A stretch of 64,000 bases of DNA from Chloroflexota bacterium (lineage in GTDB: Bacteria > Chloroflexota > UBA6077 > JACCZL01). The translations under genes and the position numbers were made by a program. The notes under the pieces are model-generated. The model ran no database searches. It had not been told where the DNA came from and saw nothing but the letters and a program-made list of their open reading frames with translations. The stretch is from positions 1 to 64,000 of the forward strand of contig JADZEM010000060.1 of the NCBI GenBank assembly GCA_020850535.1, given 5' to 3'. Shown here one piece after another: positions 1 to 64,000 of the stretch; positions within the stretch are counted from its first letter, which is position 1, and the number at the start of each line of letters is the position of its first letter.

Positions 1-163
1 CCCCGCCTACCATCCTGCAGTCGCTGCGCGACGCGCCAGTCGCACCAGTGCCGGCCGTTCCCGACGGCCGTCGCGCAGCGACTGAATGCGTGTAGGCGGG
101 GACTTCAGTCCCCGACCGCCCGTTCCACGATGCTTCGGGGACACCAATGAACATGCAATCGCC
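1..163. repeat. 163-bp palindromic intergenic repeat, copy 1
   Basis: The first of two near-identical direct copies (the other is at 228-390). Each copy starts with CCCCGCCTAC or a close variant and contains an inverted pair (GTCGCTGCGCGACG facing CGTCGCGCAGCGAC). It returns to GTAGGCGGGGACTTCAGTCC and ends in a conserved tail that reads CCAATGAACATGCAATCGCC. The element could fold into one long hairpin. It may continue beyond the left window edge. I see no coding potential; reading frames through it are artefacts of its symmetry. Confidence 0.85.
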
Positions 164-227
164 CCGCGGCTGCTACCAGTGCAATCGTATGTTGAGCGCG
201 TCGTGCCGCCTCGTCGGGGCTTGAAAG

Positions 228-390
228 CCCCGCCCACACTCCTGCAGTCGCTGCGCGACGCTCCAGTCGCACCAGTGCCGGCCGTTCCCTGCGTCCGTCG
301 CGCAGCGACGGTGTGACTGTAGGCGGGGACTTCAGTCCCCGCCCGCCCGTTCCACGATGCTTCGGGGACACCAATGAACATGCAATCGCC
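228..390. repeat. 163-bp palindromic intergenic repeat, copy 2
   Basis: This is the second copy of the unit at 1-163, the same length with scattered substitutions. The stretch between the copies (164-227) carries a short palindrome, CGGGGCTTGAAAGCCCCG, of the same style. The tail motif returns in inverted orientation at 29091-29120, which places this copy in a dispersed family. From 391 to 675 I see no gene, only the leader of the GntR gene, including a TATACT hexamer at 650-655 that could be its -10 box. Confidence 0.85.
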
Positions 391-675
391 CTGGGTCATC
401 ACCCGCCCCACCGCGGGCCGGCTCGACGCGGTGCAGGCCCAACCTGTCATCATGCTGTGCGTGCCTCTCCAACCTCAGGCGACGTCAGGTCGGGTGCGTG
501 TAAACTTGCTGCCTTCTGGGCCTGTGCAGACCGTTTCACGAGAGACCTGCGCCACGACGCAGACCGGCCCGACGCCAGTGTGCCACTGGCGGGCGCAACC
601 GCGTCACGAGACGCAGCGTCTGTTCGCGAGATGCCTCGCGCATGCACTGTATACTCAGACCCTGCTGGAGGCTGC

Positions 676-1377
676 GTGACCATCGAGGAGAGTCTGGCAT
701 CGCTCGCCCCGATCTGGGGCATCCACGCGGAAACCGCGAGCACTGCCGACGCGGTCTACGCGACGCTTCGCGAGGCCGTCATCTCTGGACAGCTGAAGCC
801 GGGTGAGAGCCTGATCGAGGAGCAGATCGCGCGCCAGTTCAATGTCAGCCGGACCCCGGTCCGCGAGGCGTTGATGAAGCTGGAGGCCGAGAACCTCGGC
901 ACGCGCATCCCCCGTCGCGGGCTGGTGATCAGGCGGATCGCCGAGCGCGAGGTGCTGGACGTCTACACGGTGCGCGTCGAGCTTGACAGCCTGGCGGCCC
1001 GCCTCTCAGCAACCCACGCCAGGCCGCCGGAGCGGGCACGTCTGCACTGGATCAACCAGCAGATCGTCGAAACCGGCAACCTCGGGGACATCAGCGGGAC
1101 AGCGCGGCTCAGCAGCCAGTTCCATATCGCGCTCGCCGAGGCCTCGCACAACACCCTGCTGCTCCAACTGGCGAAGCAGATTCAGGAGATGCTGACGGCG
1201 TTCGCCTCGCCAACCTACAACTACCCGGGGCGGGCGCTGGCCGCCGCCGCCGAGCACGACGCAGTCCTGAAAGCCATCGACGCTGGGGATGCCGAGCGTG
1301 CAGCCCAGCTCGCGCGAGACCACATCGTCCGCGAACAGCAGGTGCGGGTGACGATGCTCCGGCGGTCGCAGCCCTGA
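676..1377 (+). CDS. GntR-family transcriptional regulator, FCD (FadR) subfamily
   Basis: A 233-residue DNA-binding regulator. An N-terminal winged helix (about residues 22-88) holds the typical recognition segment EEQIARQFNVSRTPVREAL. An all-helical FCD ligand-binding domain follows (about 95-225) with the FH and late DHI histidines usual for a metal-assisted acid-binding pocket. I chose GTG at 676 because GGAG lies 5 nt upstream; the frame stays open to 313 but that part is intergenic repeat. The stop overlaps the next start by one base. FCD regulators usually sense carboxylic acids or sugar acids, so control of the adjacent importer and CoA-transferase genes is likely, but that is inference from position. 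Confidence 0.9.
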   Translation: MTIEESLASLAPIWGIHAETASTADAVYATLREAVISGQLKPGESLIEEQIARQFNVSRTPVREALMKLEAENLGTRIPRRGLVIRRIAEREVLDVYTVRVELDSLAARLSATHARPPERARLHWINQQIVETGNLGDISGTARLSSQFHIALAEASHNTLLLQLAKQIQEMLTAFASPTYNYPGRALAAAAEHDAVLKAIDAGDAERAAQLARDHIVREQQVRVTMLRRSQP

Positions 1378-1955
1378 TGCGCGCACCGCACGTCCGAACG
1401 AACGCCGACACCACCGGTCCGCAGCCGAACGACGACATCCCAGATGTTGCGTGGCTCGAGCCGGCGTTCGCCATCGGGCGGCGGCCGGACCCGCCCCAGC
1501 GCCGGCAGGTGCGTGCGCTCGGCATCGACACGGTGATCACCCTGCACACCCCGGACCCAGATGAGCCACGAAGCTGGGAGGCCCTCGGGGTTCGCCTGAT
1601 CCCGTACCCGACGGTGGACTGGGAGGAGATCGCGGCCGGCCGGTTCTCGGCCGTGGTCCGCGAGATCCAGACCCAGCACCGGATGGGGCGCACGGTGCTG
1701 CTGCACTGCATCATGGGCATCAACCGCGCGCCGACGTTCGCAGCGGCGTTTCTCTGTTGGCGGGACAACCTGCCGGTTGACGACGCCCTCGCACGGGTGC
1801 GACACGCTCGCCCGACCATGGACCCCACCCGCGATCAGGTGAACTCGCTGCGCGCGTGGAATGGGGGTGGGAATCCCCCTGCGATCAACGCTCCCGTCCC
1901 GAAATTGATCCTGCCACCTGCCAACAGGCGCCCCCGCCCGTCCTCGCGCCCGTAG
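1377..1955 (+). CDS. dual-specificity/tyrosine-type protein phosphatase
   Basis: A 192-residue protein whose start ATG overlaps the stop of the GntR gene, so the two are probably translated together. The phosphatase loop HCIMGINRAP (His110, Cys111, Arg117) fits the HCx5R signature of cysteine-dependent phosphatases. Asp81, thirty residues before the Cys, sits where the general acid of dual-specificity phosphatases lies. The last 35 residues or so look poorly conserved. The substrate cannot be read from sequence; the link to a regulator and an importer might mean a signalling role, or phosphatase action on a small molecule. Confidence 0.8.
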   Translation: MRAPHVRTNADTTGPQPNDDIPDVAWLEPAFAIGRRPDPPQRRQVRALGIDTVITLHTPDPDEPRSWEALGVRLIPYPTVDWEEIAAGRFSAVVREIQTQHRMGRTVLLHCIMGINRAPTFAAAFLCWRDNLPVDDALARVRHARPTMDPTRDQVNSLRAWNGGGNPPAINAPVPKLILPPANRRPRPSSRP

Positions 1956-2023
1956 GCCCTCCGCCCGCGTCATGGGCCGTCTGGAGTGGCAGCGCCGCTC
2001 GTCCAAACGGACCTGACAACGCC

Positions 2024-2052
2024 TTGACGGTCGCAAAACAGCGTGGTACCGT
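2024..2052 (+). promoter_or_regulatory. possible sigma70-type promoter for the importer operon
   Basis: TTGACG at 2024-2029, a 17-nt spacer and TACCGT at 2047-2052. The -10 box is a weak match. It lies about 130 nt before the binding-protein gene and just upstream of the palindrome at 2068-2084, so a repressor bound there would sit at the start of transcription. Confidence 0.4.
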
Positions 2053-2067
2053 TCACGCGTTCGCCTA

Positions 2068-2084
2068 CGTACACAGTGTGTACG
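2068..2084. promoter_or_regulatory. palindromic operator candidate upstream of the importer genes
   Basis: A perfect inverted repeat, CGTACAC and GTGTACG separated by 3 nt. A second palindrome, GTGTACAC, lies at 2148-2155, between this site and the start codon at 2180. GntR/FCD regulators commonly bind short palindromes of this size, and such a regulator is encoded just upstream, so it is the natural candidate partner. The binding itself is inference. Confidence 0.4.
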
Positions 2085-2179
2085 CCAGGAAGACGCACCA
2101 CGCAGACGGCGGCGGCTGGCCACGGCGGCCAGCACAGCCCAGGTGGTGTGTACACGCTCCATTGGGGGAGGGACGGACG

Positions 2180-3994
2180 ATGCTCGGCTCGAAGGCCGCA
2201 CCCGGTGTTCTCGTAGTCATCGCGGCGCTGCTGTTGATCAGTTGTGCGCCGAGCGCGCCAGCGGCGAAGCCAACGGCCGCCGCCCAGCCGCCCGCCGCGC
2301 CAACGAGTGCACCGGCAGCCCAGGCCGCAAGCTCGCCGGCCGCCGCTCAGCCGGCCGCAAGCTCGCCGGCGGCTGCCTCCCCGGCCGCTGCTGCTGCTCC
2401 AGCCGCCAGCGGCGCAGCAGCAGCAGCAGCAGCAAGCAAGCCGGCCGCGCCGGGCGCCTTCGCCGTTCCCCAGGGAAAGCGTGGCGGAACCCTGGTCAAC
2501 ATCCGCAACCTCCGCCCCACCTCGTTCGACCCCTACTTCACGCTGACGTGGTCATCGATCACCTACAGCTCGCCCGTCTTCTCCCAGCTGCTGCGCATCA
2601 ACCCCACCAAGTCGGCCCCAGTCACCGGCGACGATCTCGTGCCCGACCTGGCCGAGCGCTGGGAGGTCAGCGCCGACGGCAAGACGATGACCTTCTTCCT
2701 GCGGAAGGGCGTCAAGTGGCACAACGGCTCGGCGTTCAGTGCCAAGGACGTCAAGTTCAGCATCGAGCGCATGGCCGATCCGAAGATCACGTTCTTCGCG
2801 GGTGACCTCGCCGACCTGGACAAGGTCGAAGTCGTCGACGATTCCACCGTTCGCGTGCTCTGGAAGGTGCCAAGCGCCTCCCGCCTCGCCACCTTTGCGA
2901 TGGGCTACTCGGTGATCCTGTCCGCGGACTTCCATCCGACCGCCGACCGCAAGACCGAGGCGTTCGCGATGGGGACAGGCCCGTTCAAGCTCGTCAGCTC
3001 GGTTCCCGGCCAGGAGTACAAGTACGAGCGCAACCCGGACTACTACGTCCAGGGCCTCCCGTTCCTCGACGGCATCACCATCAAGGTCGTCGGCACCGAC
3101 GCGCTGATGCCGACGATGATCAGCGGCCAGGGCGACACCTGCAGCTGGGTCAAGGGATGCGTCAGCAACCCGCAGGATGCCCAGCAGCTCAAGCAACAGG
3201 CGCCCACCCTGAAGCTCGGCTCCCCGCCGCAGCCAGTAGCCCGACCGCTGGGCCGCGCCGTCTACTTCAACACCTCGGTGCCCGGACCGCTCCAGTCGGC
3301 AGACGTCCGCAAGGCCCTGGCGATGGCCATCGACGTCGACTCCATCGTGGCGCGGTACGGTGGTCCGGAGTGGGCCGTCCGCAGCGGCTTCTTCCTGCCC
3401 GGCATGGGCCTGGACGTGGCCGAGGTCAACAAGCTGGTGGGCTGGGACAAGCCCAAGGCCGACCGCATCGCCGAGGCCAAGGCGCTGCTGGCGAAGGGCG
3501 GGTTCGCGAACGGCTTCCAGGCCAAAGCGCTCGTTCGCAATCAGCAGGAGTACGTCGAGGCGATGACCCTCATCACCGACGGCTGGCGTCGCGATCTCGG
3601 CGTGCAGGTCACCCTGGACACCCCTGAAACGGCCGTCGAAGTCGAGCAACGCCAGCGCTACGACTACCAGATCCTCTGGTACTTCCCCACCATGAAGGCC
3701 GGCATCCACCCGTCCGAGCTGGCCTCGCAGTTCATCTGCAACGCCCCCGAGAACTGGGCGCGCCACTGCAACAAGGACGTCGACGCCGACTTCGCCAGGA
3801 TCTCCGGGATCCTGTCCGGGGCCGAGCTGAAGTCGCTGGCCCGCAAGGTTGAGACGACCCTCCTGACCGACATGCCGGCCGTGCCGCTGCTCTACCCCGT
3901 GGACGTCACCGTCAGCAAGCCGGACGTCCAGGGGCTGACCGTCCAGTCCTGGCTGACGAACGAGGACTACGCGACCGTCTGGCTCGACCGCTAA
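2180..3994 (+). CDS. ABC transporter substrate-binding lipoprotein, family 5 (peptide/nickel type)
   Basis: A 604-residue exported lipoprotein that would capture the substrate for the permeases encoded next. The signal peptide ends in lipobox LISC with Cys22 as lipidation site. A low-complexity Ala/Pro/Ser linker (about 23-95) separates the anchor from the SBP_bac_5 domain, which runs to the C-terminus and includes the typical segments RKGVKWHNGSAFSAKDVKFS and MGTGPFKL. The start ATG has GGGGGAGG 7 nt upstream; the frame is open from 1856 but the signal peptide fixes the start at 2180. The family binds peptides, nickel, opines and other solutes, so the ligand is open. The adjacent acyl-CoA genes favour an organic acid or amide. 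Confidence 0.93.
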   Translation: MLGSKAAPGVLVVIAALLLISCAPSAPAAKPTAAAQPPAAPTSAPAAQAASSPAAAQPAASSPAAASPAAAAAPAASGAAAAAAASKPAAPGAFAVPQGKRGGTLVNIRNLRPTSFDPYFTLTWSSITYSSPVFSQLLRINPTKSAPVTGDDLVPDLAERWEVSADGKTMTFFLRKGVKWHNGSAFSAKDVKFSIERMADPKITFFAGDLADLDKVEVVDDSTVRVLWKVPSASRLATFAMGYSVILSADFHPTADRKTEAFAMGTGPFKLVSSVPGQEYKYERNPDYYVQGLPFLDGITIKVVGTDALMPTMISGQGDTCSWVKGCVSNPQDAQQLKQQAPTLKLGSPPQPVARPLGRAVYFNTSVPGPLQSADVRKALAMAIDVDSIVARYGGPEWAVRSGFFLPGMGLDVAEVNKLVGWDKPKADRIAEAKALLAKGGFANGFQAKALVRNQQEYVEAMTLITDGWRRDLGVQVTLDTPETAVEVEQRQRYDYQILWYFPTMKAGIHPSELASQFICNAPENWARHCNKDVDADFARISGILSGAELKSLARKVETTLLTDMPAVPLLYPVDVTVSKPDVQGLTVQSWLTNEDYATVWLDR

Positions 3995-4063
3995 TCGCCA
4001 TGCCTGGGGCAGGCCCGGCAGCGCGCCGCGTCTGCTCCGTCACTCGACGTTGAGGGTGGCCCG

Positions 4064-5017
4064 GTGGGTAGGTACATTCTGCATCGGCTGCTGATCATGG
4101 TGCCGACCGCGCTCGGCGGCCTGCTCGCGCTGTTCGTGATCTTCCGCGTCCTGCCGGGCGACCCGGTCCTGATGATGCTTGGCGGCGGCGAGGGCGGCTC
4201 CGTCGATCAGCGCGCCTACGCCACGCTCCGCGCGCAGTTGAACCTCGATCAGCCGATCCCGCTCCAGTTCGTGACGTGGCTCGGGGCGGTGATGCAGGGC
4301 GACCTCGGCATGTCGTACATGACGGGCCACCCGGTCGTCACCGAGATCTTCCTGCGCTTCCCCACCAGCGTCGCCCTGATGCTGATGGCGCTGGCCATCA
4401 CGATCGTGCTCTCGGTACCGATGGGCATTCTGGCGGCACTCCGCCAGAACTCGGTGCTGGACTACCTGCTCAGGATCGTCGGGCTGAGCGGGCTGTCGAT
4501 GCCGCCGTTCTGGATCGGCATGCTGCTGATCCTGATGCTCACCACGTTCTGGCAGTGGTATCCGCCCGCCCAGTATGCGCCGCCGTACCGCGATCCGTGG
4601 CTGGCGTTTCAGCAGCTGATCTTCCCGGCGCTGGTGCTCGGGTTCCGCCCGGTCGGCGTGGCGCTGCGGGTCCTGCGCAGCAGCGTCCTCGAAGAGCTGC
4701 GCTCGGACTACGCCCGCACGGCCACCGCGAAAGGCGTGCGCGCCCGGCTGGTGATCTGGCGGCACATCCTCCCGAACTCGTTCCTCCCGACCCTCACCTA
4801 CTTCGGGCTGGAGGCCGCCGCGCTCCTGGGAGGCTCGGCCGTCGTCGAGAGCATATTCAACGTGCCGGGCGTCGGCCAGCTCCTGATTCAGGCGCTCCAG
4901 CGACGGGACTTCCCGCTCGTCCAGGGGATCATGATGACGACCCTGGCCTTCGTGATGGGCGTCAACCTTCTGGTGGACGTGCTCTACGGGTTCTTCGACC
5001 CGAGGATTCGCTACTGA
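4064..5017 (+). CDS. ABC transporter permease, DppB/OppB type
   Basis: A 317-residue inner-membrane permease. The first helix (MGRYILHRLLIMVPTALGG) and the following RVLPGDPV are the standard start of DppB-type permeases, and the EAA loop that contacts the ATPase is seen around EELRSDYARTATAKGVRARL. About six transmembrane helices are expected. The start is GTG with a GAGGGTGG ribosome-binding site. It ends in TGATG, overlapping the next permease start by one base. It pairs with the neighbouring DppC-type subunit and the binding lipoprotein. Confidence 0.93.
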   Translation: MGRYILHRLLIMVPTALGGLLALFVIFRVLPGDPVLMMLGGGEGGSVDQRAYATLRAQLNLDQPIPLQFVTWLGAVMQGDLGMSYMTGHPVVTEIFLRFPTSVALMLMALAITIVLSVPMGILAALRQNSVLDYLLRIVGLSGLSMPPFWIGMLLILMLTTFWQWYPPAQYAPPYRDPWLAFQQLIFPALVLGFRPVGVALRVLRSSVLEELRSDYARTATAKGVRARLVIWRHILPNSFLPTLTYFGLEAAALLGGSAVVESIFNVPGVGQLLIQALQRRDFPLVQGIMMTTLAFVMGVNLLVDVLYGFFDPRIRY

Positions 5018-5907
5018 TGGCCACGATCTCCGTCCCCCGTCCCGTCAACCAGCCATCCCGCGCCAGCTCCACGAAGAAGGCCCTCGGACGCTTCGCCCGC
5101 AGCCGGCCGCTGGGGGTCATCGGCGGCGCGGTGATCCTGATCCTGATCGTGGCGGCCGTCTTCGCGCCGATCATCTCGCCGTACGACCCAAACGACACGG
5201 CGATCCTCGCCAAGCTGCAAGCGCCATCCTGGGAGCACCCGTTCGGCACCGACAACCTCGGGCGCGACATCCTCAGCCGCGTGATCTACGGCGCTCGGCA
5301 GTCGCTGATGATCTCCATCGCCGCTACGCTGGCAGGGTCGCTGGTTGGCGGCCTGATCGGGTTGTGCAGCGCGTTCAGCAGCACCCGGGTCGACATGCTG
5401 ATCCAGCGCGTCGCCGACGTGATGCTCGCCTTCCCGAACCTGATCCTGCTGCTGGCGCTGGTCGCAGCGCTCGGGCCGTCCCTGCCGACCATCGTCGTGG
5501 CCCTCGCCATCGGCAATGTGCCACGCGTCAACCGGCTGGTGCGCTCGGCGGCGCTCACCATCAAGAGCACCACCTACATCGAGGCGGCGCAGGCCATCGG
5601 CTGCGGCAGCCCGCGCATCATCCTCTGGCACCTCGCACCAAACTGCCTGGCGCCGTGGTTCATCTACACCGCCACGCTGTTCGGGCAGGTGATCCTGGCC
5701 GAGGCGACCCTCTCCTTCCTGGGGCTCGGCGTGCCACCGCCAAACCCCTCCTGGGGCAGCGACCTGACGGCCGCGCAGCGCTACTTCCTGCAGTCGCCGT
5801 GGATGGCGCTCTGGCCGGGCGTCGCGATGAGCGCCATCGTGTTCGGCGCGAACCTGCTGGGCGACTCGCTGCGCGACGCCCTCGATCCGAAGCTGCGGGG
5901 GCGGTAA
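5017..5907 (+). CDS. ABC transporter permease, DppC/OppC type
   Basis: A 296-residue permease that completes the membrane channel. The N-terminus has the OppC-type layout: a cytoplasmic tail, a first helix (GVIGGAVILILIVAAVFAPI) and then the periplasmic stretch with the PFGTDNLGRDILSRVIYGAR signature. The EAA loop is at TYIEAAQAIGCGSPRII. The start overlaps the previous stop; a longer frame from 4276 is only an out-of-frame reading of dppB. The two DppD/DppF ATPases that normally complete such an operon are absent, so they must come from elsewhere. Confidence 0.93.
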   Translation: MATISVPRPVNQPSRASSTKKALGRFARSRPLGVIGGAVILILIVAAVFAPIISPYDPNDTAILAKLQAPSWEHPFGTDNLGRDILSRVIYGARQSLMISIAATLAGSLVGGLIGLCSAFSSTRVDMLIQRVADVMLAFPNLILLLALVAALGPSLPTIVVALAIGNVPRVNRLVRSAALTIKSTTYIEAAQAIGCGSPRIILWHLAPNCLAPWFIYTATLFGQVILAEATLSFLGLGVPPPNPSWGSDLTAAQRYFLQSPWMALWPGVAMSAIVFGANLLGDSLRDALDPKLRGR

Positions 5908-5910
5908 GCC

Positions 5911-8376
5911 ATGACCACGGACGGGAGCGGACAGGGAGACCAGCCGGCTGCGGGCGTGGGACCGCTTGCCGGCCTGCGGGTTGTCGACTTCGGCCGATTC
6001 GCGGTGGGGCCGGCAGCGGGGATGTACCTCGGGCAGCTTGGGGCCGAGGTGATCAAGATCGAATCGCCGACTGGCGACGGCAGCCAGAAGGTCATGCCAC
6101 TGAAGCAGGGCGTCAGCATCGTCTACATGACGGTGAACTCCTGCAAGCAGAACATCCTGTTGGACTTGCGCGATCCGGCCGACCGCGACGTGGCGTTTCG
6201 GCTGGCCTGCAGCGCCGATGTGCTGATCGAGAACTTCCGAACCGGCGTGATCGACCGGTTGGGCCTCGGCTACGAGGCCGTCTCGGCGGTCAACCCACGG
6301 ATCGTCTACGGCTCGGCGTCTGGGTACGGCAGCCGTGGCCCGATGCGCGAGCTTGGCAGCACCGACCACTTCGGGCAGGCGATCAGCGGATTCGTGTCGG
6401 TCAACGGCAGCCCCGGCGGCGAGCCTGAACTGCTGCGGCAGGCCGGCTTCGTGGACATGGCCAGCGCGCAGCGGCTGCTCCAGGCGATCCTTGCCGGGCT
6501 CTACATCCGCGAGCGGACGGGGCGCGGCCAGAAGGTCGAGACCTCGCAGCTTGCGGCCGGCCTGGGGCTGGTGATCACCCGCCTCGCCGAGGCCGCCCTG
6601 GGGGACGCCTCGCCCGAGCCGCTCGGCAGCGCCAGCCCGACCTGCGTCCCCAGCCAGGCGTTCCGGTGCGCCGACGGTCAGTGGCTGTTCGTCTCGACGG
6701 AGACGCCAGACCAGTGGCAGCGGCTCTGCCAGGCGCTCGGACGCGCGGACCTCGCGGAGGACCACCGCTTCGCCAGCAACCGCATGCGCGTGGCACACCG
6801 CGATGCACTGGTGGCCGTGCTGTCAGCCTGCTTCGCCGAGCAGCCGGCTGCCGACTGGGAGCAGCGCCTCCTCCAGCATGGCGTTCCGGCCGCGCTGCAC
6901 TGGGCCGCCCCGACGCATGCGCCGCTCTGGTCAGACCCGCATGTCACCGCCGCTGCGCTGAGCCAGATGGTCGAGACGCCCTGGGGCCGCGTCCGGATCG
7001 TGCGTCCACCCTGGCAGTTCAGCGAGACCCCGGCGACGTTGACCCGCTCGCCCCGGCCTGACGAGCACGGCGTCGAGATCCGCCAGCGCCTGGCCGCGCC
7101 GGCCCAGGAGGACGCAGCGGCAGCCAGCCCGGCGCACACCAACGGCGCTTCGCGTTCGGCTGCCTCTGCATTCACTGTATCCAGAGGCGGGGCAGCGAGC
7201 GACGGCCGGCCGTTCGCGCCCCTCCGCGTGGTGGACATCTCCCAGGGGTATGCCGGCCCCTCCTGCTCGATGCTCCTGGGCGATCTCGGTGCGGACGTGG
7301 TCAAGGTCGAGCCGCCACAGGGTGACTACACCCGCGAGCTCGGCCCCCCATTCGTCGGGAACGAGAGCACACCCTACCTGAGCGTGAACCGCAGCAAGCG
7401 CGGCGTGGTGCTCGATCTGGAGACCGCCGGGGGCAGGGCGGCGCTCGACAGGCTGCTCGCGACCGCCGACGTGTTCATCTCAGACCTGCTGCCCGCCGAA
7501 GCCGCGCGCCTCGGCCTGGACGACGCGACGCTGCGAACGCGCCTCTCGGCCCTGGTTCACTGCGTCATCACGCCGTTCGGCGAGGCTGGGCCGTACGTGG
7601 CTCGGCCCGCCTCCGAGCTGACGGTCCAGGGCTTCGCTGGCATCGGACGCTTCCTGGGCGCACTCGACGAGCCGCCGGTCCGCCTCGGTGCGGACGTGGT
7701 GGGGCTGACAGCCGGCGTGCACGCCTTTGTCGGCATCGTCTCAGCGCTGATTCGGCAGGCCCGGACCGGACGCGGCCAGAAGGTCGGCATCGATCAACTC
7801 CTGACACTGCTCTCCACCGAGTGCTCGCAGCTAGCCCGTGAGAGCGACCCTGACGAGTGGATCGGGCCGGTGCGCGCCGCGTCGCAGCCGCCCGAGCACC
7901 CGTACCCCACCGCGGACGTGCCGGTGTACTTCACGCTGGCGCGAACAGGCCAGGAGGACACCTGGCCGCGGTTCTTCCGTGACCTGGGGCTGCCCGCGCT
8001 GGCGGACGACTCGCGATTCGCAGGTCAGCGTCAACGCCAGGCACACCACCATGAGCTTGCCGAGGCCATGGCGCCCCGCCTCGCCCAGCTTCAGGCCGAC
8101 GAGATCCTGGCCCTGGTGTACCGCCACGGCGGCCTGGGTGTGCGGGCGCACACGCTCCGCTCAGTCCTGGATGACCCACAGGTCGCTGCCACCGAGATGC
8201 TCGTGACGGTCCAGCATCCGGATCTGGGGCCGTTGCGCGGCGTCAACGTGCCGTTCGAGCTGGTCATGACCCGCCCGTCGGTCACGCTGCCACCACCCCG
8301 CCTGGGAGAGCACACGCACGAGGTGCTGAACGAGCTACGCACGCACACAGAGGGGACAGGAGGTCACCGCTCGTGA
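5911..8376 (+). CDS. fused tandem family III CoA-transferase (two CaiB/BaiF domains)
   Basis: An 821-residue protein made of two full CaiB/BaiF CoA-transferase domains (about 20-400 and 425-810). These enzymes move CoA between carboxylic acids through an aspartyl-CoA anhydride. Each half begins with the canonical LRVVD...GPxxxxxLGxLGAxVxKxExPxGD block. Asp182 of the first half (in GFVDMASAQ) aligns with the catalytic Asp; the second half has an Asp at the matching place (RLGADVVGLT). Halves one and two are separately similar to the single-domain proteins at 10956 and 12220 (shared LVITRLAE/LQITRLAE, and PPQGDYTR/PPEGDYAR then ITPFG). The gene starts 4 nt after the permease and overlaps the next gene by 4 nt, so it is in the same operon. 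Confidence 0.9.
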   Translation: MTTDGSGQGDQPAAGVGPLAGLRVVDFGRFAVGPAAGMYLGQLGAEVIKIESPTGDGSQKVMPLKQGVSIVYMTVNSCKQNILLDLRDPADRDVAFRLACSADVLIENFRTGVIDRLGLGYEAVSAVNPRIVYGSASGYGSRGPMRELGSTDHFGQAISGFVSVNGSPGGEPELLRQAGFVDMASAQRLLQAILAGLYIRERTGRGQKVETSQLAAGLGLVITRLAEAALGDASPEPLGSASPTCVPSQAFRCADGQWLFVSTETPDQWQRLCQALGRADLAEDHRFASNRMRVAHRDALVAVLSACFAEQPAADWEQRLLQHGVPAALHWAAPTHAPLWSDPHVTAAALSQMVETPWGRVRIVRPPWQFSETPATLTRSPRPDEHGVEIRQRLAAPAQEDAAAASPAHTNGASRSAASAFTVSRGGAASDGRPFAPLRVVDISQGYAGPSCSMLLGDLGADVVKVEPPQGDYTRELGPPFVGNESTPYLSVNRSKRGVVLDLETAGGRAALDRLLATADVFISDLLPAEAARLGLDDATLRTRLSALVHCVITPFGEAGPYVARPASELTVQGFAGIGRFLGALDEPPVRLGADVVGLTAGVHAFVGIVSALIRQARTGRGQKVGIDQLLTLLSTECSQLARESDPDEWIGPVRAASQPPEHPYPTADVPVYFTLARTGQEDTWPRFFRDLGLPALADDSRFAGQRQRQAHHHELAEAMAPRLAQLQADEILALVYRHGGLGVRAHTLRSVLDDPQVAATEMLVTVQHPDLGPLRGVNVPFELVMTRPSVTLPPPRLGEHTHEVLNELRTHTEGTGGHRS

Positions 8377-9545
8377 CTGATAGCATCAAGGACACCGTCG
8401 CCATCGTGGGGACGGGCATCTCTCGGCAGGGTCAGCTGCCCGGGTCCGATGCCTACGCGCTCGCCGCCGAGGCCTTCAAGGCGGCAATCGACGATGCTGG
8501 CCTCGAGAAAGAGGATATCGACGGCATCTCGGTCCGCGCCCTGGACCCGATCCACGGATCGGCACAGGAGGTCGCGCGGACGCTCGGGCTGAACCCGCCG
8601 TTCCTCTTCACCGGGCAGTTCGGCGGCGCCAGCACCACCATCGCGATCCAGCAGGCGGCGTTGGCGATCCACCACGGCCTCGCCAAGACGGTGGCGGTGG
8701 TCTACGCCTGCAACAACCGCTCGGTGCGGCGACGGTTCAACACGCCACGCTACGAGCATCATGCGCCGTATGGCCACTTCGGTCCGGGCGCGCGGCTCGC
8801 CCTGGCGATCCACCGCTACTTCCACGACTACTACGGCCTGGAGAAGAGCGACGAGGACTCGCTGCGACCGTTGCAGCAGAAGCTCGGCGCGCTGGCCGTC
8901 GCCGCACGCCGCCACGCCTCGCTGACCCCGCACGGCTACATTCGCAAGCCGATGACCATCGAGCAGTACCTGGACGACCGGTACATCGTCTGGCCGCTGC
9001 GCCGCCCTGACTACGCCCTGATCAGCGATGGCGGCGGCTGCTTGATCCTGACCTCCGCGGAGCGCGCCCGCGACATGAAGAAGCCGCCGATCCTGATCTC
9101 GGGGATGGGCCAGGGGCACGTGCCGCGCGCCCAGGAGCACCCCTCGTACATCCTCCAGCGGCAGATGGAAGGCATGGCCGCCGAGGGCGTCTATCGCAGC
9201 AGCGGGCTCGGCCCGAGCGACATGGACGCGATGTACGTCTATGACAGCTTCACGATCCTGAGTCTGTTCGCCCTCGAAAACTTCGGCATCTGCAAGCCTG
9301 GCGAGGGCCTGGAGTTCATTCAGAACGGCCGCACCGAGTTCGACGGCGCGTTCCCCCTCAACACGAACGGCGGACACACCGCCGAGAGCTACATCGGCGG
9401 CATCCTCCACTACGTCGAAGCGGCCCGCCAGATGTGGGGCGAGGCTGGCCCCCGCCAGATCAAGAAGCGCCTCGACACGATCCTCTGCACCGGCGAAGGC
9501 ACCGGCGGCACCGACGCGGGCGCCGTCATCCTGCGAAAGGGCTAG
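8373..9545 (+). CDS. thiolase-like (SCP2/lipid-transfer type) acyl-CoA C-C bond enzyme
   Basis: A 390-residue thiolase-fold protein of the lipid-transfer/SCP2-thiolase branch. The N-terminal nucleophile Cys of true thiolases is missing: the segment around residues 80-90 reads TGQFGGASTTI. The C-terminal GG-H segment (NTNGGHTAESYIGG) and a late CTGEGTGG are present. Family members without the Cys, such as Ltp2 of sterol side-chain degradation, act as aldolases together with a DUF35 partner, and one is encoded directly downstream. A retro-aldol or thiolytic cleavage of a CoA intermediate is therefore likely. The start is GTG at 8373, overlapping the previous stop, with AGGAGGT upstream. Confidence 0.88.
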   Translation: MTDSIKDTVAIVGTGISRQGQLPGSDAYALAAEAFKAAIDDAGLEKEDIDGISVRALDPIHGSAQEVARTLGLNPPFLFTGQFGGASTTIAIQQAALAIHHGLAKTVAVVYACNNRSVRRRFNTPRYEHHAPYGHFGPGARLALAIHRYFHDYYGLEKSDEDSLRPLQQKLGALAVAARRHASLTPHGYIRKPMTIEQYLDDRYIVWPLRRPDYALISDGGGCLILTSAERARDMKKPPILISGMGQGHVPRAQEHPSYILQRQMEGMAAEGVYRSSGLGPSDMDAMYVYDSFTILSLFALENFGICKPGEGLEFIQNGRTEFDGAFPLNTNGGHTAESYIGGILHYVEAARQMWGEAGPRQIKKRLDTILCTGEGTGGTDAGAVILRKG

Positions 9546-9548
9546 ACG

Positions 9549-9965
9549 ATGGCCGAGTACCTCAAGCCACTCCCGGACCTCGACAACGAGATCACCCGGC
9601 CGTTCTGGGACCACATCAAGAACCACGAGCTGCGGATGCAGAAGTGCACCGATTGCGGCCACGTCCGCTTTCCGGTCACGCCGGTCTGCACGGACTGCCT
9701 CTCGGACAGCTTCGAATGGGCGCTGCTGAGTGGCAAAGGCACGCTCTGGTCCTGGAACCAGGTCTACCACCTCTACAACAAGGGCTGGCAGGACGAGATG
9801 CCCTACAACGTCGGCTACGTCCTGCTCGACGAGGGCATCGGCCTGATCACCAATATGGTGAACGTGGACGTCGCCGATCTACGCTTCGACATGCCCGTAG
9901 AAGTCGTCTTCGACGACGTGACCCCCGAGGTCACCCTGCCAAAATTCCAGCCGGCGCGCTCGTGA
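9549..9965 (+). CDS. DUF35 OB-fold / zinc-ribbon partner of the thiolase-like protein
   Basis: A 138-residue protein with the DUF35 layout: a short N-terminal helix (TRPFWDHIKNHELRMQKC), a rubredoxin-like zinc ribbon with Cys33, Cys36, Cys47 and Cys50, then an OB fold. DUF35 proteins form stable complexes with thiolase-like enzymes (ChsH2/Ltp2, BbsA/BbsB) and help to place the acyl-CoA substrate. The gene starts 3 nt after the thiolase-like gene, which fits a 1:1 complex. I see no other domain. Confidence 0.9.
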   Translation: MAEYLKPLPDLDNEITRPFWDHIKNHELRMQKCTDCGHVRFPVTPVCTDCLSDSFEWALLSGKGTLWSWNQVYHLYNKGWQDEMPYNVGYVLLDEGIGLITNMVNVDVADLRFDMPVEVVFDDVTPEVTLPKFQPARS

Positions 9966-9975
9966 GGGATCGACG

Positions 9976-10929
9976 ATGATCATTGACGCGCACATGCACA
10001 TCCACTCGCCGACGTTCATCTCGGCGAGGCTACGGATGTTCTACGCCCGCGCGGCGGCGTACCGCTCGCTGCCGTTCCGCGATCCAGAGGCGCTGTTCCC
10101 GCGCACCACGAAGGCCATCGCAGATCCCGAGGGCACGTACACCATCGGCGAGATGGACGCGCACGGCGTGGACATCATGGTGCCGATGATCGTGGATCAT
10201 GCGATCCACGTCGGCGAAGAGGCCGAGATCCCCTTCCCGAAGGTCGTGGAGCACTATGCTGAGCTGATGCAGCGCTACAAGGGACGCCTCTACGCCTTCA
10301 TCGGCGTGGACCCCCGGCGGCCGGGCGGCCTGGAGCTGTTCGAGCGGGCCGTCAAGGAGTGGGGCTTCCGAGGTCTGAAGCTCTACCCCGGCAACGGCTA
10401 CTACCCGTACGATGAGGTCTGTACGCCCTTCTACAAGAAGTGCCTGGAACTGGGCGTGCCGGTCACGTTCCACACCTCACCAACGCCAGCGCCGGCGACC
10501 TCGCGCTTCGCCCGCCCGATGAACCTGTCCGATCTCCACGGCGAATACCCAGACCTGACCATCATCTACGCCCACGCCGGGCACGGTGCGTGGTGGGAAG
10601 AAGCGGCACAGGTCGCGAGCGGCCACCCGCACGGCTACCTCGACCTCTCGCAGTGGCCGCGCGACGCCCGCAAGGATCTTGGAGGCTTCATCCAGAAGCT
10701 CGGCGTGATGCGCGACTACGTCGGGGCACACCGGATCCTCTGGGCCAGCGACTTCGGCTTCGGCCCGAGCACGTCCGGCGACCGCTCACCGCTGCCCCAC
10801 TGGCTCAAGACCTTCAAGGATCTGCCCGCCACCGCCGAGCAGTACGGCGTCAAATTCACCCAGGAAGAGGTTGACCTGATGCTGGGCGGCAACGCGCAGC
10901 GCATTCTCAACCTGCAGCCGCCGGCCTGA
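9976..10929 (+). CDS. amidohydrolase-2 family (ACMSD-like TIM-barrel) hydrolase or decarboxylase
   Basis: A 317-residue TIM-barrel enzyme. The start IIDAHMHIHSP has the DxHxH metal motif; further ligands are expected at the His of VTFHTSP, the His pair in IIYAHAGHG and the Asp of ILWASDFGFG. The family holds decarboxylases (ACMSD, gamma-resorcylate), hydratases and lactonases that act on carboxylated rings or ring-cleavage products. Its place between the thiolase/DUF35 pair and the split CoA-transferases suggests it handles an early or late intermediate of the same pathway. The exact reaction cannot be read from sequence. Confidence 0.88.
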   Translation: MIIDAHMHIHSPTFISARLRMFYARAAAYRSLPFRDPEALFPRTTKAIADPEGTYTIGEMDAHGVDIMVPMIVDHAIHVGEEAEIPFPKVVEHYAELMQRYKGRLYAFIGVDPRRPGGLELFERAVKEWGFRGLKLYPGNGYYPYDEVCTPFYKKCLELGVPVTFHTSPTPAPATSRFARPMNLSDLHGEYPDLTIIYAHAGHGAWWEEAAQVASGHPHGYLDLSQWPRDARKDLGGFIQKLGVMRDYVGAHRILWASDFGFGPSTSGDRSPLPHWLKTFKDLPATAEQYGVKFTQEEVDLMLGGNAQRILNLQPPA

Positions 10930-10955
10930 GCGCCCTGTCTCTGGAGGACGACCGT

Positions 10956-12143
10956 ATGACCCAACCGCTTGCCAGGATCCGCGTGTTCGACCTGACCAAC
11001 GCCGGCGTCGGTCCGATTGCGACCGAATTGCTGGCCGGCCTTGGGGCCGACGTGATCAAGGTCGAGAGCCCCGAGGGCGACGTGATGCGGACCATGCTGC
11101 CCCGGCAGCGCGGTTTCCCCACGGCGTACACCTCGCACAACTTCAACAAGCGCGCCATCGTCCTCGATCTCAAGGACACAAAGGATCGGCAGTGGGCGTA
11201 TCGCCTGCTCGAAACCTGTGACATCTTCGTCGAGAACTTCCGCCCCGGGGTGGCAAAGCGGCTCGGCGTCGACTATGAGTCGGTCTCGAAGGTCAACCCG
11301 CGCATCATCTACATCTCCAGCTCGGCCTGGGGCGACCGTGGCCCGATGCAATACTTCGCGGGGGTCGATCCCAACCTGCAGGCGTTCAGCGGGTTCGCCT
11401 CGATCAATGGGCCTGAGGACAACGGCGGCGAGTTCCATCGCGGCTACGGCCACATCGACGCCACCACGGCGAGTTACATCTCGTCGGCGGCGATCCAGGC
11501 GCTGATCGAGCGGGAGCAGAGCGGGCAGGGCGCCCACATCGTCATCTCGATGCTCGGCTGCGCGCTCAACCTCCAGATCACTCGCCTCGCCGAGTACTTC
11601 GCTGGCGAGGCGCCGACCGCACGCGGAACCGCCGCGACGTTCTCGGCGCCGAACCAGGCGTTCCAGTGCCAGAACCATAAGTGGGTCGCCGTGACGGTCG
11701 AGACCGACGCCCAATGGCAGGCGCTCTGCGAGACGATCCGCCGGCCCGATCTGGCGTCGGACGAGCGGTACGCGACCAACACGGGCCGCGTCGACAACCG
11801 CGAGGAGCTCTCGGCGACGCTTACGGAGATCTTCGCCAGCAAGCCGAGCATCTGGTGGACCAAGGAGCTGACGCGCCTCGGCGTCCCGAACTCCCTGTTC
11901 CTCGACTTCGAGATCCTGCGAGAGCACGTGCAGGTGGCCGCCAACGACATGATGGTGGTCATCGACGTGCCACACCAGGGACCGATCAGCACCAGCGGCT
12001 ACCCCTGGCGCTTCAGCGAGTTCGAGGTGCCGGTGCTGCCGGCGCCGGCCCCCGACCAGCACACGCAGGAGGTCCTGGCCAGCCTCAGCCCGAAGGAGTC
12101 GGCGGAGACGCCGGCCCCCGAGACGGCGACCGTCGAGGCCTGA
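10956..12143 (+). CDS. family III CoA-transferase (CaiB/BaiF), subunit A-like
   Basis: A 395-residue single-domain CoA-transferase. The N-terminal block (GPIATELLAGLGADVIKVES) and Asp168 in GHIDATTAS, at the catalytic position, are both present. The protein resembles the first half of the fused enzyme at 5911 (shared AFQC...W..V..ET.AQWQALC region and LQITRLAE). A GGAGG site precedes the ATG. It probably works as a heteromer with the product of the next gene, as BbsE/BbsF do. The acyl substrate is unknown. Confidence 0.9.
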   Translation: MTQPLARIRVFDLTNAGVGPIATELLAGLGADVIKVESPEGDVMRTMLPRQRGFPTAYTSHNFNKRAIVLDLKDTKDRQWAYRLLETCDIFVENFRPGVAKRLGVDYESVSKVNPRIIYISSSAWGDRGPMQYFAGVDPNLQAFSGFASINGPEDNGGEFHRGYGHIDATTASYISSAAIQALIEREQSGQGAHIVISMLGCALNLQITRLAEYFAGEAPTARGTAATFSAPNQAFQCQNHKWVAVTVETDAQWQALCETIRRPDLASDERYATNTGRVDNREELSATLTEIFASKPSIWWTKELTRLGVPNSLFLDFEILREHVQVAANDMMVVIDVPHQGPISTSGYPWRFSEFEVPVLPAPAPDQHTQEVLASLSPKESAETPAPETATVEA

Positions 12144-12219
12144 GACCAGACGGCGGCGCAGGGGCCACGCCGGCTGACACTCCCACGTCAGCCGGTGTGG
12201 CCCGCTGCACCAGCCTCGG

Positions 12220-13467
12220 ATGCCGTTCTCTCTGGCGTCCCCTGCGGAAAGGAGCACTCCCACGTTCGCCAATGCACTCCGCGACCTCACGGTCGTCGAC
12301 ATCAGCCAGGGCGTGTCCGGCTCGTACACGAGCCTGATGCTGCGCCACGCGGGCGCGCGTGTCATCAAGATCGAGCCACCCGAGGGTGACTACGCCCGCC
12401 GCTTCGCCATCACGATGGGGTCGGACAGCGCCGTCTTCTTCGCCCTCAACCGGGGCAAGGAGAGTGTGGTCCTCGACCTGACCACCGAGAGCGGGCGCGC
12501 CGCGCTGCGCCGCCTGCTCAAGACCGCCGACGTCTTCGTGGATGACCTCGGACCAGACCGCGCGGCGGCCCTCGGGCTCGACCACGCAACGCTGTCCCAG
12601 GACAACCCGCGCCTGATCCAGGCGAGCATCACACCGTTCGGGGACCACGGGCCGCACCGCAACCGGCCCGGCAGCGAGCTGGTGGTGCAGGCCGCCGCCG
12701 ACTACCCGAACTCGCTCGGGTCGCTCGGCGAGCCGCCACGGCGAGTCGGTACGGACATCGGCTACATCAACAGCGCCATCTTTCTGTACCAGGCCGTGCT
12801 GGCCGCCATCTTCCAGCGTCTGAGCACCGGGCGCGGACAGCGGGCCTCCGTCAGCATGATGGGCTCGTTGATCTACACCCGGAAGACGGTCTGGGCCGCG
12901 ATGGGCTACCCCGATACCTGGATCGGGGCGCACACCGAGACGTACATGACCCCGCCGACCTACGCCTACAAGACGAAGGACGGCGCGATCTACTTCAGCC
13001 TCCGGCGTGGCAGCGAGGAGCAGTACTTCGGGCTGCTCGACGCGCTCGGCATTCTGGAAGAGGCGTTGGAGGACGAACGCTTCGGGGACGGCGGCCGGGC
13101 GGCTGTCGGGCTGGGGCCGGTGGCCCAGGCGGTCAAGCCGCTCTGGGAGCGTGGGCTCGCCAACCTCACCTCAGATGAGGCGCTGGCGCTCATCCAGTCG
13201 TTCGGGGCAGAAGGCGTGCCGGTCAACACCCACGCGTCGGTACTGGCCTCCGAGCAGGTGGCGGCCCTGGATCTGCTCCACACCGTCGAGCACCCCGAGC
13301 TTGGCGACGTGCCAACGATTCGGATGCCGTGGCGGATCGACGGCGAAGTGCCAACGCTCGACGGACCGGCGCCTGCGCTGGGCGCGCACACCGCGTCGGT
13401 GCTGTCCGCCGCCGGGTACTCGGCCGCTGAGGCCCACGATCTCGGTCGGCTGGCGGTCGCAGGCTAA
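12220..13467 (+). CDS. family III CoA-transferase (CaiB/BaiF), subunit B-like
   Basis: A 415-residue CoA-transferase most like the second half of the fused protein at 5911 (DISQG, PPEGDYAR, ITPFGDHGP, GSELVVQ). Asp179 in VGTDIGYIN is at the catalytic position. The listed ATG at 12220 has no good ribosome-binding site, while a strong AAAGGAG at 12248-12254 lies 7 nt before an in-frame ACG at 12262 that would begin the protein at its conserved edge (TFANALRDLTVVD). The true start may therefore be that ACG, giving 401 residues. It ends at a hairpin shared with the convergent hydrolase gene. Confidence 0.88.
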   Translation: MPFSLASPAERSTPTFANALRDLTVVDISQGVSGSYTSLMLRHAGARVIKIEPPEGDYARRFAITMGSDSAVFFALNRGKESVVLDLTTESGRAALRRLLKTADVFVDDLGPDRAAALGLDHATLSQDNPRLIQASITPFGDHGPHRNRPGSELVVQAAADYPNSLGSLGEPPRRVGTDIGYINSAIFLYQAVLAAIFQRLSTGRGQRASVSMMGSLIYTRKTVWAAMGYPDTWIGAHTETYMTPPTYAYKTKDGAIYFSLRRGSEEQYFGLLDALGILEEALEDERFGDGGRAAVGLGPVAQAVKPLWERGLANLTSDEALALIQSFGAEGVPVNTHASVLASEQVAALDLLHTVEHPELGDVPTIRMPWRIDGEVPTLDGPAPALGAHTASVLSAAGYSAAEAHDLGRLAVAG

Positions 13468-13483
13468 GCCGGCGCATTCGTAC

Positions 13484-13517
13484 GGGGCGCACCGGGCCAC
13501 CTGCCCGGGCGCGCCCC
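13484..13517. terminator. bidirectional terminator-like hairpin
   Basis: An inverted repeat with arms of the form GGGGCGC..GGGC and GCCC..GCGCCCC around a 5-nt loop, lying between two convergent genes. There is no T-run, so intrinsic termination is only likely, not shown. Confidence 0.5.
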
Positions 13518-13527
13518 GCTGCCGGCC

Positions 13528-14454
13528 CTACGCGCCGTCGCCGATGCTGGCGAAGAACGTCCGGAGCGTCGAGGCCGTCGCTACGGGCCGGTCGCCCTGG
13601 ACCGTGTGGCCGGCCCCATCGATGCGGACCCACGCGCCACGCGGGAGCGCCGCCGCCAACCGCTCGGCATCCTCGTCGTGGAACACGTCGCTGTCGCCGC
13701 CACGCAGCACGAGCGTCGGGCAGGTGATCAGCGACACGGCGTCCCAGAGGCCAGCCCGACGGCGGTCAGCGTCCCCAGGGTCACGCGGCCGTCGAAGCCG
13801 CGGGTCCCACTTCCAGGTCCAGGCGCCGGTCGGCGTCTCACGCAGGTTGTGGAGCAGACTGCGGCGGAGCAACTCCGGCTGGCGGCGTGGGTTGAACGCC
13901 ATCGCACGGGTCACGAAATCCTCGATCGATGGAAGCTCGCGGTCGTGCGAGACGAAGTTGGCGATCCGCGCCCGACCGCTCGGACGACCCTCTGGGCCGG
14001 TATCCACGATCACCAGCCCGGCCAGCCGGACAGCGTGCCTGCCAGCGTAGGTCAGGGCGATGGCGCCGCCGAGCGACATCCCCACCAGGATGAAGCGGTC
14101 CAGCCCGAGCGCCTCGACGACACCCTCCACATCGGCGGCGTACGCACCCAGCGAGTAGTCACCGTCTGGCGACCAGCTGCTGTCGCCGTGGCCGCGCAGA
14201 TCGAGCGCAAAGCAGCGGTACTCGTCACGCAGGCTCAGGCAGACGAGATCCCAGGTGTGCGCCGTCAGGCTGCCGCCGTGCAGGAAGAGCACCGGCGTCT
14301 GGCTGGTCCCGCCCCAGTCGAGCAGATGGAACGCCAGGCCGTTGACCTGCAGCTCGGGGTCGGCGGGCAGCACGACCTCTGACGCCGTCAATCCGACTGC
14401 CTCAGCCGCCTCCCGTAGGTGCAGGACGCGCTCGTCCACACTCAGCCCCGCCAT
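13528..14454 (-). CDS. alpha/beta-fold hydrolase
   Basis: A 308-residue alpha/beta hydrolase. The oxyanion-hole segment LFLHGGSL, the nucleophile elbow GMSLGG (Ser127), a late acidic residue in LRGGDSDVF and the His in GAGHTVQGD give a complete catalytic triad. The start at 14454 has AGGAGG upstream; the frame runs on to 15507 only as an antisense reading of the hydratase gene. It faces the CoA-transferase genes on the opposite strand. It might open a lactone or ester or hydrolyse a C-C bond in the same pathway (inference). Confidence 0.88.
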   Translation of the reverse strand: MAGLSVDERVLHLREAAEAVGLTASEVVLPADPELQVNGLAFHLLDWGGTSQTPVLFLHGGSLTAHTWDLVCLSLRDEYRCFALDLRGHGDSSWSPDGDYSLGAYAADVEGVVEALGLDRFILVGMSLGGAIALTYAGRHAVRLAGLVIVDTGPEGRPSGRARIANFVSHDRELPSIEDFVTRAMAFNPRRQPELLRRSLLHNLRETPTGAWTWKWDPRLRRPRDPGDADRRRAGLWDAVSLITCPTLVLRGGDSDVFHDEDAERLAAALPRGAWVRIDGAGHTVQGDRPVATASTLRTFFASIGDGA

Positions 14455-14649
14455 CTGCCCTCCTCGCCCACGGCAGTCGTCTGCCTGGCTCGTCGTGGCG
14501 TCCGCACAGGCGCCGCCGCAGCCCGTCGTCGGGCCGTCACCCAGCACTTGCACGTCGCCGTGCTCGCCACGTATACAGAGCATACACGACGTGCGGGCAG
14601 GTGCATCGCGGCCTTGCCTCACAGTGCGCCTGACAGGGGAGACAGGCTG

Positions 14650-15402
14650 TTGCTCCAGGTGACCGAACGAGATCGCATCGTGTTCCTGACCGTGCCGGCG
14701 CCCCTGCCGCTCGGCCCGGCGTCTGCTCGCCTTGCGTGGTCCGTGCAAGATGCCTGCGACGAGATCGAGCAGCGGGATGAGCCGGTGGCGGCGGTCGTAC
14801 TGGCGTCCGGCAGCGGGGCGTTCTGGCTGGAGCCGCCCACGAGCGCGGCCGATCTCGACGCGCTCGGGAGCGTCTGGGCCGACATGCTTGCAGCCCTTGA
14901 CCGCCTGAGCCCCCCGCTGGTGGCCTGCCTGGGCGGCGACGCGGTTGGGCCGGCCTGGGAGCTGGCGCTCGCGTGCGACCTCCGGCTGGCGTCGGCCAAC
15001 GCGCGCGTTGGCAGTCCAGAGATCCGCTGGGGCCGGCTGCCGGTGGCGGGCGGGATTCAGCGGCTGGTACGAGCCGTCGGGTCCACGCTGACGACGCGAC
15101 TGCTGCTGCTCGGAGAGGTGGTGACCGCCTCCGAGGCGCTGGCGCTCGGGCTGGTCCATCGCGTCGCCACACCGGCCGATCTGACCACGAGCCTCGATGC
15201 GTTGCTCGAACCGCTGCGTACCAGCGCACCGATCGCGCTGGCCTACGCCCGTGAGGCGATCCGCTCCGCGCCCGATCTGCCCCTGGCAGCCGGCCTGCGT
15301 CTCGAAGCGGATCTGGCGGCGCTCTTGCAGACCACCGCCGACCGCGCCGAGGGACTCAGTGCGTTCCTGGCGCGCCGTCCGCCCCGCTTCGAGGCCCGAT
15401 GA
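14650..15402 (+). CDS. enoyl-CoA hydratase/isomerase-like protein (divergent)
   Basis: A crotonase-fold protein of about 250 residues. The oxyanion region is atypical (VVLASGSGAFWLEPPTS in place of the usual AFCAGAD), while ACDLRLASANARVGSPEIRWG and the following GGIQRLVRAVG match the family. The Glu of SPE is present, but the first catalytic Glu region reads GPAWELALACD. I place the start at TTG 14650, 7 nt after GGGGAGA; GTG at 14659 is the alternative. The stop overlaps the next start (ATGA). It may be a partner or an altered-specificity copy of the canonical hydratase at 17327. Confidence 0.75.
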   Translation: MLQVTERDRIVFLTVPAPLPLGPASARLAWSVQDACDEIEQRDEPVAAVVLASGSGAFWLEPPTSAADLDALGSVWADMLAALDRLSPPLVACLGGDAVGPAWELALACDLRLASANARVGSPEIRWGRLPVAGGIQRLVRAVGSTLTTRLLLLGEVVTASEALALGLVHRVATPADLTTSLDALLEPLRTSAPIALAYAREAIRSAPDLPLAAGLRLEADLAALLQTTADRAEGLSAFLARRPPRFEAR

Positions 15403-17330
15403 CGCGCACGCAGCCGCTGGATGGGCTTCGGGTCTTGCTGGCGTCCACGTCCAGGCCAGACGACGGCGCGGTCGTGGCCGCCCGCATCCTGCGGCAGCTT
15501 GGCGCAACGGTGCTCGCGGCCGCGCACCCAGAGGGCCGCCAGTATGACCTCGCGCTCGTCAGCGGCGAGATCCTGCCGCCACGCGCGAGTGCCAGCAGCG
15601 TTCCCGAGCACCTGGCCCGGGTGGTTCTGTCGGTGAGGCGCTGCGAGCACGATGGAACCGACGCCACCTGCCACGGCAGCCCGATCCTCGCTGCATGCCG
15701 TCCGGATGTCGTGGCGGCACTGACCGGCGCACATGCTGCCGTCGCGGCCCTCGCCGGGATTCGCTGGCAGCGGTCGCCTGGACGACCGGCCGCGCCAGCG
15801 CTCCGCATCGAGGTTGCGACCGTGGACGTGCTCGCCGGCTGTCTCGGCGACATCCTCCCACGCGCCCTCTGCCCCGACGAGCAGCCTGCCGATGCGCCCA
15901 ACGCCGGGACGCGCGCAGAACGGGGGCTGCGCGTCCTCCGGTGTCTCGACGGCTACGTCGGGGTTGGGCCGCTGGGCGACGACGACCGCGAGTTGCTCGC
16001 CGCGCTCGTTGCCAGCGACGCCCCTGGCGACAGCGACGCCTCTGGCGACGGCGACGCCTCTGGCGACGGCGACGCCTCTGGGCACAGCGTGGCCCTCCTC
16101 GACATCCTTCTACGCGCCGACGCCACGCCGGCCGATCCCCTGGCCGGCTGGCTTGGGCATCGGACTCGCGCCGAGGCTGTCGAGGCGGCGCAGCTCTGGC
16201 GTATCCCGATGACCCCGGCGCTCTCCCCCCAGGAGGTGGCTGGCCTGGGCGCACAGCCGCCCGCGGCTTCCGATTCGGCGCACCAGTGCGCTGACGCGGC
16301 CGGACCGTTCCGTATCGAGTCGGGGCCGCTGGCGGCCACCACCCGATCCCCTCGGCAGCTCGTTCCTCCGGCCCGGCCGCTCTCCGGTTTGCGCGTTCTG
16401 GACCTCGGCATGGTCTGGGCCGGGCCGTACGCCGGGCGACTGCTGGCCAGCCTCGGAGCGGAGGTCGTCAAGGTCGAGGGGCCGAAGCGGCCTGACGGAA
16501 CACGTCGCGCGGCTCACACCGCCTGCCCCGGCGTCTTCGCGGATCTGCACCAGGGCAAGCGGAGCCTCGTGCTGGACCTCGCCTGCCGGGATGGACGCGA
16601 CCTGTTCCTGCGACTCGTCGCCAGCGCCGACCTCGTGCTGGAGAACTTCAGTCGGCGGGTGATGCCCCATCTCGGTCTGGACTACCCGACGCTGGCGGCG
16701 ACCAACCCCTCTCTGCTGATGCTCTCCCTGCGCGCCTTCTCGCCCGCTGGCCCGCACGCCGACCACGTGGCCTACGGCAGCAGCCTGGAGCTTGCCACCG
16801 GGCTGGCCGGTTGTCCGCCCGGCGGCGTGCCCACGCCATCCTCGGTGGCGTACCTCGACTACCTGGCCGGCTGCTACGGTGCGGCCGGGCTGCTGGCCCT
16901 GCTGATCGCGCGGGACGCGGATGGGCGCGGCGCGCGTCTGGAGGTCGCCCTCGAGGACGTTGCGCGCGAGGTGCGGTCGCTGACGCATGGCGCTGAGCAT
17001 CGTGCGCCCGGCCTGTCCGTCGACGAGGCGGCGATCCTCGCCGACAGCCATCTGCGCGAGGGCGGTCTGCTCGACGGACAACGTCGTGCGCCACGGCACG
17101 CCCACCTCGCCCGAGCGCCGTTCCGCCTGGATGGGATCCCCTCGGTCCCAGCCGGCGCGGCGCTGCTGGCCCCAGCCTTCGGGGCCGGCAGCCGCGCAGT
17201 GCTGCGGCGGCAGGCCGGCCTTTCACCAGACGCCATCGACCGGCTGATACGCGCGGGCGTCGTGGTGACGCCCCACCGACGCCGGTCGACCAATCGCGGG
17301 TCCGCTCCCACGAACGAGGTCCGCCGATGA
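15399..17330 (+). CDS. double CaiB/BaiF protein with degenerate N-terminal half
   Basis: A 643-residue protein. The C-terminal half (from about 325) is a recognisable CoA-transferase with GPYAGRLLASLGAEVVKVEG and an Asp in YLDYLAG at the catalytic position, though its C-terminal part is short. The first 300 residues keep only a faint outline (LRVLLAS...AARILRQLGATVLAAAHPEG) and probably lack activity. They contain four 18-nt tandem units (16017-16088) coding for Asp/Gly/Ser/Ala repeats. It overlaps both neighbours by 4 nt (ATGA), so it is in the operon. It could be a heterodimer-like enzyme with one structural half. Confidence 0.8.
   Translation: MTRTQPLDGLRVLLASTSRPDDGAVVAARILRQLGATVLAAAHPEGRQYDLALVSGEILPPRASASSVPEHLARVVLSVRRCEHDGTDATCHGSPILAACRPDVVAALTGAHAAVAALAGIRWQRSPGRPAAPALRIEVATVDVLAGCLGDILPRALCPDEQPADAPNAGTRAERGLRVLRCLDGYVGVGPLGDDDRELLAALVASDAPGDSDASGDGDASGDGDASGHSVALLDILLRADATPADPLAGWLGHRTRAEAVEAAQLWRIPMTPALSPQEVAGLGAQPPAASDSAHQCADAAGPFRIESGPLAATTRSPRQLVPPARPLSGLRVLDLGMVWAGPYAGRLLASLGAEVVKVEGPKRPDGTRRAAHTACPGVFADLHQGKRSLVLDLACRDGRDLFLRLVASADLVLENFSRRVMPHLGLDYPTLAATNPSLLMLSLRAFSPAGPHADHVAYGSSLELATGLAGCPPGGVPTPSSVAYLDYLAGCYGAAGLLALLIARDADGRGARLEVALEDVAREVRSLTHGAEHRAPGLSVDEAAILADSHLREGGLLDGQRRAPRHAHLARAPFRLDGIPSVPAGAALLAPAFGAGSRAVLRRQAGLSPDAIDRLIRAGVVVTPHRRRSTNRGSAPTNEVRR
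16017..16088 (+). repeat. four 18-bp tandem repeats inside a CDS
   Basis: Four in-frame units of the form GACGCCTCTGGCGACGGC. The inner two are identical and the outer two carry substitutions. They encode a flexible Asp/Ala/Ser/Gly linker in the degenerate half of the CoA-transferase at 15399. Slippage could change the copy number without breaking the frame. Confidence 0.9.
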
Positions 17331-18085
17331 CCTACGACACGATCAGCTTCGACGTGCGCGACCACGTCGCCTGGATCACCCTGAACCGACCCTCGGTCTT
17401 GAATGTCTACAACGTCCAGATGCGCGACGAGCTCTTCGAGGTACTCTCGGCCGTCCGCGACGACGACGATATCCGCGTCCTGGTGCTGCACGGGGCCGGC
17501 CGCGCCTTCTGCGCCGGCGCCGACCTGACCGAGTTCGGGACGGCGCCCTCGCCGACAGCCGCGCGCCGCATCCGCTTCAGCCGCGACAACTGGGCGCTGC
17601 TCGAAGAGATCCGCATCCCGACCATCGCCGCGCTGCACGGGTTCGCGCTGGGGTCAGGGCTGGAGATCGCCCTGTTCTGCGATCTGCGGCTGGCCGCCGA
17701 AGGCACCCAGCTCGGCCTGCCGGAGACGCGCCTCGGGATGATCCCGGCCGCCGGCGCCACCCAGACCCTTCCACGGGCCTGTGGGACGGCCGTTGCCCTG
17801 GATCTGATGCTGACCGGCCGCCGCGTCGATGCCGCTGAGGCGCTGCGGCTGGGACTTGTCACCCGCGTCGTGCCAGCCGACCGACTGCTGGCAGAGGCCG
17901 CGGCGCTCGCACTCGACCTTGCCAGCCGCGATCCAGATGCTGTCTCGGCCGTGCGTCGCGCGATCCGCGAAGGGCGAGACCTGCCGCTCGCTCAGGGGCT
18001 GCGGCTCGAACAGGGACTGGCGGCGGCCGTTCGCAATCGCCGCCGTGCCCCCGACGATCCTGGAGAAGGGCTCATCACATCGTGA
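17327..18085 (+). CDS. enoyl-CoA hydratase/isomerase family protein
   Basis: A 252-residue crotonase with canonical features: the oxyanion hole GAGRAFCAGADL, the first catalytic Glu in GSGLEIALFCDLRLA and the second in LPETRLGMIPAAGATQTLPR. It would add water across, or shift, the double bond of an enoyl-CoA. The start ATG overlaps the previous stop and the stop overlaps the ligase start, which means tight translational coupling between the CoA-transferase, the hydratase and the ligase. Confidence 0.92.
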   Translation: MTYDTISFDVRDHVAWITLNRPSVLNVYNVQMRDELFEVLSAVRDDDDIRVLVLHGAGRAFCAGADLTEFGTAPSPTAARRIRFSRDNWALLEEIRIPTIAALHGFALGSGLEIALFCDLRLAAEGTQLGLPETRLGMIPAAGATQTLPRACGTAVALDLMLTGRRVDAAEALRLGLVTRVVPADRLLAEAAALALDLASRDPDAVSAVRRAIREGRDLPLAQGLRLEQGLAAAVRNRRRAPDDPGEGLITS

Positions 18086-19638
18086 ATCTCGCCGAACTTC
18101 TCGTCATTCCGGCCAGCATGTACCCGGAGCAGGAAATGTTGCGCTTCGAGGGTACAGGCACGCCATACGAGGTGCTCCAGGACCGCGCGATGCGGGCCGC
18201 CGGGGCGCTCGCCGGGCTGGGCGTCGGGGCCGGCGACCGCGTCGCCGTCCTCCAGACGAACACGCCGGCCGTCCTGGATGTCCTGTTCGGCGCGGTGGCC
18301 CTCGGGGGCGTCTTCGTGCCGCTCAACTACCGGGTCCACGGCGATGACCTGCGCGGCATGCTCGGCGTCGCGACGCCTCGCGTCCTGTGCGTCGGCGCGC
18401 GCTACCTGGACCTTGCCCGCGAGGCGGCGTCAAGCCTGCCGGAGCCGCCGATGCTCGTCATGCTCGACGCGCAGGTGGACGGTCTTCCCAGTCTCGACGC
18501 GCTCGCCGACGAGGCCGAGCCGTGCTACCCCGAAGAGGTGGCCGACGACGACCTCGCCGTCATGATGTTCACCAGCGGCACGACGGCAGCAGCCAAGGCA
18601 GTGATGCTGGCCCATGAGGATCTCGTCAACTTCGTGTTCTCGACGACGGAGCCGGCCGATGGCGCCGACCGAGGGGCGGTCCTGTTGGCGGCTCCGCTCT
18701 ACCACATCGCCGGGCTGAGCGCCGCGCTGGCCGCGACGTTTGCCGGGCGGCGCATCGTCATGATGCGGCAGTTCGAGGCCGAAGCGTGGCTGCGGCTGGC
18801 CGCTTCGGAGCACGTCACCCACGCCTTCCTGGTCCCGACGATGATGAAGCGGCTGCTGGCTCACCCGGCCTTCGGCGAAGCGGACCTGTCGTCGCTGGAG
18901 ATCGTCTCGTACGGGGCCGCGCCGATGCCTCTCGGGGTGATCCGGCAGGCCATCGAACAGTTCCCGCCGACGGTCGGGTTTATCAACGCGTTCGGCCAGA
19001 CCGAGACCACCTCCACCGTGCTGATGCTCGGGCCGGACGACCATCGTCTGGACGGCTCACCTGAAGACGTCGAGCGCAAGGTCCGTCGCCTCAGCTCGAT
19101 TGGCCGGCCGCTGCCCGGCGTCGAGGTGGCGATCCTGGACCCGTTCGGGCAGGCTGTCCCGCAGGGGGAGGTGGGCGAGATCGCGATCCGGACGGACCGG
19201 GTGATGCGTGGCTACTACGGGCAGACCGAAGCCACCAACGCCACCCTCCACGATGGCTGGCTCCACACCCGCGATCTCGGCTGGATCGACGAGGCGGGCT
19301 ACGTCTTCCTGGCCGGCCGGACCTCGGACATGATCATCCGAGGCGGCGAGAACATCGCTCCGGACGAGATCGAGCAGGTGCTGCACGCCCACCCGGACGT
19401 GGACGAGGTCGCGGTGATCGGGCTGCCGGACGAGGAATGGGGCGAGCGGGTGGCAGCGGTGGTGGTCGCGCACCACGGCCACACCGTCGAGCCAGAATCG
19501 CTGATCGAGTACGTCCACCATCGGCTGGCGAGCTACAAGAAGCCAGATGTCGTGATTTTCGCCGACGAGCTGCCGCGCAACTCGGTCGGCAAACTGGTCC
19601 GCAGTGAGCTTCGCGCTCGCTACGGCACGCCGAACTAA
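18082..19638 (+). CDS. AMP-forming acyl-CoA synthetase
   Basis: A 518-residue member of the ANL family, which activates a carboxylic acid with ATP and CoA. The motifs in order are the P-loop MMFTSGTTAAAKAVMLAH, FGQTETTS, HTRDLGWIDEAGYVFLAGR, GGENIAPDEIE and the catalytic Lys in NSVGKLVRSELR. The start is GTG with GGAGAAGGG upstream, overlapping the hydratase stop by 4 nt. It gives the pathway an ATP-driven entry besides the CoA-transferases. The substrate pocket cannot be assigned from sequence. Confidence 0.93.
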   Translation: MNLAELLVIPASMYPEQEMLRFEGTGTPYEVLQDRAMRAAGALAGLGVGAGDRVAVLQTNTPAVLDVLFGAVALGGVFVPLNYRVHGDDLRGMLGVATPRVLCVGARYLDLAREAASSLPEPPMLVMLDAQVDGLPSLDALADEAEPCYPEEVADDDLAVMMFTSGTTAAAKAVMLAHEDLVNFVFSTTEPADGADRGAVLLAAPLYHIAGLSAALAATFAGRRIVMMRQFEAEAWLRLAASEHVTHAFLVPTMMKRLLAHPAFGEADLSSLEIVSYGAAPMPLGVIRQAIEQFPPTVGFINAFGQTETTSTVLMLGPDDHRLDGSPEDVERKVRRLSSIGRPLPGVEVAILDPFGQAVPQGEVGEIAIRTDRVMRGYYGQTEATNATLHDGWLHTRDLGWIDEAGYVFLAGRTSDMIIRGGENIAPDEIEQVLHAHPDVDEVAVIGLPDEEWGERVAAVVVAHHGHTVEPESLIEYVHHRLASYKKPDVVIFADELPRNSVGKLVRSELRARYGTPN

Positions 19639-19653
19639 GACGGGAGGGCCTTC

Positions 19654-19827
19654 GTGGCGAACCAGACGGGCAAACGGTATGTCTGCGCGACGTGCGCGAC
19701 CGAGATGCTGGTGACACGCGCCGGCACCGGTACGCTAACGTGCTGCGGTCAGGAGATGCAGCTACGAGCCGGGGGGGCCGCACGGGCGGCGACCGCCGGG
19801 GCGTCAGGGGAGGCGAGCGGTGGCTAA
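19654..19827 (+). CDS. desulforedoxin-like miniprotein 1
   Basis: A 57-residue protein starting at GTG with GGGAGGG upstream. Residues 7-37 follow the desulforedoxin pattern: GKRYVCATC, then TGTLTCCGQEM, i.e. CxxC plus a CC pair that would hold a single iron in a FeS4 site. An Ala/Gly-rich tail follows. It lies 15 nt after the acyl-CoA synthetase and overlaps the next, paralogous gene by 8 nt. Desulforedoxin and the N-terminal domain of desulfoferrodoxin bind iron in this way. Electron transfer or simple metal binding within this operon is inference. Confidence 0.8.
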   Translation: MANQTGKRYVCATCATEMLVTRAGTGTLTCCGQEMQLRAGGAARAATAGASGEASGG

Positions 19828-19963
19828 TCAACTCGGCAAGCGATTCGTCTGCGCGACGTGCGGCACCGAGACGCTCTGCACGAAGCCTGGGAGTGGCGCC
19901 GTCAGCTGCTGCGATCAGGAGATGCAGTTGAAGGAAGCGAAGAAGCTGCCCTCGTCCGATTGA
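19820..19963 (+). CDS. desulforedoxin-like miniprotein 2
   Basis: A 47-residue paralogue of the preceding gene (shared N-terminus MANQxGKR, CATC, CC, QEMQL). The Cys pattern is CATC, an extra Cys in TLCTKPG, and SCCDQEM. GTG at 19820 has GGGGAGG 6 nt upstream inside the tail of the first gene. It has no C-terminal extension and ends 7 nt before the next gene. The tandem copies could form a heterodimer, since desulforedoxin itself is a dimer. No redox partner is visible in the operon. Confidence 0.8.
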   Translation: MANQLGKRFVCATCGTETLCTKPGSGAVSCCDQEMQLKEAKKLPSSD

Positions 19964-19970
19964 GGGGGCC

Positions 19971-21542
19971 ATGAACGCACGCGCCCCGGCAGGCCGATCG
20001 TCGGCTGGCCCCGCTCTCCGACAGGGGCAACGTCGTCACGTCGGGCAGAGCAGCCTGCTGCTCGTCAACGGGCGGCTGGCCCTGTCCGGCGGCCGTTTCC
20101 CAGGGGTCGATGCCGTCCTGGTGCGAGACGGACGGATCGTGGCCCTCGGGGATGGGCGGTGGCTGCGAGATGAGGCGTCACCCTGTACCCGCCTGGTCGA
20201 TGCCGAGGGCGGCACGATCCTGCCAGCGTTCCACGATCCGCATCTGCACCTGCTGGCCTACGCGCGGCGGTCGTCCTGGGTGGACTGTCGCGGGCTCAAG
20301 AGCATCGCGGAGGTGCAGCGGGCGCTGGCGGCCCGAGCCGCGACACTGAGGCCGGGCGGCTGGGTCCGAGCGATCGGGCTTGACGAGCGCCAGTGGCCTG
20401 ACCACCGCCTGCCGGATCGGGCTGACCTGGATGGGGCCGCGCCACACCACCCGGTACGGGTCCAGCACCGCACGGGCCACCTGGATCTGCTGAACAGCGC
20501 CGCGCTGGCGATGCTCGGCCTGCTGGACGATCCGTTGTCGGAGGTCGAGCGGGACGTCCACACCGGCCGGGCGACGGGGCGAGTCTATCAGGGCGCGAGG
20601 CTGCTGCACGGCCGGCTGCCCCGGCCAGCGTTCGGGGAGATCGCGGCGGACGTGCGCGCCGCCTCGGAGCGGCTGCTTTCGCAGGGCATCACCACGGTCC
20701 AGGATGCCACCGAGACCAACGGACCCGATGAGCTGGCGTTGTTCGAGCGGCTCCAGCAGGAGGGCGCGCTCGCGCAGCGCCTGCTGATGATGGTCGGGAT
20801 CGGGCACGTGGAGGCGCTGTCCGCGCGCAGGAACGGACGGCTTCGGCTCGTCGCCACGCACGTCAAGCTGATGGTGGACGAAGCTACGATGGATGTCGAT
20901 GTGCTGAACGCCCAGGTGGGGCGGGCGCGACGGCAGGGCTGGCCCGTGGCGTTGCACGCCGTCGCCGAGGCCGAGCTGGTGACAGCGCTGGAGGCGCTGC
21001 AACGCGCTGGCCCGCGCGATGCGTCGCTGCCGCCAGACCGCATCGAGCATGGCGCGGTGATCCCGGACGATTTCCTGCCGTCCTTGCGGGCGGCTGGCGT
21101 CCACGTCGTTGGGCAGCCGGCCCTGCTGCGCCAGCGTGGCGACCACTTCCTGGCCGAGTATCCCCAGGAGCAGCATGGCTGGCTGTACCGCGTCCGCTCG
21201 CTGCTCGACAGTCGGGTTCCGTACGCGGCCAGCTCCGACGCGCCCATCGGCGAGCCGTCGCCGGAGGAGGCGTTCGCGGCGCTGACTGGCCGCACGACGG
21301 CCACTGGCTTGCCGTTCGGTCGGGCCGAGGCCTTGTCAGCCGAGGAGGCACTGGCCTGCCTGACAGCAGCGCCAGCGGCAACGGCTGGCCTGGAAGGGGA
21401 GATCGGGGTGCTCAGGCCGGGGGCGCGCGCCGACCTCGTGATTCTGGCAAGCGAGACGCCCGTCTCAACCTGGACCGGCTTGCCGCCGGTTCGATGCACG
21501 ATCCTGGGCGGCGCTGTTGTCTGGCAGGGAGCGGCATCGTGA
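19971..21542 (+). CDS. amidohydrolase family 3 (YtcJ-like) metal-dependent hydrolase
   Basis: A 523-residue amidohydrolase. A small beta domain (LLLVNGRLALSGG...VLVRDGRIVALG) is followed by the metal motif FHDPHLHLL, later His residues in VALHAVAEAEL and RIEHGAVI, and the closing metal Asp in YAASSDAPIGEP. The C-terminus returns to the beta domain (GVLRPGARADLVIL). The family cleaves amides or formamides on hydrophobic groups. The gene follows the miniproteins by 7 nt. With the peptide-type importer upstream, an amide-containing nutrient is a reasonable but unproven substrate. Confidence 0.9.
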   Translation: MNARAPAGRSSAGPALRQGQRRHVGQSSLLLVNGRLALSGGRFPGVDAVLVRDGRIVALGDGRWLRDEASPCTRLVDAEGGTILPAFHDPHLHLLAYARRSSWVDCRGLKSIAEVQRALAARAATLRPGGWVRAIGLDERQWPDHRLPDRADLDGAAPHHPVRVQHRTGHLDLLNSAALAMLGLLDDPLSEVERDVHTGRATGRVYQGARLLHGRLPRPAFGEIAADVRAASERLLSQGITTVQDATETNGPDELALFERLQQEGALAQRLLMMVGIGHVEALSARRNGRLRLVATHVKLMVDEATMDVDVLNAQVGRARRQGWPVALHAVAEAELVTALEALQRAGPRDASLPPDRIEHGAVIPDDFLPSLRAAGVHVVGQPALLRQRGDHFLAEYPQEQHGWLYRVRSLLDSRVPYAASSDAPIGEPSPEEAFAALTGRTTATGLPFGRAEALSAEEALACLTAAPAATAGLEGEIGVLRPGARADLVILASETPVSTWTGLPPVRCTILGGAVVWQGAAS

Positions 21543-21599
21543 CACAAGCCGTGGGCGGCGTCGGTCCAGCCTTCTGTGGCGTAGGTGGAGGGGTTACAC

Positions 21600-22421
21600 A
21601 TGGCTGATGTACCGGTGAATGGGCCACGCGAGCTTCGGACGGACCTGACGGGCAAGGTGACGCTCGTCACGGGGGGCACGGCCGGTATCGGACGGGCGGC
21701 AGTCCTGGCGATGGCACGCAATGGCGCCGACGTCGGCATCCTGGCACGCGATCCGGCGCCCGCGTTGGAGCTGGTCGAGGAGATCGAGGCGCTGGGACGT
21801 CGCGGCCTCGTCCTGCCCGCCGACCTGACCAGCTACGACGAGGTGAGGACGGCCGTCGAGATGACGGTTGAAGAGTTTGGGAAGCTGGATATCCTGGTGG
21901 GCAGCGGCGGCGCGGGCCTCCATACGCCCGCGCGCCCGTTCCACGAGATCGATCCTTCGTACTACCTGAACTACGTGCAGACGCACATCTTCACGCGGCT
22001 TCATGCCGTGCGCGCGGCCCTCGACGTGATGGTGCCGGCTCGGTCGGGCAGCATCGTACTGCTGACGACGGATGCCGGCCGCACCCCGACGCCCGGCGAG
22101 TCGCTCATCGGTGGGGCGGCAGCAGCGCTGATCTTCATGGTGCGGGCGCTCGGGCGTGAGCTGGCACGCCACCACGTACGCATCAATGCCGTCGCGATCA
22201 CCCTGACCCGCGACACCCCTGGCTACGACTGGTACGCCTCGCAGGGGGATTCGGACAATGTCCTGGTGCGGGCCTTCAAGAAGCTCGAGCGCGAGGCGCC
22301 GTTCGGCCTGAACAGCCCAGAGGATGTCGTCAACGCGATTTCGTTCCTGGCGTCGGATGCCTCGGCCCAGATGAGCGGCGTGACGATGAGCGTGAACGGC
22401 GGCGTATCGTTCCCGGGCTGA
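21600..22421 (+). CDS. SDR-fold protein lacking the catalytic Tyr and Lys
   Basis: A 273-residue short-chain dehydrogenase fold. The cofactor loop VTGGTAGIGR is intact, but the usual NNAG reads GSGGAG, the catalytic Ser is Thr157 or absent, and the YxxxK pair is replaced by Ile170 and Ala174 (TPGESLIGGAAAALIFMV). It is therefore probably inactive as a dehydrogenase. BbsC, the non-catalytic subunit of the benzylsuccinate-pathway SDR BbsCD, is a known precedent, but no active partner SDR is seen here. GTG at 21585 is an alternative start; I chose the ATG with GGAGGGG before it. Confidence 0.85.
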   Translation: MADVPVNGPRELRTDLTGKVTLVTGGTAGIGRAAVLAMARNGADVGILARDPAPALELVEEIEALGRRGLVLPADLTSYDEVRTAVEMTVEEFGKLDILVGSGGAGLHTPARPFHEIDPSYYLNYVQTHIFTRLHAVRAALDVMVPARSGSIVLLTTDAGRTPTPGESLIGGAAAALIFMVRALGRELARHHVRINAVAITLTRDTPGYDWYASQGDSDNVLVRAFKKLEREAPFGLNSPEDVVNAISFLASDASAQMSGVTMSVNGGVSFPG

Positions 22422-22562
22422 CGGAGCAGGTCATCCACACGTGCGAGCGCTCGCCGAGGCATCTTTCCACACAAGGTCGGAAACAGCCGCCCGGAGGACG
22501 GGCGAACCTCAGCGCCCGGTGATGACTGACGTGTCAGCCGGTGACGAGGAATGACAGTACAC

Positions 22563-22597
22563 CGGAGAGGAGGAGACTCACGTACTCCCCCTCTCCG
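22563..22597. terminator. terminator-like hairpin between convergent genes
   Basis: Arms CGGAGAGG and CCTCTCCG pair perfectly and extend imperfectly inward. The hairpin lies between the SDR gene (+) and the chemotaxis gene (-). There is no T-run on either side. Confidence 0.5.
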
Positions 22598-22604
22598 CCC
22601 TGTC

Positions 22605-24341
22605 CTAGCTGACCAGCCGGGCCACGCCTCGCCGCCCGCCGCCGCGTCCGCGCTCGGCCGGCTGTGCGGCCGGCTGGGCCGCCCGCGCCGTGTCGAGGTG
22701 GAAGCGGCTCACCAGCGTCCGCAGCTGCTCGGCGGCGTCCGTCAGCTCGTCGGCCTGCGCGGACATCTCGTCGACCTGCGCGCTCATCTCTTCCGCCGAC
22801 GCCGCCATCTCCTCAGCCGAGCCACTGCTCTGCTCCGCCACTGAGGCGATTGACTCGACGGCCGCACCGACGCCCTGCGCCGACGCCGTCATCTCCTCGG
22901 CGGCGGCCATCGCCTCCTCGCCCACGCCCGAGATGGCGGTCATCGCATCGCTCACGTTGCGAGCACGCGTGCTGATCGACTGCGTCGCGTCGGCAATCGA
23001 CTGCACCTGCTCGACGGTGCCCGCCACCGCTGCCAGAATCTCGGCCAGGGCCTGGCCGGCCTGGTCCGTCTGCGCCGAGCCGTCCTCAACCTTCTGCGCC
23101 CCCAGGGCCATCGCGGCGACGGCGTTCTGGGTGCCGCTCTGAACCTCGCGGATCAGGTCCGAGATCGCCTTGGTCTCCCGCTGGGAGCGCTCGGCCAGCT
23201 TGCGGACCTCGTCAGCCACCACCGCGAAGCCGCGACCGTGCTCGCCCGCCCGGGCCGCCTCGATGGCCGCGTTGAGGGCAAGGAGGTTGGTCTGCTCGGC
23301 GATGTCGTCGATGGTCTCGACCACTGCGCCGATCTTCTCACCCAGCCGTCCCAGCTCCTCGACGCGCCCGGCCGCATCCGAGACCACGTCCCGGATCTCG
23401 CGCATGCCAGCCACCGTCCGCTGCACCGCCTCTGCGCCATGCTCGGCCGAGGCCCGCATCTGGAGACTGGAGGCCGCGACGGACTGGGATGTGACGGCGA
23501 CATGCTCGACGTTCTCGACCATCTCGCTGGTCATCTGCGACGCACCGGAAACCGTCTGCGCCTGCTCCTGCGCGCCCTGGGCCACCTGGTCGATAGCCGT
23601 CAGGAGCTGGCTGACCGCCGTATTGGTGACCTGCGCCGAGCCGGACTGCAGCTGCGCGCCGGCCGCCATCTGCTGAATCGCGCCGGTGACCTGCTGCACA
23701 GCGGCGCGCGTGTGGGTCGAGACGCTGCCAAGCTGCCCGGACGCCACCGATACGCCGTCCGCCGTCGCCTGTACCTGCCCGAGCAGCGACTGAAGATCGG
23801 CGCGGGCCTGCTCGTAACTGTGAATCGTCGCGATGATCTTCGTGCGGAGCAGGCTCGTCGAGGTCGCCATCTGCCCGATCTCATCCTGCCCCATGTCTGG
23901 CAGTGGCGGTGTAACCGGCTGGAGCTTCACCGTCAGATCACCGCTCGCGAAGGCCGCCAGACCGTCCGCGAGGCTTGTGGCACAGTGTTCCGCCAGGGAT
24001 TGCGTCGTGACGCCGACGGCATTCACCGCCCGCAAGAGCGTGTTGGAGATCCAGAGCACTGAAGCCAGCCCAACCACAATGGCCAGGCTGCTGCCCGCCA
24101 GAATCTCCCACGTCAGCGACTGCGCCGCCGACACAAACTCCTGCTCGGCCCGCGCAACCGCCTGCCGGTCCGCATCAGTCTGGGCTGTCGCCCTGGCCCG
24201 CTCTACAACCACCCGGTTCGCATCTGTCATATGCGCCGTGCCGCTAAGTGTCAGGCCTGTCAGGAGCACCATCATCACCAGTGCGATACCCATCGCACTC
24301 AGGAGCTTCCATCGCAGGCCGAGATTCGACCACCGCACCAT
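22605..24341 (-). CDS. methyl-accepting chemotaxis protein
   Basis: A 578-residue membrane receptor. Transmembrane helix 1 is at about 13-33 and helix 2 at about 78-100, so the external loop is only some 45 residues. A HAMP-like region follows, then a long coiled-coil signalling domain with the conserved tip [20 protein letters not shown] and [18 protein letters not shown]. The short external loop argues against a classical ligand-binding sensor; it may sense the membrane or the cytoplasmic state. The C-terminal tail is Ala/Arg/Gly rich. No che genes are near it. Confidence 0.93.
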
Positions 24342-25514
24342 TTGCCAATCCTCTCACTGAGAATCGGTGCGCCCACAGTGACGGACCGCCCACGGGCAAC
24401 CCGCGACACCATCACCCACACCACTCGTTCCCCACCAGTCGCCGCCTGCCCCCCGGCACAGCAGTGTCTCGGCCGCACACTACTGCTCTCAGGCTGCTTG
24501 TGATGGATCAACGAGGATATTGCGCGCAAGGAGACGGGTGTCATGTGCACGAAATGTCTCAGAATCCTTGCAGATGCAGGCGATGTGCTTGCCTGTCGTA
24601 TCTGTGCGCGTATCTCACAGATGTAGGCCGTACGCGCCGCCCATCCGATACCGAACGCAGCGCCGTACGGTGTCCGTCGAGATTTCGTTCTGGGGGCGCA
24701 TTCATCACGGCGATGATCGGTCACCTGACCGATAGCGATCTTTTCCCACGAATGCGTTTTCACCCGATACAACGGTCGCCCGGACGGGTGGTTGGCAGCC
24801 ATGCGTCGTCGGAGGCCTGGCGGGCTGCCGCCTGACGACGCACTGCAGGACACGGTGTCGGTGGCCGCTCCGGACGGCCGTCGATGCCAGTGATCCCTGC
24901 GACTCGCTGGGGAGATGCGTGCTTCAATCGACGCTACGCAGCAGCCCCCTGGACGGCGTCGGGGTGCGGCTCCTCGTGCTCGCTGACCTCGCCTTGTCGA
25001 GCTGGCAAACCGTCTTGGATCTTCGATCGCGCGTCGAATATCCGGTCCGGGTAGCCGCATCATGTATCCCAGCCGAGTCTCGGACTCCTGGTCTACGCGC
25101 CTCCTGGAGTCGACGTGGGTTGGACGGAACATGCAGCGCCGCCAGACAGGATAGGTAGAAGATCTGGACAGGCGAAACGTGCAGGGCACGGTTGCACTGG
25201 CGAATGCACAGGATGCACTCTGGCGATTGCGCTGTCGATTCCTCCGGTTCATGGTGCTGACAAAGCCAGAGGGCCGTCAGAAGATTGTGGCTGACAGACC
25301 GCGCCTGTACACGATCTTTCAAGACAAGGCGTACACGCGTGCGCGGCCCGAGGATACGAGGCCTTCTCCCGTCGCAGCGCTGGAGAACGTTGCTTTGTCA
25401 GGGACGCCATGCTACAACGGTTTGGCTGTCCTGGCGTCGCTGTCCTGACGCAACACAGCGTGGAGAGGGCCGCCGAGGTGGGTGGCCTTCACGACTCGAT
25501 GGAGGTCCATCCGC
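24342..25514. other. gene-poor stretch of about 1.2 kb
   Basis: I see no convincing long gene here. Frames of 195 (+) and 317 (-) residues are rich in Arg, Ser, Pro and Cys and lack any domain or signal. The GC content looks somewhat lower than the surroundings at about 24500-24800. The only item I would mark is the small CxxC/CxxC frame at 24543. GTACAC hexamers occur at 25307 and 25331, upstream of the binding-protein gene. Confidence 0.6.
24543..24626 (+). CDS. possible 27-residue CxxC/CxxC microprotein
   Basis: A short frame beginning MCTKC and holding a second CRIC 13 residues later, which together make a minimal zinc-knuckle pattern (CxxC-x12-CxxC). An AAGGAG box sits at an ideal 9 nt before the ATG. 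The frame is too short for statistical support, and no neighbour suggests a role. It could be a real metal-binding microprotein or chance. Confidence 0.3.
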   Translation: MCTKCLRILADAGDVLACRICARISQM

Positions 25515-27785
25515 ATGGCGAAGACGCGCGGAACATCTCGCGGCATCTCGCGCCGTACCCTCTTGATCCAGGGGGCGTTCGGGCTGGGAGGGGTGAGCCT
25601 GCTGGCCGCCTGTGCCCCGTCCGGGCCGGCTGCCAAGCCGGCCGAAGCGCCCAAGCCGACCCAGGCCGCGGCGCCGGCAGCCACTACGGCCCCCGCCGCT
25701 GCCAGCAAGCCGACCGAGGCTGCGAAGCCTGCCGAAGCGGCCAAGCCCGCCGCGGCTGCCGCGCCAACCGAGGCAGCGAAGCCCGCCGCGGCTGCCGCGC
25801 CGGCCAAGCCGGCTGAGGCGGCCGCCAAGCCAGCCTCGCAGGGCGGCCTTGGGAGCCAGCTGATCGGGAAGATCGAAGGCCCGACCGTCCAGCCGGAGGC
25901 CAGACGCCCCGCCAGGCTGGGCGAGGCCCCGATGCTGGCCGAGCTGGTCAAAGCCGGCAAGCTGCCGCCCGTCGAACAGCGCGTGCCCGACGAGCCGATG
26001 GTCGTCAAACCGTTGCAGGAGATCGGCAAGTACGGCGGCACCTGGCGGCGTGCGTTCACCGGCCCCGGCGACAACGAGAACGGCAACCGGATCAACTCGA
26101 CCGACAAGATGATATTCTGGGACTTCACGGGCACCAAGCTGATGCCGTCCGTGGCCAGGTCCTGGGAAGTTGGGGACGGCGGCAAGACCCTGACGCTGGT
26201 GTTCCGCAAGGGCCACAAGTGGTCGGACGGCGCCCCGTTCGGCGCGGACGACGTGGTCTTCTGGTTCGAGGACCTGTACGGCAACAAGGATCTGACGCCC
26301 ACGCCGACCGCCGAGATGTCGATCAACGGCAAGCCCGGCAAGGTCGAGAAGGTGGACGATCAGACCGTCCGCTTCGTCTTCCCGGAGCCGTACCCCGGCA
26401 TCATCGACATCCTGACCGGCGCCAGCTACATCGGCACCTCGCAGAGCAACGGCGCGCCGCTCCTGCGCGGCCCCATCGCCCCGAAGCACTACCTCTCGAA
26501 GTTCCACCCGAAGTACGCGGGCCAGGAGAAGGTCGATCAGCAGGCGACGGCGGCCGGCTTCGACAACTGGAAGACCTACTTCACAACCTTCGCAGCGGAC
26601 TGGCGGCGGAACGTCGATCTGCCCGTGCTGATGCCCTGGAAGATGACCTCGCCGATCAACACGCCGAACTGGGCGATGGAGCGGAACCCGTTCTACTACG
26701 CCGTGGACACCGAGGGGAACCAGCTTCCGTACATCGACAAGATCCAGATGACGCTGGCCGAGAACCTCGAGGTGCTGAACCTCCGCGCCATCGCCGGCGA
26801 GTACGACTGGCAGGAGCGCCACACCGACCTCTCGAAGCTGCCCGTCTTCCTGGAGAACCAGCAGAAGGGCAACTACACCGTCCGGCTGGACCCGGCCGCC
26901 AACGGCGCGGACGCCACCTGGCAGACCAACCAGTCCTACGAGGCCGACCCGGAGGTCGGCGACTGGCTCCGCAACCGCGACTTCCGCCACGCCCTGGCCA
27001 TCGGCATCGACCGCGATCAGCTCAACGAGACGTTCTGGCTCGGCATCGGCACGCCCGGCTCGATTGTCCCGGCGGACGACTCGCTCTACAGCCCCGGCCC
27101 CGAGTGGCGGAAGAAGTGGGCGACCACCGACGTAGCCCAGGCCAATCAGTTGCTCGACAAGATCGGCCTGACGACCAAGGACAGCGAGGGCTACCGCCTC
27201 CGCAAGGACGGCAAGGGACGCCTCCGCATCGAGCTGGTCGGCACGGCCGGGCAGTTCATCTCGTTCACCCGCATCGGCGAGATGATCTCCCAGCACCTGA
27301 AGCGGATCGGCATCCAGATCGACGTCGTCGAGCAGGAGCGGACGCTGATGGAGCGCCGCCGCGACGGCAACGAGCTGCAGACGGTCCTCTGGGCGAACGA
27401 CGGGTCGGAGATGCTCTACTCGTTCCCGCCGCACGCCTTGCCGATGCGCCCGGATGTGTTCATGGGCAACCTGTACGGCAAGTGGTACGCATCGGGCGGC
27501 GCGCAGGGCAAGAAGCCAGACGACGAGCAGATGGTCAAGGCGCTGGAAATGTACCGCGGCGCGTTCGGGAAGCCGGACGCCGAGCGGATCCAGACCGCCA
27601 AGGACATCTGGAAGATCCTGGCCGAGGAGACGTACTCCATCGGGACGGTCGGCCTCTCGCCGGCGGTCATGGGCGTGCGGATCGTCAAGAACAACCTGGG
27701 GAACGTGCCGTCGCGGCAGATGAACGCGATGCACTGCCGCACCCCATGCTCCTCCCACCCGACGACGCTCTTCTTCAAGAGTTAG
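25515..27785 (+). CDS. orphan Tat-exported solute-binding lipoprotein, family 5
   Basis: A 756-residue binding protein. The N-terminus has a twin-arginine type signal (ISRRTLLIQGAFGLGGV) that ends in lipobox LAAC. An Ala/Pro/Lys/Glu repeat linker of about 90 residues follows, then a long SBP_bac_5 domain (VFRKGHKWSDGAPFGADDVV). The start ATG is preceded by GGAGGT. It is longer than most family members (about 500-600) because of the linker and insertions. No permease or ATPase genes flank it, so it must use a transporter encoded elsewhere. Confidence 0.9.
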   Translation: MAKTRGTSRGISRRTLLIQGAFGLGGVSLLAACAPSGPAAKPAEAPKPTQAAAPAATTAPAAASKPTEAAKPAEAAKPAAAAAPTEAAKPAAAAAPAKPAEAAAKPASQGGLGSQLIGKIEGPTVQPEARRPARLGEAPMLAELVKAGKLPPVEQRVPDEPMVVKPLQEIGKYGGTWRRAFTGPGDNENGNRINSTDKMIFWDFTGTKLMPSVARSWEVGDGGKTLTLVFRKGHKWSDGAPFGADDVVFWFEDLYGNKDLTPTPTAEMSINGKPGKVEKVDDQTVRFVFPEPYPGIIDILTGASYIGTSQSNGAPLLRGPIAPKHYLSKFHPKYAGQEKVDQQATAAGFDNWKTYFTTFAADWRRNVDLPVLMPWKMTSPINTPNWAMERNPFYYAVDTEGNQLPYIDKIQMTLAENLEVLNLRAIAGEYDWQERHTDLSKLPVFLENQQKGNYTVRLDPAANGADATWQTNQSYEADPEVGDWLRNRDFRHALAIGIDRDQLNETFWLGIGTPGSIVPADDSLYSPGPEWRKKWATTDVAQANQLLDKIGLTTKDSEGYRLRKDGKGRLRIELVGTAGQFISFTRIGEMISQHLKRIGIQIDVVEQERTLMERRRDGNELQTVLWANDGSEMLYSFPPHALPMRPDVFMGNLYGKWYASGGAQGKKPDDEQMVKALEMYRGAFGKPDAERIQTAKDIWKILAEETYSIGTVGLSPAVMGVRIVKNNLGNVPSRQMNAMHCRTPCSSHPTTLFFKS

Positions 27786-27788
27786 CGC

Positions 27789-27842
27789 GGGGTTTCGGGT
27801 TTCGGGTTTCGGGGGCAATGGTCCCTGAAACCCGAAACCCAG
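27789..27842. terminator. hairpin built from a GGGTTTC heptad repeat
   Basis: Three tandem GGGTTTC units face the inverted sequence CCCTGAAACCCGAAACCC across a short loop, directly after the binding-protein gene and before the convergent dehydrogenase gene. A strong stem is expected, suited to stopping transcription in both directions. Confidence 0.6.
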
Positions 27843-27852
27843 GACCGGCAAC

Positions 27853-28935
27853 CTAGAACGTGATGACCGAGCGCAGCGTCTCGCCGCGCTCCATCCGCTC
27901 GAAGGCGTGCTGGACGTCGCCGAGGCCGATCTTCTCGGTGACCAGGTCGTCCAGGTTCAACCGGCCCTTCAGGTAGAGGTCTGCCAGCAGCGGGAAGTCG
28001 CGCGTCGGCAGGCAGTCGCCGTACCAGGAGACCCGCAGCGAGCCGCCCATCCCGAAGAACTCCTGGGCTGGGAACTCGATGGTCGAGGTCGCGCTGGGGA
28101 CGCCGATCAGCGTGCAGACGCCGGCGAGGTCGCGGCTCCGCAGCGCCTGGGACAAGACCTTCGGGTTGCCGACCGCCTCAAAGACGTAGTCCACGCCGTG
28201 GCCGTCGGTCAGATCCTTGATCGCGGCGACGGGGTCCGTCTCGCTGGCGTTGACGACGTGCGTCGCGCCGAGCTTCTTCGCCCACTCCAGCTTGCGCGGC
28301 TCCAGGTCCACCGCGATGATCTTCGCGGCGTCGGCGATGCGCGCGCCCTGGATCACGCTCGTGCCGACTGCGCCCGAGCCGAACACGGCGACGGTGCTGC
28401 CCCGGCGGACGCCCGCCGTGTAGAAGACCGCTCCGAGGCCGGTCATCACGCCGCAGCCGATCAGCGAGGCCTGCGCGGCCGGCACCTCACGCGGGATCGG
28501 CACGGCCTGGAGCGCGGCCACCACCGTGTGGGTGGCGAACGTGCCCAGCCCCATGATGGTGGGGATGGTCTCGCCGGCCGGCGACTTCTGGCGCGGCTGG
28601 GCGTTCAGGCTGGCGGCGCACAGGTGCGGCTGTCCGATGTGGCAGAAGCGGCAGTTGCCGCAGGGCGCGCGCCAGGCCAGCACCACGAAGTCGCCGACCT
28701 TCGGCTCGGAGACGCCCGCCCCAACCGCCTCGACGATGCCCGCGCCCTCGTGGCCCATCAGCACCGGCAGCGAGCCGATGCTGCCCGTCTGGAAGTGCAG
28801 GTCGGTGTGGCAGACGCCGCTCGCCAGCACCCTGACCAGTACCTCGCCCGGACCTGGATCTTCCAGGACAATCCGCTCAACGGGCGCCGGCTGCCCGACC
28901 TCCCGCGCAACCGCGCCACGGATCTCAGTCGCCAT
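27853..28935 (-). CDS. zinc-dependent alcohol dehydrogenase (MDR family)
   Basis: A 360-residue medium-chain dehydrogenase. Catalytic zinc ligands are seen in GVCHTD and GHEGAG, the structural-zinc Cys cluster in APCGNCRFCHIGQPHLC, and the NAD-binding motif VAVFGSGAVG. The sequence is closest in style to the class III/mycothiol- or formaldehyde-type branch (FEAVGNPKVLSQAL, GMGGSLRVSWYG). The start at 28935 has GGGAGGG upstream; the open frame upstream is repeat sequence. Oxidation of a primary alcohol or a thiol adduct of formaldehyde are the likely options. Confidence 0.9.
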   Translation of the reverse strand: MATEIRGAVAREVGQPAPVERIVLEDPGPGEVLVRVLASGVCHTDLHFQTGSIGSLPVLMGHEGAGIVEAVGAGVSEPKVGDFVVLAWRAPCGNCRFCHIGQPHLCAASLNAQPRQKSPAGETIPTIMGLGTFATHTVVAALQAVPIPREVPAAQASLIGCGVMTGLGAVFYTAGVRRGSTVAVFGSGAVGTSVIQGARIADAAKIIAVDLEPRKLEWAKKLGATHVVNASETDPVAAIKDLTDGHGVDYVFEAVGNPKVLSQALRSRDLAGVCTLIGVPSATSTIEFPAQEFFGMGGSLRVSWYGDCLPTRDFPLLADLYLKGRLNLDDLVTEKIGLGDVQHAFERMERGETLRSVITF

Positions 28936-29075
28936 CAAGGCCCTCCCAGGAGTGCTCGGCCGCCCCCGATGGCAGCCGGCGTGCAGGGAACAGTGGAAGC
29001 GGGCGGCCCTCGCCAGCGAGCCGCCGCGCGCAGCCGATACGCTACCACCTGGAGGGCGCGCGGTGCCGTCATTCG

Positions 29076-29385
29076 GGCGGCCGGGCCAGGGCGATTGCCT
29101 GTTCATTGGTATTCCCGAAGCGCGACGAGACGCGCAGTCGGGGGTTGATGAAGATGGATTCCTTACTGTAGTAAAGGCCCTCACCCCCGACCCCCTCTCC
29201 CTGTGCGCGGGCGAGGGGGAGGAACGACAGCCTCGTGTGTCTCCCCCTCGCCCGCGCACCGGGAGAGGGGGCCGGGGGGTGAGGGCCTCCAGAGTGACGG
29301 AGCGAATACGTGGGTATTTCGTCAATCTTCTTCAACCCCCGGCGCCGCTGTACGACGAGACCAGCAGGCAATCGCCCGGGCGGCC
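29076..29385. mobile_element. MITE-like palindromic element with nested hairpin
   Basis: A 310-bp element without an open gene. Its ends are imperfect terminal inverted repeats (GGGCGATTGCCTG on the left, CAGGCAATCGCCC on the right). Inside lie a second inverted pair (GGGGGTTGATGAAGAT facing ATCTTCTTCAACCCCC-like sequence) and, in the centre, a long stem at 29176-29287 beginning GGCCCTCACCCCCGACCCC. The left end matches, in reverse, the tail of the repeats at 131-163 and 358-390. It ends 8 nt before the stop codon of the YihY gene. It is probably moved by a transposase encoded elsewhere. Confidence 0.65.
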
Positions 29386-29393
29386 AGGCCGCG

Positions 29394-30470
29394 CTAGAGC
29401 TGGGCTTCGTTGACGGCGTTCTCCACCTCGAACGGCGTCTGCGCCCGCTCTTCCAGGCCGGCCTGCCGGGGCAGCCGCCGCGCCAGGTGACCTCGCCCGC
29501 GCCGCTCCATCGCGTAGGCCCAGGCGATCTGCCCAGTCAGCACCAGGATCACCGAGCTGAGATAGATCCAGCCGAGCAGCGCCACCGCCCCACCCAGCGG
29601 CCCGAACAACTGGAGATAGAAGCTGTCCGTGCCCACCAGCCAGCCGAACAGGTTCCGGGCCGCCTCCCAGAGCATCCCGCCGATGGCCGCCGGCCCGACG
29701 ATCTCCGGCAGCGTCAGCGGGGCGCGCGGCACGATCGCCAGGATGATGCTGAAATGGACGATGGCCAGGACCAGCGGCGTCACGCGGCCCAGGAGCAGGC
29801 CCGGGTGCGGCACTACCGCGTCGCCCGCGTTCGCCTCGGCAACGCGGCCCACGACCTCGAAGGCCCACGATCCCCACAGCAGCCCGAGCACGGCCAGGTA
29901 CAGCAGCGGGACGATCCGGGCCGTGCGACGGATCGGCTCGCCGCCGATCTCGTTCAGCGTGACGTTCAGGCTGGACGTCAGCGCCCGGGCGAAGCCGATC
30001 ATCGAGAAGATGCCCGTCGCAAGCGCCAGCCCGGTGGCTGGCGGCGACGACCGCACCACCGACTCAACCAGTTGTGACGGCAGCTCCGCGCTCACCGGCA
30101 GCAGACGTGGCAGCGTCAGCGCCACGATGTCGCGCGTCTCCTGTTCTCCGAGGACGGCGCTGCCCAGAGCAATGGTCAGCACCAGCAGCGGCCCGGCCGC
30201 CAGCAGCGCATAGTAGGAGAGCGCGGCAGCCATCCGCGTGCCGGCCTGCAAGACAAAGCTGACGAGGGCGTTCCGCACGATCCGCGGCCACCCGCCCCGC
30301 CCGAAGATCCGACGCTCGGCATCACCGGCCCGGCGCAGGCCGGCCGCCAGCCGCTGGCGTATCGTGGCCGGATGGCGTGTGGTGACCTGGCCGGTCGGAG
30401 ACGCGGCCCGAGCCACCGTGACCAGCGGTGCGCGATCGGTTGGAAGGGGGTCGTGCGATGAACGGATCAC
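29394..30470 (-). CDS. YihY/BrkB-family integral membrane protein
   Basis: A 358-residue membrane protein with about six hydrophobic helices. It has the family hallmarks AAALSYYALLAAGPLLVL in the first helix and GGAVALLGWIYLSSVILVLTG in the last, with charged ends. The N-terminal 60-80 residues are not conserved and the start is uncertain: GTG 30470 is used here, other GTGs lie up to 40 residues inside, and the frame is open to 30542, which would overlap the promoter of the divergent gene. The function of the family is not settled (formerly called ribonuclease BN). Confidence 0.85.
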   Translation of the reverse strand: MIRSSHDPLPTDRAPLVTVARAASPTGQVTTRHPATIRQRLAAGLRRAGDAERRIFGRGGWPRIVRNALVSFVLQAGTRMAAALSYYALLAAGPLLVLTIALGSAVLGEQETRDIVALTLPRLLPVSAELPSQLVESVVRSSPPATGLALATGIFSMIGFARALTSSLNVTLNEIGGEPIRRTARIVPLLYLAVLGLLWGSWAFEVVGRVAEANAGDAVVPHPGLLLGRVTPLVLAIVHFSIILAIVPRAPLTLPEIVGPAAIGGMLWEAARNLFGWLVGTDSFYLQLFGPLGGAVALLGWIYLSSVILVLTGQIAWAYAMERRGRGHLARRLPRQAGLEERAQTPFEVENAVNEAQL

Positions 30471-30510
30471 GACGCGCCAAAAGCAGGATGTGTGCCGTCT
30501 TCCCCGCACT

Positions 30511-30539
30511 TTGACGCAGGCCGCACGGCGCGCTAGAGT
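30511..30539 (+). promoter_or_regulatory. sigma70-type promoter
   Basis: TTGACG at 30511-30516, exactly 17 nt, then TAGAGT at 30534-30539. It lies 45 nt before the GTG of the dehydrogenase gene with GGAGG in between. This is the best promoter match in the window. Confidence 0.7.
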
Positions 30540-30583
30540 CACCAGGGACCGCGCACCGAGGCGCGGGACGGAGGATGATCGTC

Positions 30584-31498
30584 GTGAAGAAGGTCGGCGT
30601 CATTGGTCTCGGCACCATGGGACGGCCCATCGCCCGCAACATTCGCAAGGCCGGGTTTGACGTCGCGGTGTACGACCTGAACCCGGAGGCTGTCGCGGAG
30701 CTGGTCGGGCTTGGAGCCACGGCCGCCGAGCGTCCGTCCGACATCGCCATGGGCTCGGATCTCGTCATCAGCGTGCTGCCGGACGGCCCGGACGTGCTCC
30801 AGACCATGCTCGGCGAGGAGGGCGTCTACCACGCGGCACGCGAGGGGATGATCCACGCCGACTTCAGCACCGTTCACCCGAAAGTTAGCATGCAGCTCTA
30901 CGAAGCGGGGAAGAAGCGCGGCGTCCACGTGCTGGACAGCGCGATGGCGCGCGGCAAGACCGAGGCCGAGAACGGCACGCTCGTGCTGATGATCGGCGGC
31001 GAGAAGGAGGATATCGACGCGGCCATGCCCGTGCTCAGCAAGGTCGCTACCGACATCCACCACTGCGGCCCGAACGGCGCCGGGGCCACCATGAAGCTGG
31101 TCAACAACCTGCTCGGCGGCGTGGTGGCGGCGGTCAACGCAGAGTCGCTGCTGCTCGGGGCGAAGGCCGGCCTGACGCCGGAGATCATGTACAAGGTGCT
31201 CTCCACGACCGGCGCGAACAACGCCATGCTGCACGGCATGATCAAGAACAAAGTGTTCATGCGGAACTTCCAGCCGCCATCCTTTGCCCTGGATCTCCAG
31301 TACAAGGACGCCCGGCTGGCCCTGGAGCTTGGCGGCGACGTCGGCGCAGCCCTGCCCATCGGGGCGCTCGTTCAGCAGTTGCGGACGGCCGCGCGCGTCA
31401 AGGGGATGGGCCGCTGGGACACCTCGGCGATTGCCACCGTCTGGGAGGATCTGGGCGGGGCGATCCTCAAGGCCAGCGACGCCCCCGGCGACGACTGA
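30584..31498 (+). CDS. beta-hydroxyacid dehydrogenase (3-hydroxyisobutyrate/tartronate-semialdehyde type)
   Basis: A protein of about 304 residues that oxidises a beta-hydroxy acid, or reduces the semialdehyde, with NAD(P). The Rossmann motif VGVIGLGTMGRPIARN is at the N-terminus. The substrate-binding segment reads HVLDSAMARGKTEAENGTL and the catalytic Lys lies in GAGATMKLVNN. The start GTG at 30584 has GGAGG at a proper distance; ATG at 30575 touches the same GGAGG and is less likely. It could use 3-hydroxyisobutyrate, tartronate semialdehyde, glyoxylate or sulfolactaldehyde-like substrates. Confidence 0.9.
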   Translation: MKKVGVIGLGTMGRPIARNIRKAGFDVAVYDLNPEAVAELVGLGATAAERPSDIAMGSDLVISVLPDGPDVLQTMLGEEGVYHAAREGMIHADFSTVHPKVSMQLYEAGKKRGVHVLDSAMARGKTEAENGTLVLMIGGEKEDIDAAMPVLSKVATDIHHCGPNGAGATMKLVNNLLGGVVAAVNAESLLLGAKAGLTPEIMYKVLSTTGANNAMLHGMIKNKVFMRNFQPPSFALDLQYKDARLALELGGDVGAALPIGALVQQLRTAARVKGMGRWDTSAIATVWEDLGGAILKASDAPGDD

Positions 31499-31526
31499 GT
31501 CGTCGGGGGATGGAGAACGATCCAGG

Positions 31527-32660
31527 ATGGCTGCGGTGAGCTACGACAGCGAAGAGGACGAGGCTCATTCCTGCTTGCAGACGCTGCGGGATGGCTCGCC
31601 CTCCGAGAAGATCGCCGCTCGCGAGGCGCTGGCCCGGATCTTCACCCGTCGCGGCATGGACGAAGAGGCGACGGAGCTGTACGAGGCGAACGTGCGGGCC
31701 GGGGTGCGTTCGCCCGAGCTGTTCGAGCGGCTTGGGGAGTCGTACCACCGGATCGGCGAGGACGGGGCGGCCGAGGCGTCGCTGGCGGAGGCCCGGCGCC
31801 TGCGCGCGACATCAGTCCGGCCGGCCGCCCCGGCCGAGACCGAACGCCTGCCGGCCGCCTACCGCTACGATCCAGACGAGGCCGAGCCGCCCAACGGGCA
31901 GGCCGCCGCCGCTGTGCCGAGGCCACGTCGGCGAGGGCTGGCCCTGCCCGGCCCCCTGCTGGTACTGCTCGGCCTCGTCTTCCTGGTCATCCTGCCCGTG
32001 GCGCTGCTGGCGCTGCTGGTCGTCAACCCCGTCGCGCTCTACCTGGAGGGCCGCCCGCCCGGCCCGACCGTCGAGGTCGCGGCGACCGCGTCGGCCCCGT
32101 TGAAGGTTGCGGCGTCCACGCCGGCGCAGCTCAAGGTCGCGCCGGGCGCGGCGACCAACTGGTACGTCCACAGCGGGCGCTCGGTGAGCGGCCTCTGGGC
32201 CTCGTCCGGCCTGGAGCTGACGCTCGACCGCGAGCTGGACGACGCCGGCACAACGTTCCCCGTGACCGCCGCCCGGCCTCAGAACTGGGGCGAGACGATC
32301 ACCATCGTGGAGCGGCGCGGTCAGGGGCGCGCGAACCAGGAGACCGTCCTGCCGGCCACGCTCGTCGCGCCGGCCAGCCTGCCGCCCGCTGGCACGGTCA
32401 TCGATGGCATCATCGCCGGGCGGGTGACGGCCCCGCGCCTCTCCGAGACGAGCCAGTTCAACACGACGGCGGACACCGTGAGCGTGCCGGTCCAATTAGT
32501 CGTCGTCTCGACGCCCGAGCTCTGGCTGGATCGCTTCTTGAACAGCCTGCGGATGTACTTCGACGAGGACCGCTGGCTGCTGGTCACCATCGGCGCGCTC
32601 TTGACATGGTGCGTGCTGGCCGGCGGCACGGCGATCCTGTTCCGCGTGCGCCAGGGCTGA
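31527..32660 (+). CDS. TPR-like membrane protein with two transmembrane helices, function unknown
   Basis: A 377-residue protein I do not recognise by name. Residues 10-95 form helix pairs of the TPR kind (IAAREALARIFTRRGMDEEA, then FERLGESYHRIGEDGAAEAS). A strong helix follows at about 140-170 (LPGPLLVLLGLVFLVILPVA), then an extracytoplasmic beta-rich region of some 170 residues, and a C-terminal helix (LLVTIGALLTWCVLAGGTAI). The start has GGAGA 10 nt upstream. It begins 28 nt after the dehydrogenase gene and may share its transcript. A role in envelope assembly is a guess from topology. Confidence 0.75.
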   Translation: MAAVSYDSEEDEAHSCLQTLRDGSPSEKIAAREALARIFTRRGMDEEATELYEANVRAGVRSPELFERLGESYHRIGEDGAAEASLAEARRLRATSVRPAAPAETERLPAAYRYDPDEAEPPNGQAAAAVPRPRRRGLALPGPLLVLLGLVFLVILPVALLALLVVNPVALYLEGRPPGPTVEVAATASAPLKVAASTPAQLKVAPGAATNWYVHSGRSVSGLWASSGLELTLDRELDDAGTTFPVTAARPQNWGETITIVERRGQGRANQETVLPATLVAPASLPPAGTVIDGIIAGRVTAPRLSETSQFNTTADTVSVPVQLVVVSTPELWLDRFLNSLRMYFDEDRWLLVTIGALLTWCVLAGGTAILFRVRQG

Positions 32661-32706
32661 TCGTCACGCGCTCGGTCACCATCTGGCCTGGAGGCCCGGC
32701 AACAGG

Positions 32707-33363
32707 ATGAGCAAGGCAGATCGACGGTCAGCGGCGGTGAGTGGTGGTCGGGCGGACTTCGGCGTCGGCTCGCCGGCCTCGATTGTCCACGCCAAGCCCT
32801 GGAAGCGCACGATCACCATGCGCGGGATCGTCTCGGCCTGGGACGGCGAGCTGCTGACCCTGGAGCGGCAGTTCTCGGGCGGCGGCCAGTACGACAGCCT
32901 GAACCTCCCCAAGCTGGCCGGCGACTGGGGCACCATCGAGACGCCCATCGGCGGGCGGGTGCTGCGGCGCACCTACTACCGCCGCGACGGTACGCTGGTG
33001 GGCGAGCTGTTCAACATCCAGACGCCCGCCCAGCTGCGGAACGGCGCCGTTCACTACATCGATCTGGAAGTGGACGTCATGCGGCTGCCGGGCGGCATCG
33101 TACGGGTCGTGGACGAGGACGATCTCGAAGCAGCGGTGCGGGCTGGCGGCATCAGCCGCGCCCAGGCCGACGAGGCCCGCGCGCTGGCGTACCGCCTCGC
33201 CGAGATCCTGCGGCAGAACGGCGACTGGCGCACGGCAGACGCGCCCGCCGCCGACCGGCCCTCGCCCGACTACCCCTCGCCGGACCGGCCCACGCCCGGC
33301 TTGCCTTCGCCTTCGCCAGGTCCAACTGCGCCAGATCCGCTTGTCTCCCGCGCTGACGCGTAG
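32707..33363 (+). CDS. DUF402-domain protein
   Basis: A 218-residue protein. The central part matches DUF402, seen in FAU-1/RNase-like and nucleotide phosphatase proteins: the basic strand region with KPWKRTITMRGIVSAWDGE, and the hallmark YIDLEVDVMRLPGGIVRVVD followed by EDDLEAAVRAGGISRAQADE. The Asp/Glu cluster would bind metal. The C-terminal 40 residues are Pro/Ser/Asp repeats of low complexity (SPDYPSPDRPTPG). RNA or nucleotide hydrolysis is the likely activity. It precedes the next lipoprotein gene by 7 nt. Confidence 0.8.
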   Translation: MSKADRRSAAVSGGRADFGVGSPASIVHAKPWKRTITMRGIVSAWDGELLTLERQFSGGGQYDSLNLPKLAGDWGTIETPIGGRVLRRTYYRRDGTLVGELFNIQTPAQLRNGAVHYIDLEVDVMRLPGGIVRVVDEDDLEAAVRAGGISRAQADEARALAYRLAEILRQNGDWRTADAPAADRPSPDYPSPDRPTPGLPSPSPGPTAPDPLVSRADA

Positions 33364-33370
33364 CCGGCCG

Positions 33371-35098
33371 ATGCCTGCTTCCCCTGCCAGGCGGCGCGTC
33401 TTGCTGTCCCTCTCGGCGGTGGCCGGTGGCGTGCTGAGCGCCGGCTTGCTCGCCGCCTGCGGGAGCGGCGTCGGCGGCAGCAGCGGGAGCGCCGCCCGTC
33501 CGGCTGCCAAGGGCCAGCCGACCCTGGTGTCCACCGTCCTGCCGACGGCAGTTCCAGCCGGAGACGTACGTCCCACCCGCGCGGCAACGCCGGCCGCCAA
33601 CGGTACGCCGGCGGTGGTCCCGACGGCCCCCGCGCCAACCGCGACGCCGAGCGTCGGCGCGCCGCGCGAGCTGGTCATCCTGCAGGACGCCGAGCCGACC
33701 ACCCTCGATCCGCACCGCTCGACGCTCCCCGCCGACGCCACTGCCTCGTTTGCCCTGTTCGACACCCTCACCTTCCGCAACGAGGATCAAAGCGTCATCC
33801 GTCCGCTGCTGGCGACCGAGTGGAAGGTGCAAGATCGGCGGTGGGAGCTGCGGCTGCGCCCGAACGTGCCCTTCCACGATGGCTCGACGCTCACCTCGGC
33901 CGACGTCAGATTCTCCATCGAGCGTACCCTGGACGCCTCGGCGAAGACGGCGGTGACGGCGCTCTTCTCGACGGTCGACCGCATCGAGTCGCCCGATCCG
34001 CTGACGGTGGCGTTCGTGACACGCCAGCCAGACCCGCTGCTGCCGGCGCGGCTGGCCTCATTTGGCGGGCAGATCGTCCCGAAGGCGTACCTGCAGCGCG
34101 TCGGCCCTGACGAGTTCGCCCGCCGGCCCATCGGGACCGGGCCATACCGGTTCCTGCAGTGGACCCGCGACGACCATCTCGTGCTGGGACGCTTCGACGG
34201 GTACTGGGGCGGTGCGCCGCAGTTCTCGCAGATCGTGGTGCGCGGCCGGGCGGATGGCGCGGCCCGCGCGGCCGGGCTGGTCGCCGGCGAGGTCGGCCTG
34301 GCCCTGCAGTTGCCGGCCCAGCAGCTCGACGCGGTGCAACGCAGCAACCGTGCCCGCGTCGACGGCGTGCTCGTGAACGGGCTGCACGTACTGGCCGTCA
34401 ACGTCCGCGTCGCGCCGCTCGACCGGCCGCTCGTCAGGCAGGCGTTGTCGCTCGCCATCGACCGCGAGACGCTCATCAAGACCGTCCATCGCGAGCAGGG
34501 CGTCGTCCCGAACGGGCTGATCGCCCAGGGCGATTTCGGGTTTGACGCCACGCTGCCGCCGCTGGAGTACCACCAGGGTCGGGCGCGGCAGCGGTTGCAG
34601 GCGGCCGGCTACGCTGGCGAGCCGGTCACCCTGGAGACGACGGACGGCTACCTGACGGGTGACCGCGAGATGGCCAGCCTGATCGACGGGATGTGGCGAG
34701 CCGTGGGGATCAACAGCCGCGTCGAGGTCATCACCGCCGAGCAGCGGGCCGCCCGTCTGCGCGACGCCTCGTTCAAGGGGCTGTTCTGGGCCGATCCCGC
34801 CAGCCCGCTGCTGGACCCTGACAGCATGATGGTCCGGCTGCTCGGCCCTGGCGGCGCGCCGGAGCAGTGGCAGCACCCCGAGTGGCAGCAACTCGGGGCC
34901 GAGGCCCGCTCGTCGCTGGATCGGGAGCTGCGGCTGCGGAACTACCGGCGCATGAACGAGATCGGCCTGGAGCAGCTGCCGTGGATCCCGGTGGTGCAGC
35001 CGCGCCGCCTGTACGGCATCGCCAACACCGTCGACTTTCGGCCCTACGGCACCGGCATCCTGAACCTGCGCCGGGAGAACCTCAAGCCACGGGCGTGA
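33371..35098 (+). CDS. solute-binding lipoprotein, ABC family 5
   Basis: A 575-residue binding protein. The signal peptide (SPARRRVLLSLSAVAGG) is Arg rich and ends in lipobox LAAC, perhaps Tat dependent. A Thr/Pro/Ala linker of about 75 residues leads to the SBP_bac_5 domain (RELVILQDAEPTTLDPHRS, FHDGSTLTSADVRFSIERTL, GTGPYRFLQW). ATG 33371 is chosen over an upstream TTG because it directly precedes the signal. It is the third orphan or semi-orphan family-5 binding protein in the window, with no permease nearby. Confidence 0.9.
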   Translation: MPASPARRRVLLSLSAVAGGVLSAGLLAACGSGVGGSSGSAARPAAKGQPTLVSTVLPTAVPAGDVRPTRAATPAANGTPAVVPTAPAPTATPSVGAPRELVILQDAEPTTLDPHRSTLPADATASFALFDTLTFRNEDQSVIRPLLATEWKVQDRRWELRLRPNVPFHDGSTLTSADVRFSIERTLDASAKTAVTALFSTVDRIESPDPLTVAFVTRQPDPLLPARLASFGGQIVPKAYLQRVGPDEFARRPIGTGPYRFLQWTRDDHLVLGRFDGYWGGAPQFSQIVVRGRADGAARAAGLVAGEVGLALQLPAQQLDAVQRSNRARVDGVLVNGLHVLAVNVRVAPLDRPLVRQALSLAIDRETLIKTVHREQGVVPNGLIAQGDFGFDATLPPLEYHQGRARQRLQAAGYAGEPVTLETTDGYLTGDREMASLIDGMWRAVGINSRVEVITAEQRAARLRDASFKGLFWADPASPLLDPDSMMVRLLGPGGAPEQWQHPEWQQLGAEARSSLDRELRLRNYRRMNEIGLEQLPWIPVVQPRRLYGIANTVDFRPYGTGILNLRRENLKPRA

Positions 35099-35309
35099 GG
35101 GTCTTGCCTGGCGAGTCGGCGACGGACGGCCCCGCCAGACGATGGCTGCGAGGCCGGCCGCGGTGCGCGGGACACGCAACGCGCTGCCGGCTCTCGGGAG
35201 TGTCCTGCCTCGGTACGGCGGATGGCCTGGGCCGGTCGCCTGCGCCGATCGCACGCGACAGGATGGCGCAGGTTGGGGCCTGGACATCGAGGACGACGCC
35301 GACAGCCGC

Positions 35310-35637
35310 CCTCGCAGGTATGCCGAAGAGGCACAGGCCATCGCGGCAGCTCGGGCAACCTGCAGGCGGACCTCGCGCGCCTGACCCACCGGCAGGGGTG
35401 CCCCGCAGCATCCTGCACTGCGGCCAGCGCAGTCGCGGCCCCCCACCGGCAGCGCACGGTGGCCGTGCGCATCGCCCGTGGCTACTCCGACGCCCAGATC
35501 GCCCGGGAGCTGGCGCCGATGCGAGGCGCGGCGAGCACCACGTCGCGCACATCCTGCGCCGGCCGGAGTGTCGGTCGCGAGCGCAGGTGGCGGTGTGGGT
35601 GGTGGAGCACGGGCTGCTGGCGGCTGCAGACTCGTAG
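35310..35637 (+). pseudogene. decayed LuxR-type regulator, C-terminal HTH remnant
   Basis: The stretch reads like the end of a LuxR-family regulator but only by switching frames. VRIARGYSDAQIARELA lies in one frame (about 35464-35514), and HVAHILRR followed by SRAQVAVWVVEHGLLAA lies in another (about 35539-35632), ending at TAG 35635. Between them the helix-turn-helix loop is scrambled, so at least one frameshift has occurred. Upstream traces (YAEEAQAIAAARA) lie in a third frame. The rest of 35099-35310 shows no gene. Confidence 0.55.
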
Positions 35638-35646
35638 GGCGGCAGA

Positions 35647-36720
35647 CTACAGGGCGAACCGCGCAACGATGGGCGCATGGTCGGGGTGTGACTCGTCCAC
35701 ACGCGTCGTCGGGTTGTTGCCGACACTCTCCCCCTGGATGCTCTCGACCAGACTCGTCACCTCGGTCACCGCCCACTGCCCCTGCCGATTCTGCTCCGGC
35801 GTGCCGAGCAGCCCCCGGCTGACCAGGATGTGGTCGATCAGCTCGCCGCGTCCCTCGTAGAGGCGTGAGTAGCGACGGTCAGGCGCCAGGAACTCCTTGA
35901 CGTCCGTCGGGCGAGACCCCTTCAGGGGGATCGTGTCGCACAGGTTGTAGAGGCGGACGCCGTCCCGCCGGTCCGGCGAGGTCACGTCGCTGTCGGCCGG
36001 CCCGAGCAGGAGCTGGGTGGTGGCGGCCAGCGGCTCGTCGTTGAGGTCGCCGAGCAGCACGACCTGCGGCGCGTCGGCAGCCTGGAGCACGGCGTTGACG
36101 TGAACCCGCAGCGCCACAGCCTCGGCGGTGCGCCGCAGGAGCGCCAGCCCCGTGCCGCGCGCCCGCTCGTCCTCGTCGTTCGTGTCGAAGCGCGCCTGAT
36201 GCCCGCCCGGAGCCGGCGGGTAGGTGATCAGCTTCGACTTCAGGTGCGCCGAGATCAGGTGGACCCGCAGCCCAGGCGCCGGCTCGACCTCGATGCACAG
36301 CGCGCCCCGCGAGAGCCGGCGGCTCGGCTGCGCGGACCCGAAGCCCGGCACCGCGGCCAGCTCGCCCGGCGCAAAATCGACCACCTCGGCCGTCGCCAGG
36401 ATCGGCAGCCGCGACAGGAACCCGACCCGGATGCCGCCGCCAGTGGGCCGGCTGTCCGGATGGGCGGACAGCGCCGGCTGCGGCAGGATGTCGGCAAGGC
36501 GGCCGGCCAGCGCCATGAACGCGCTGTCGTCGGCGTCGGACGCGCCGCCAAGCTCCTGCAGGGCAACCACGTCCGGCTGCACCGCGCGGATCTGCTCTGT
36601 GAGGTACATGAGCTTCGCATCGAACGCCTCGGCGGTCACCTGCCTGCTGGGGCTGATCGGGTAGCCGGGCGGAAACAGGTTCTCGACGTTCCAGGTCATG
36701 ACGGTCAGCGGCGTCGTCAT
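35647..36720 (-). CDS. endonuclease/exonuclease/phosphatase (EEP) family protein
   Basis: A 357-residue EEP-fold hydrolase. The motifs in order are TWNVENLFPPG (metal Asn), ALQELGG (metal Glu), SAHLKSK, LLGDLNDEPL (Asp/Asn) and ESHPDHAPIV (catalytic Asp-His). The start at 36720 has GGAGGT upstream; the longer frame adds a non-conserved leader. No signal peptide is obvious. The family cleaves phosphodiesters in DNA, RNA or lipids and phosphates in inositides, so the target is open. Confidence 0.9.
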   Translation of the reverse strand: MTTPLTVMTWNVENLFPPGYPISPSRQVTAEAFDAKLMYLTEQIRAVQPDVVALQELGGASDADDSAFMALAGRLADILPQPALSAHPDSRPTGGGIRVGFLSRLPILATAEVVDFAPGELAAVPGFGSAQPSRRLSRGALCIEVEPAPGLRVHLISAHLKSKLITYPPAPGGHQARFDTNDEDERARGTGLALLRRTAEAVALRVHVNAVLQAADAPQVVLLGDLNDEPLAATTQLLLGPADSDVTSPDRRDGVRLYNLCDTIPLKGSRPTDVKEFLAPDRRYSRLYEGRGELIDHILVSRGLLGTPEQNRQGQWAVTEVTSLVESIQGESVGNNPTTRVDESHPDHAPIVARFAL

Positions 36721-36887
36721 CTGACCTCCAGGGGTGTGCGCCGCCAGCGCCGGCGCAGAGCTGAACCGTGCGCGTCCACTCGATAAGGCCAGCGTAGTGG
36801 ATGCCGGGATGCACGGCCTGCGCACAATCGCGTAGGCGACAACGCACAGGGGTCGGCCAGGCAGGGGTGGGGGGCGGCATCGGGCGC

Positions 36888-37364
36888 TCAGCGTGCGGTG
36901 CGGCAGCTCCAGATCACGCCGGCCGGGCGGGTACGAGACGGCGGCGCAGCGACGGCCCAGGAGCGGATCGAGGCAGCGTAACCGGGCGGCAGCGGGAGCG
37001 CGTCCAGATCGTCAAGATCGAACAGGCCCCAGGCCTTGTGCTCCTCGCTGTGGCGCGGCGTGGCGGCTGGATCGGCCTGGCAGCCGTACGTCACGATCAG
37101 CACGTCGATGCCCGGGATGATGCGGTACACCCAGGTGTCGATAATGGACTGCACGGAAACCGTCAGCCCCAACTCCTCCTCGATCTCGCGGCGCAGACAG
37201 GCGCGCGGCTCCTCGTCAGGCTCCAGCTTGCCGCCCGGCAGCTCCCACTCGTCGCGCCCGTTCTTCAGGAGCAGCACCTGTCGGCCCCGCAGAATCACAC
37301 CCTTCACCGACACGGGAAAACGATACGCGAGATGGTCTGTTGGCGCCGCTGTCGGCACTGACAT
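36888..37364 (-). CDS. Nudix hydrolase
   Basis: A 158-residue protein with a complete Nudix box, GGKLEPDEEP...REIEEELGL, matching Gx5Ex7REUxEExGU. It would hydrolyse a nucleoside diphosphate linked to another group, for house-cleaning or cofactor turnover. The C-terminus carries a small Arg-rich tail (SWAVAAPPSRTRPAG) beyond the domain. I use ATG 37364 because the fold begins close behind it (YRFPVSVKGVILRGRQ); upstream in-frame starts exist. It is transcribed divergently from the HAD gene. Confidence 0.88.
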   Translation of the reverse strand: MSVPTAAPTDHLAYRFPVSVKGVILRGRQVLLLKNGRDEWELPGGKLEPDEEPRACLRREIEEELGLTVSVQSIIDTWVYRIIPGIDVLIVTYGCQADPAATPRHSEEHKAWGLFDLDDLDALPLPPGYAASIRSWAVAAPPSRTRPAGVIWSCRTAR

Positions 37365-37554
37365 CTGCTGACCACTCCCTACCGAAATGGACCGCATCCT
37401 CACGATACCGCACAACATCGTGTCTGACCAGCACCTGCCATATCGATTCTGCACGACTACCCATTTCATGCACAGGCGCGCAGGCTGGCGGACAGGATAG
37501 CAGGCAGTGAAATCGAGTGCGAGACGGCGCGTCGGCAGAAAGAGCACACCGGAC

Positions 37555-38277
37555 ATGATGACGATGATTCAGGCAGTCACCTTCGATGCGGACGGCACCC
37601 TCTGGGATTTCGAGCAGGCGATGCGGCAGGCGCAGGCCGCCGTGCTCGACGCGCTGCGCCACCAGCGGCCGGACTGCCCCTCCTGGCTGACGGTCGAGCG
37701 GCTGATGGCGATTCGCGACGACACAGCCGTCGAGATGGAGGCGCGCGGCGCGACGTTGATCGAGATCAGACTGGCGGCGTTCGAGCGCACCCTGGAACTC
37801 ATCGGCGCTCCAGATCGGGCGCTGGCAGCCGAGTTGAACGCGCTCTACCTGGAGCAGCGTGTCGCCGCTACGCGCCTCTACGACGACACGGTGGCGGCGC
37901 TCGACGCCCTGTCCCACCTGACGCTCGGCATCATCAGCAACGGCAACACCGACCCGAACCGCTGCGGGCTGGCCGGCCGATTTCGCTTCGCGTTGTTCGC
38001 CGATCAGTACGGGCGGCCCAAGCCGCACCGGCAGCTATTCGACGCGGCGCTGGAAGCGGCAGCCTGCGAGCCGGCCGCCGTTCTGCACGTGGGCGATTCG
38101 TTGACGCACGACGTGGCCGGCGCGCAAGCCGTCGGCATTCGCGGCATCTGGCTCAACCGGGAGGGCATCCCGAACACGGCGGGCATCGTGCCGAACGCGG
38201 AGATTCAGAGCTTGCTGGAGCTGCCCGCCCTGCTCGATGAAGAACACCCGGCCTGGCGGACTCGGCCTGGTGGGTAG
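37555..38277 (+). CDS. HAD-superfamily hydrolase
   Basis: A phosphatase-type HAD protein of about 240 residues. Motif I is VTFDADGTLWD, motif II IISNGNTD, motif III the Lys of YGRPKPH and motif IV HVGDSLTHDVAGAQ. The alpha-helical cap between motifs I and II resembles that of YjjG-type nucleotidases. There are several close ATGs (37555, 37558, 37564), and GTG 37507 would add a basic leader. The ribosome-binding site is weak. The substrate is unknown. Confidence 0.88.
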   Translation: MMTMIQAVTFDADGTLWDFEQAMRQAQAAVLDALRHQRPDCPSWLTVERLMAIRDDTAVEMEARGATLIEIRLAAFERTLELIGAPDRALAAELNALYLEQRVAATRLYDDTVAALDALSHLTLGIISNGNTDPNRCGLAGRFRFALFADQYGRPKPHRQLFDAALEAAACEPAAVLHVGDSLTHDVAGAQAVGIRGIWLNREGIPNTAGIVPNAEIQSLLELPALLDEEHPAWRTRPGG

Positions 38278-38298
38278 GCGCGGCATCATGCGCCGCGC
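38278..38298. terminator. hairpin after the HAD gene
   Basis: GCGCGGC and GCCGCGC arms around a 7-nt loop, immediately behind the HAD stop codon. The stem is strong but there is no T-run. Confidence 0.45.
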
Positions 38299-38413
38299 AG
38301 CCGTGCGCGACCGTGGGTCAGGAGATTCGCGCGGCCGGGCTGCAACAATCCCGCCGTGCCACCCGTCCCACTGGTGAGCGGCGAGTCCGCTCGCATCTCA
38401 GGGAGGAAACCCC

Positions 38414-39592
38414 ATGGCCGCCCATGTGCCGAGCCGGCTCTACCGCAGCCGCTCGCAGAAAATGCTCGCAGGGGTGTGCGGCGGGCTCGGCGAGTATTTC
38501 GACGTCGATCCCGTCCTGATTCGTCTGCTGTTTGTCGTCACGACGTTCATCTCCGGCGCCGGCATCCTGGCGTACATCGTCCTCTGGATCGTCGTGCCGT
38601 TCGAGGGGGGCGACACGTCGCGGATGGACACGTTCAAGCGCGACGTTGACGATCTGACCGGCCGCATCCGCGACTTCGTCGATCCGCCGCGCTCAGACGC
38701 GCAGACGGGCGGCCCGGCCCCGCGCGGCGAGCCCGACGTGACGGGCTACCACGGCAGCTACGGGCCAGCAGGCTACGGACCCGGCGGCGCGCCGTCCGGC
38801 GCAACGCCGTTTACCACGAGCAAGGATGCTTCCATGACCGGCGATTCCACCTCCGCGCGTGTCCCCGGCGCTGCGACCACCCCACCCCCAGCCAGCGATG
38901 CACCCGGCCAGACGGCCACCGCCGACCGCCCCATGAGTCAGCCCGCGGGAGGCGAGCCGGTCCCGGCCGGGTCGGCTGGCGCCAGCGGCCCGCGGATCGG
39001 CAGCACGCCATCCGACAGCGTCGCGCCGGCTGACGACACGCCGCTGGAGATCGACCCACCGGCCGGACCGCCGAGCAGCCCTCCACATGGCCCGGGGTCC
39101 GGCTCGGGCCTGGGTGCAGGCACGGGGGCAGGTATGGGGGCAGGCACGGGTACCGGTGCCCCGTTCGGCCCCGGGACACCCCCAGGCGGGACACCCCCAG
39201 GCGGCACACCCCCAGGCGGCATGCCGCCCTTCGGCGCGCCGTTCGGGCAGGGGCCGGGCACGCCGCCGTTCGGGCCACCCTTCGGCGGGCCAGCCGGCGG
39301 GCCAGCGAGTGGTCCGTTTGGTGGGCCAGCCGGCGGCCCTGGCTGGGGGCCGGCTGGCGGCTCGTCGTACAGCGGCGGCCCGTCCACCGGCGCGCCGTTC
39401 GTGGGCGCACCGCCCTCGGAGCGGAGGCGGCGACGGCAGCACTGGGCCGGCGCGCTCCTGATCCTGATCGGCCTGATGATCCTCGGGAACAACCTCGGGC
39501 TGCTGTGGTGGGTGAAGATGCAGTACCTGATGCCGCTGCTGCTGGTCGGCGCGGGCGCCTGGCTGCTGTTCGGGCGGGGGCGGCGTGGCTAG
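38414..39592 (+). CDS. PspC-domain membrane protein with Gly/Pro-rich linker
   Basis: A 392-residue protein. Residues 5-62 are a PspC domain (SQKMLAGVCGGLGEYFDVD, then a helix ending YIVLWIVVPFEGG). A low-complexity linker of nearly 260 residues follows, containing GGTPP-type 15-nt tandem repeats near 39175-39225. At the C-terminus two short helices (WAGALLILIGLMILGNNLGL, MPLLLVGAGAWLLF) look like the LiaI/LiaF membrane part. GGGAGG precedes the ATG. It overlaps the LiaF-like gene. The operon suggests sensing of envelope stress. Confidence 0.88.
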   Translation: MAAHVPSRLYRSRSQKMLAGVCGGLGEYFDVDPVLIRLLFVVTTFISGAGILAYIVLWIVVPFEGGDTSRMDTFKRDVDDLTGRIRDFVDPPRSDAQTGGPAPRGEPDVTGYHGSYGPAGYGPGGAPSGATPFTTSKDASMTGDSTSARVPGAATTPPPASDAPGQTATADRPMSQPAGGEPVPAGSAGASGPRIGSTPSDSVAPADDTPLEIDPPAGPPSSPPHGPGSGSGLGAGTGAGMGAGTGTGAPFGPGTPPGGTPPGGTPPGGMPPFGAPFGQGPGTPPFGPPFGGPAGGPASGPFGGPAGGPGWGPAGGSSYSGGPSTGAPFVGAPPSERRRRRQHWAGALLILIGLMILGNNLGLLWWVKMQYLMPLLLVGAGAWLLFGRGRRG

Positions 39593-40526
39593 GCACGAGG
39601 CCTGGGGGTCCGAGCAGCGGCGCAGCGGCCGGCGGCACCTTGTCGGGCCGCTCGTGCTGCTCGGCGCCGGCATCGTCCTGCTGCTGAACAACCTCCAGAT
39701 CCTGCCCTGGTCCGTCTGGCGAGACATCTGGCAGTACTGGCCGGTCCTGCTGATCCTGTTGGGGTTGGAGGCGCTCGCCACCGGGCGGGTCGCCTGGGGC
39801 ATGCTGGTGCTGCTGGTCGTCCTGATCCCGGTGCTGGGGATCGGCGTGTCGGCCATCGACTTCGCGTCGTACTGGCACGAGGCCACCCGCCCGAGCAACG
39901 CCCCGCTGACCCAGGCATTCAGCCAGCCGCTGGAGGGCGCAGCGACCGCCGCCGTCGAGATGGAGTATGGCGCGGGCGCGCTCGACGTCGGGCCGCTGCC
40001 AGCCGACCTGCGCGACACGGTGCTGGTGGACGGGCTGGTCTCCGGCCACCAGAACATCCGCTTCGACGCCCGCGCGACGGTCCGCAACGACCGCCACACC
40101 ATCCGGATCGCACCCGACGACGGCGATCGCCATTTCGACCTGGGGCGGTTCCAGCTGCGGCTCTCGCCGACCGTCCCCACGGATCTTCGTATCGAGGCCG
40201 CCATCAGCGAGTTGAACGTCAACCTCGAAAGCCTGCGCGTTCCCAACCTGGCCATCGAGACCGGCGCGAGTCAGGCCAGGATCACGCTGCCGGCCCAGGG
40301 CCAGACCAACGCCTCCATCGAGGGCGGTGCGGCGCGCATCGAGGTGATCGTGCCGCCGAACGTGGCGGCGCGGATCTCGGTGGACGGCGGCCCGAACCGC
40401 ATCGAGATCGACGAGCGGCGCTTCCCGCGCCAGGGCGACGAGTACGTCTCGCCGAACTACGCCACCGCCACCGAGCGCGTCAATCTCCGAATAGCGGTAG
40501 GCGCCTCTCGCCTGACCGTACAATGA
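39585..40526 (+). CDS. LiaF-like membrane protein (DUF5668 plus C-terminal toastrack-type domain)
   Basis: A 313-residue protein. The N-terminal third has three to four helices (LVGPLVLLGAGIVLLLNN, then YWPVLLILLGLEAL, then MLVLLVVLIPVLGIG). The C-terminal two thirds are beta rich with repeating short strands (DLRIEAAISELNVNL, ARITLPAQGQTNASIEGGAA), as in the domain of LiaF and related adhesin-like sheets. The GTG start overlaps the PspC gene and the stop overlaps the response-regulator start (ATGA). In Firmicutes LiaF inhibits a two-component system. The same arrangement here suggests an analogous brake. Confidence 0.85.
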   Translation: MARHEAWGSEQRRSGRRHLVGPLVLLGAGIVLLLNNLQILPWSVWRDIWQYWPVLLILLGLEALATGRVAWGMLVLLVVLIPVLGIGVSAIDFASYWHEATRPSNAPLTQAFSQPLEGAATAAVEMEYGAGALDVGPLPADLRDTVLVDGLVSGHQNIRFDARATVRNDRHTIRIAPDDGDRHFDLGRFQLRLSPTVPTDLRIEAAISELNVNLESLRVPNLAIETGASQARITLPAQGQTNASIEGGAARIEVIVPPNVAARISVDGGPNRIEIDERRFPRQGDEYVSPNYATATERVNLRIAVGASRLTVQ

Positions 40527-41329
40527 CCCCAGGGCGCGCCGCCATGGCGTCCGCGCCCGTCACTCGGCGGCGAGCAGTCGCGCCGACACTCCGCCGGATG
40601 GGTCAGGCAGAGATGAGCGTCTCGGCACAGGCAGATCGCGAGGGACCGGCCACCGTGCTGGTGGTGGACGACGACGACCGGCTCGTCTCGTCCGTGCGGC
40701 GCGTGCTGGCCTACGAGGGCTACCGCGTCCTGACGGCCACCAGCGGCCCTGAGGGCTTGCAGCTTGCCCGCGACGAGTCACCGGACCTGATCATCCTGGA
40801 CGTGATGCTGCCGGGGCTGGACGGGCTGGAGATCGCGCGGCGGGTCCATGCGGCCGGCGGCGTGCCGGTGCTGATGCTCTCGGCGCGGGACCAGATCGAG
40901 GACAAGGTGGCCGGCCTGGAGGCCGGCGCGGACGACTACCTCGTCAAGCCGTTCGCGATTCAGGAGCTGTTGGCGCGGGTCCGGGCGCGCCTGCGCCGGC
41001 GCGAGCCAGAGGCGGCGGCCCAGGCCGCGCCGGCCGTGCTGCGGTTCGCAGATCTGATGCTCGACACCGGCGCGCGTGAGGCGCGGCGCGGCGAGCGGGT
41101 GATCCGGCTGACGGCCAAGGAGTACGACCTGCTCCACCTGTTCATGCGACACCCGCGCCGGGTGCTGCCACACACCTACATTCTGGAACAGGTCTGGGGC
41201 TACGACTTCGAGGGCGAATCGAACCTCGTGCCGGTCTACGTCGGACAGTTACGGGGCAAGCTCGAAGCCAGCAGCGAGCCGCGCCTGATCCACACGGTCC
41301 GGCACGCCGGCTACGTGCTCCGCGAGTGA
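40523..41329 (+). CDS. OmpR/PhoB-type response regulator
   Basis: A protein of up to 268 residues. The receiver domain starts at ATVLVVDDDDRLVSS. The phosphorylated Asp is in LIILDVMLPGLDG and the switch Lys in DDYLVKPF. The winged-helix output domain ends in VGQLRGKLE and HTVRHAGYVLRE. The ATG overlaps the LiaF-like stop, but ATG 40613 sits closer to the domain and may be the main start. The partner is the kinase encoded next. Confidence 0.93.
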   Translation: MTPGRAAMASAPVTRRRAVAPTLRRMGQAEMSVSAQADREGPATVLVVDDDDRLVSSVRRVLAYEGYRVLTATSGPEGLQLARDESPDLIILDVMLPGLDGLEIARRVHAAGGVPVLMLSARDQIEDKVAGLEAGADDYLVKPFAIQELLARVRARLRRREPEAAAQAAPAVLRFADLMLDTGAREARRGERVIRLTAKEYDLLHLFMRHPRRVLPHTYILEQVWGYDFEGESNLVPVYVGQLRGKLEASSEPRLIHTVRHAGYVLRE

Positions 41330-41402
41330 CCGCCGTGCCACCCGAGCGCCACAGCCGATGACCGCCCACGCCCACGCACCCGCCAGCCCTGCTGAGGAGC
41401 CG

Positions 41403-43007
41403 ATGTCCGATCAGCCGCGTCCACAACGATCGCTCATACGGCGGGTCTTGCGGCTCGGCATTCGCTACGCGCTCCATCCGCCGGTGCCGTTGCGCTGGCG
41501 CATCGCCCTGCTGTACATGGCCATCGTCGGGATGACGCTCTCGGTGGCAGCCGTAGTGGTGTACCTGTCGCTGGAACACTACCTGGAGTCGGAGATCGAC
41601 GACAGCCTCCGCAATCAAGTGCGCGAGCTGAGCGGCACCATCGATCTCGACTTACGTCGAGAGATCAGCCAGCCGCGCGTCAACGTCTACATTCGCTTTC
41701 CGAACCTGGATGCCTTCACCTCGCCCGGCATGACCGTCCAGGTGCTGAACGTGGATGGCCGCGTCCACGTCCAGTCCGAGAACCTGCGGGACCGCGCCGT
41801 CCCCATCGACCGTCCGAACGTCGAGCTGGCGCTGGCCGGCACCCCGAGCTACACCACGGCGATCATCGACCGGGTGCCGGTCCGCATCTACTACGCGCCC
41901 CTGGAGCTGTCGCGGCTCGACGGCAACATCGCCGGCGTGATCCAGGTCACCCGCACCCTGCGGGACGTCGAGGTCACCCTGGCCCGGCTGCGGCTGGTGC
42001 TCATCGGCATCGGCTCGGTCAGCCTCTGCTTCGTGACGGTGGCCGGCTACATCCTGGCGCGCGCAGCCCTCAGCCCGATCGGACGGCTCACCCGGGACGC
42101 CCGCTCCATCGGCGAATCGCGCGATTTCGGGCGGCGGGTCGATGTGCCGCGCACGGTGCGGGCCTCGCGGGACGAGGTCACCCGGCTGGCGCTGACGTTC
42201 AACCAGATGCTCCATCAGCTCCAGGAGGCGTACCAGGAGCAGGAGCACACGCTCGCCTCGCAACGGCGCTTCGTGGCGGACGCCTCGCACGAGCTGCGGA
42301 CACCGCTCTCCACCATCCGCACCAACCTCGAGCTGCTCCAGCGGGCCGGCGACGATCTGCCCCCGGCCGACCGCGACGAGGCGATGGCCGATGCCCTGGC
42401 CGAGATCGAGCGGCTCAGCCGGCTGGTCGGCGATCTCCTGACGCTCGCACGGGTGGACTCCGGCCTGCGGGTCGAGCGCAACGAGGTCATCGAGGTTGAC
42501 CGGCTGATCCAGGAGGTCTACCGGCAGGCCCGCCTGATGGCGATGTCCCACGAGCACACCGTCATCGCCGACCCGGTCGAGCGCGCGGCGGTCCTGGGGA
42601 ACCACGACTACCTGAAAGAGCTGCTGCTGGTGCTGGCGGACAACGCCATCCAGTACACCCCGGACGGCGGGCTGATCCGCCTGATGGTCACCCGCGAGGG
42701 CAGCGAGGTGCTGATCGGCGTGCAGGACAACGGCGTCGGCATCGGCCCAGACGACGTGCCGCACCTGTTCGAGCGGTTCTACCGGGCGGACCACGCCCGC
42801 CACCGCGACACCGGCACGGCGCGTGGGACGGGGCTGGGCCTCTCCATCGCCCAGTGGATCGCGGAGCAGCACCGGGGGCGCATCGAGGTGCAGACGGAGC
42901 TGGGGCGGGGAACGACCTTCACGCTGCGCCTGCCAGCGCACAGTGCGCCGCCGGCCGACGCCGAGGCCGCCATGCGGGAGCCGGTCGGCGCAGCAGCCCT
43001 TCGCTGA
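41403..43007 (+). CDS. sensor histidine kinase
   Basis: A 534-residue kinase of the EnvZ/CusS kind. Transmembrane helix 1 is at about 40-62 (IALLYMAIVGMTLSVAAVVV), then a sensor region of about 140 residues, helix 2 (VLIGIGSVSLCFVTVAGYIL), HAMP, the dimerisation His in FVADASHELRTPLS, the N box DNAIQYTPDGG, and the G boxes DNGVGIG and GTGLGLSIA. The start has a GAGGAG site; an upstream ATG at 41358 is possible. It acts with the response regulator upstream. Confidence 0.93.
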   Translation: MSDQPRPQRSLIRRVLRLGIRYALHPPVPLRWRIALLYMAIVGMTLSVAAVVVYLSLEHYLESEIDDSLRNQVRELSGTIDLDLRREISQPRVNVYIRFPNLDAFTSPGMTVQVLNVDGRVHVQSENLRDRAVPIDRPNVELALAGTPSYTTAIIDRVPVRIYYAPLELSRLDGNIAGVIQVTRTLRDVEVTLARLRLVLIGIGSVSLCFVTVAGYILARAALSPIGRLTRDARSIGESRDFGRRVDVPRTVRASRDEVTRLALTFNQMLHQLQEAYQEQEHTLASQRRFVADASHELRTPLSTIRTNLELLQRAGDDLPPADRDEAMADALAEIERLSRLVGDLLTLARVDSGLRVERNEVIEVDRLIQEVYRQARLMAMSHEHTVIADPVERAAVLGNHDYLKELLLVLADNAIQYTPDGGLIRLMVTREGSEVLIGVQDNGVGIGPDDVPHLFERFYRADHARHRDTGTARGTGLGLSIAQWIAEQHRGRIEVQTELGRGTTFTLRLPAHSAPPADAEAAMREPVGAAALR

Positions 43008-43378
43008 CGCTGGACGGCTGACCGCGCCGTGTTTTGGAGGCCCTCACCCCCAGTGTTGAGGAGGCCCTCACCTCCACTGTTGAGGAGGCCCTCACGGGCC
43101 GCCGTCCAGTTGTGCAAAGAGCGCAACTCCCCATGTCATCCTGAGCGCAGCGAAGGACCTCACCCGCTGACGCAAGCGTTGACGGTCAGTTGGTGAGATC
43201 CTTCACATCGCTCGCAAGCTCGCTCGTTCAGGATGACAGATCTGCTACTGAGCGCTGACGGTCAGCGGGTGAGGTGTTCGCTTCGCTCAACATGACATGG
43301 GAGCCCCAGGACAACGCTCTGTACGTCACTCACTGAGCCAGCCGAAGGGGCTCGGGCCGTTCAGGATGCCATGACGTT
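43008..43378. repeat. intergenic repeats: GGAGGCCCTCAC tandems and an inverted element
   Basis: There is no gene here. From 43036 two 24-bp units beginning GGAGGCCCTCACC are followed by a partial third (43084-43100). From 43135 to about 43306 there is an element beginning GTCATCCTGAGCGCAGCGAA and ending in inverted form (TTCAGGATGACA, then a second inverted CAACATGACATGG). Its internal GTGAGATCCTTC and GAAGGACCTCAC arms can form a stem. The same element is found at 60304-60537. It belongs to the kind of palindromic intergenic repeat that is also seen at 50833. Confidence 0.75.
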
Positions 43379-43951
43379 TCAGAAGGAGACCGTCGGCGCC
43401 GCCCGCTCGGCCCCGTTCTCGATGGCGAACGGGTCGGCGGGCCGGAAGCCCAGGCTGGCCGCGAACAGCACCGCCGGGAAGGTCTGCTGGGACGTGTTGT
43501 ACTCCATCACCGCGTCGTTGTAGGCCTGCCGCGAGAACGCGACGCGGTTCTCCGTCGAGGTCAGCTCTTCCTGGAGCGCCAGCATGTTCTCGTTGGCGCG
43601 GAGCTGCGGGTACGCTTCGGCCACCGCGAACAGCGAGCGCAGCGCCCCCGTCAACTGGTTCTCGGCGTCGGCGCGGGCGGCCACGTCGTTGCCGGCCGCG
43701 ATGGCGTTCGCCCGGGCCTGGGTCACCCGCTCCAGAATGTCGCGCTCGTGCTGCATGTACCCCTTGACGGCGTTGACGAGGTTGGGGATCAGGTCGTGCC
43801 GCCGCTTGAGCTGCACGTCGATCTGCGACCACGCATTCTGGACCCGGTTCCGGCCGCCCACCAGCCCGTTGTAGATCATCACCGCCATCGCCGCGACAAT
43901 CGCCACCACGATCACCAGCAGCCCGACCATCCCCAGCAATGCCCCCAGCAT
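43379..43951 (-). CDS. LemA-family protein
   Basis: A 190-residue protein with one N-terminal membrane helix (LLGMVGLLVIVVAIVAAMAV) and the LemA hallmarks NRVQNAWSQIDVQLKRRHDLIPNLVN and YNDAVMEYNT, ending AVLFAASLGF. GAGGAGA precedes the start. It follows the M48-like gene by 19 nt in the same direction. LemA next to M48/HtpX genes is a common pairing, with envelope-stress roles proposed but not well defined. Confidence 0.92.
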   Translation of the reverse strand: MLGALLGMVGLLVIVVAIVAAMAVMIYNGLVGGRNRVQNAWSQIDVQLKRRHDLIPNLVNAVKGYMQHERDILERVTQARANAIAAGNDVAARADAENQLTGALRSLFAVAEAYPQLRANENMLALQEELTSTENRVAFSRQAYNDAVMEYNTSQQTFPAVLFAASLGFRPADPFAIENGAERAAPTVSF

Positions 43952-43970
43952 CGGCGTCTCCTCTCTCTTG

Positions 43971-45812
43971 CTAGAACAGCCACTCGAAGATGGCGTACAC
44001 GATCGCCATCGGGATCATCATGAACACGAGAATCAGCCCGGTGCAGAGGACCACCACCACGCCCATCAGGAAGGCGATGAGCAGGAACAACGGGCTGAAG
44101 ATCGCCAGCATCACCAGCTGCAGCTTGCTGGTCCAGCTGCCCTCGAACGCCTCAGGATCGACGTGTGCGCCCATCTTCTGGAGCCGCTTCAGGCGGCTCG
44201 CCAGCGGCGGATGCATGGACAGCCAGCCCAGTTGCCCGATCTCTGACTCGTCCGGCGTGGTCTGGTCGGCCTCGGCCTCAAGCCGCTGGCGATACTTGTG
44301 GCCCGCGCGCAGGCGGGCGGCCACCCGCTCCGCGCCCGACTTGCCCACACTCTCCCGCTCGACCTCTGCTTGCAGCTCCTGCACGACCTCCTGGTTGACG
44401 CGGTGCCGATCCGTGACCGCCCCGCCCACCACGAAGAGGTGGTCCGCCCAGGCGCCGCCCCTGATGCCGCCGCCGCGCGCCAGCAAGCCCTGAAGCCCCC
44501 GGGCGATGCCGTCCGGGTTCCGCGTGAGCTGCACGGCGGTCGCGTCGGCCAGGAAGCGGCGGGTCCGCCACGTCCAGGCCAGCATCGGGCTGAGCAGCCC
44601 GAGGACCATCATCATGAGGGCCGTCTTCGCCAGGCCGGCGGCAGCCCAGATCGGGAAGAGGCCGAAAATGCGCACCTTCAGCAGCAGGCCCCGAATGCCG
44701 CGCGGTGCGCGGGACTTCTGCTCCTCGCTTCCCAGGACGAGATCGACATCCTCCATCTCGACCATCGAGACGCGGGAGCCGAGCAGTCGGGCAGCCTCAG
44801 CGGCGCGTGCGTCGGCCTCGCGGCCGGCCTTGTCCGTCAGCACGCGGAACAGCTGCCAGAGCGTCGCCCGGGCCGAGGTGCTGATCGGCGCATCCAGCAG
44901 CACGTTCACCAGCCCGAACGTCCGGAAGACCGTCACCATCGAGAGGGCGACGCCCAGGTCGCCGTTGCCAATCGAGGCGACAAGCTGCGCCAGGACGCCC
45001 TGGGTCTCGTCGCGGTCCATCTCGTCCAGCAGCCGCCGCGACACCACGATCACCGCGTCCGCCGGCGACGACCCAACCACCGCCGCGTTGGCGATCTGGC
45101 CGTCCAGCAGCATGACCCGTGGGGCCGGCAGGCCAGCGGCAATCGCCATCTCCTCGACGACGTTCACCAGCTGCCGCTCTTCCAGGTCGCCGGGGTTCGG
45201 ATGGCGAGCGCCCAGCCCCAGCACCAGCCCGCCGACGCCCGCCCCGGAGAAGAGGCGGCGCAACAGCAGCCAGAACACCAGCATGACCAGGACGCCCGGC
45301 AGCAGCAGCGACACGACCCCCAGGCCGGCCTGGAACAGCAGCAGCGGCGGGATCGGCCCCTTGTCCGCCACGTCGATGGCATCCATCAGGCGGCCAATCG
45401 TCCAGGCCACGAAGCGGAACGACTCCGGCACGTTGGCCGGCAGCAGCCCGACCAGGCTGATCAGCTTCGCCAGCAGGATGGCGGCCAGGAAGACGATGGG
45501 CGTCACCACGAGCGACAGCGGCAGGCCCGCCAGCACCACCGACAGAGACGAGGCGACGGACAGCCGCCACGTCGCGCGGCGGTGGCGGGCCTGCTCAGCA
45601 AAGAAGCTGGTGCGGTCGGCTGGCCCGGCGACCTGCCCCCAGGCGCGCGGGCCGGCGCCAGCCTCGGCCCGGGACTGCGGCGGTGGCGGGATCGAGCCGG
45701 GCGAGGTCGGCCCCGGCGGGACCGGCAGCGGCTGCGTCGGGCCGGGGCGACGCTCGCGCAGGCGGGGATCGGCCGGGAACGGCTTCGGCGTGGGCGCCTG
45801 ATCGTCAGTCAC
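43971..45812 (-). CDS. M48-family membrane protein without zinc-binding residues
   Basis: A 613-residue membrane protein related to HtpX/Ste24 peptidases. After a Pro-rich 60-residue head come paired helices (about 85-125 and 158-186), a cytoplasmic domain and C-terminal helices. The HExxH site is replaced by QLVAS (residues 276-280 in VLAQLVASIGNGDL), and the third ligand position reads Arg419 (RRFLADATAVQ). The surrounding family signature is otherwise kept, so this is probably a non-proteolytic relative. LemA is encoded downstream. The variant HLIGS/NGDL group in other bacteria looks similar to my knowledge, but I cannot confirm that here. Confidence 0.82.
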   Translation of the reverse strand: MTDDQAPTPKPFPADPRLRERRPGPTQPLPVPPGPTSPGSIPPPPQSRAEAGAGPRAWGQVAGPADRTSFFAEQARHRRATWRLSVASSLSVVLAGLPLSLVVTPIVFLAAILLAKLISLVGLLPANVPESFRFVAWTIGRLMDAIDVADKGPIPPLLLFQAGLGVVSLLLPGVLVMLVFWLLLRRLFSGAGVGGLVLGLGARHPNPGDLEERQLVNVVEEMAIAAGLPAPRVMLLDGQIANAAVVGSSPADAVIVVSRRLLDEMDRDETQGVLAQLVASIGNGDLGVALSMVTVFRTFGLVNVLLDAPISTSARATLWQLFRVLTDKAGREADARAAEAARLLGSRVSMVEMEDVDLVLGSEEQKSRAPRGIRGLLLKVRIFGLFPIWAAAGLAKTALMMMVLGLLSPMLAWTWRTRRFLADATAVQLTRNPDGIARGLQGLLARGGGIRGGAWADHLFVVGGAVTDRHRVNQEVVQELQAEVERESVGKSGAERVAARLRAGHKYRQRLEAEADQTTPDESEIGQLGWLSMHPPLASRLKRLQKMGAHVDPEAFEGSWTSKLQLVMLAIFSPLFLLIAFLMGVVVVLCTGLILVFMMIPMAIVYAIFEWLF

Positions 45813-46054
45813 GAGTGCGCTGCACCCCTCTCACCAGTAGGAACTCTGCTGCGCCGCGTCGGTCGCACATATCGATGAACGAAATCAGCGTACCAGGGAG
45901 GGGATGGCCGTGTCTGTCGTACCGCTGACACGGCGTGGGGCGAGGGGCGAGGGTCGTAGATCCACGCCCCTTCGCGCTGCCCTTGTTCGCCCCTCCGTCC
46001 GCCCGCTACAGTTGCCTCACCTCGCACTCGACGCCCCAGAGACGGAGCCCAGCG

Positions 46055-49000
46055 TTGGTAGTCGCCTCGGACGGTGGGCCTCGGGTGGCGTCACGCCGGC
46101 CGCTGCCGCGCGCGTTCGCGGCCACCCGTGCGGCCCTGCTAGAGCTCGCGCCGATCCTCTTCCTGGTCGGCTTCAGTGTCGTCGTCTTCGTCACCGAGCT
46201 GACGGGCGGCCCGATCTACTACGGCCGCGACACCACGACGTTTTACTATCCCAACACGCTCTGGGCTGCCGGCGAGGTCGCGGCCGGACGGCTGCCGCTC
46301 TGGTCGCCGCTGATCTTCGGCGGCTACCCGCTCCTGGCCGACGGCGAGATCGGCCTGCTCTCGCCGGTGCAGCTCGGGCTGCTGGCGCTGCTCCCGATGC
46401 CGCTGGCCTACAGCGCCGGGCGCGTCGTTGCCTACGCGCTGGCATCCGTTGGCATGTACCTCTACGCCCGCCTGCTCGGCGCGAACCGGCGGGGCGCTAC
46501 CATCGGCGGGCTGGCGTTCGCCTACGGCAGCTTCATGGTGGGCCACCTCCAGCACGACAACATTCTCCGCAGCGCGGCCTGGCTGCCCTGGCTGATGCTC
46601 ACCGCCGAGCTGGCCCTCCAGGCGCGCGGGCCACGCCGGCTGCTCTGGGCGGCGGCCGGCGGGCTGATCCTGGCGCTGGAAGCGGTCGGCGTCCACATCC
46701 AACCGGTCCTGATGAGCGTCCTCGTCTTCGGGTTGGCGCTGCTGTTCGGGCCGTTCGGCAAGACCTCCGTCCCGACGATCCTCTCGCCAAGCATCAGCCG
46801 GATGGCGCAGCTTGGCAAGCTCGTCTACGAGCTGCGGGCGCTGCTCGCCCGGCGCAACATCGGCGGGAACCCGTTGGAGTGGCTGCTCAGCCGGGTGGTG
46901 CTCGGCCTGCTCGTTGTCGGGCTGGGGCTGGGACTGGCCGCCATCCAGATCGTCCCGCTCTACGAGCTGGGGCTCCGCTCGATCCGCGCCTCGCTCGTCA
47001 CCTACGACTACGCCACCAGCTTCGCCGTCTCGCCGCCGCAGTTGCTGACGTTCGCCTTCCCGGCCATGTTCAACTTCGACGCGGAGCGGCACTGGGCGCT
47101 CTGGGCGACCCACGAGACGACGCTCTACGTCGGCGTGACGCCCCTGCTGCTGGCGCTGGTGGCGCTCGGCTACGTGCGCGGCCGGGCCGTGATGTTCTAC
47201 GCCCTGGTCGGGCTGGTCAGCCTGCTGCTGGTGTTCGGGGACTATCTCCCCATCAAGCCGTACACGGTCGTCTGGAACCTGCCCGGCTTCAGCTACCTGC
47301 GCGCACCGGCCCGCTTCAGCCTGCTGCTCAGCTTCACGCTGGCCGTGCTCTCGGCGCTCGGGGTGACGTGGATCGCGCGGCATGCGCGGTTCCGTGGCGC
47401 GTCCGGCACCATCGTCGGGCTGCTGAACGTGATGCTCCTGCTGCCGCTGGGGCTGGCACTCGCGATTGGCGCACTCCGCTGGTGGCTGCGCTTCGACCCG
47501 CTCAGCGCGACAGACCTCCTCCGCGTCGCCCTCCACACCAGCAAGGAGAACGGGCAGCTCGGGCCGTGGCACGTCTACTACGGCTTGATGGAGTTCACCC
47601 GGCCGGACAACGCGCGCACGGCCATCGGGCTGGGGCTGCTGGCCGTCACGCCGCTCGTACTCAGACTCTGGCTCCACCGGCCGCGCCTGGACCTGCTGTG
47701 TGGCGCGTTGCTGCTCTGGCTGACCGCCGGCGACCTGTGGCTGTTCAGCACCTCGTTCTACTTCCAGTCCCCGGCCCAGGATCTGACGCCGTCCTCGCCG
47801 GCCACCATGGTGCTGGAGAGCCGGCCCCAGCCGTTCCGCCTCTTCGTGGAGCCGGTGCTCAACCAGCGCTACGGCGCGAACCAGCTGGCCGGAGCCGGCG
47901 TTGCGACCGTCAACGGCTACAGCTCACTGGAGCCGCCTCGCTTTGCCGACTACTGGCAGAGCGTCGTTCACCAGGACAACGCGCTGCTCGACCTGTTCGA
48001 CGTGCAGTACGTGCTGGCCGCCGTGCAGGCGCCCGGCTCGCGCACGTTCGAGGGCGTCACCTACCACCCCTACGACCGCTTGATGAGCGGCACGTCCGCC
48101 AACCCGACCGGCCAGGAGACGTTCAGGATCGTGCCGACGCAGGCCACCTCACTCACGGTGCTCTCGGCGGTCGAAGGGCTGGGCGAATCGCAGGCCGGGG
48201 CCGCCGTCGCCGAGGTCACGCTGATCGGCGCGGACGGCAGTCGCCTCGCGGCGCCCCTGCGCGGCGGCCTGGAGACCGCCGAGTACAACGCGCCGGAACC
48301 AGGGTGGCCGCTCGCGGACTACGCCGGGCCGCGCGTGGCCTTCGCGGGGGCGGAGCAGGTCCCCAACCGCCACGAGCGCGGCGACCCGTTTCGCATCTAC
48401 GGTGTGACGATCCCCCTGGCGCAGCCGTTTGATGCCACCGCCGTCGAGGTCCGCATGACCTCGCCGGTCGGCAGGCTGCACCTGTACGGACTCGGGGTCC
48501 GGGCAGCCGATGGCAGCGGCTTCGCGGTGCGGGCGCTGGATAAGCAGAAGTACGTCCCGCTGCAGCAGGATGCTGCCGCCGCCCTGCTGCAGAATGTGGC
48601 GGCGCGCCAGCGTGTCTCGCTGGTCAACGAGGTGATCTCGGCCAACGGCGCGGTGACGACGGATCGCCTGCACGAGCAGGCCTGGGATCCGGCGCGGCAG
48701 GCCGTCATCGAGGGCACGCCGCCGGATGGCGCGCAGGCCGGCGCGGCCAGCGCCGCTCTCGGACAGGTCCGGCTGCTCTCGTACCTGCCGACCGAGATCG
48801 TGGCGCAGGCCGATCTACCTGCGCCCGGCTACCTCGTCCTGGCCGACCGCTTCGACGAGGGCTGGCGGGCCTACGTCGACGACGCCCGCGTCACCATCTA
48901 TCGGGCGAACGGCGTCGAGCGGCTGGTGGCAGTCCCGGCCGGCTCCCACACCGTCCGCTTCGCCTACGAGCCGTTCCCGCTCCAGCTTGGGGCTGGCATC

Positions 49001-49108
49001 AGCCTGGCGGCGGCCGGCGCATGGCTCGTGGTCGTCCTGCTGGCGCTGGCGCAGCTGTCAGGCGTGAGCGGGCTGCTCGCGCGGGTTGCTGGCGCACGGC
49101 GTCGGTGA
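46055..49108 (+). CDS. YfhO-like polytopic membrane protein
   Basis: A protein of about 1017 residues with a dozen or so helices in the first 600 and a large extracytoplasmic beta region after that, ending in a last helix (ISLAAAGAWLVVVLLALAQL). The N-terminal segment GPIYYGRDTTTFYYPNT and the C-terminal VLADRFDEGWRAYVDD with VERLVAVPAGSHTVRFAYEPF are typical of YfhO-type proteins, a group of GT-C-fold glycosyltransferases active on teichoic acids or surface glycans. The start is uncertain: TTG 46055 with GGAG is used; the frame is open to 45935. It overlaps the next gene by 4 nt. Confidence 0.82.
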   Translation: MVVASDGGPRVASRRPLPRAFAATRAALLELAPILFLVGFSVVVFVTELTGGPIYYGRDTTTFYYPNTLWAAGEVAAGRLPLWSPLIFGGYPLLADGEIGLLSPVQLGLLALLPMPLAYSAGRVVAYALASVGMYLYARLLGANRRGATIGGLAFAYGSFMVGHLQHDNILRSAAWLPWLMLTAELALQARGPRRLLWAAAGGLILALEAVGVHIQPVLMSVLVFGLALLFGPFGKTSVPTILSPSISRMAQLGKLVYELRALLARRNIGGNPLEWLLSRVVLGLLVVGLGLGLAAIQIVPLYELGLRSIRASLVTYDYATSFAVSPPQLLTFAFPAMFNFDAERHWALWATHETTLYVGVTPLLLALVALGYVRGRAVMFYALVGLVSLLLVFGDYLPIKPYTVVWNLPGFSYLRAPARFSLLLSFTLAVLSALGVTWIARHARFRGASGTIVGLLNVMLLLPLGLALAIGALRWWLRFDPLSATDLLRVALHTSKENGQLGPWHVYYGLMEFTRPDNARTAIGLGLLAVTPLVLRLWLHRPRLDLLCGALLLWLTAGDLWLFSTSFYFQSPAQDLTPSSPATMVLESRPQPFRLFVEPVLNQRYGANQLAGAGVATVNGYSSLEPPRFADYWQSVVHQDNALLDLFDVQYVLAAVQAPGSRTFEGVTYHPYDRLMSGTSANPTGQETFRIVPTQATSLTVLSAVEGLGESQAGAAVAEVTLIGADGSRLAAPLRGGLETAEYNAPEPGWPLADYAGPRVAFAGAEQVPNRHERGDPFRIYGVTIPLAQPFDATAVEVRMTSPVGRLHLYGLGVRAADGSGFAVRALDKQKYVPLQQDAAAALLQNVAARQRVSLVNEVISANGAVTTDRLHEQAWDPARQAVIEGTPPDGAQAGAASAALGQVRLLSYLPTEIVAQADLPAPGYLVLADRFDEGWRAYVDDARVTIYRANGVERLVAVPAGSHTVRFAYEPFPLQLGAGISLAAAGAWLVVVLLALAQLSGVSGLLARVAGARRR

Positions 49109-50781
49109 GGCTGCAACAGGCGTTCTGGTTCGCGCTGACCATGGCTGTCAGCCTCGGGTTTGCGTTCGGGGCCTCGCGTCCGGCCCTGTTCAACCCGCTC
49201 GTCGTCCATGATGACGTCCGGCAGCACGTCTTCTGGGCGCCGCGCCTCCACGATCCGGCCCTGTTCGCCGGCGACTGGATCGCCGAGTACTACCAGGCCC
49301 AGGCGCCGGCTGGCTATCAGGCCGTCTACTGGGCCGCCACGCTGTTGACCGACGCGATCTGGGTCAGCAAGCTGCTGCCGCTGGTGCTGACCGTCGTGCT
49401 GGCGCTCGGCGGCTTCTGGCTGGCCTGGACGCTCTGGCGGCGGTTGGATGCCGCCGCGCTCTCGACGGTCCTGCTGGTGTGGATCGTCTGGCAGTACGAC
49501 GACGTAGCCTCGGCCACGCCGCGCGCCTACGCGCTGCCGCTGCTGGTGATACAGCTCGCCGCCCTGGCATCTGGCCGCTCCTGGCTGGCGCTGTCGATCT
49601 TGCCGCTCCAGGCCGTGTTCTACCCGCTCGGCTGCGCGCTGTCCGCCGTGACCATCGGCGGCTGGGCCATCTGGCAGGCGACGCCGGCGCGCGGTGTCCC
49701 CGATTGGCGGGCGGCCATCTCCTGGGGGCCGCTCGTGCGCGCGTGGGCATGGCTCCTGGCGGCGACGGCGCTAGCGCTCGGGCTGACGGTCTGGGGGCAA
49801 CTCGACGCCGCCAGCTTCGGTCGGACGGTGACCGGCGCGGAGGCCCGCAGCCTGCCGGAGTTCCAGCAGGGCGGACGCGCCGCCTACTTTGTGGACGATC
49901 CGTACCGGTTCTGGCTGGAGAGCAGCCGCAGCGGCTTCGCGCTCAGCCCGCGAGACCCGCTGTTGGGGAATCTGCCGGCGATGGTGCTGCCGTTCGGGCT
50001 GGCGGTGGCGTTCGGGGGATGGCTGCTGCTGGGCCGCCTGCGGCTGGTGGGGCGGCCAGCCGTGCCCACGGCTGGCATGCTGCTGGTGGTCGTGCTGGTG
50101 GCGTCGCTCGGGCTGTTCGCCGCCGCGCACCTGCTGCTCTACCGGCTGTACCTGCCGGCCCGGCACGTCCAGTTCAGCCTGCCACTGGTGTGGTCGCTGG
50201 CTGGCGGCTTGTGCTGGACGCTGCTGGGAGAGCGGCTCGGCGAGGGGGCGTCGGCCGTGAGGGTTGCTGCGGGAAGACTCGGCCTGACCGCCGGGCAGGG
50301 CAGCGCGCTGCTGGGGATCGCCTTGCTCGCGCTGCACCCACCCCCGCCCGGCGATTTCTACGTGACGGGCCGGCACCCTGCGATCTACGCCTTCCTCCGG
50401 CAGACGCCGAAGGAGACGCTCGTCGCGACGCTGCCCGCCGACGGCAGCAACCTCCCCCTCTTCGGGCAGCGCGGCGTGCTGACGTCCTTCGAGCACCTGC
50501 TGCCATACCAGCCGGGCTACTACGAGCCGCTGCGCGCCCGCACCGAGGCGTTCCGCACGGCGTACTACGCGCCGACGCTGGTGCCGCTGGCCCAGGTGAT
50601 TCAGCAGTACGGCGTGGGCGTGGTCATCGCCGACGCCGACCTGCTCGAACGGCGGCGACGGAGCGAGCGGGAGCGGCCTCCGGCGCTGGAGGCCCTGCTC
50701 GACCGCTGCGGCGTCCTCAAAGAGCGCGAGCTGGTGGTGGTGCCGGCGGCCTGTATCCTGGCCGCCGCAAGCACTCCCTAG
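49105..50781 (+). CDS. polytopic membrane protein, probable GT-C-type glycosyltransferase relative
   Basis: A 558-residue membrane protein with about ten helices. I do not recognise a family name. The first external loop (LVVHDDVRQHVFWAPRLHDP) has the Asp-Asp that GT-C enzymes use, and the C-terminal part is soluble (ETLVATLPADGSNLPLFGQR...ERELVVVPAACILAA). GTG 49105 overlaps the YfhO-like stop (GTGA), so the two are co-translated and could act in one process. Confidence 0.75.
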   Translation: MRLQQAFWFALTMAVSLGFAFGASRPALFNPLVVHDDVRQHVFWAPRLHDPALFAGDWIAEYYQAQAPAGYQAVYWAATLLTDAIWVSKLLPLVLTVVLALGGFWLAWTLWRRLDAAALSTVLLVWIVWQYDDVASATPRAYALPLLVIQLAALASGRSWLALSILPLQAVFYPLGCALSAVTIGGWAIWQATPARGVPDWRAAISWGPLVRAWAWLLAATALALGLTVWGQLDAASFGRTVTGAEARSLPEFQQGGRAAYFVDDPYRFWLESSRSGFALSPRDPLLGNLPAMVLPFGLAVAFGGWLLLGRLRLVGRPAVPTAGMLLVVVLVASLGLFAAAHLLLYRLYLPARHVQFSLPLVWSLAGGLCWTLLGERLGEGASAVRVAAGRLGLTAGQGSALLGIALLALHPPPPGDFYVTGRHPAIYAFLRQTPKETLVATLPADGSNLPLFGQRGVLTSFEHLLPYQPGYYEPLRARTEAFRTAYYAPTLVPLAQVIQQYGVGVVIADADLLERRRRSERERPPALEALLDRCGVLKERELVVVPAACILAAASTP

Positions 50782-51147
50782 TGGTCTGTCAGTTGTGAAC
50801 GACCGGGTTGGACCTCTGCCGACGCTTCACCGTCATCCCGAGCGACGCGACCCATTCGGCACGCTCAGGGCAAACCTGACGACCTTCCCCGTCATCCCGA
50901 GCGACGTGAGGCCGCTCCCTTCATCGTCATCCCGAGCGGAGTGAGCGTGCGAACGAAGTCGAGGGATCTTCCTCGTCAGTCGTCCTTCACCTGGGGAAGA
51001 TCCCTCCGCTCGTGCCTCGCCGCGGTCGGGATGACGAGCGGGTGTGCTCGTGCCTGGCGTAGCTTGCCCTGAGCGCGCCGAATGGGGTCGGGATGACGGC
51101 CGGCACTGAGCGACCCTGTGATTGACGCCTGACGAGCCGCCAGCGCC
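50782..51147. repeat. intergenic repeat cluster, GTCATCCCGAGCG family
   Basis: No gene is present. The block GTCATCCCGAGCG occurs three times (starting at 50833, 50890 and 50928) and twice in inverted form (TCGGGATGAC near 51028 and 51088). One half-site pair can form a stem through GAGGGATCTTCC and GGAAGATCCCTC. The style matches the elements at 43135 and 60304, but the sequence is a different subtype. Confidence 0.75.
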
Positions 51148-51720
51148 TTACCAGGCGTACCCGTCCTCGGCGGAGATGTTGTCGATCACGATGTCGGGAT
51201 CCGAGTCACTCGCATCGTCGTCGGCGTCTTCGTTGTCCTCGTCGTCGGAATTGTCTTCGTCGTCGGAGTTATCTTCGTCGTCCGAGTTATCTTCGTCGTC
51301 CGAGTTGTCCTCGTCGTCGGAGTTGTCCGAGTTGTCGTCGTCCGAGTTGTCCTCGTCGTCGGAGTTGTCCGAGTTGTCCTCGTCGTCCGAGTTATCCTCG
51401 TCGTCCGAGTTGTCCTCGTCGTCCGAGTTATCCTCGTCGTCCGAGTTATCGTCGTCCTCGTCGTCGGAGTTGTCCTCGTCGTCGGAGTTGTCGTCGTCCG
51501 AGTTGTCGTCGTCCTCGTCGTCGTCGTCGTTGTCATCCGCGGCGGATGCGACGCGGACGGGCAACATCTCAAGCGCGCGCTCCGAGGCCGGCACGCGAGC
51601 GGTCGAGGAGAGGAGCGACGTTCCGAGGCTTTGCAGCACGCCGGCGCTGGCGGCAGCCATCAGCAGAACAACGCCCGCGAGCATGGCGGCGCGGAGCCAG
51701 GCGACGAATCGACTCGACAT
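51148..51720 (-). CDS. secreted Asp/Glu-rich repeat protein
   Basis: A 190-residue protein. The N-terminus is a signal peptide (RFVAWLRAAMLAGVVLLMAA). After about 60 residues the chain turns into an extremely acidic repeat of NSDDED-type units spanning about 100 residues, then a short tail (DIVIDNISAEDGYAW). The start at 51720 has AAAGGA upstream. An unstructured, calcium-binding surface or matrix protein is likely. The coding repeat (51230-51530, GTCGTCGGAGTTGTCCTC-like on the + strand) makes long but meaningless frames on the other strand. Confidence 0.8.
   Translation of the reverse strand: MSSRFVAWLRAAMLAGVVLLMAAASAGVLQSLGTSLLSSTARVPASERALEMLPVRVASAADDNDDDDEDDDNSDDDNSDDEDNSDDEDDDNSDDEDNSDDEDNSDDEDNSDDEDNSDNSDDEDNSDDDNSDNSDDEDNSDDEDNSDDEDNSDDEDNSDDEDNEDADDDASDSDPDIVIDNISAEDGYAW
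51230..51530 (-). repeat. tandem 18-bp-type coding repeats
   Basis: About 16 degenerate units built from AAC-TCG-GAC-GAC-GAG-GAC type codons in varied order. They code for the NSDDED repeats of the acidic protein. Third-position variation (GTCC versus GTCG, GTTA versus GTTG) shows that the array is under protein-level constraint. Confidence 0.85.
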
Positions 51721-51930
51721 GGGAAAGGGTTCCTTTCGCAGCAGCCTGGGATGGGGAGGGAGCACCGGCATGCCTGGTACTCCTGCCCGAACACCGAGGC
51801 CCGCAGTCCGCCATTGTGGCCGCTCGACGCGTCCTGACGCCAGCGTCCCGATACTACGGTAGCGTCACAGTCGCAGGGCGACCTGAATGACGGCTCGTTT
51901 CAAACAGGTTTCACCCGACGTTAACGTCGG

Positions 51931-54255
51931 TTACGGAGACTGGTTGCGTGGCGGGCAGTCTCGACGTGACTGGGCCAGCCCCAGGTCAGCGCGATACAAC
52001 TGCCCGACTGGCCCCCATGCCGAGGCCAGCTCCCGGTCGAAGCGTGCCTCGTAGCTTGCGGCCGGGATGTCGCCATACCGCTGCGGGTCTGTTGGCGCAA
52101 GCTGGATCGAGATCGTCGAGCGGCCGTCCTCGCGGATGCGGCCCCGTGTGACGTAGCCCGATGGCAACGGGACCGGCAGCGCGAGGTTGCGGTCGTGCGG
52201 GGCGCGGTCCACCCGGAAGATGTACTCAATCGCGCCCTCGCAGCCCTGAGGGCGGCGCAGGTACCACGCGGCGATGGCCGGGCTCTCGTTGGTCACGAAC
52301 TGACCGGCCAGCACACCATCCCGCGAGAGCACGCCGAGCGCCTTCCAGCCGTGGCGGTGGACGACGCCGAAGACCCCGCCGATGCCGCGCCCGTCGCGGT
52401 CAGTCCAGTCCAGCGGGTGGCGGTTCGCCGGGTAGGTCTGCTGATACTCCGGCTGGTGCTGGATCAGCGTCACCCAGGCGTAGTGCGCGCCGCCGACGAC
52501 CAGCAGGCCGACCACGGCGTAACAGGTCGCCTGCATCCAACGAGCGGCCCGCGTCGCGCCGCCAGCCAGCACCGGCGCGAGCAACGCCACCAGCACCAGG
52601 ATCAGGCCGGGGAACGCCTCCCGCCAGTGGGTGCCGGGGACGCGGATCAGCAGCCCATGCACGACCAGCGGGCCGGCCGCCCAGGCCAACGCGACCTGCA
52701 TCCCGAGTCCCGGCCGTGCCGAGCCGGGGGCGTTGTCCATCAGGCCAGGAACGCGGCGCGCAGCCTGGAACGCCAGTACGACGGCCAGCACTCCAGCGAG
52801 CGCCACGGCGGCGCGGGGCCGATCCCAGGTCAGCACCGCCAGCCCGAGGGCGGGAACCAGCCGCAGCACCACGCCGCGCGTATCGGCGACGCGGAAGCTG
52901 GCCAGCACGCCAACCACGACGGCGACCACGCCCCCGCCCAGCATGACCAGCAGGTACGGCGTCGAGAGGTAGTGGTTGGCCGACTGGAGCAGCAGCGCCC
53001 AGTTCCAGTACGGATGGTCGCCGCCGAAGCGCGGCCCCAGGTAAGACATCACGCCGCTCGGCCCCTCCGCCGGGCCGCTCGCACCGAGCACCAGGATGGC
53101 CGCCAGCAGCGCCGGCAGCACCGGCCAGCACCAGGCCACCAGCACAGCCCACGAGCGGGCCGGCCAGCGTCGAAGAGTGGGCCAGAGCGGCCAGATGGGC
53201 CAGAAGTGGCGCCGCAGGCCCGGCCAGGCCAGCGTCAGAGCGGGCAGGACCAGGAAGATCGCGCCGAGGGCCACCAGCGCGGCGCTGGCGACCAACAACG
53301 AGGCCAGCGCCGCCCAGACGACCGGCGAACCATCCTCAGGGGTGGCGTCCTCGCCGGTGGCGTCCTCGCTGGTGGCGCCCTCGCTGGTGGCGCCCTCCGA
53401 GGCCGTCCGTCCGAAGCGCCAGCAGCAGAGCAGGCCGGCGATCCCCAAGAAGAACGCGAGGCTGTCGTACTGGAGGATGCGGCCAAACGCCACGAAGTAG
53501 CCGTTGACGGCGAGCAGCAGCCCGGCCGCCAGACCGGCCGGTCCCCCCAGGAGCGAGCGCGCCAGCGCGTAGAACGCCAGGACGGCCCCGACGCCCGAGA
53601 TGGCATAGGGCAGCCGCGCGACGCTCTCCACGATCTGCCCGAGGCTCCCCGCGAACAGGTACGCGAGCAGGATCTCGCCGGGCACCTTGCGGTGGGCGGC
53701 CAGTGCGCCGTCAGCCCCCTGAAGCGCGGCCATCGCTCGCAGGACGACGCGGGCCTCGTCGCCCTGGAACTCGCTCCAGCCGAGGTCCGCCAGCCGGAGC
53801 GCCCCGGCCAGCAGGAGCAGCAGGAGCACAGGGAGGAGGCCCGCAGGCCAACGAGGGAGGAGGCCGTCACCCCCTCGCGGGGGGGTGACGGCCATCCCTC
53901 GGACGTTCGCGGCTGCCAGCACGGCCACCACCAGCCCGCCGCCGGCCGCGATCTGCCACGGCGCTATCGGCCGGAAGAGGGCGTGCAACGTCAGCCCCAA
54001 CAGGACCGCGATGCTGTAGCCGGACGCCAGGGCCAGCAGGCCGCGTTCGAGCGTCCAGCCTCCGCCCGGCGGCAGAATCAACCGGATCAGCAGCCAGCCG
54101 GGCAGCCCCACGAACAGAGCGTACGCTGCCAGCCAGCGGGCCTCCAGCAGCAGCGGGACCGGCTCGCGGGGGGCCAGCAGGGCCGCGCACGCCAGCCCGA
54201 CTGCGAGACCCACCAGCGGCGCGACGAGCGGCCCTGGTCGACGGCGATCAGTCAC
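51931..54255 (-). CDS. GT39/PMT-like polytopic glycosyltransferase
   Basis: A 774-residue membrane protein with about 12-14 helices. The first external loop contains SEFQGDEARVVLRA, the Asp-Glu signature of dolichyl/undecaprenyl-phosphate mannosyltransferase-type enzymes (GT-C fold), and the following helix block RLPYAISGVGAVLAFYALAR matches that family. A short tandem TSEGA/TSEDA repeat (53335-53400) interrupts the chain. The start GTG overlaps the upstream STT3-like gene by 8 nt, so both are in one operon. Confidence 0.85.
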   Translation of the reverse strand: MTDRRRPGPLVAPLVGLAVGLACAALLAPREPVPLLLEARWLAAYALFVGLPGWLLIRLILPPGGGWTLERGLLALASGYSIAVLLGLTLHALFRPIAPWQIAAGGGLVVAVLAAANVRGMAVTPPRGGDGLLPRWPAGLLPVLLLLLLAGALRLADLGWSEFQGDEARVVLRAMAALQGADGALAAHRKVPGEILLAYLFAGSLGQIVESVARLPYAISGVGAVLAFYALARSLLGGPAGLAAGLLLAVNGYFVAFGRILQYDSLAFFLGIAGLLCCWRFGRTASEGATSEGATSEDATGEDATPEDGSPVVWAALASLLVASAALVALGAIFLVLPALTLAWPGLRRHFWPIWPLWPTLRRWPARSWAVLVAWCWPVLPALLAAILVLGASGPAEGPSGVMSYLGPRFGGDHPYWNWALLLQSANHYLSTPYLLVMLGGGVVAVVVGVLASFRVADTRGVVLRLVPALGLAVLTWDRPRAAVALAGVLAVVLAFQAARRVPGLMDNAPGSARPGLGMQVALAWAAGPLVVHGLLIRVPGTHWREAFPGLILVLVALLAPVLAGGATRAARWMQATCYAVVGLLVVGGAHYAWVTLIQHQPEYQQTYPANRHPLDWTDRDGRGIGGVFGVVHRHGWKALGVLSRDGVLAGQFVTNESPAIAAWYLRRPQGCEGAIEYIFRVDRAPHDRNLALPVPLPSGYVTRGRIREDGRSTISIQLAPTDPQRYGDIPAASYEARFDRELASAWGPVGQLYRADLGLAQSRRDCPPRNQSP

Positions 54256-56029
54256 CGCGCACGTGGTAGACGACGACCGTGGACGAGCGGAACACCTCTT
54301 CCAACCCGGGATCCTGCGCGGCCACCCGCAGGAAGCCTCGGTGCTCCAGGTCCGTCAGCACCCACTCGGAGTTGAAGCGCTCGCGGATTGTCTTCGACGG
54401 GTTCGGCACGCGCCCCTGGGTCACCGAGCGCCAGAGCGTGTATCCCTCGGGGTCTTCCAGCGACATGTACGTCGGGTCCAGCCCGATGAGATAGTAGTTG
54501 TGGGTGTTCCAGAAGAACATGTGCGGGAAGTCATCCCAGCCTGTCGTGAAGACCCAGGCCTGGGCCGGCGTGTTGCGGGCCAGCCAGAGCGCACCGTCGC
54601 GGTAGGTGTTCCAGGCGAGACCGGTGCTGGCCTGACGCCCGGCCACGCCGATGCTGCTGATGATGAACGGCAGCAGCACGGCGAACGCCAGGACGGGCGC
54701 GGCGCGGCGCAGCCGCCACGCGAGACCGCCGATCCGCTCGGTGGCGGCAGGGGTACGCGCCCGGAGCGCGCGCCAGAACCTGCCCAGCACCTCCCAGAGC
54801 GGTCCGCCGGCGTGCGACAGGCTCCAGGCGCAGAAGATCACGCTGATGGCCGGGTAGTACTCGATGATCCGCTGCGAGGCGGCTACCATCGCCAGGAACC
54901 CGACGGCCAGGATCGCCAGCACGAGCGCGCGCCACTCCGGCCACTGCCGTCGCCAGAGCGTCAGCACGAGCGGCAGCAGGCCGAGCAGCGTCAGCGCCAT
55001 CGTCGGGCCGACACGCACGACGAAGCCGTTGAACGAGTAGGGCGCCCACTCCTGCCCCACGGCGACCTCGCCGGCCTCGGCGGGGACGGCCTTGGGCAAC
55101 AGGTGGAAGAACGCAAACTCGACGTTGCGGGGGAAGTACGGGTGCGTCAGCAGCCCGATCGCCAGCCCGAGCAGCGTCCAGCCGAGCGCGGCAAGGGCGA
55201 ACGAGAGCGGCGGCGAGAGGCGGGCGGTCGCGCCCTCAGCGTCAGCCGCCTCGCGGAGCCACCAGCGCCGGGCCAGCCAGCAGCCGACGCTCACGGCAAC
55301 GGCCCCGGCCGGCGCGCCCAGCACGAAGAAGAAGCCGTTGAACAGCCAGGCCGCCAGGAAGCCGACGGGCAGCAGCCAGCGGCTGCGCCCGGAGAACAGC
55401 GCCCACAGCCCCAGCACGATCAGCAGCAGCGAGAGCGACTGCGTGCGGGCCATCGACTGCCGCCAGAGGAAGATCGGGGCGCAGGCGATCAGCACGGCGA
55501 TCCAGAGGCCCGGGTAGCGCACCCCGAATCGGCTCAGGAAGTGGTACGTGGTGTACAACCCGAGGACCGCGAACAGAACGGCGGCCATCTTCGCGCCAAC
55601 CCGCAAGTCGCCAACGGTAAACGGCGCTTGCAGCACATGAAACAGAAAGTGGTGGTCGGTGTAGCGCCCCGGCCCGAGGATCGTCAACTGGAGCCACGGA
55701 AAGTCGAGCGGGGCGAGCAATCGCCATCCCTGCTCCCACATCAGCGCCGCGACTTTGACGTGATAGTACCCGTCAACGCCGATGATGTTCTGCGTGGCCC
55801 CCTGGATCAGGCTGTACACGGTGCTGATGAGCAGCAGCGCGAACGAGCTCTCCCAGCGACGCAGAACCTCCCAGACCGTCGCCAGCCGCCCACCGGAGGA
55901 CGCACGGGCGTCGGTGGGGGCGGCGGGATCAGCGGGAGCGTCGACCGCCGGCTCGGCGGCGCGCTCGGCGTCCGGGGCCGCGACGACGGTCTGCGAGGCG
56001 AGCGGGGCGGGCTGACCGCTGGAGATCAC
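54248..56029 (-). CDS. STT3-like oligosaccharyltransferase-type membrane protein
   Basis: A 593-residue protein with about 12 helices. IIGVDGYYHVKVAALMWEQG in the first external loop resembles the DxxYH motif of STT3/PglB/AglB, and the soluble C-terminal part contains TTGWDDFPHMFFWNTHNYY, close to the WWDxG region. The N-terminal 40 residues are Ala/Pro-rich. Start GTG 56029 is chosen from the last hydrophilic leader; no clear ribosome-binding site is seen. The frame extends upstream through the divergent gene only as antisense. Confidence 0.82.
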   Translation of the reverse strand: MISSGQPAPLASQTVVAAPDAERAAEPAVDAPADPAAPTDARASSGGRLATVWEVLRRWESSFALLLISTVYSLIQGATQNIIGVDGYYHVKVAALMWEQGWRLLAPLDFPWLQLTILGPGRYTDHHFLFHVLQAPFTVGDLRVGAKMAAVLFAVLGLYTTYHFLSRFGVRYPGLWIAVLIACAPIFLWRQSMARTQSLSLLLIVLGLWALFSGRSRWLLPVGFLAAWLFNGFFFVLGAPAGAVAVSVGCWLARRWWLREAADAEGATARLSPPLSFALAALGWTLLGLAIGLLTHPYFPRNVEFAFFHLLPKAVPAEAGEVAVGQEWAPYSFNGFVVRVGPTMALTLLGLLPLVLTLWRRQWPEWRALVLAILAVGFLAMVAASQRIIEYYPAISVIFCAWSLSHAGGPLWEVLGRFWRALRARTPAATERIGGLAWRLRRAAPVLAFAVLLPFIISSIGVAGRQASTGLAWNTYRDGALWLARNTPAQAWVFTTGWDDFPHMFFWNTHNYYLIGLDPTYMSLEDPEGYTLWRSVTQGRVPNPSKTIRERFNSEWVLTDLEHRGFLRVAAQDPGLEEVFRSSTVVVYHVRGD

Positions 56030-56044
56030 GGAAGTGCGAATCCG

Positions 56045-57721
56045 GTGGATGAGGTAGGCCGGAGTGTACCACCCGCCCGCACGTTGGCCCGCGTCGTTTC
56101 GCGAGTCGGGCGGCTCTGGCCGCTGGCTGTGCTCAGTCTGGCCCTCTTCGTGCGCTTGTGGGGCATCGACTGGCAACTGCCGGCCGCCCTCTACTTCGAC
56201 GAGCTGAAGTATGTGGCCTGGGCTGGCAACGCCAAGTCCGATGCGACCGCCGCCGTCTCCGACCTCCGCAACCCCACGTTCTTCCACCATCTCCTGCAGG
56301 CCGAGTACGCCGTCGCGGCCGTCGTCCGCCGGGGGACGACGACGCAGGAGATCGCCGTCTCCGAGCTGTGGCTGGCCCGTCTGACGAGTGCGCTGCTCGG
56401 CGGCCTCGCCTGCCTGCTGACGGCGTTCGCCGCGCGCCGAACCGTCGAGGCGGCCGGTACAACTGCCCCTGATGCCGCCTGGGCAGGGCTGGCGGCCGGC
56501 CTGATCCTGGCGCTGGCGCCGCTGCACGTCCACCTGTCCCACTACGCCGTCAACGACGCGACGGCGTCGCTGTTCCTGGCGGCCACGCTGTACGTCGGGG
56601 GGCGCGCGCTGGCCGGAGGTCGCTGGCGAGAACTGCTGCTCGGCGGGGTGCTGGCCGGGCTGGCGTTCAGCACCAAGTACAGCTTCGCCGTCGGGGTGCT
56701 GCTGCCGCTCGCGGCGGCGATGCTCCGGGCCGGGTGGCGGTCCCGGCTGCTCGGCGGGACCGTCGTGGTGGCGGGGATGGCGCTCGGGGCCGTGCTCGGC
56801 GCACCCGAGATCCTGCTCAGCCCAACGGCGGTGGCGACGGGCGTCGCGGAGCAGGCTCGGCTGGGAGCGGTGCGCTGGAACGGCCAGTCCGACCTGCCGG
56901 TCTGGCAGCTCTACGCCGAGACCCTGGTACAGGGGTTGGGCTGGCCGGCCCTGGCGGTGGCCGTGGCCGGATGTGTGGCGCTGGGCCTGCGGCGACCGCT
57001 GCTCCTGGCGGCAACCCTCAGCGTGCCGCTCGGGTGTCTCGCGGTGATGCTGCGCCAGGAGTTGTTCTTCGCACGGTTCGCGCTGCCGCTGCTGCCATCG
57101 CTGGCGATCCTGGCCGGCATCGGGACGGTCGGGCTGGTGCGGTTCGGCGTGGCGCACTCCGGCCAACGGCCGCTGCTGGTGGGAGGACTGGCCCTGATGA
57201 CCCTGGCCGTACAGCTCGGGCCTGCGGCCCTGACGACGGTCCAGCACAACCAGCTTGCGATGACGACCGATACGCGTGTGCTGGCGCGGCGCTGGCTGCG
57301 CCAGCGCCTGGACGGCGCCCGCGTGGCGACAGAGATCTACGGCCAGCCGCTGGCCTGGGCCGGCAACGAAGCGCCACGCGGCTACCGTCTCCAGCGGGTC
57401 GCCACGTTCGTGGACCCCGTCACGGTGGCGCGGCTGGTGTGCGAGGGAAACCGCTACTTCCTGGTGGCCAGCCTGACGTCCGAGCGCGAGCTGGCGCGCC
57501 GTACCCTCAGGGCCGGCGAGAGCGGCTACGATCTCCTGGCACGCCAGGGGCGGACCGTTGCGACGTTCGACCCGTTCCAGGCGGGCATGTCAGCGCCGGC
57601 CCATCCCGACAATACGGGCATCCCGTTCTGGCACCTGGAGGCGTATGCCCGCCCCGGTCCGAAGATCGTGATCTACGAGGTCAGCAACGAGGGATTCGCC
57701 TGCGGGCCGGGCGGCCGGTAG
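56045..57721 (+). CDS. GT39-like polytopic membrane glycosyltransferase
   Basis: A protein of about 558 residues. The first external loop LPAALYFDELKYVAWAGN carries the Asp-Glu pair, and the second helix segment WLARLTSALLGGLACLL with LAPLHVHLSHYAVND fits the PMT/ArnT-like family. The C-terminal part is soluble with no recognised domain. It is divergent from the STT3-like gene with only 15 nt between the assigned starts, which leaves no room for promoters. TTG 56084 is an alternative, so at least one start is probably further in. Confidence 0.82.
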   Translation: MDEVGRSVPPARTLARVVSRVGRLWPLAVLSLALFVRLWGIDWQLPAALYFDELKYVAWAGNAKSDATAAVSDLRNPTFFHHLLQAEYAVAAVVRRGTTTQEIAVSELWLARLTSALLGGLACLLTAFAARRTVEAAGTTAPDAAWAGLAAGLILALAPLHVHLSHYAVNDATASLFLAATLYVGGRALAGGRWRELLLGGVLAGLAFSTKYSFAVGVLLPLAAAMLRAGWRSRLLGGTVVVAGMALGAVLGAPEILLSPTAVATGVAEQARLGAVRWNGQSDLPVWQLYAETLVQGLGWPALAVAVAGCVALGLRRPLLLAATLSVPLGCLAVMLRQELFFARFALPLLPSLAILAGIGTVGLVRFGVAHSGQRPLLVGGLALMTLAVQLGPAALTTVQHNQLAMTTDTRVLARRWLRQRLDGARVATEIYGQPLAWAGNEAPRGYRLQRVATFVDPVTVARLVCEGNRYFLVASLTSERELARRTLRAGESGYDLLARQGRTVATFDPFQAGMSAPAHPDNTGIPFWHLEAYARPGPKIVIYEVSNEGFACGPGGR

Positions 57722-57771
57722 CCGCTCCTGGCCGATAGCCGCTCCTACCCGCGGGCTTGTTCGCGCAGCCC

Positions 57772-58053
57772 TCAGAACGAGACCTGGGCCGTCGGGACGA
57801 GCCGCAGGCCGCCGGCCGGCATCACCCGCTGTGGCACCTGCTCGGGGTTCACGATAGCGTGCGCCAGCTCGCGGCTCGCCGAGGCCAGCATGCCGAAGAA
57901 GTCGGTCAGCCACGCCTCGCGCCGCGCTTCCTGGACCGCTTTGTCCAGCAACTGCGCCCGCATCTGCTGCTGATACCGATACACCAGCACGCGAGGATCG
58001 TCCGAGGTGCGGTCGAATACCGCACGCTCACAGATTTGTCGTCGCTGCAACAC
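57772..58053 (-). CDS. small helical protein of unknown function
   Basis: A 93-residue protein. GTG 58053 is preceded by GGAG at 8 nt. The middle is amphipathic helix (QQQMRAQLLDKAVQEARREA) with charged and Gln residues, and there is no signal peptide, membrane helix or Cys motif. Strong codon-like composition and a proper start make it likely to be real. I recognise no family and infer no function. It stands alone between two membrane-protein genes. Confidence 0.55.
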   Translation of the reverse strand: MLQRRQICERAVFDRTSDDPRVLVYRYQQQMRAQLLDKAVQEARREAWLTDFFGMLASASRELAHAIVNPEQVPQRVMPAGGLRLVPTAQVSF

Positions 58054-58309
58054 GTGACCGCTCCACGAGAGTCCTACCGATCCAGCGCCCTCGCCTCTGG
58101 CCCCAGGCTTTACGACCAGCGCGGTCTGGATCGGTACTGCTCAGTGTAGGTTGCAGGGATGGGCATCAGGAGTAGATCCGGTTGCGAAGCTGTTACGGCA
58201 CACACAGTCTTCCTGTCAGGATGGACACCACTGCGCGCCCAACGAACCGGCGCGCACAGATCAGCGACACTCAAGATGCTGGTGTTGGCCCGCGCTGAGA
58301 ACGGTTCCC

Positions 58310-58315
58310 GATAAT
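58310..58315 (+). promoter_or_regulatory. -10 element suggesting a leaderless transcript
   Basis: GATAAT lies only 8 nt before the GTG start of the DUF2079 gene. Transcription would begin at or within a few bases of the start codon, leaving no ribosome-binding site. Such leaderless genes are common in some high-GC lineages. A -35 box is not clear. Confidence 0.4.
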
Positions 58316-58323
58316 CCGACTCC

Positions 58324-60210
58324 GTGCCACCCCTCGCCGGCTCCAGCCCACCGACCGAGCGTTCCAGCGCCGCCGCTGCGCGCGGCGCGGCCCGCGCCGC
58401 GCCCTGGCCGACCTGGCCAGTTCGGGCCGCCTGGGGCATCACCGTGGCGGGGTTCCTGCTGTTCGCCTGGGTGGCCGTCCGCCAGCACGACACCTTTCAC
58501 ACCCGCGCCCGCGACATGGGCATCTACGCCCAGGTCATCTGGAACACCGGTCAGGGCCGGCCGTTCGTCTCGACGCTGCTCGAAGACAACCGTCTGCACA
58601 TCGCCGAGCACGTCGCACCGGTCATGGCCCTGATCGCGCCGCTCTACGCCCTCCTGCCCGATCCGCGCCTGCTGCTGCTGCTCCAGCAGGCGTGCCTGGC
58701 CGGAGCCGGCCTCCCACTCTTCTTCTGGGCGCGCCGGCAGATCGGGGATCTGGCGGCGCTCGGGCTGCTGGTCGGCTATCTGCTGATGCCAGCCACCTCG
58801 CGGATCGCCTTCTCGGAGTTTCACCCGGTCGTGATGGCGGCGCTGCCGGTGGCGCTCGGCGTCAAGGCGACCCTCGAAGGGCGCACTCGGCAGGCGGTGC
58901 TCTGGCTGCTCGTGGCGCTGCTGTTCGAGGAGGAGACGGCCCCCATCGTCGGGGCGGCCGGGGCGTATCTCTGGCTGCGCCATCGCCGTTGGACCGGCTT
59001 CGCGCTCGGGGCGCTGGCGTCGGTCTGGCTGGTGCTGCTGACGCTGGTGGTGATGCCCGCCTTCCATGACCGGCGCACGCTCGCCGGCGTGGATGGCAAC
59101 CGTACCGTCGATCACTACGAGCAGGTACAGCAGCGCCCGGCCATCGTGCTGGAGTGGCTCGGGGGGTCACGCGGCGCGCACGCTGCCGCCTGGATCCTGC
59201 TGCCGACGCTCGGGCTGCCGCTCCTGGCGCCGGGCACGCTGTTCATCGCGCTGCCGTCGTTCGCGCTCCTGTTCCTGCCAGACCGTGAAGGAAACGTCGT
59301 TGGGCACTGGGCAGGGGCGGTGTTGCCAGTGTACTGGTTCGCCGCCGGCGGCGGGCTGGCAACGGTGCCGCGGCTGCTCGGTCGGCAGGATGCCGTCCGC
59401 CGGCGTCTGGCGCAGCGTGCGTTCGTGGGCGTCCTGGCCGTCGTGCTGGCCGTCTGCTTCTGGCGGTACAGCTACTTCCCCGGCGGCGGCGAGAACGACC
59501 GCGACTGGCTGGCCTGGACGGAGCAGGAGGAGGACATCGCGCGGGCCGTCGCCCTGGCGCCGCCGGGCGTGGACGCCAACGCCACCCGGCGGATCGTCCC
59601 GCACATCGCCAACCGGCCGGAGGTCTACCAGTTCCCGTCGTCGTTCTACAGCGCCCCGATGCGCCCGGACCTTCGCGCCATCGACGCCTACCTCTTCGAC
59701 CTGACCGACACGCAGACGCGGCGCGCCCTCGACGCCACGGACCAGGACACGGTGCTGACCCGCAGCCCGCGGTTCGCGGTGCGGGCCTGGAGCGAGACGA
59801 TCCTGCTGCTGACGCGCGACCGGCCGGCTCCTACCCAGGCAGCAGACCTTGCGTTCGGCGGATCGATTCGGCTCTACGGCTACGACCTGGACCAGCGGCC
59901 TGGGCGCGTCCGGCTGATAGCCTACTGGGAGTCCACGGCGAGGCCAGCGGCCTGGACGCGCCACGCCGAGCTGGTGGCGGCCGATGGGAAGGTTGTGGCC
60001 GAGGTCGAGGGCGCGCCGCTCGATCCGTACCTGCCGCCGCGCCGCTGGGATCGGGGGCAGTTGGTGGCCGAGACTGTCGATCTGCGGCCGCCCCCCGAGA
60101 CGCCAGCCGGCAGCTACCGGGTGCGCCTCGGATGGCGGGACCAGAACGGCCGGCCGGCCTCGGTGAACGGCGCTGACACGGTCGATATGGCGACGGTCAC
60201 GCTGCCGTAG
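58324..60210 (+). CDS. DUF2079 polytopic membrane protein
   Basis: A 628-residue protein with about nine helices in its first 370 residues. The DUF2079 hallmark RDMGIYAQVIWNTGQGRPFV, with HIAEHVAPVMALIAPLYALL, is near the N-terminus. The C-terminal 250 residues include an all-beta segment (GSIRLYGYDLDQRPGRVRLI). The family belongs to the GT-C-like membrane proteins of unknown substrate. The start GTG lies just behind a GATAAT box. Confidence 0.85.
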   Translation: MPPLAGSSPPTERSSAAAARGAARAAPWPTWPVRAAWGITVAGFLLFAWVAVRQHDTFHTRARDMGIYAQVIWNTGQGRPFVSTLLEDNRLHIAEHVAPVMALIAPLYALLPDPRLLLLLQQACLAGAGLPLFFWARRQIGDLAALGLLVGYLLMPATSRIAFSEFHPVVMAALPVALGVKATLEGRTRQAVLWLLVALLFEEETAPIVGAAGAYLWLRHRRWTGFALGALASVWLVLLTLVVMPAFHDRRTLAGVDGNRTVDHYEQVQQRPAIVLEWLGGSRGAHAAAWILLPTLGLPLLAPGTLFIALPSFALLFLPDREGNVVGHWAGAVLPVYWFAAGGGLATVPRLLGRQDAVRRRLAQRAFVGVLAVVLAVCFWRYSYFPGGGENDRDWLAWTEQEEDIARAVALAPPGVDANATRRIVPHIANRPEVYQFPSSFYSAPMRPDLRAIDAYLFDLTDTQTRRALDATDQDTVLTRSPRFAVRAWSETILLLTRDRPAPTQAADLAFGGSIRLYGYDLDQRPGRVRLIAYWESTARPAAWTRHAELVAADGKVVAEVEGAPLDPYLPPRRWDRGQLVAETVDLRPPPETPAGSYRVRLGWRDQNGRPASVNGADTVDMATVTLP

Positions 60211-60303
60211 CGCAACTCATCCCCATTCCCGTTCCTGCCGCGTAGGGGTGAATCGCCTGAGAGCAACAGATCGCCAATTCAGCATTCCGCACATACGCAG
60301 GAA

Positions 60304-60537
60304 TGTCATCCTGAGCGCAGCCCCCATGCCGCTTCGCGGCACCTCAGAGGATGAAAATGGACGGCTCCGCGCCGGCTCCCCCGCTCCCGCGTGCGGGGGA
60401 GCGGGTCGGGGGGTGGGGGGCATCCCGGAGCCAATTTTCAGGACAGCGAAGGATCTCACCCGCTGGCCGTCAACGCTCGCGTCAGCGGGTGAGATCCTTC
60501 GTTTCACTCGCACGCTCGCTTCACTCAGGATGACATG
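60304..60537. repeat. nested intergenic repeat with an 18-bp perfect inverted pair
   Basis: The element begins GTCATCCTGAGCGCAG, is broken by about 125 bp of another GC-rich repeat (60320-60445, with its own GCTCCCCCGC/GCGGGGGAGC hairpin), resumes as GCGAAGGATCTCACCCGCTG and ends GGATGACATGGGA. The arms GAAGGATCTCACCCGCTG (60448-60465) and CAGCGGGTGAGATCCTTC (60483-60500) are perfectly complementary. An uninterrupted relative lies at 43135-43306. The whole gap 60211-60621 holds no gene. Confidence 0.75.
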
Positions 60538-60621
60538 GGAGTTCGCATGCGTTCCTGTGAGTCTGGGACCGGTTGGGCAGTGAAGACGGTCCGTTCATGA
60601 GCCGTGTGCCTGTGAGAGGGG

Positions 60622-61491
60622 GTGTACCGGTTGACGGGCGAAAGTGGCATTGACCTGCAACGGCTGGCCCAGGTCACCGCGCGTCCGGCCCGGTTCACCC
60701 CGCATGATGCGCCGTTCTGGGACGATCCGCATATCGCCACCCAGATGCTGGCGTTCCACCTCGATCCTGAGACGGATGCCGCCAGCCGCCGGCCGGCCAC
60801 CATCGAGCGGACGGTGGGCTGGCTGACGGATGCGCTGGGCCTTCGGGGCGGGGCGCGGCTGCTCGATCTTGGCTGCGGCCCCGGCCTCTACTGCGAGCGC
60901 TTCGCCGAGCGCGGCGTCCAGGTCCGGGGCATCGACCTCTCGGCCAACTCGCTGGCCTACGCCCGGGCGTCAGCGGCGCGGCGCGGCCTCGACATCGAGT
61001 ACGTCCACGCAAGCTATCTCACCCTCGACGTGTGCGAGGAGTTTGACGCCGCCACGCTGATCTACTTCGACCTCGGCGTGCTGTCGGAGGCGGATCGGGA
61101 CCAGGTGCTGCGGCGTGTCTGGCGTGCGCTCAGGCCCGGCGGCCGCTTCGCCTTCGACCTCAAGACGCCCGAGCAACCGCGCCCGCCGGACGGCACGAGC
61201 CGCTGGAGCGTGCAGCAGGCCGGGTTCTGGCGTCCGCATCCGTACCTCGAGCTGGCGCAGACGTTCTGGTACGCCGAGCACGCCACCGAGCTGCGCCAGA
61301 TGACCATCGTCGATCCGGACGGCAGGCTGACGACCTACCGCGTGTGGGACCAGACCTACACCGCCGCGCAGATCACCGAGGTGCTCCAGCAGCAGGGGTT
61401 CGAGGTCGTCAGGCTGTGCGCGGACCTGCTGGGCAGCCCCGCCAGCCCCGAGACTGGCACGCTGGGTATCGTCGCGCAGAAGCCGTCCTGA
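60622..61491 (+). CDS. SAM-dependent methyltransferase, class I
   Basis: A 289-residue Rossmann-type methyltransferase. Motif I is LLDLGCGPGLYCERF, followed by the acidic residue in GIDLSANSLAYA and later LRPGGRFAFDL. The N-terminal 70 residues are a variable cap (FTPHDAPFWDDPHIATQ). GAGAGGGGG precedes the GTG start. The target molecule is unknown; the nearest relatives by motif style are small-molecule methyltransferases. Confidence 0.9.
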   Translation: MYRLTGESGIDLQRLAQVTARPARFTPHDAPFWDDPHIATQMLAFHLDPETDAASRRPATIERTVGWLTDALGLRGGARLLDLGCGPGLYCERFAERGVQVRGIDLSANSLAYARASAARRGLDIEYVHASYLTLDVCEEFDAATLIYFDLGVLSEADRDQVLRRVWRALRPGGRFAFDLKTPEQPRPPDGTSRWSVQQAGFWRPHPYLELAQTFWYAEHATELRQMTIVDPDGRLTTYRVWDQTYTAAQITEVLQQQGFEVVRLCADLLGSPASPETGTLGIVAQKPS

Positions 61492-61630
61492 CCGGCCTGT
61501 CGGGACCGTACCGCGACATTGTGCCTGTCACTCGGTACGTGCCGTGCAGCCGGCTGACGCATCGGTGCTACTCGATAAGGACCGGCTAAATCCGGGCTAA
61601 GGTTCAGATAAAAAATATACATCAGGATTC

Positions 61631-61652
61631 GCAGGTATGGCACGATACCTGC
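61631..61652. promoter_or_regulatory. perfect inverted repeat upstream of the HtrA-type protease
   Basis: GCAGGTAT and ATACCTGC separated by 6 nt, at the edge of an AT-rich patch (61590-61625, including TATACA at 61616-61621) in an otherwise very GC-rich genome. It lies about 110 nt before the protease gene. It is a good candidate for an operator, or less likely a terminator of the methyltransferase gene. Confidence 0.5.
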
Positions 61653-61764
61653 AGAACGGATGGTGTCCAGACCGGGCGGCTGAGCGGCGCGGCAAGCCCA
61701 TCAGCGACTCATCGCACAGCGCCAGCCACCCGGATCAGCATTCGGCTCACACGGAGGCGTCACT

Positions 61765-63174
61765 ATGGGCTTGCTCAAACTCGGATCCGCGGCACTCGTT
61801 GGCTCCGCGCTCACGCTGGCGGTCGTGGCCGGCCCGACCCACATCGCCGAGACGGTGCGGCAGGCGGCCCAGCCCGTCACCTCGACGGCGTCTGGCGTCG
61901 CCAGCTCGCTCGGGACCGACCTTTCGTCCCTGGTGGGCCAGACCCCGCGTCCGGGCCTGACCACCCCTGGCAACCCGGCCATCGTGGCCGCGCCAGCCGT
62001 CGCCCAGCAGCCGGCCACGGCGCCGGTCCAGCCGGTCCAGCAGGTTGGCGCCAGCACCGAGACGACAGTGCGGGTCTACCAGGACAATCGGCCGTCCGTC
62101 GTGACGGTCATCTCGTCGGCCGTCGCGCCGGGCTTCCGCTCCGAGCCGCAGCCGAACGGCACCGGCTCCGGGTTCGTCATCGACAACCAGGGCCACATTC
62201 TGACCAACAATCACGTCGTCGCCGAGGCGGACAAGCTCGAAGTCACCCTCTCGGACGGAACGACCTACACGGCGAAGCTGATCGGCCGTGATGCGCGCTT
62301 CGACCTGGCGGTGATCCAGGCCGATATTCCCGCCGACAAGCTCCGCACCGTCAAGCTGGGCGATTCCGACGCGCTCCAGGTTGGCGAGCAGGTGGTCGCC
62401 ATCGGGAACCCGTACGGGCTGGACGGCACCGTCACGACCGGCGTCGTCAGTGGCCGCCGGCCGCTGGTCTCCGAGCCGAGCAGTGAAGGTATCCTGGTCA
62501 ACGCCATCCAGACCGACACCTCGATCAACCCTGGCAACTCGGGCGGCCCGCTCATGAACGCGCGGGGCGAGGTCATCGGCGTCACGACGCTCGGCTTGAT
62601 GCCGAACGGCGGACAGGCTGGCCTGAACTTCGCCATCCCGATCAACAATGCCAAGAAGATCCTGAACGACCTGATGGCGAACGGCTCCTACAAGCACCCG
62701 TTCGTGGGGATCGCCACGGCCGAGATCACCGAAAGCGTGGCCCAGCAGCTGAACCTCCCCGTCAAGCAGGGCCTGCTGGTGCAGAGCGTCGAGGCGTCGA
62801 GCGCGGCCGGGCAGGCGGGCCTGCGGGCCGGCACGAGCCAGCAGCAGGCAGGCGCGCGGCAGGTCGCGACGGGCGGCGACATCATCACCGCCGTCGACGG
62901 GCGGCAGTTGGCGCGGCCTGAGGAGTTTGTGGCTTACCTGGCGATGAACAAGAAGGCTGGCGAGACCATCACCCTCACGGTCCTCCGCGACGGCAAGCAG
63001 CAGGATCTGACGCTCACGCTCGGCGAGCGCCCGGTGGCGCAGGAGCAGCAGAATCAGCAGCGGCCGTCCCAGCAGCAGCCCGGACAGCCGCGCCAGCAGC
63101 CCGGGCGGCAGACCCCCGGCAGCGGCAACGGCAACAGCGCGTTCCCGTCGTTCCCGCTGCCCGGCGGCCGGTAA
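61765..63174 (+). CDS. HtrA/DegP-type serine protease with one PDZ domain
   Basis: A 469-residue envelope protease. A hydrophobic N-terminal segment (about 5-23) acts as a signal or anchor. The trypsin-like domain has the triad His150 (TNNHVV), Asp180 (FDLAVI) and Ser259 (NPGNSGGPL). A PDZ domain follows (about 315-405, KQGLLVQSVEASSAAGQAGL). The Gln/Pro-rich tail may reach the surface. GGAGG precedes the ATG. It would degrade or refold damaged envelope proteins. The palindrome at 61631 may control it. Confidence 0.92.
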   Translation: MGLLKLGSAALVGSALTLAVVAGPTHIAETVRQAAQPVTSTASGVASSLGTDLSSLVGQTPRPGLTTPGNPAIVAAPAVAQQPATAPVQPVQQVGASTETTVRVYQDNRPSVVTVISSAVAPGFRSEPQPNGTGSGFVIDNQGHILTNNHVVAEADKLEVTLSDGTTYTAKLIGRDARFDLAVIQADIPADKLRTVKLGDSDALQVGEQVVAIGNPYGLDGTVTTGVVSGRRPLVSEPSSEGILVNAIQTDTSINPGNSGGPLMNARGEVIGVTTLGLMPNGGQAGLNFAIPINNAKKILNDLMANGSYKHPFVGIATAEITESVAQQLNLPVKQGLLVQSVEASSAAGQAGLRAGTSQQQAGARQVATGGDIITAVDGRQLARPEEFVAYLAMNKKAGETITLTVLRDGKQQDLTLTLGERPVAQEQQNQQRPSQQQPGQPRQQPGRQTPGSGNGNSAFPSFPLPGGR

Positions 63175-63195
63175 TCCCGAGTACTCGACCTCGCG

Positions 63196-64000
63196 CTACC
63201 GTGCTGGCTGCGCGATGGCCACGGGCCGGATGCCGGCCAGCTCCCAGACCCGCTCCACGAGCGACGGCGAGGCTTCGACCTCCCGTCGCTCGACCTCTTT
63301 CACCACCTGCACCAGCGCCTTGTGCGTTGGCGTGGGCACGCCGGCCTCGTCGCCCTTCTCCGCCACCAGCCCGTTGAGGAAGTCGATCTCGGTGCGGCGG
63401 CCCTTCTGGATGTCCTGGCCGGTCGACGGCCGTCCGTCCTCCGTCATCCGGGCCAGCCCGGCCAGCATCTTGCCCTCGACTTGCTCGAAGGCGGCAGCGT
63501 CGCCCTCGGCGGCGGCGCGCGAGACGGCCGGCGGCAGGCCACGGATCGGCTCGATCTCGAAGCCGAGCGCCTGCCCCACGGCGATGGCCTCGCCGGTCAA
63601 CTGGATCGTCAGGCGGCGGATCTCGGCGCTGAGCGTCATCTCCTTGCCGCCCAGGCCGGTGATCGCCGAGACGCCGTTGCCGGAGGCGTTGAGCACCAGC
63701 TTCGTCCAGCGCTCGCCCCAGAGGTTGGGGGTCACCTTGGCGCTGTCGATGTTGGACATCAGCGCGGCGATCTCCTCGGCGCGCGGCGTGATCCGGCCGT
63801 GCACTTCGCCCACCCGGAAGACCGTGTAGCCAGGGCCGCCCGGCTGGACGGTTCGGGTGACGTGGCCCGGCGCGTAGGCGTTGACGCTGATGCTGCTGGC
63901 GATGCAGCCCAGGACCCGCCCCCAGCCGACCACGCTGGCGATACGCTCCTCGTTGATGCTGTTCTGCAACGAGACGATATAGCCGCCCGGCGCGAGGTAC
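63196..64000 (-). CDS. ketopantoate reductase family protein (ApbA/PanE-like), 5' end outside the window
   Basis: Partial: the start lies beyond the right edge, and the visible frame continues to base 64000 with YLAPGGYIVSLQNSINEE in front of the first methionine-like codon. The segments GWGRVLGCIASSI, NLWGERWTKLVLNASGNGVSAITG and GRRTEIDFLNGLV match the C-terminal catalytic domain, including the conserved Lys and Glu. Family members reduce 2-dehydropantoate or related 2-oxo acids with NADPH. Because the Rossmann half is missing, the exact subgroup is open. Confidence 0.85.
   Translation of the reverse strand, partial: YLAPGGYIVSLQNSINEERIASVVGWGRVLGCIASSISVNAYAPGHVTRTVQPGGPGYTVFRVGEVHGRITPRAEEIAALMSNIDSAKVTPNLWGERWTKLVLNASGNGVSAITGLGGKEMTLSAEIRRLTIQLTGEAIAVGQALGFEIEPIRGLPPAVSRAAAEGDAAAFEQVEGKMLAGLARMTEDGRPSTGQDIQKGRRTEIDFLNGLVAEKGDEAGVPTPTHKALVQVVKEVERREVEASPSLVERVWELAGIRPVAIAQPAR

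Follow-up and report, generated by a model that had tools for sequence, protein, structure and literature searches.

Within the 64,000-nucleotide stretch of a Chloroflexota genome analysed here (the window), a fused class III CoA-transferase and two single-domain proteins of the same class are encoded at one locus, which raises the question of whether the fused chain and the separate proteins are two forms of the same assembly, and of how both came to be present. The original prediction was that each half of the fusion corresponds to one of the single proteins, that the single proteins form a heteromer, and that a duplication left one copy fused and the other split, perhaps to serve two CoA acceptors.

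The fused protein (821 aa, 5911..8376, + strand) was delimited by its open reading frame and two PF02515 stretches found with Pfam. Its chain is ordered as putatively active domain (F), linker and putatively inactive domain (E). The catalytic F domain (5965..7062, +) was located by its PF02515 match in the genome search and contains the codon of the catalytic Asp182 (6454..6456, +), which was aligned with the Asp column of YfdE, FRC (formyl-CoA transferase), SUGCT and BbsF. An Ala/Ser-rich, low-confidence linker of residues about 396-430 (7096..7200, +), recognised from the sequence and from pLDDT <50, leads to the non-catalytic E domain (7222..8316, +; PF02515 match and alignment), where Gly598 replaces Asp. 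The two single proteins, named here after the first positions of their genes, were delimited by open reading frame, Pfam, BLAST and alignment: 10956 is a separate F subunit of 395 aa with the catalytic Asp168 (10956..12143, +; codon 11457-11459), and 12220 is a separate E subunit of 415 aa with Tyr182 in place of Asp (12220..13467, +; codon 12763-12765). One PF02515 match was found in each of them, and the PF02515 gathering score was exceeded in both single proteins and both halves of the fusion.

The correspondence of halves and single proteins was confirmed, and the coordinates given for it were correct. In pairwise BLAST the N-terminal half of the fusion was 40.1% identical to 10956 (E 4e-89) and the C-terminal half 40.7% identical to 12220 (E 2e-80), whereas identity fell to 27-31% in the non-matching comparisons of halves and single proteins, and to 31% between both parts of the fusion. 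The best match of each half among the 24 PF02515 matches of its own genome was likewise the corresponding single protein. In a tree of 62 rows, seven F halves, including the N-terminal half and 10956, formed one clade (support 100/100), and seven E halves, including the C-terminal half and 12220, formed another (100/99). The BLAST E-values together with this tree exclude chance similarity. The halves of the fusion as mutual closest relatives are ruled out by the BLAST comparison, by the two separate clades and by the AU test, in which a tree with the halves together had p-AU 0.011.

A sequencing or assembly artefact behind the contrast of fused and split genes might be suspected in a draft genome of 227 contigs, but we regard it as extremely improbable. 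The genes of 10956 and 12220 lie 76 bp apart and have separate stops; the first ends with TGA at 12141-12143 and the second is in a different frame with its own in-frame upstream stop at 12175-12177, so a simple frameshift in a fused gene does not account for the split pair. One further genome also has an independent fused homologue, and at least three have split ones.

To model the 821-aa chain, AlphaFold2 was run on a single chain with an alignment of seven two-domain rows, three of which were adjacent gene pairs read through the stop codon. The model had a mean pLDDT of 76 and a pTM of 0.85, with residues 396-430 below a pLDDT of 50. When it was searched with Foldseek, class III single-domain chains were matched to one half at a time (target-length TM-score 0.72-0.89). 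A pTM this high would fit a chain whose halves pack against each other in a defined way.

The two kinds of half differ at the residue that carries the chemistry in this class. The catalytic column of the alignment holds Asp in the N-terminal half of the fusion (D182), in 10956 (D168) and in BbsF, YfdE, FRC and SUGCT, and it holds G598 in the C-terminal half of the fusion, Y182 in 12220 and Tyr in BbsE. As judged from these residues, each unit is made up of an apparently active (F) and an apparently inactive (E) half. Since the C-terminal half and 12220 do not carry the Asp, E is termed here a partner subunit and not an enzyme, and E halves should not be active transferases alone.

This arrangement resembles BbsEF, the succinyl-CoA:(R)-benzylsuccinate CoA-transferase (PDB 9fn0, 9fol and 9fun), in which one Asp-bearing and one Asp-less class III subunit are encoded side by side; BbsE and 12220 both have Tyr at the catalytic column. 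In BbsF the Asp of this column is number 178, the residue named in the title of PDB entry 9fol ('D178-CoA adduct'). A profile search of the PDB returned BbsE (9fn0_A) at the top for the set of the C-terminal half and 12220, and BbsF (9fn0_B) at the top for the set of the N-terminal half and 10956, with each profile including one subunit of an E-F pair from another contig of the window genome (C49) that is itself a member of the BbsEF clades. The window proteins themselves are only 23-30% identical to BbsEF and fall into clades separate from BbsF and BbsE, and their units have the active half first, whereas in the BbsEF-related E-F loci the inactive subunit comes first.

Homologues were then collected from 400 sampled genomes of the phylum. 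The E profile matched with 484-655 bits in six of them (G000, G092, G136, G220, G318 and G387), the next best match having 295 bits; the F profile matched in the same genomes except G318, where the contig ends beside E. F and E were paired or fused in every copy found, apart from this one E at the contig end, and the window genome was the only one among those found to carry two units. A fused F-E homologue of 767 aa, with Asp in the first half and Gln in the second, was found at locus L134 (G136, same phylum). Split F-E pairs with mutual identities of about 80-91% were found in Chloroflexi MAG bin125 (L047), G220 and G387, and a more divergent split pair with E first in G092 (L142). The sampled phylum is probably Chloroflexota, since proteins of G220 and G387 share about 80% identity with those of bin125, a named Chloroflexi MAG. 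The catalytic Asp is present in all seven F members of this family, and the same column in the E members of the seven units holds G, Y, Q or S, the E row of L142 being ambiguously aligned. The main groups are the same in the F tree and the E tree. For the fusion itself, no relative closer than about 40% identity was seen in its own class or in the 400 sampled genomes of the phylum, and plasmid matches reached 38% at most among the matches listed. As a separate observation, all E members of this family share an unvarying PD-x-W-x-G stretch (PDTWIG, residues 231-236 of 12220), a possible signature of the partner subunit.

The predicted heteromer of 10956 and 12220 is supported by the Asp kept in one half per unit, as in BbsEF, by the pairing of the copies and by the broad agreement of the F and E trees. 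With the Asp kept in one half and lost in the other, as in BbsEF, the best explanation is that the single proteins form a heteromer and the fusion a single-chain pseudo-heterodimer. We consider it quite probable that the locus encodes two class III (CaiB/BaiF-type) CoA-transferases from a single sub-family, each pairing an F half with an E half. CoA-transferase activity, the physical heteromer and the division of labour between the halves are all three inferred here. If 10956 and 12220 were independent homodimeric CoA-transferases instead, and the fusion a chance joining of enzymes with separate reactions, they would conform to the majority of characterised class III enzymes, which are homodimers, and to the many single-domain family members of this genome; we judge this very unlikely, however, because the catalytic Asp is missing from 12220 and from the C-terminal half, E-type halves are invariably neighbours of F-type ones or fused to them, the F and E trees broadly agree and BbsEF offers a precedent.

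It could also be proposed that the E halves are catalytic through other residues, for instance as a lyase, racemase or hydrolase, and that the units are bifunctional like DddD, a two-domain class III protein that performs both transfer and lyase steps (PMC6006322; PMC5395668). The E halves do have conserved residues of their own, such as P231, D232, W234 and G236 in the numbering of 12220. The residue at the Asp position varies (G, Y, Q or S), however, and no second active site was identified in them, which makes a bifunctional unit rather unlikely in comparison with a catalytic F half and its partner.

The predicted duplication with one copy fused and the other split held in part: the two units are paralogous, but the split pair has its nearest relative in a fused protein from a different genome of the phylum. 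In the tree of concatenated units, the split window pair grouped with the fused L134 (87/88) and the window fusion branched earlier. AU tests of the fused/split history, performed on a concatenation of 15 units, marginally rejected the window fusion and L134 as sisters, that is, one shared fusion (p 0.036). Since the L134 fusion groups with the split pair, the duplication is probably old and the fused/split state has probably switched at least twice, the AU tests being only marginal on this point. A recent in-place tandem duplication of the window units, after which one copy was fused, would agree with their shared F-E order, shared operon and about 40% identity in both halves. We nevertheless consider it unlikely, as the split pair groups with L134 rather than with its neighbour, and the window units as sisters were rejected at p-AU 0.048, which, like the support and the test of a shared fusion, is marginal.

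Tandem domains joined by a poorly conserved linker are a feature that the 821-aa protein shares with the two-domain type III CoA-transferases DddD and PtmU4, of which about 2,401 homologues were counted in a 2017 search. In PtmU4 homologues the conserved Asp belongs to the C-terminal domain (PMC6006322). Unlike PtmU4, the 821-aa protein and L134 have it in the N-terminal domain, PtmU4 and DddD being compared here by description only. Among the eight fused proteins whose domain order was determined, two are active-first (the 821-aa protein and L134) and six active-second. Adjacent class III genes also occur at L139 in another genome of the phylum (G175), but there the Asp is present in both members, which are mutual closest relatives. 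We take the L139 pair to be SmtAB-like.

Active/inactive pairs and two-domain class III proteins are already known; the active-first order, a family found in one phylum, and fused and split forms within one predicted operon are new. In the 62-row tree the BbsF-like and BbsE-like proteins formed their own clades. AU tests did not reject one clade for the family E halves and BbsE (p 0.26) or one clade for the family F halves and BbsF (p 0.062), so that the inactive subunit is only suggested to have arisen independently. A wider reading, in which these proteins are a paired lineage of one phylum with the catalytic half first, whose division into catalytic and pseudo-catalytic halves is independent of BbsEF and of DddD/PtmU4 and which switched between fused and split states more than once, is put forward tentatively, as a possibility that falls somewhat short of probable.

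The surrounding genes are all on the + strand. Upstream lies a GntR/FCD-type regulator (676..1377; PF00392 and PF07729), its start placed at 676 within a longest open reading frame from 313. It is followed by a family 5 solute-binding protein of a peptide-type ABC transporter (2180..3994; PF00496; longest open reading frame 1856-3994, start placed at 2180), by ABC permease B (4064..5017; PF00528 and PF19300) and by ABC permease C (5017..5907; PF00528 and PF12911), which ends only a few bases 5' of the fusion. After the fusion come an SCP-x/Ltp2/BbsB-type thiolase-like protein (8373..9545; PF22691), whose gene overlaps the stop codon of the fusion by 4 bp, an OB-fold/zinc-ribbon thiolase partner of the ChsH2/BbsA type (9549..9965; PF01796 and PF12172; NCBIfam BbsA below cut-off) and, between both transferase units, an Amidohydrolase-2 family TIM-barrel enzyme (9976..10929; PF04909). 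The order is thus solute-binding protein, two permeases, fusion, thiolase, OB protein, amidohydrolase, F and E, with short gaps, and this spacing suggests that the genes form one operon. Promoter and terminator scans of the locus gave results no better than shuffles, and Rfam returned no match.

The nearest solved chains to the thiolase-like protein were 4u4e, 6ok1 and 7pxp (BbsAB), of which we take 6ok1 to be an Ltp2-type structure. No cut-off of the NCBIfam equivalog models was reached in the locus, and because the thiolase and OB proteins scored under the BbsA and BbsB cut-offs they were not assigned as BbsAB. Similar neighbourhoods recur elsewhere in the family: thiolase homologues adjoin the split F-E genes in L047, L135 and L136, and E in L176 (G318), where the genes seen are E, thiolase and OB. 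L047 has the binding protein and both permeases of the transporter, the F-E pair, thiolase, OB and amidohydrolase; L135 and L136 have thiolase, OB, both permeases, the F-E pair and open reading frames that start like the L047 amidohydrolase. Thiolase or OB genes were not seen beside the pair in L134 or L142. The PF04909 amidohydrolase is also near the F-E genes in L047 and L134. Adjoining the amidohydrolase in bin125 is a 774-aa protein with LUD, 4Fe-4S and cysteine-rich (CCG) domains (L047 13818-16139, -); open reading frames starting like it occupy the same place in L135 and L136, and none was seen in the window operon.

BbsEF works with the OB/thiolase pair BbsAB in its pathway (PMC10818641), and the window likewise has thiolase and OB genes. 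The substrate of BbsEF is made by a glycyl-radical enzyme, whereas the window genome gave no PF01228 match for such an enzyme; the pathway is therefore not that of benzylsuccinate, and the acids are not compounds of the benzylsuccinate type that the cell itself has formed.

A working scheme can be proposed from the class III family and BbsEF. In the fusion the active half comes first and about 35-40 flexible residues join it to the second half; this chain would fold as a single-chain pseudo-heterodimer, and 10956 and 12220 would assemble in the same way as a heteromer of two subunits. The reaction would begin with attack of the F-half Asp (D182 or D168) on the donor acyl-CoA, yielding a mixed anhydride and then an aspartyl-CoA thioester, from which CoA would be handed to the imported carboxylic acid. 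The dimers of this enzyme class are interlocked rings (PMC3720670), and the E half may complete such a dimer and shape the acceptor pocket without supplying a nucleophile, leaving one active site per pair. The resulting CoA ester would be cleaved by the neighbouring thiolase/OB complex.

Class III proteins are often annotated merely as 'CoA transferase', and one residue together with gene adjacency would sort them into active and partner halves, so that many adjacent pairs could be annotated as a single enzyme. With both forms, fused and split, next to each other, the locus offers a natural experiment on the need for a non-catalytic partner and on what is gained by fusion. SAR202 Chloroflexota are reported to have heavily expanded sets of CaiB-type (class III) CoA-transferases (PMC5395668). 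In the window genome, three more fusions were found on contigs C41 and C98 (L001 7902-10442, L001 15264-17564 and L003 4211-6514) in the opposite order, with the first half lacking the Asp and the second carrying it. The split E-F pair on C49 (L002 9457-12102) groups with BbsE and BbsF and adjoins transporter permeases and an enoyl-CoA hydratase. In a third two-domain class III protein of the window itself (643 aa; 15399-17330, +), the first half is degenerate and the second spans only about 200 of the 366 PF02515 positions, though an Asp is kept at 487 (YLDYLAG). Its short length and the position of its Asp recall PtmU4-type proteins, and its gene adjoins two enoyl-CoA hydratases and an AMP-dependent CoA ligase.
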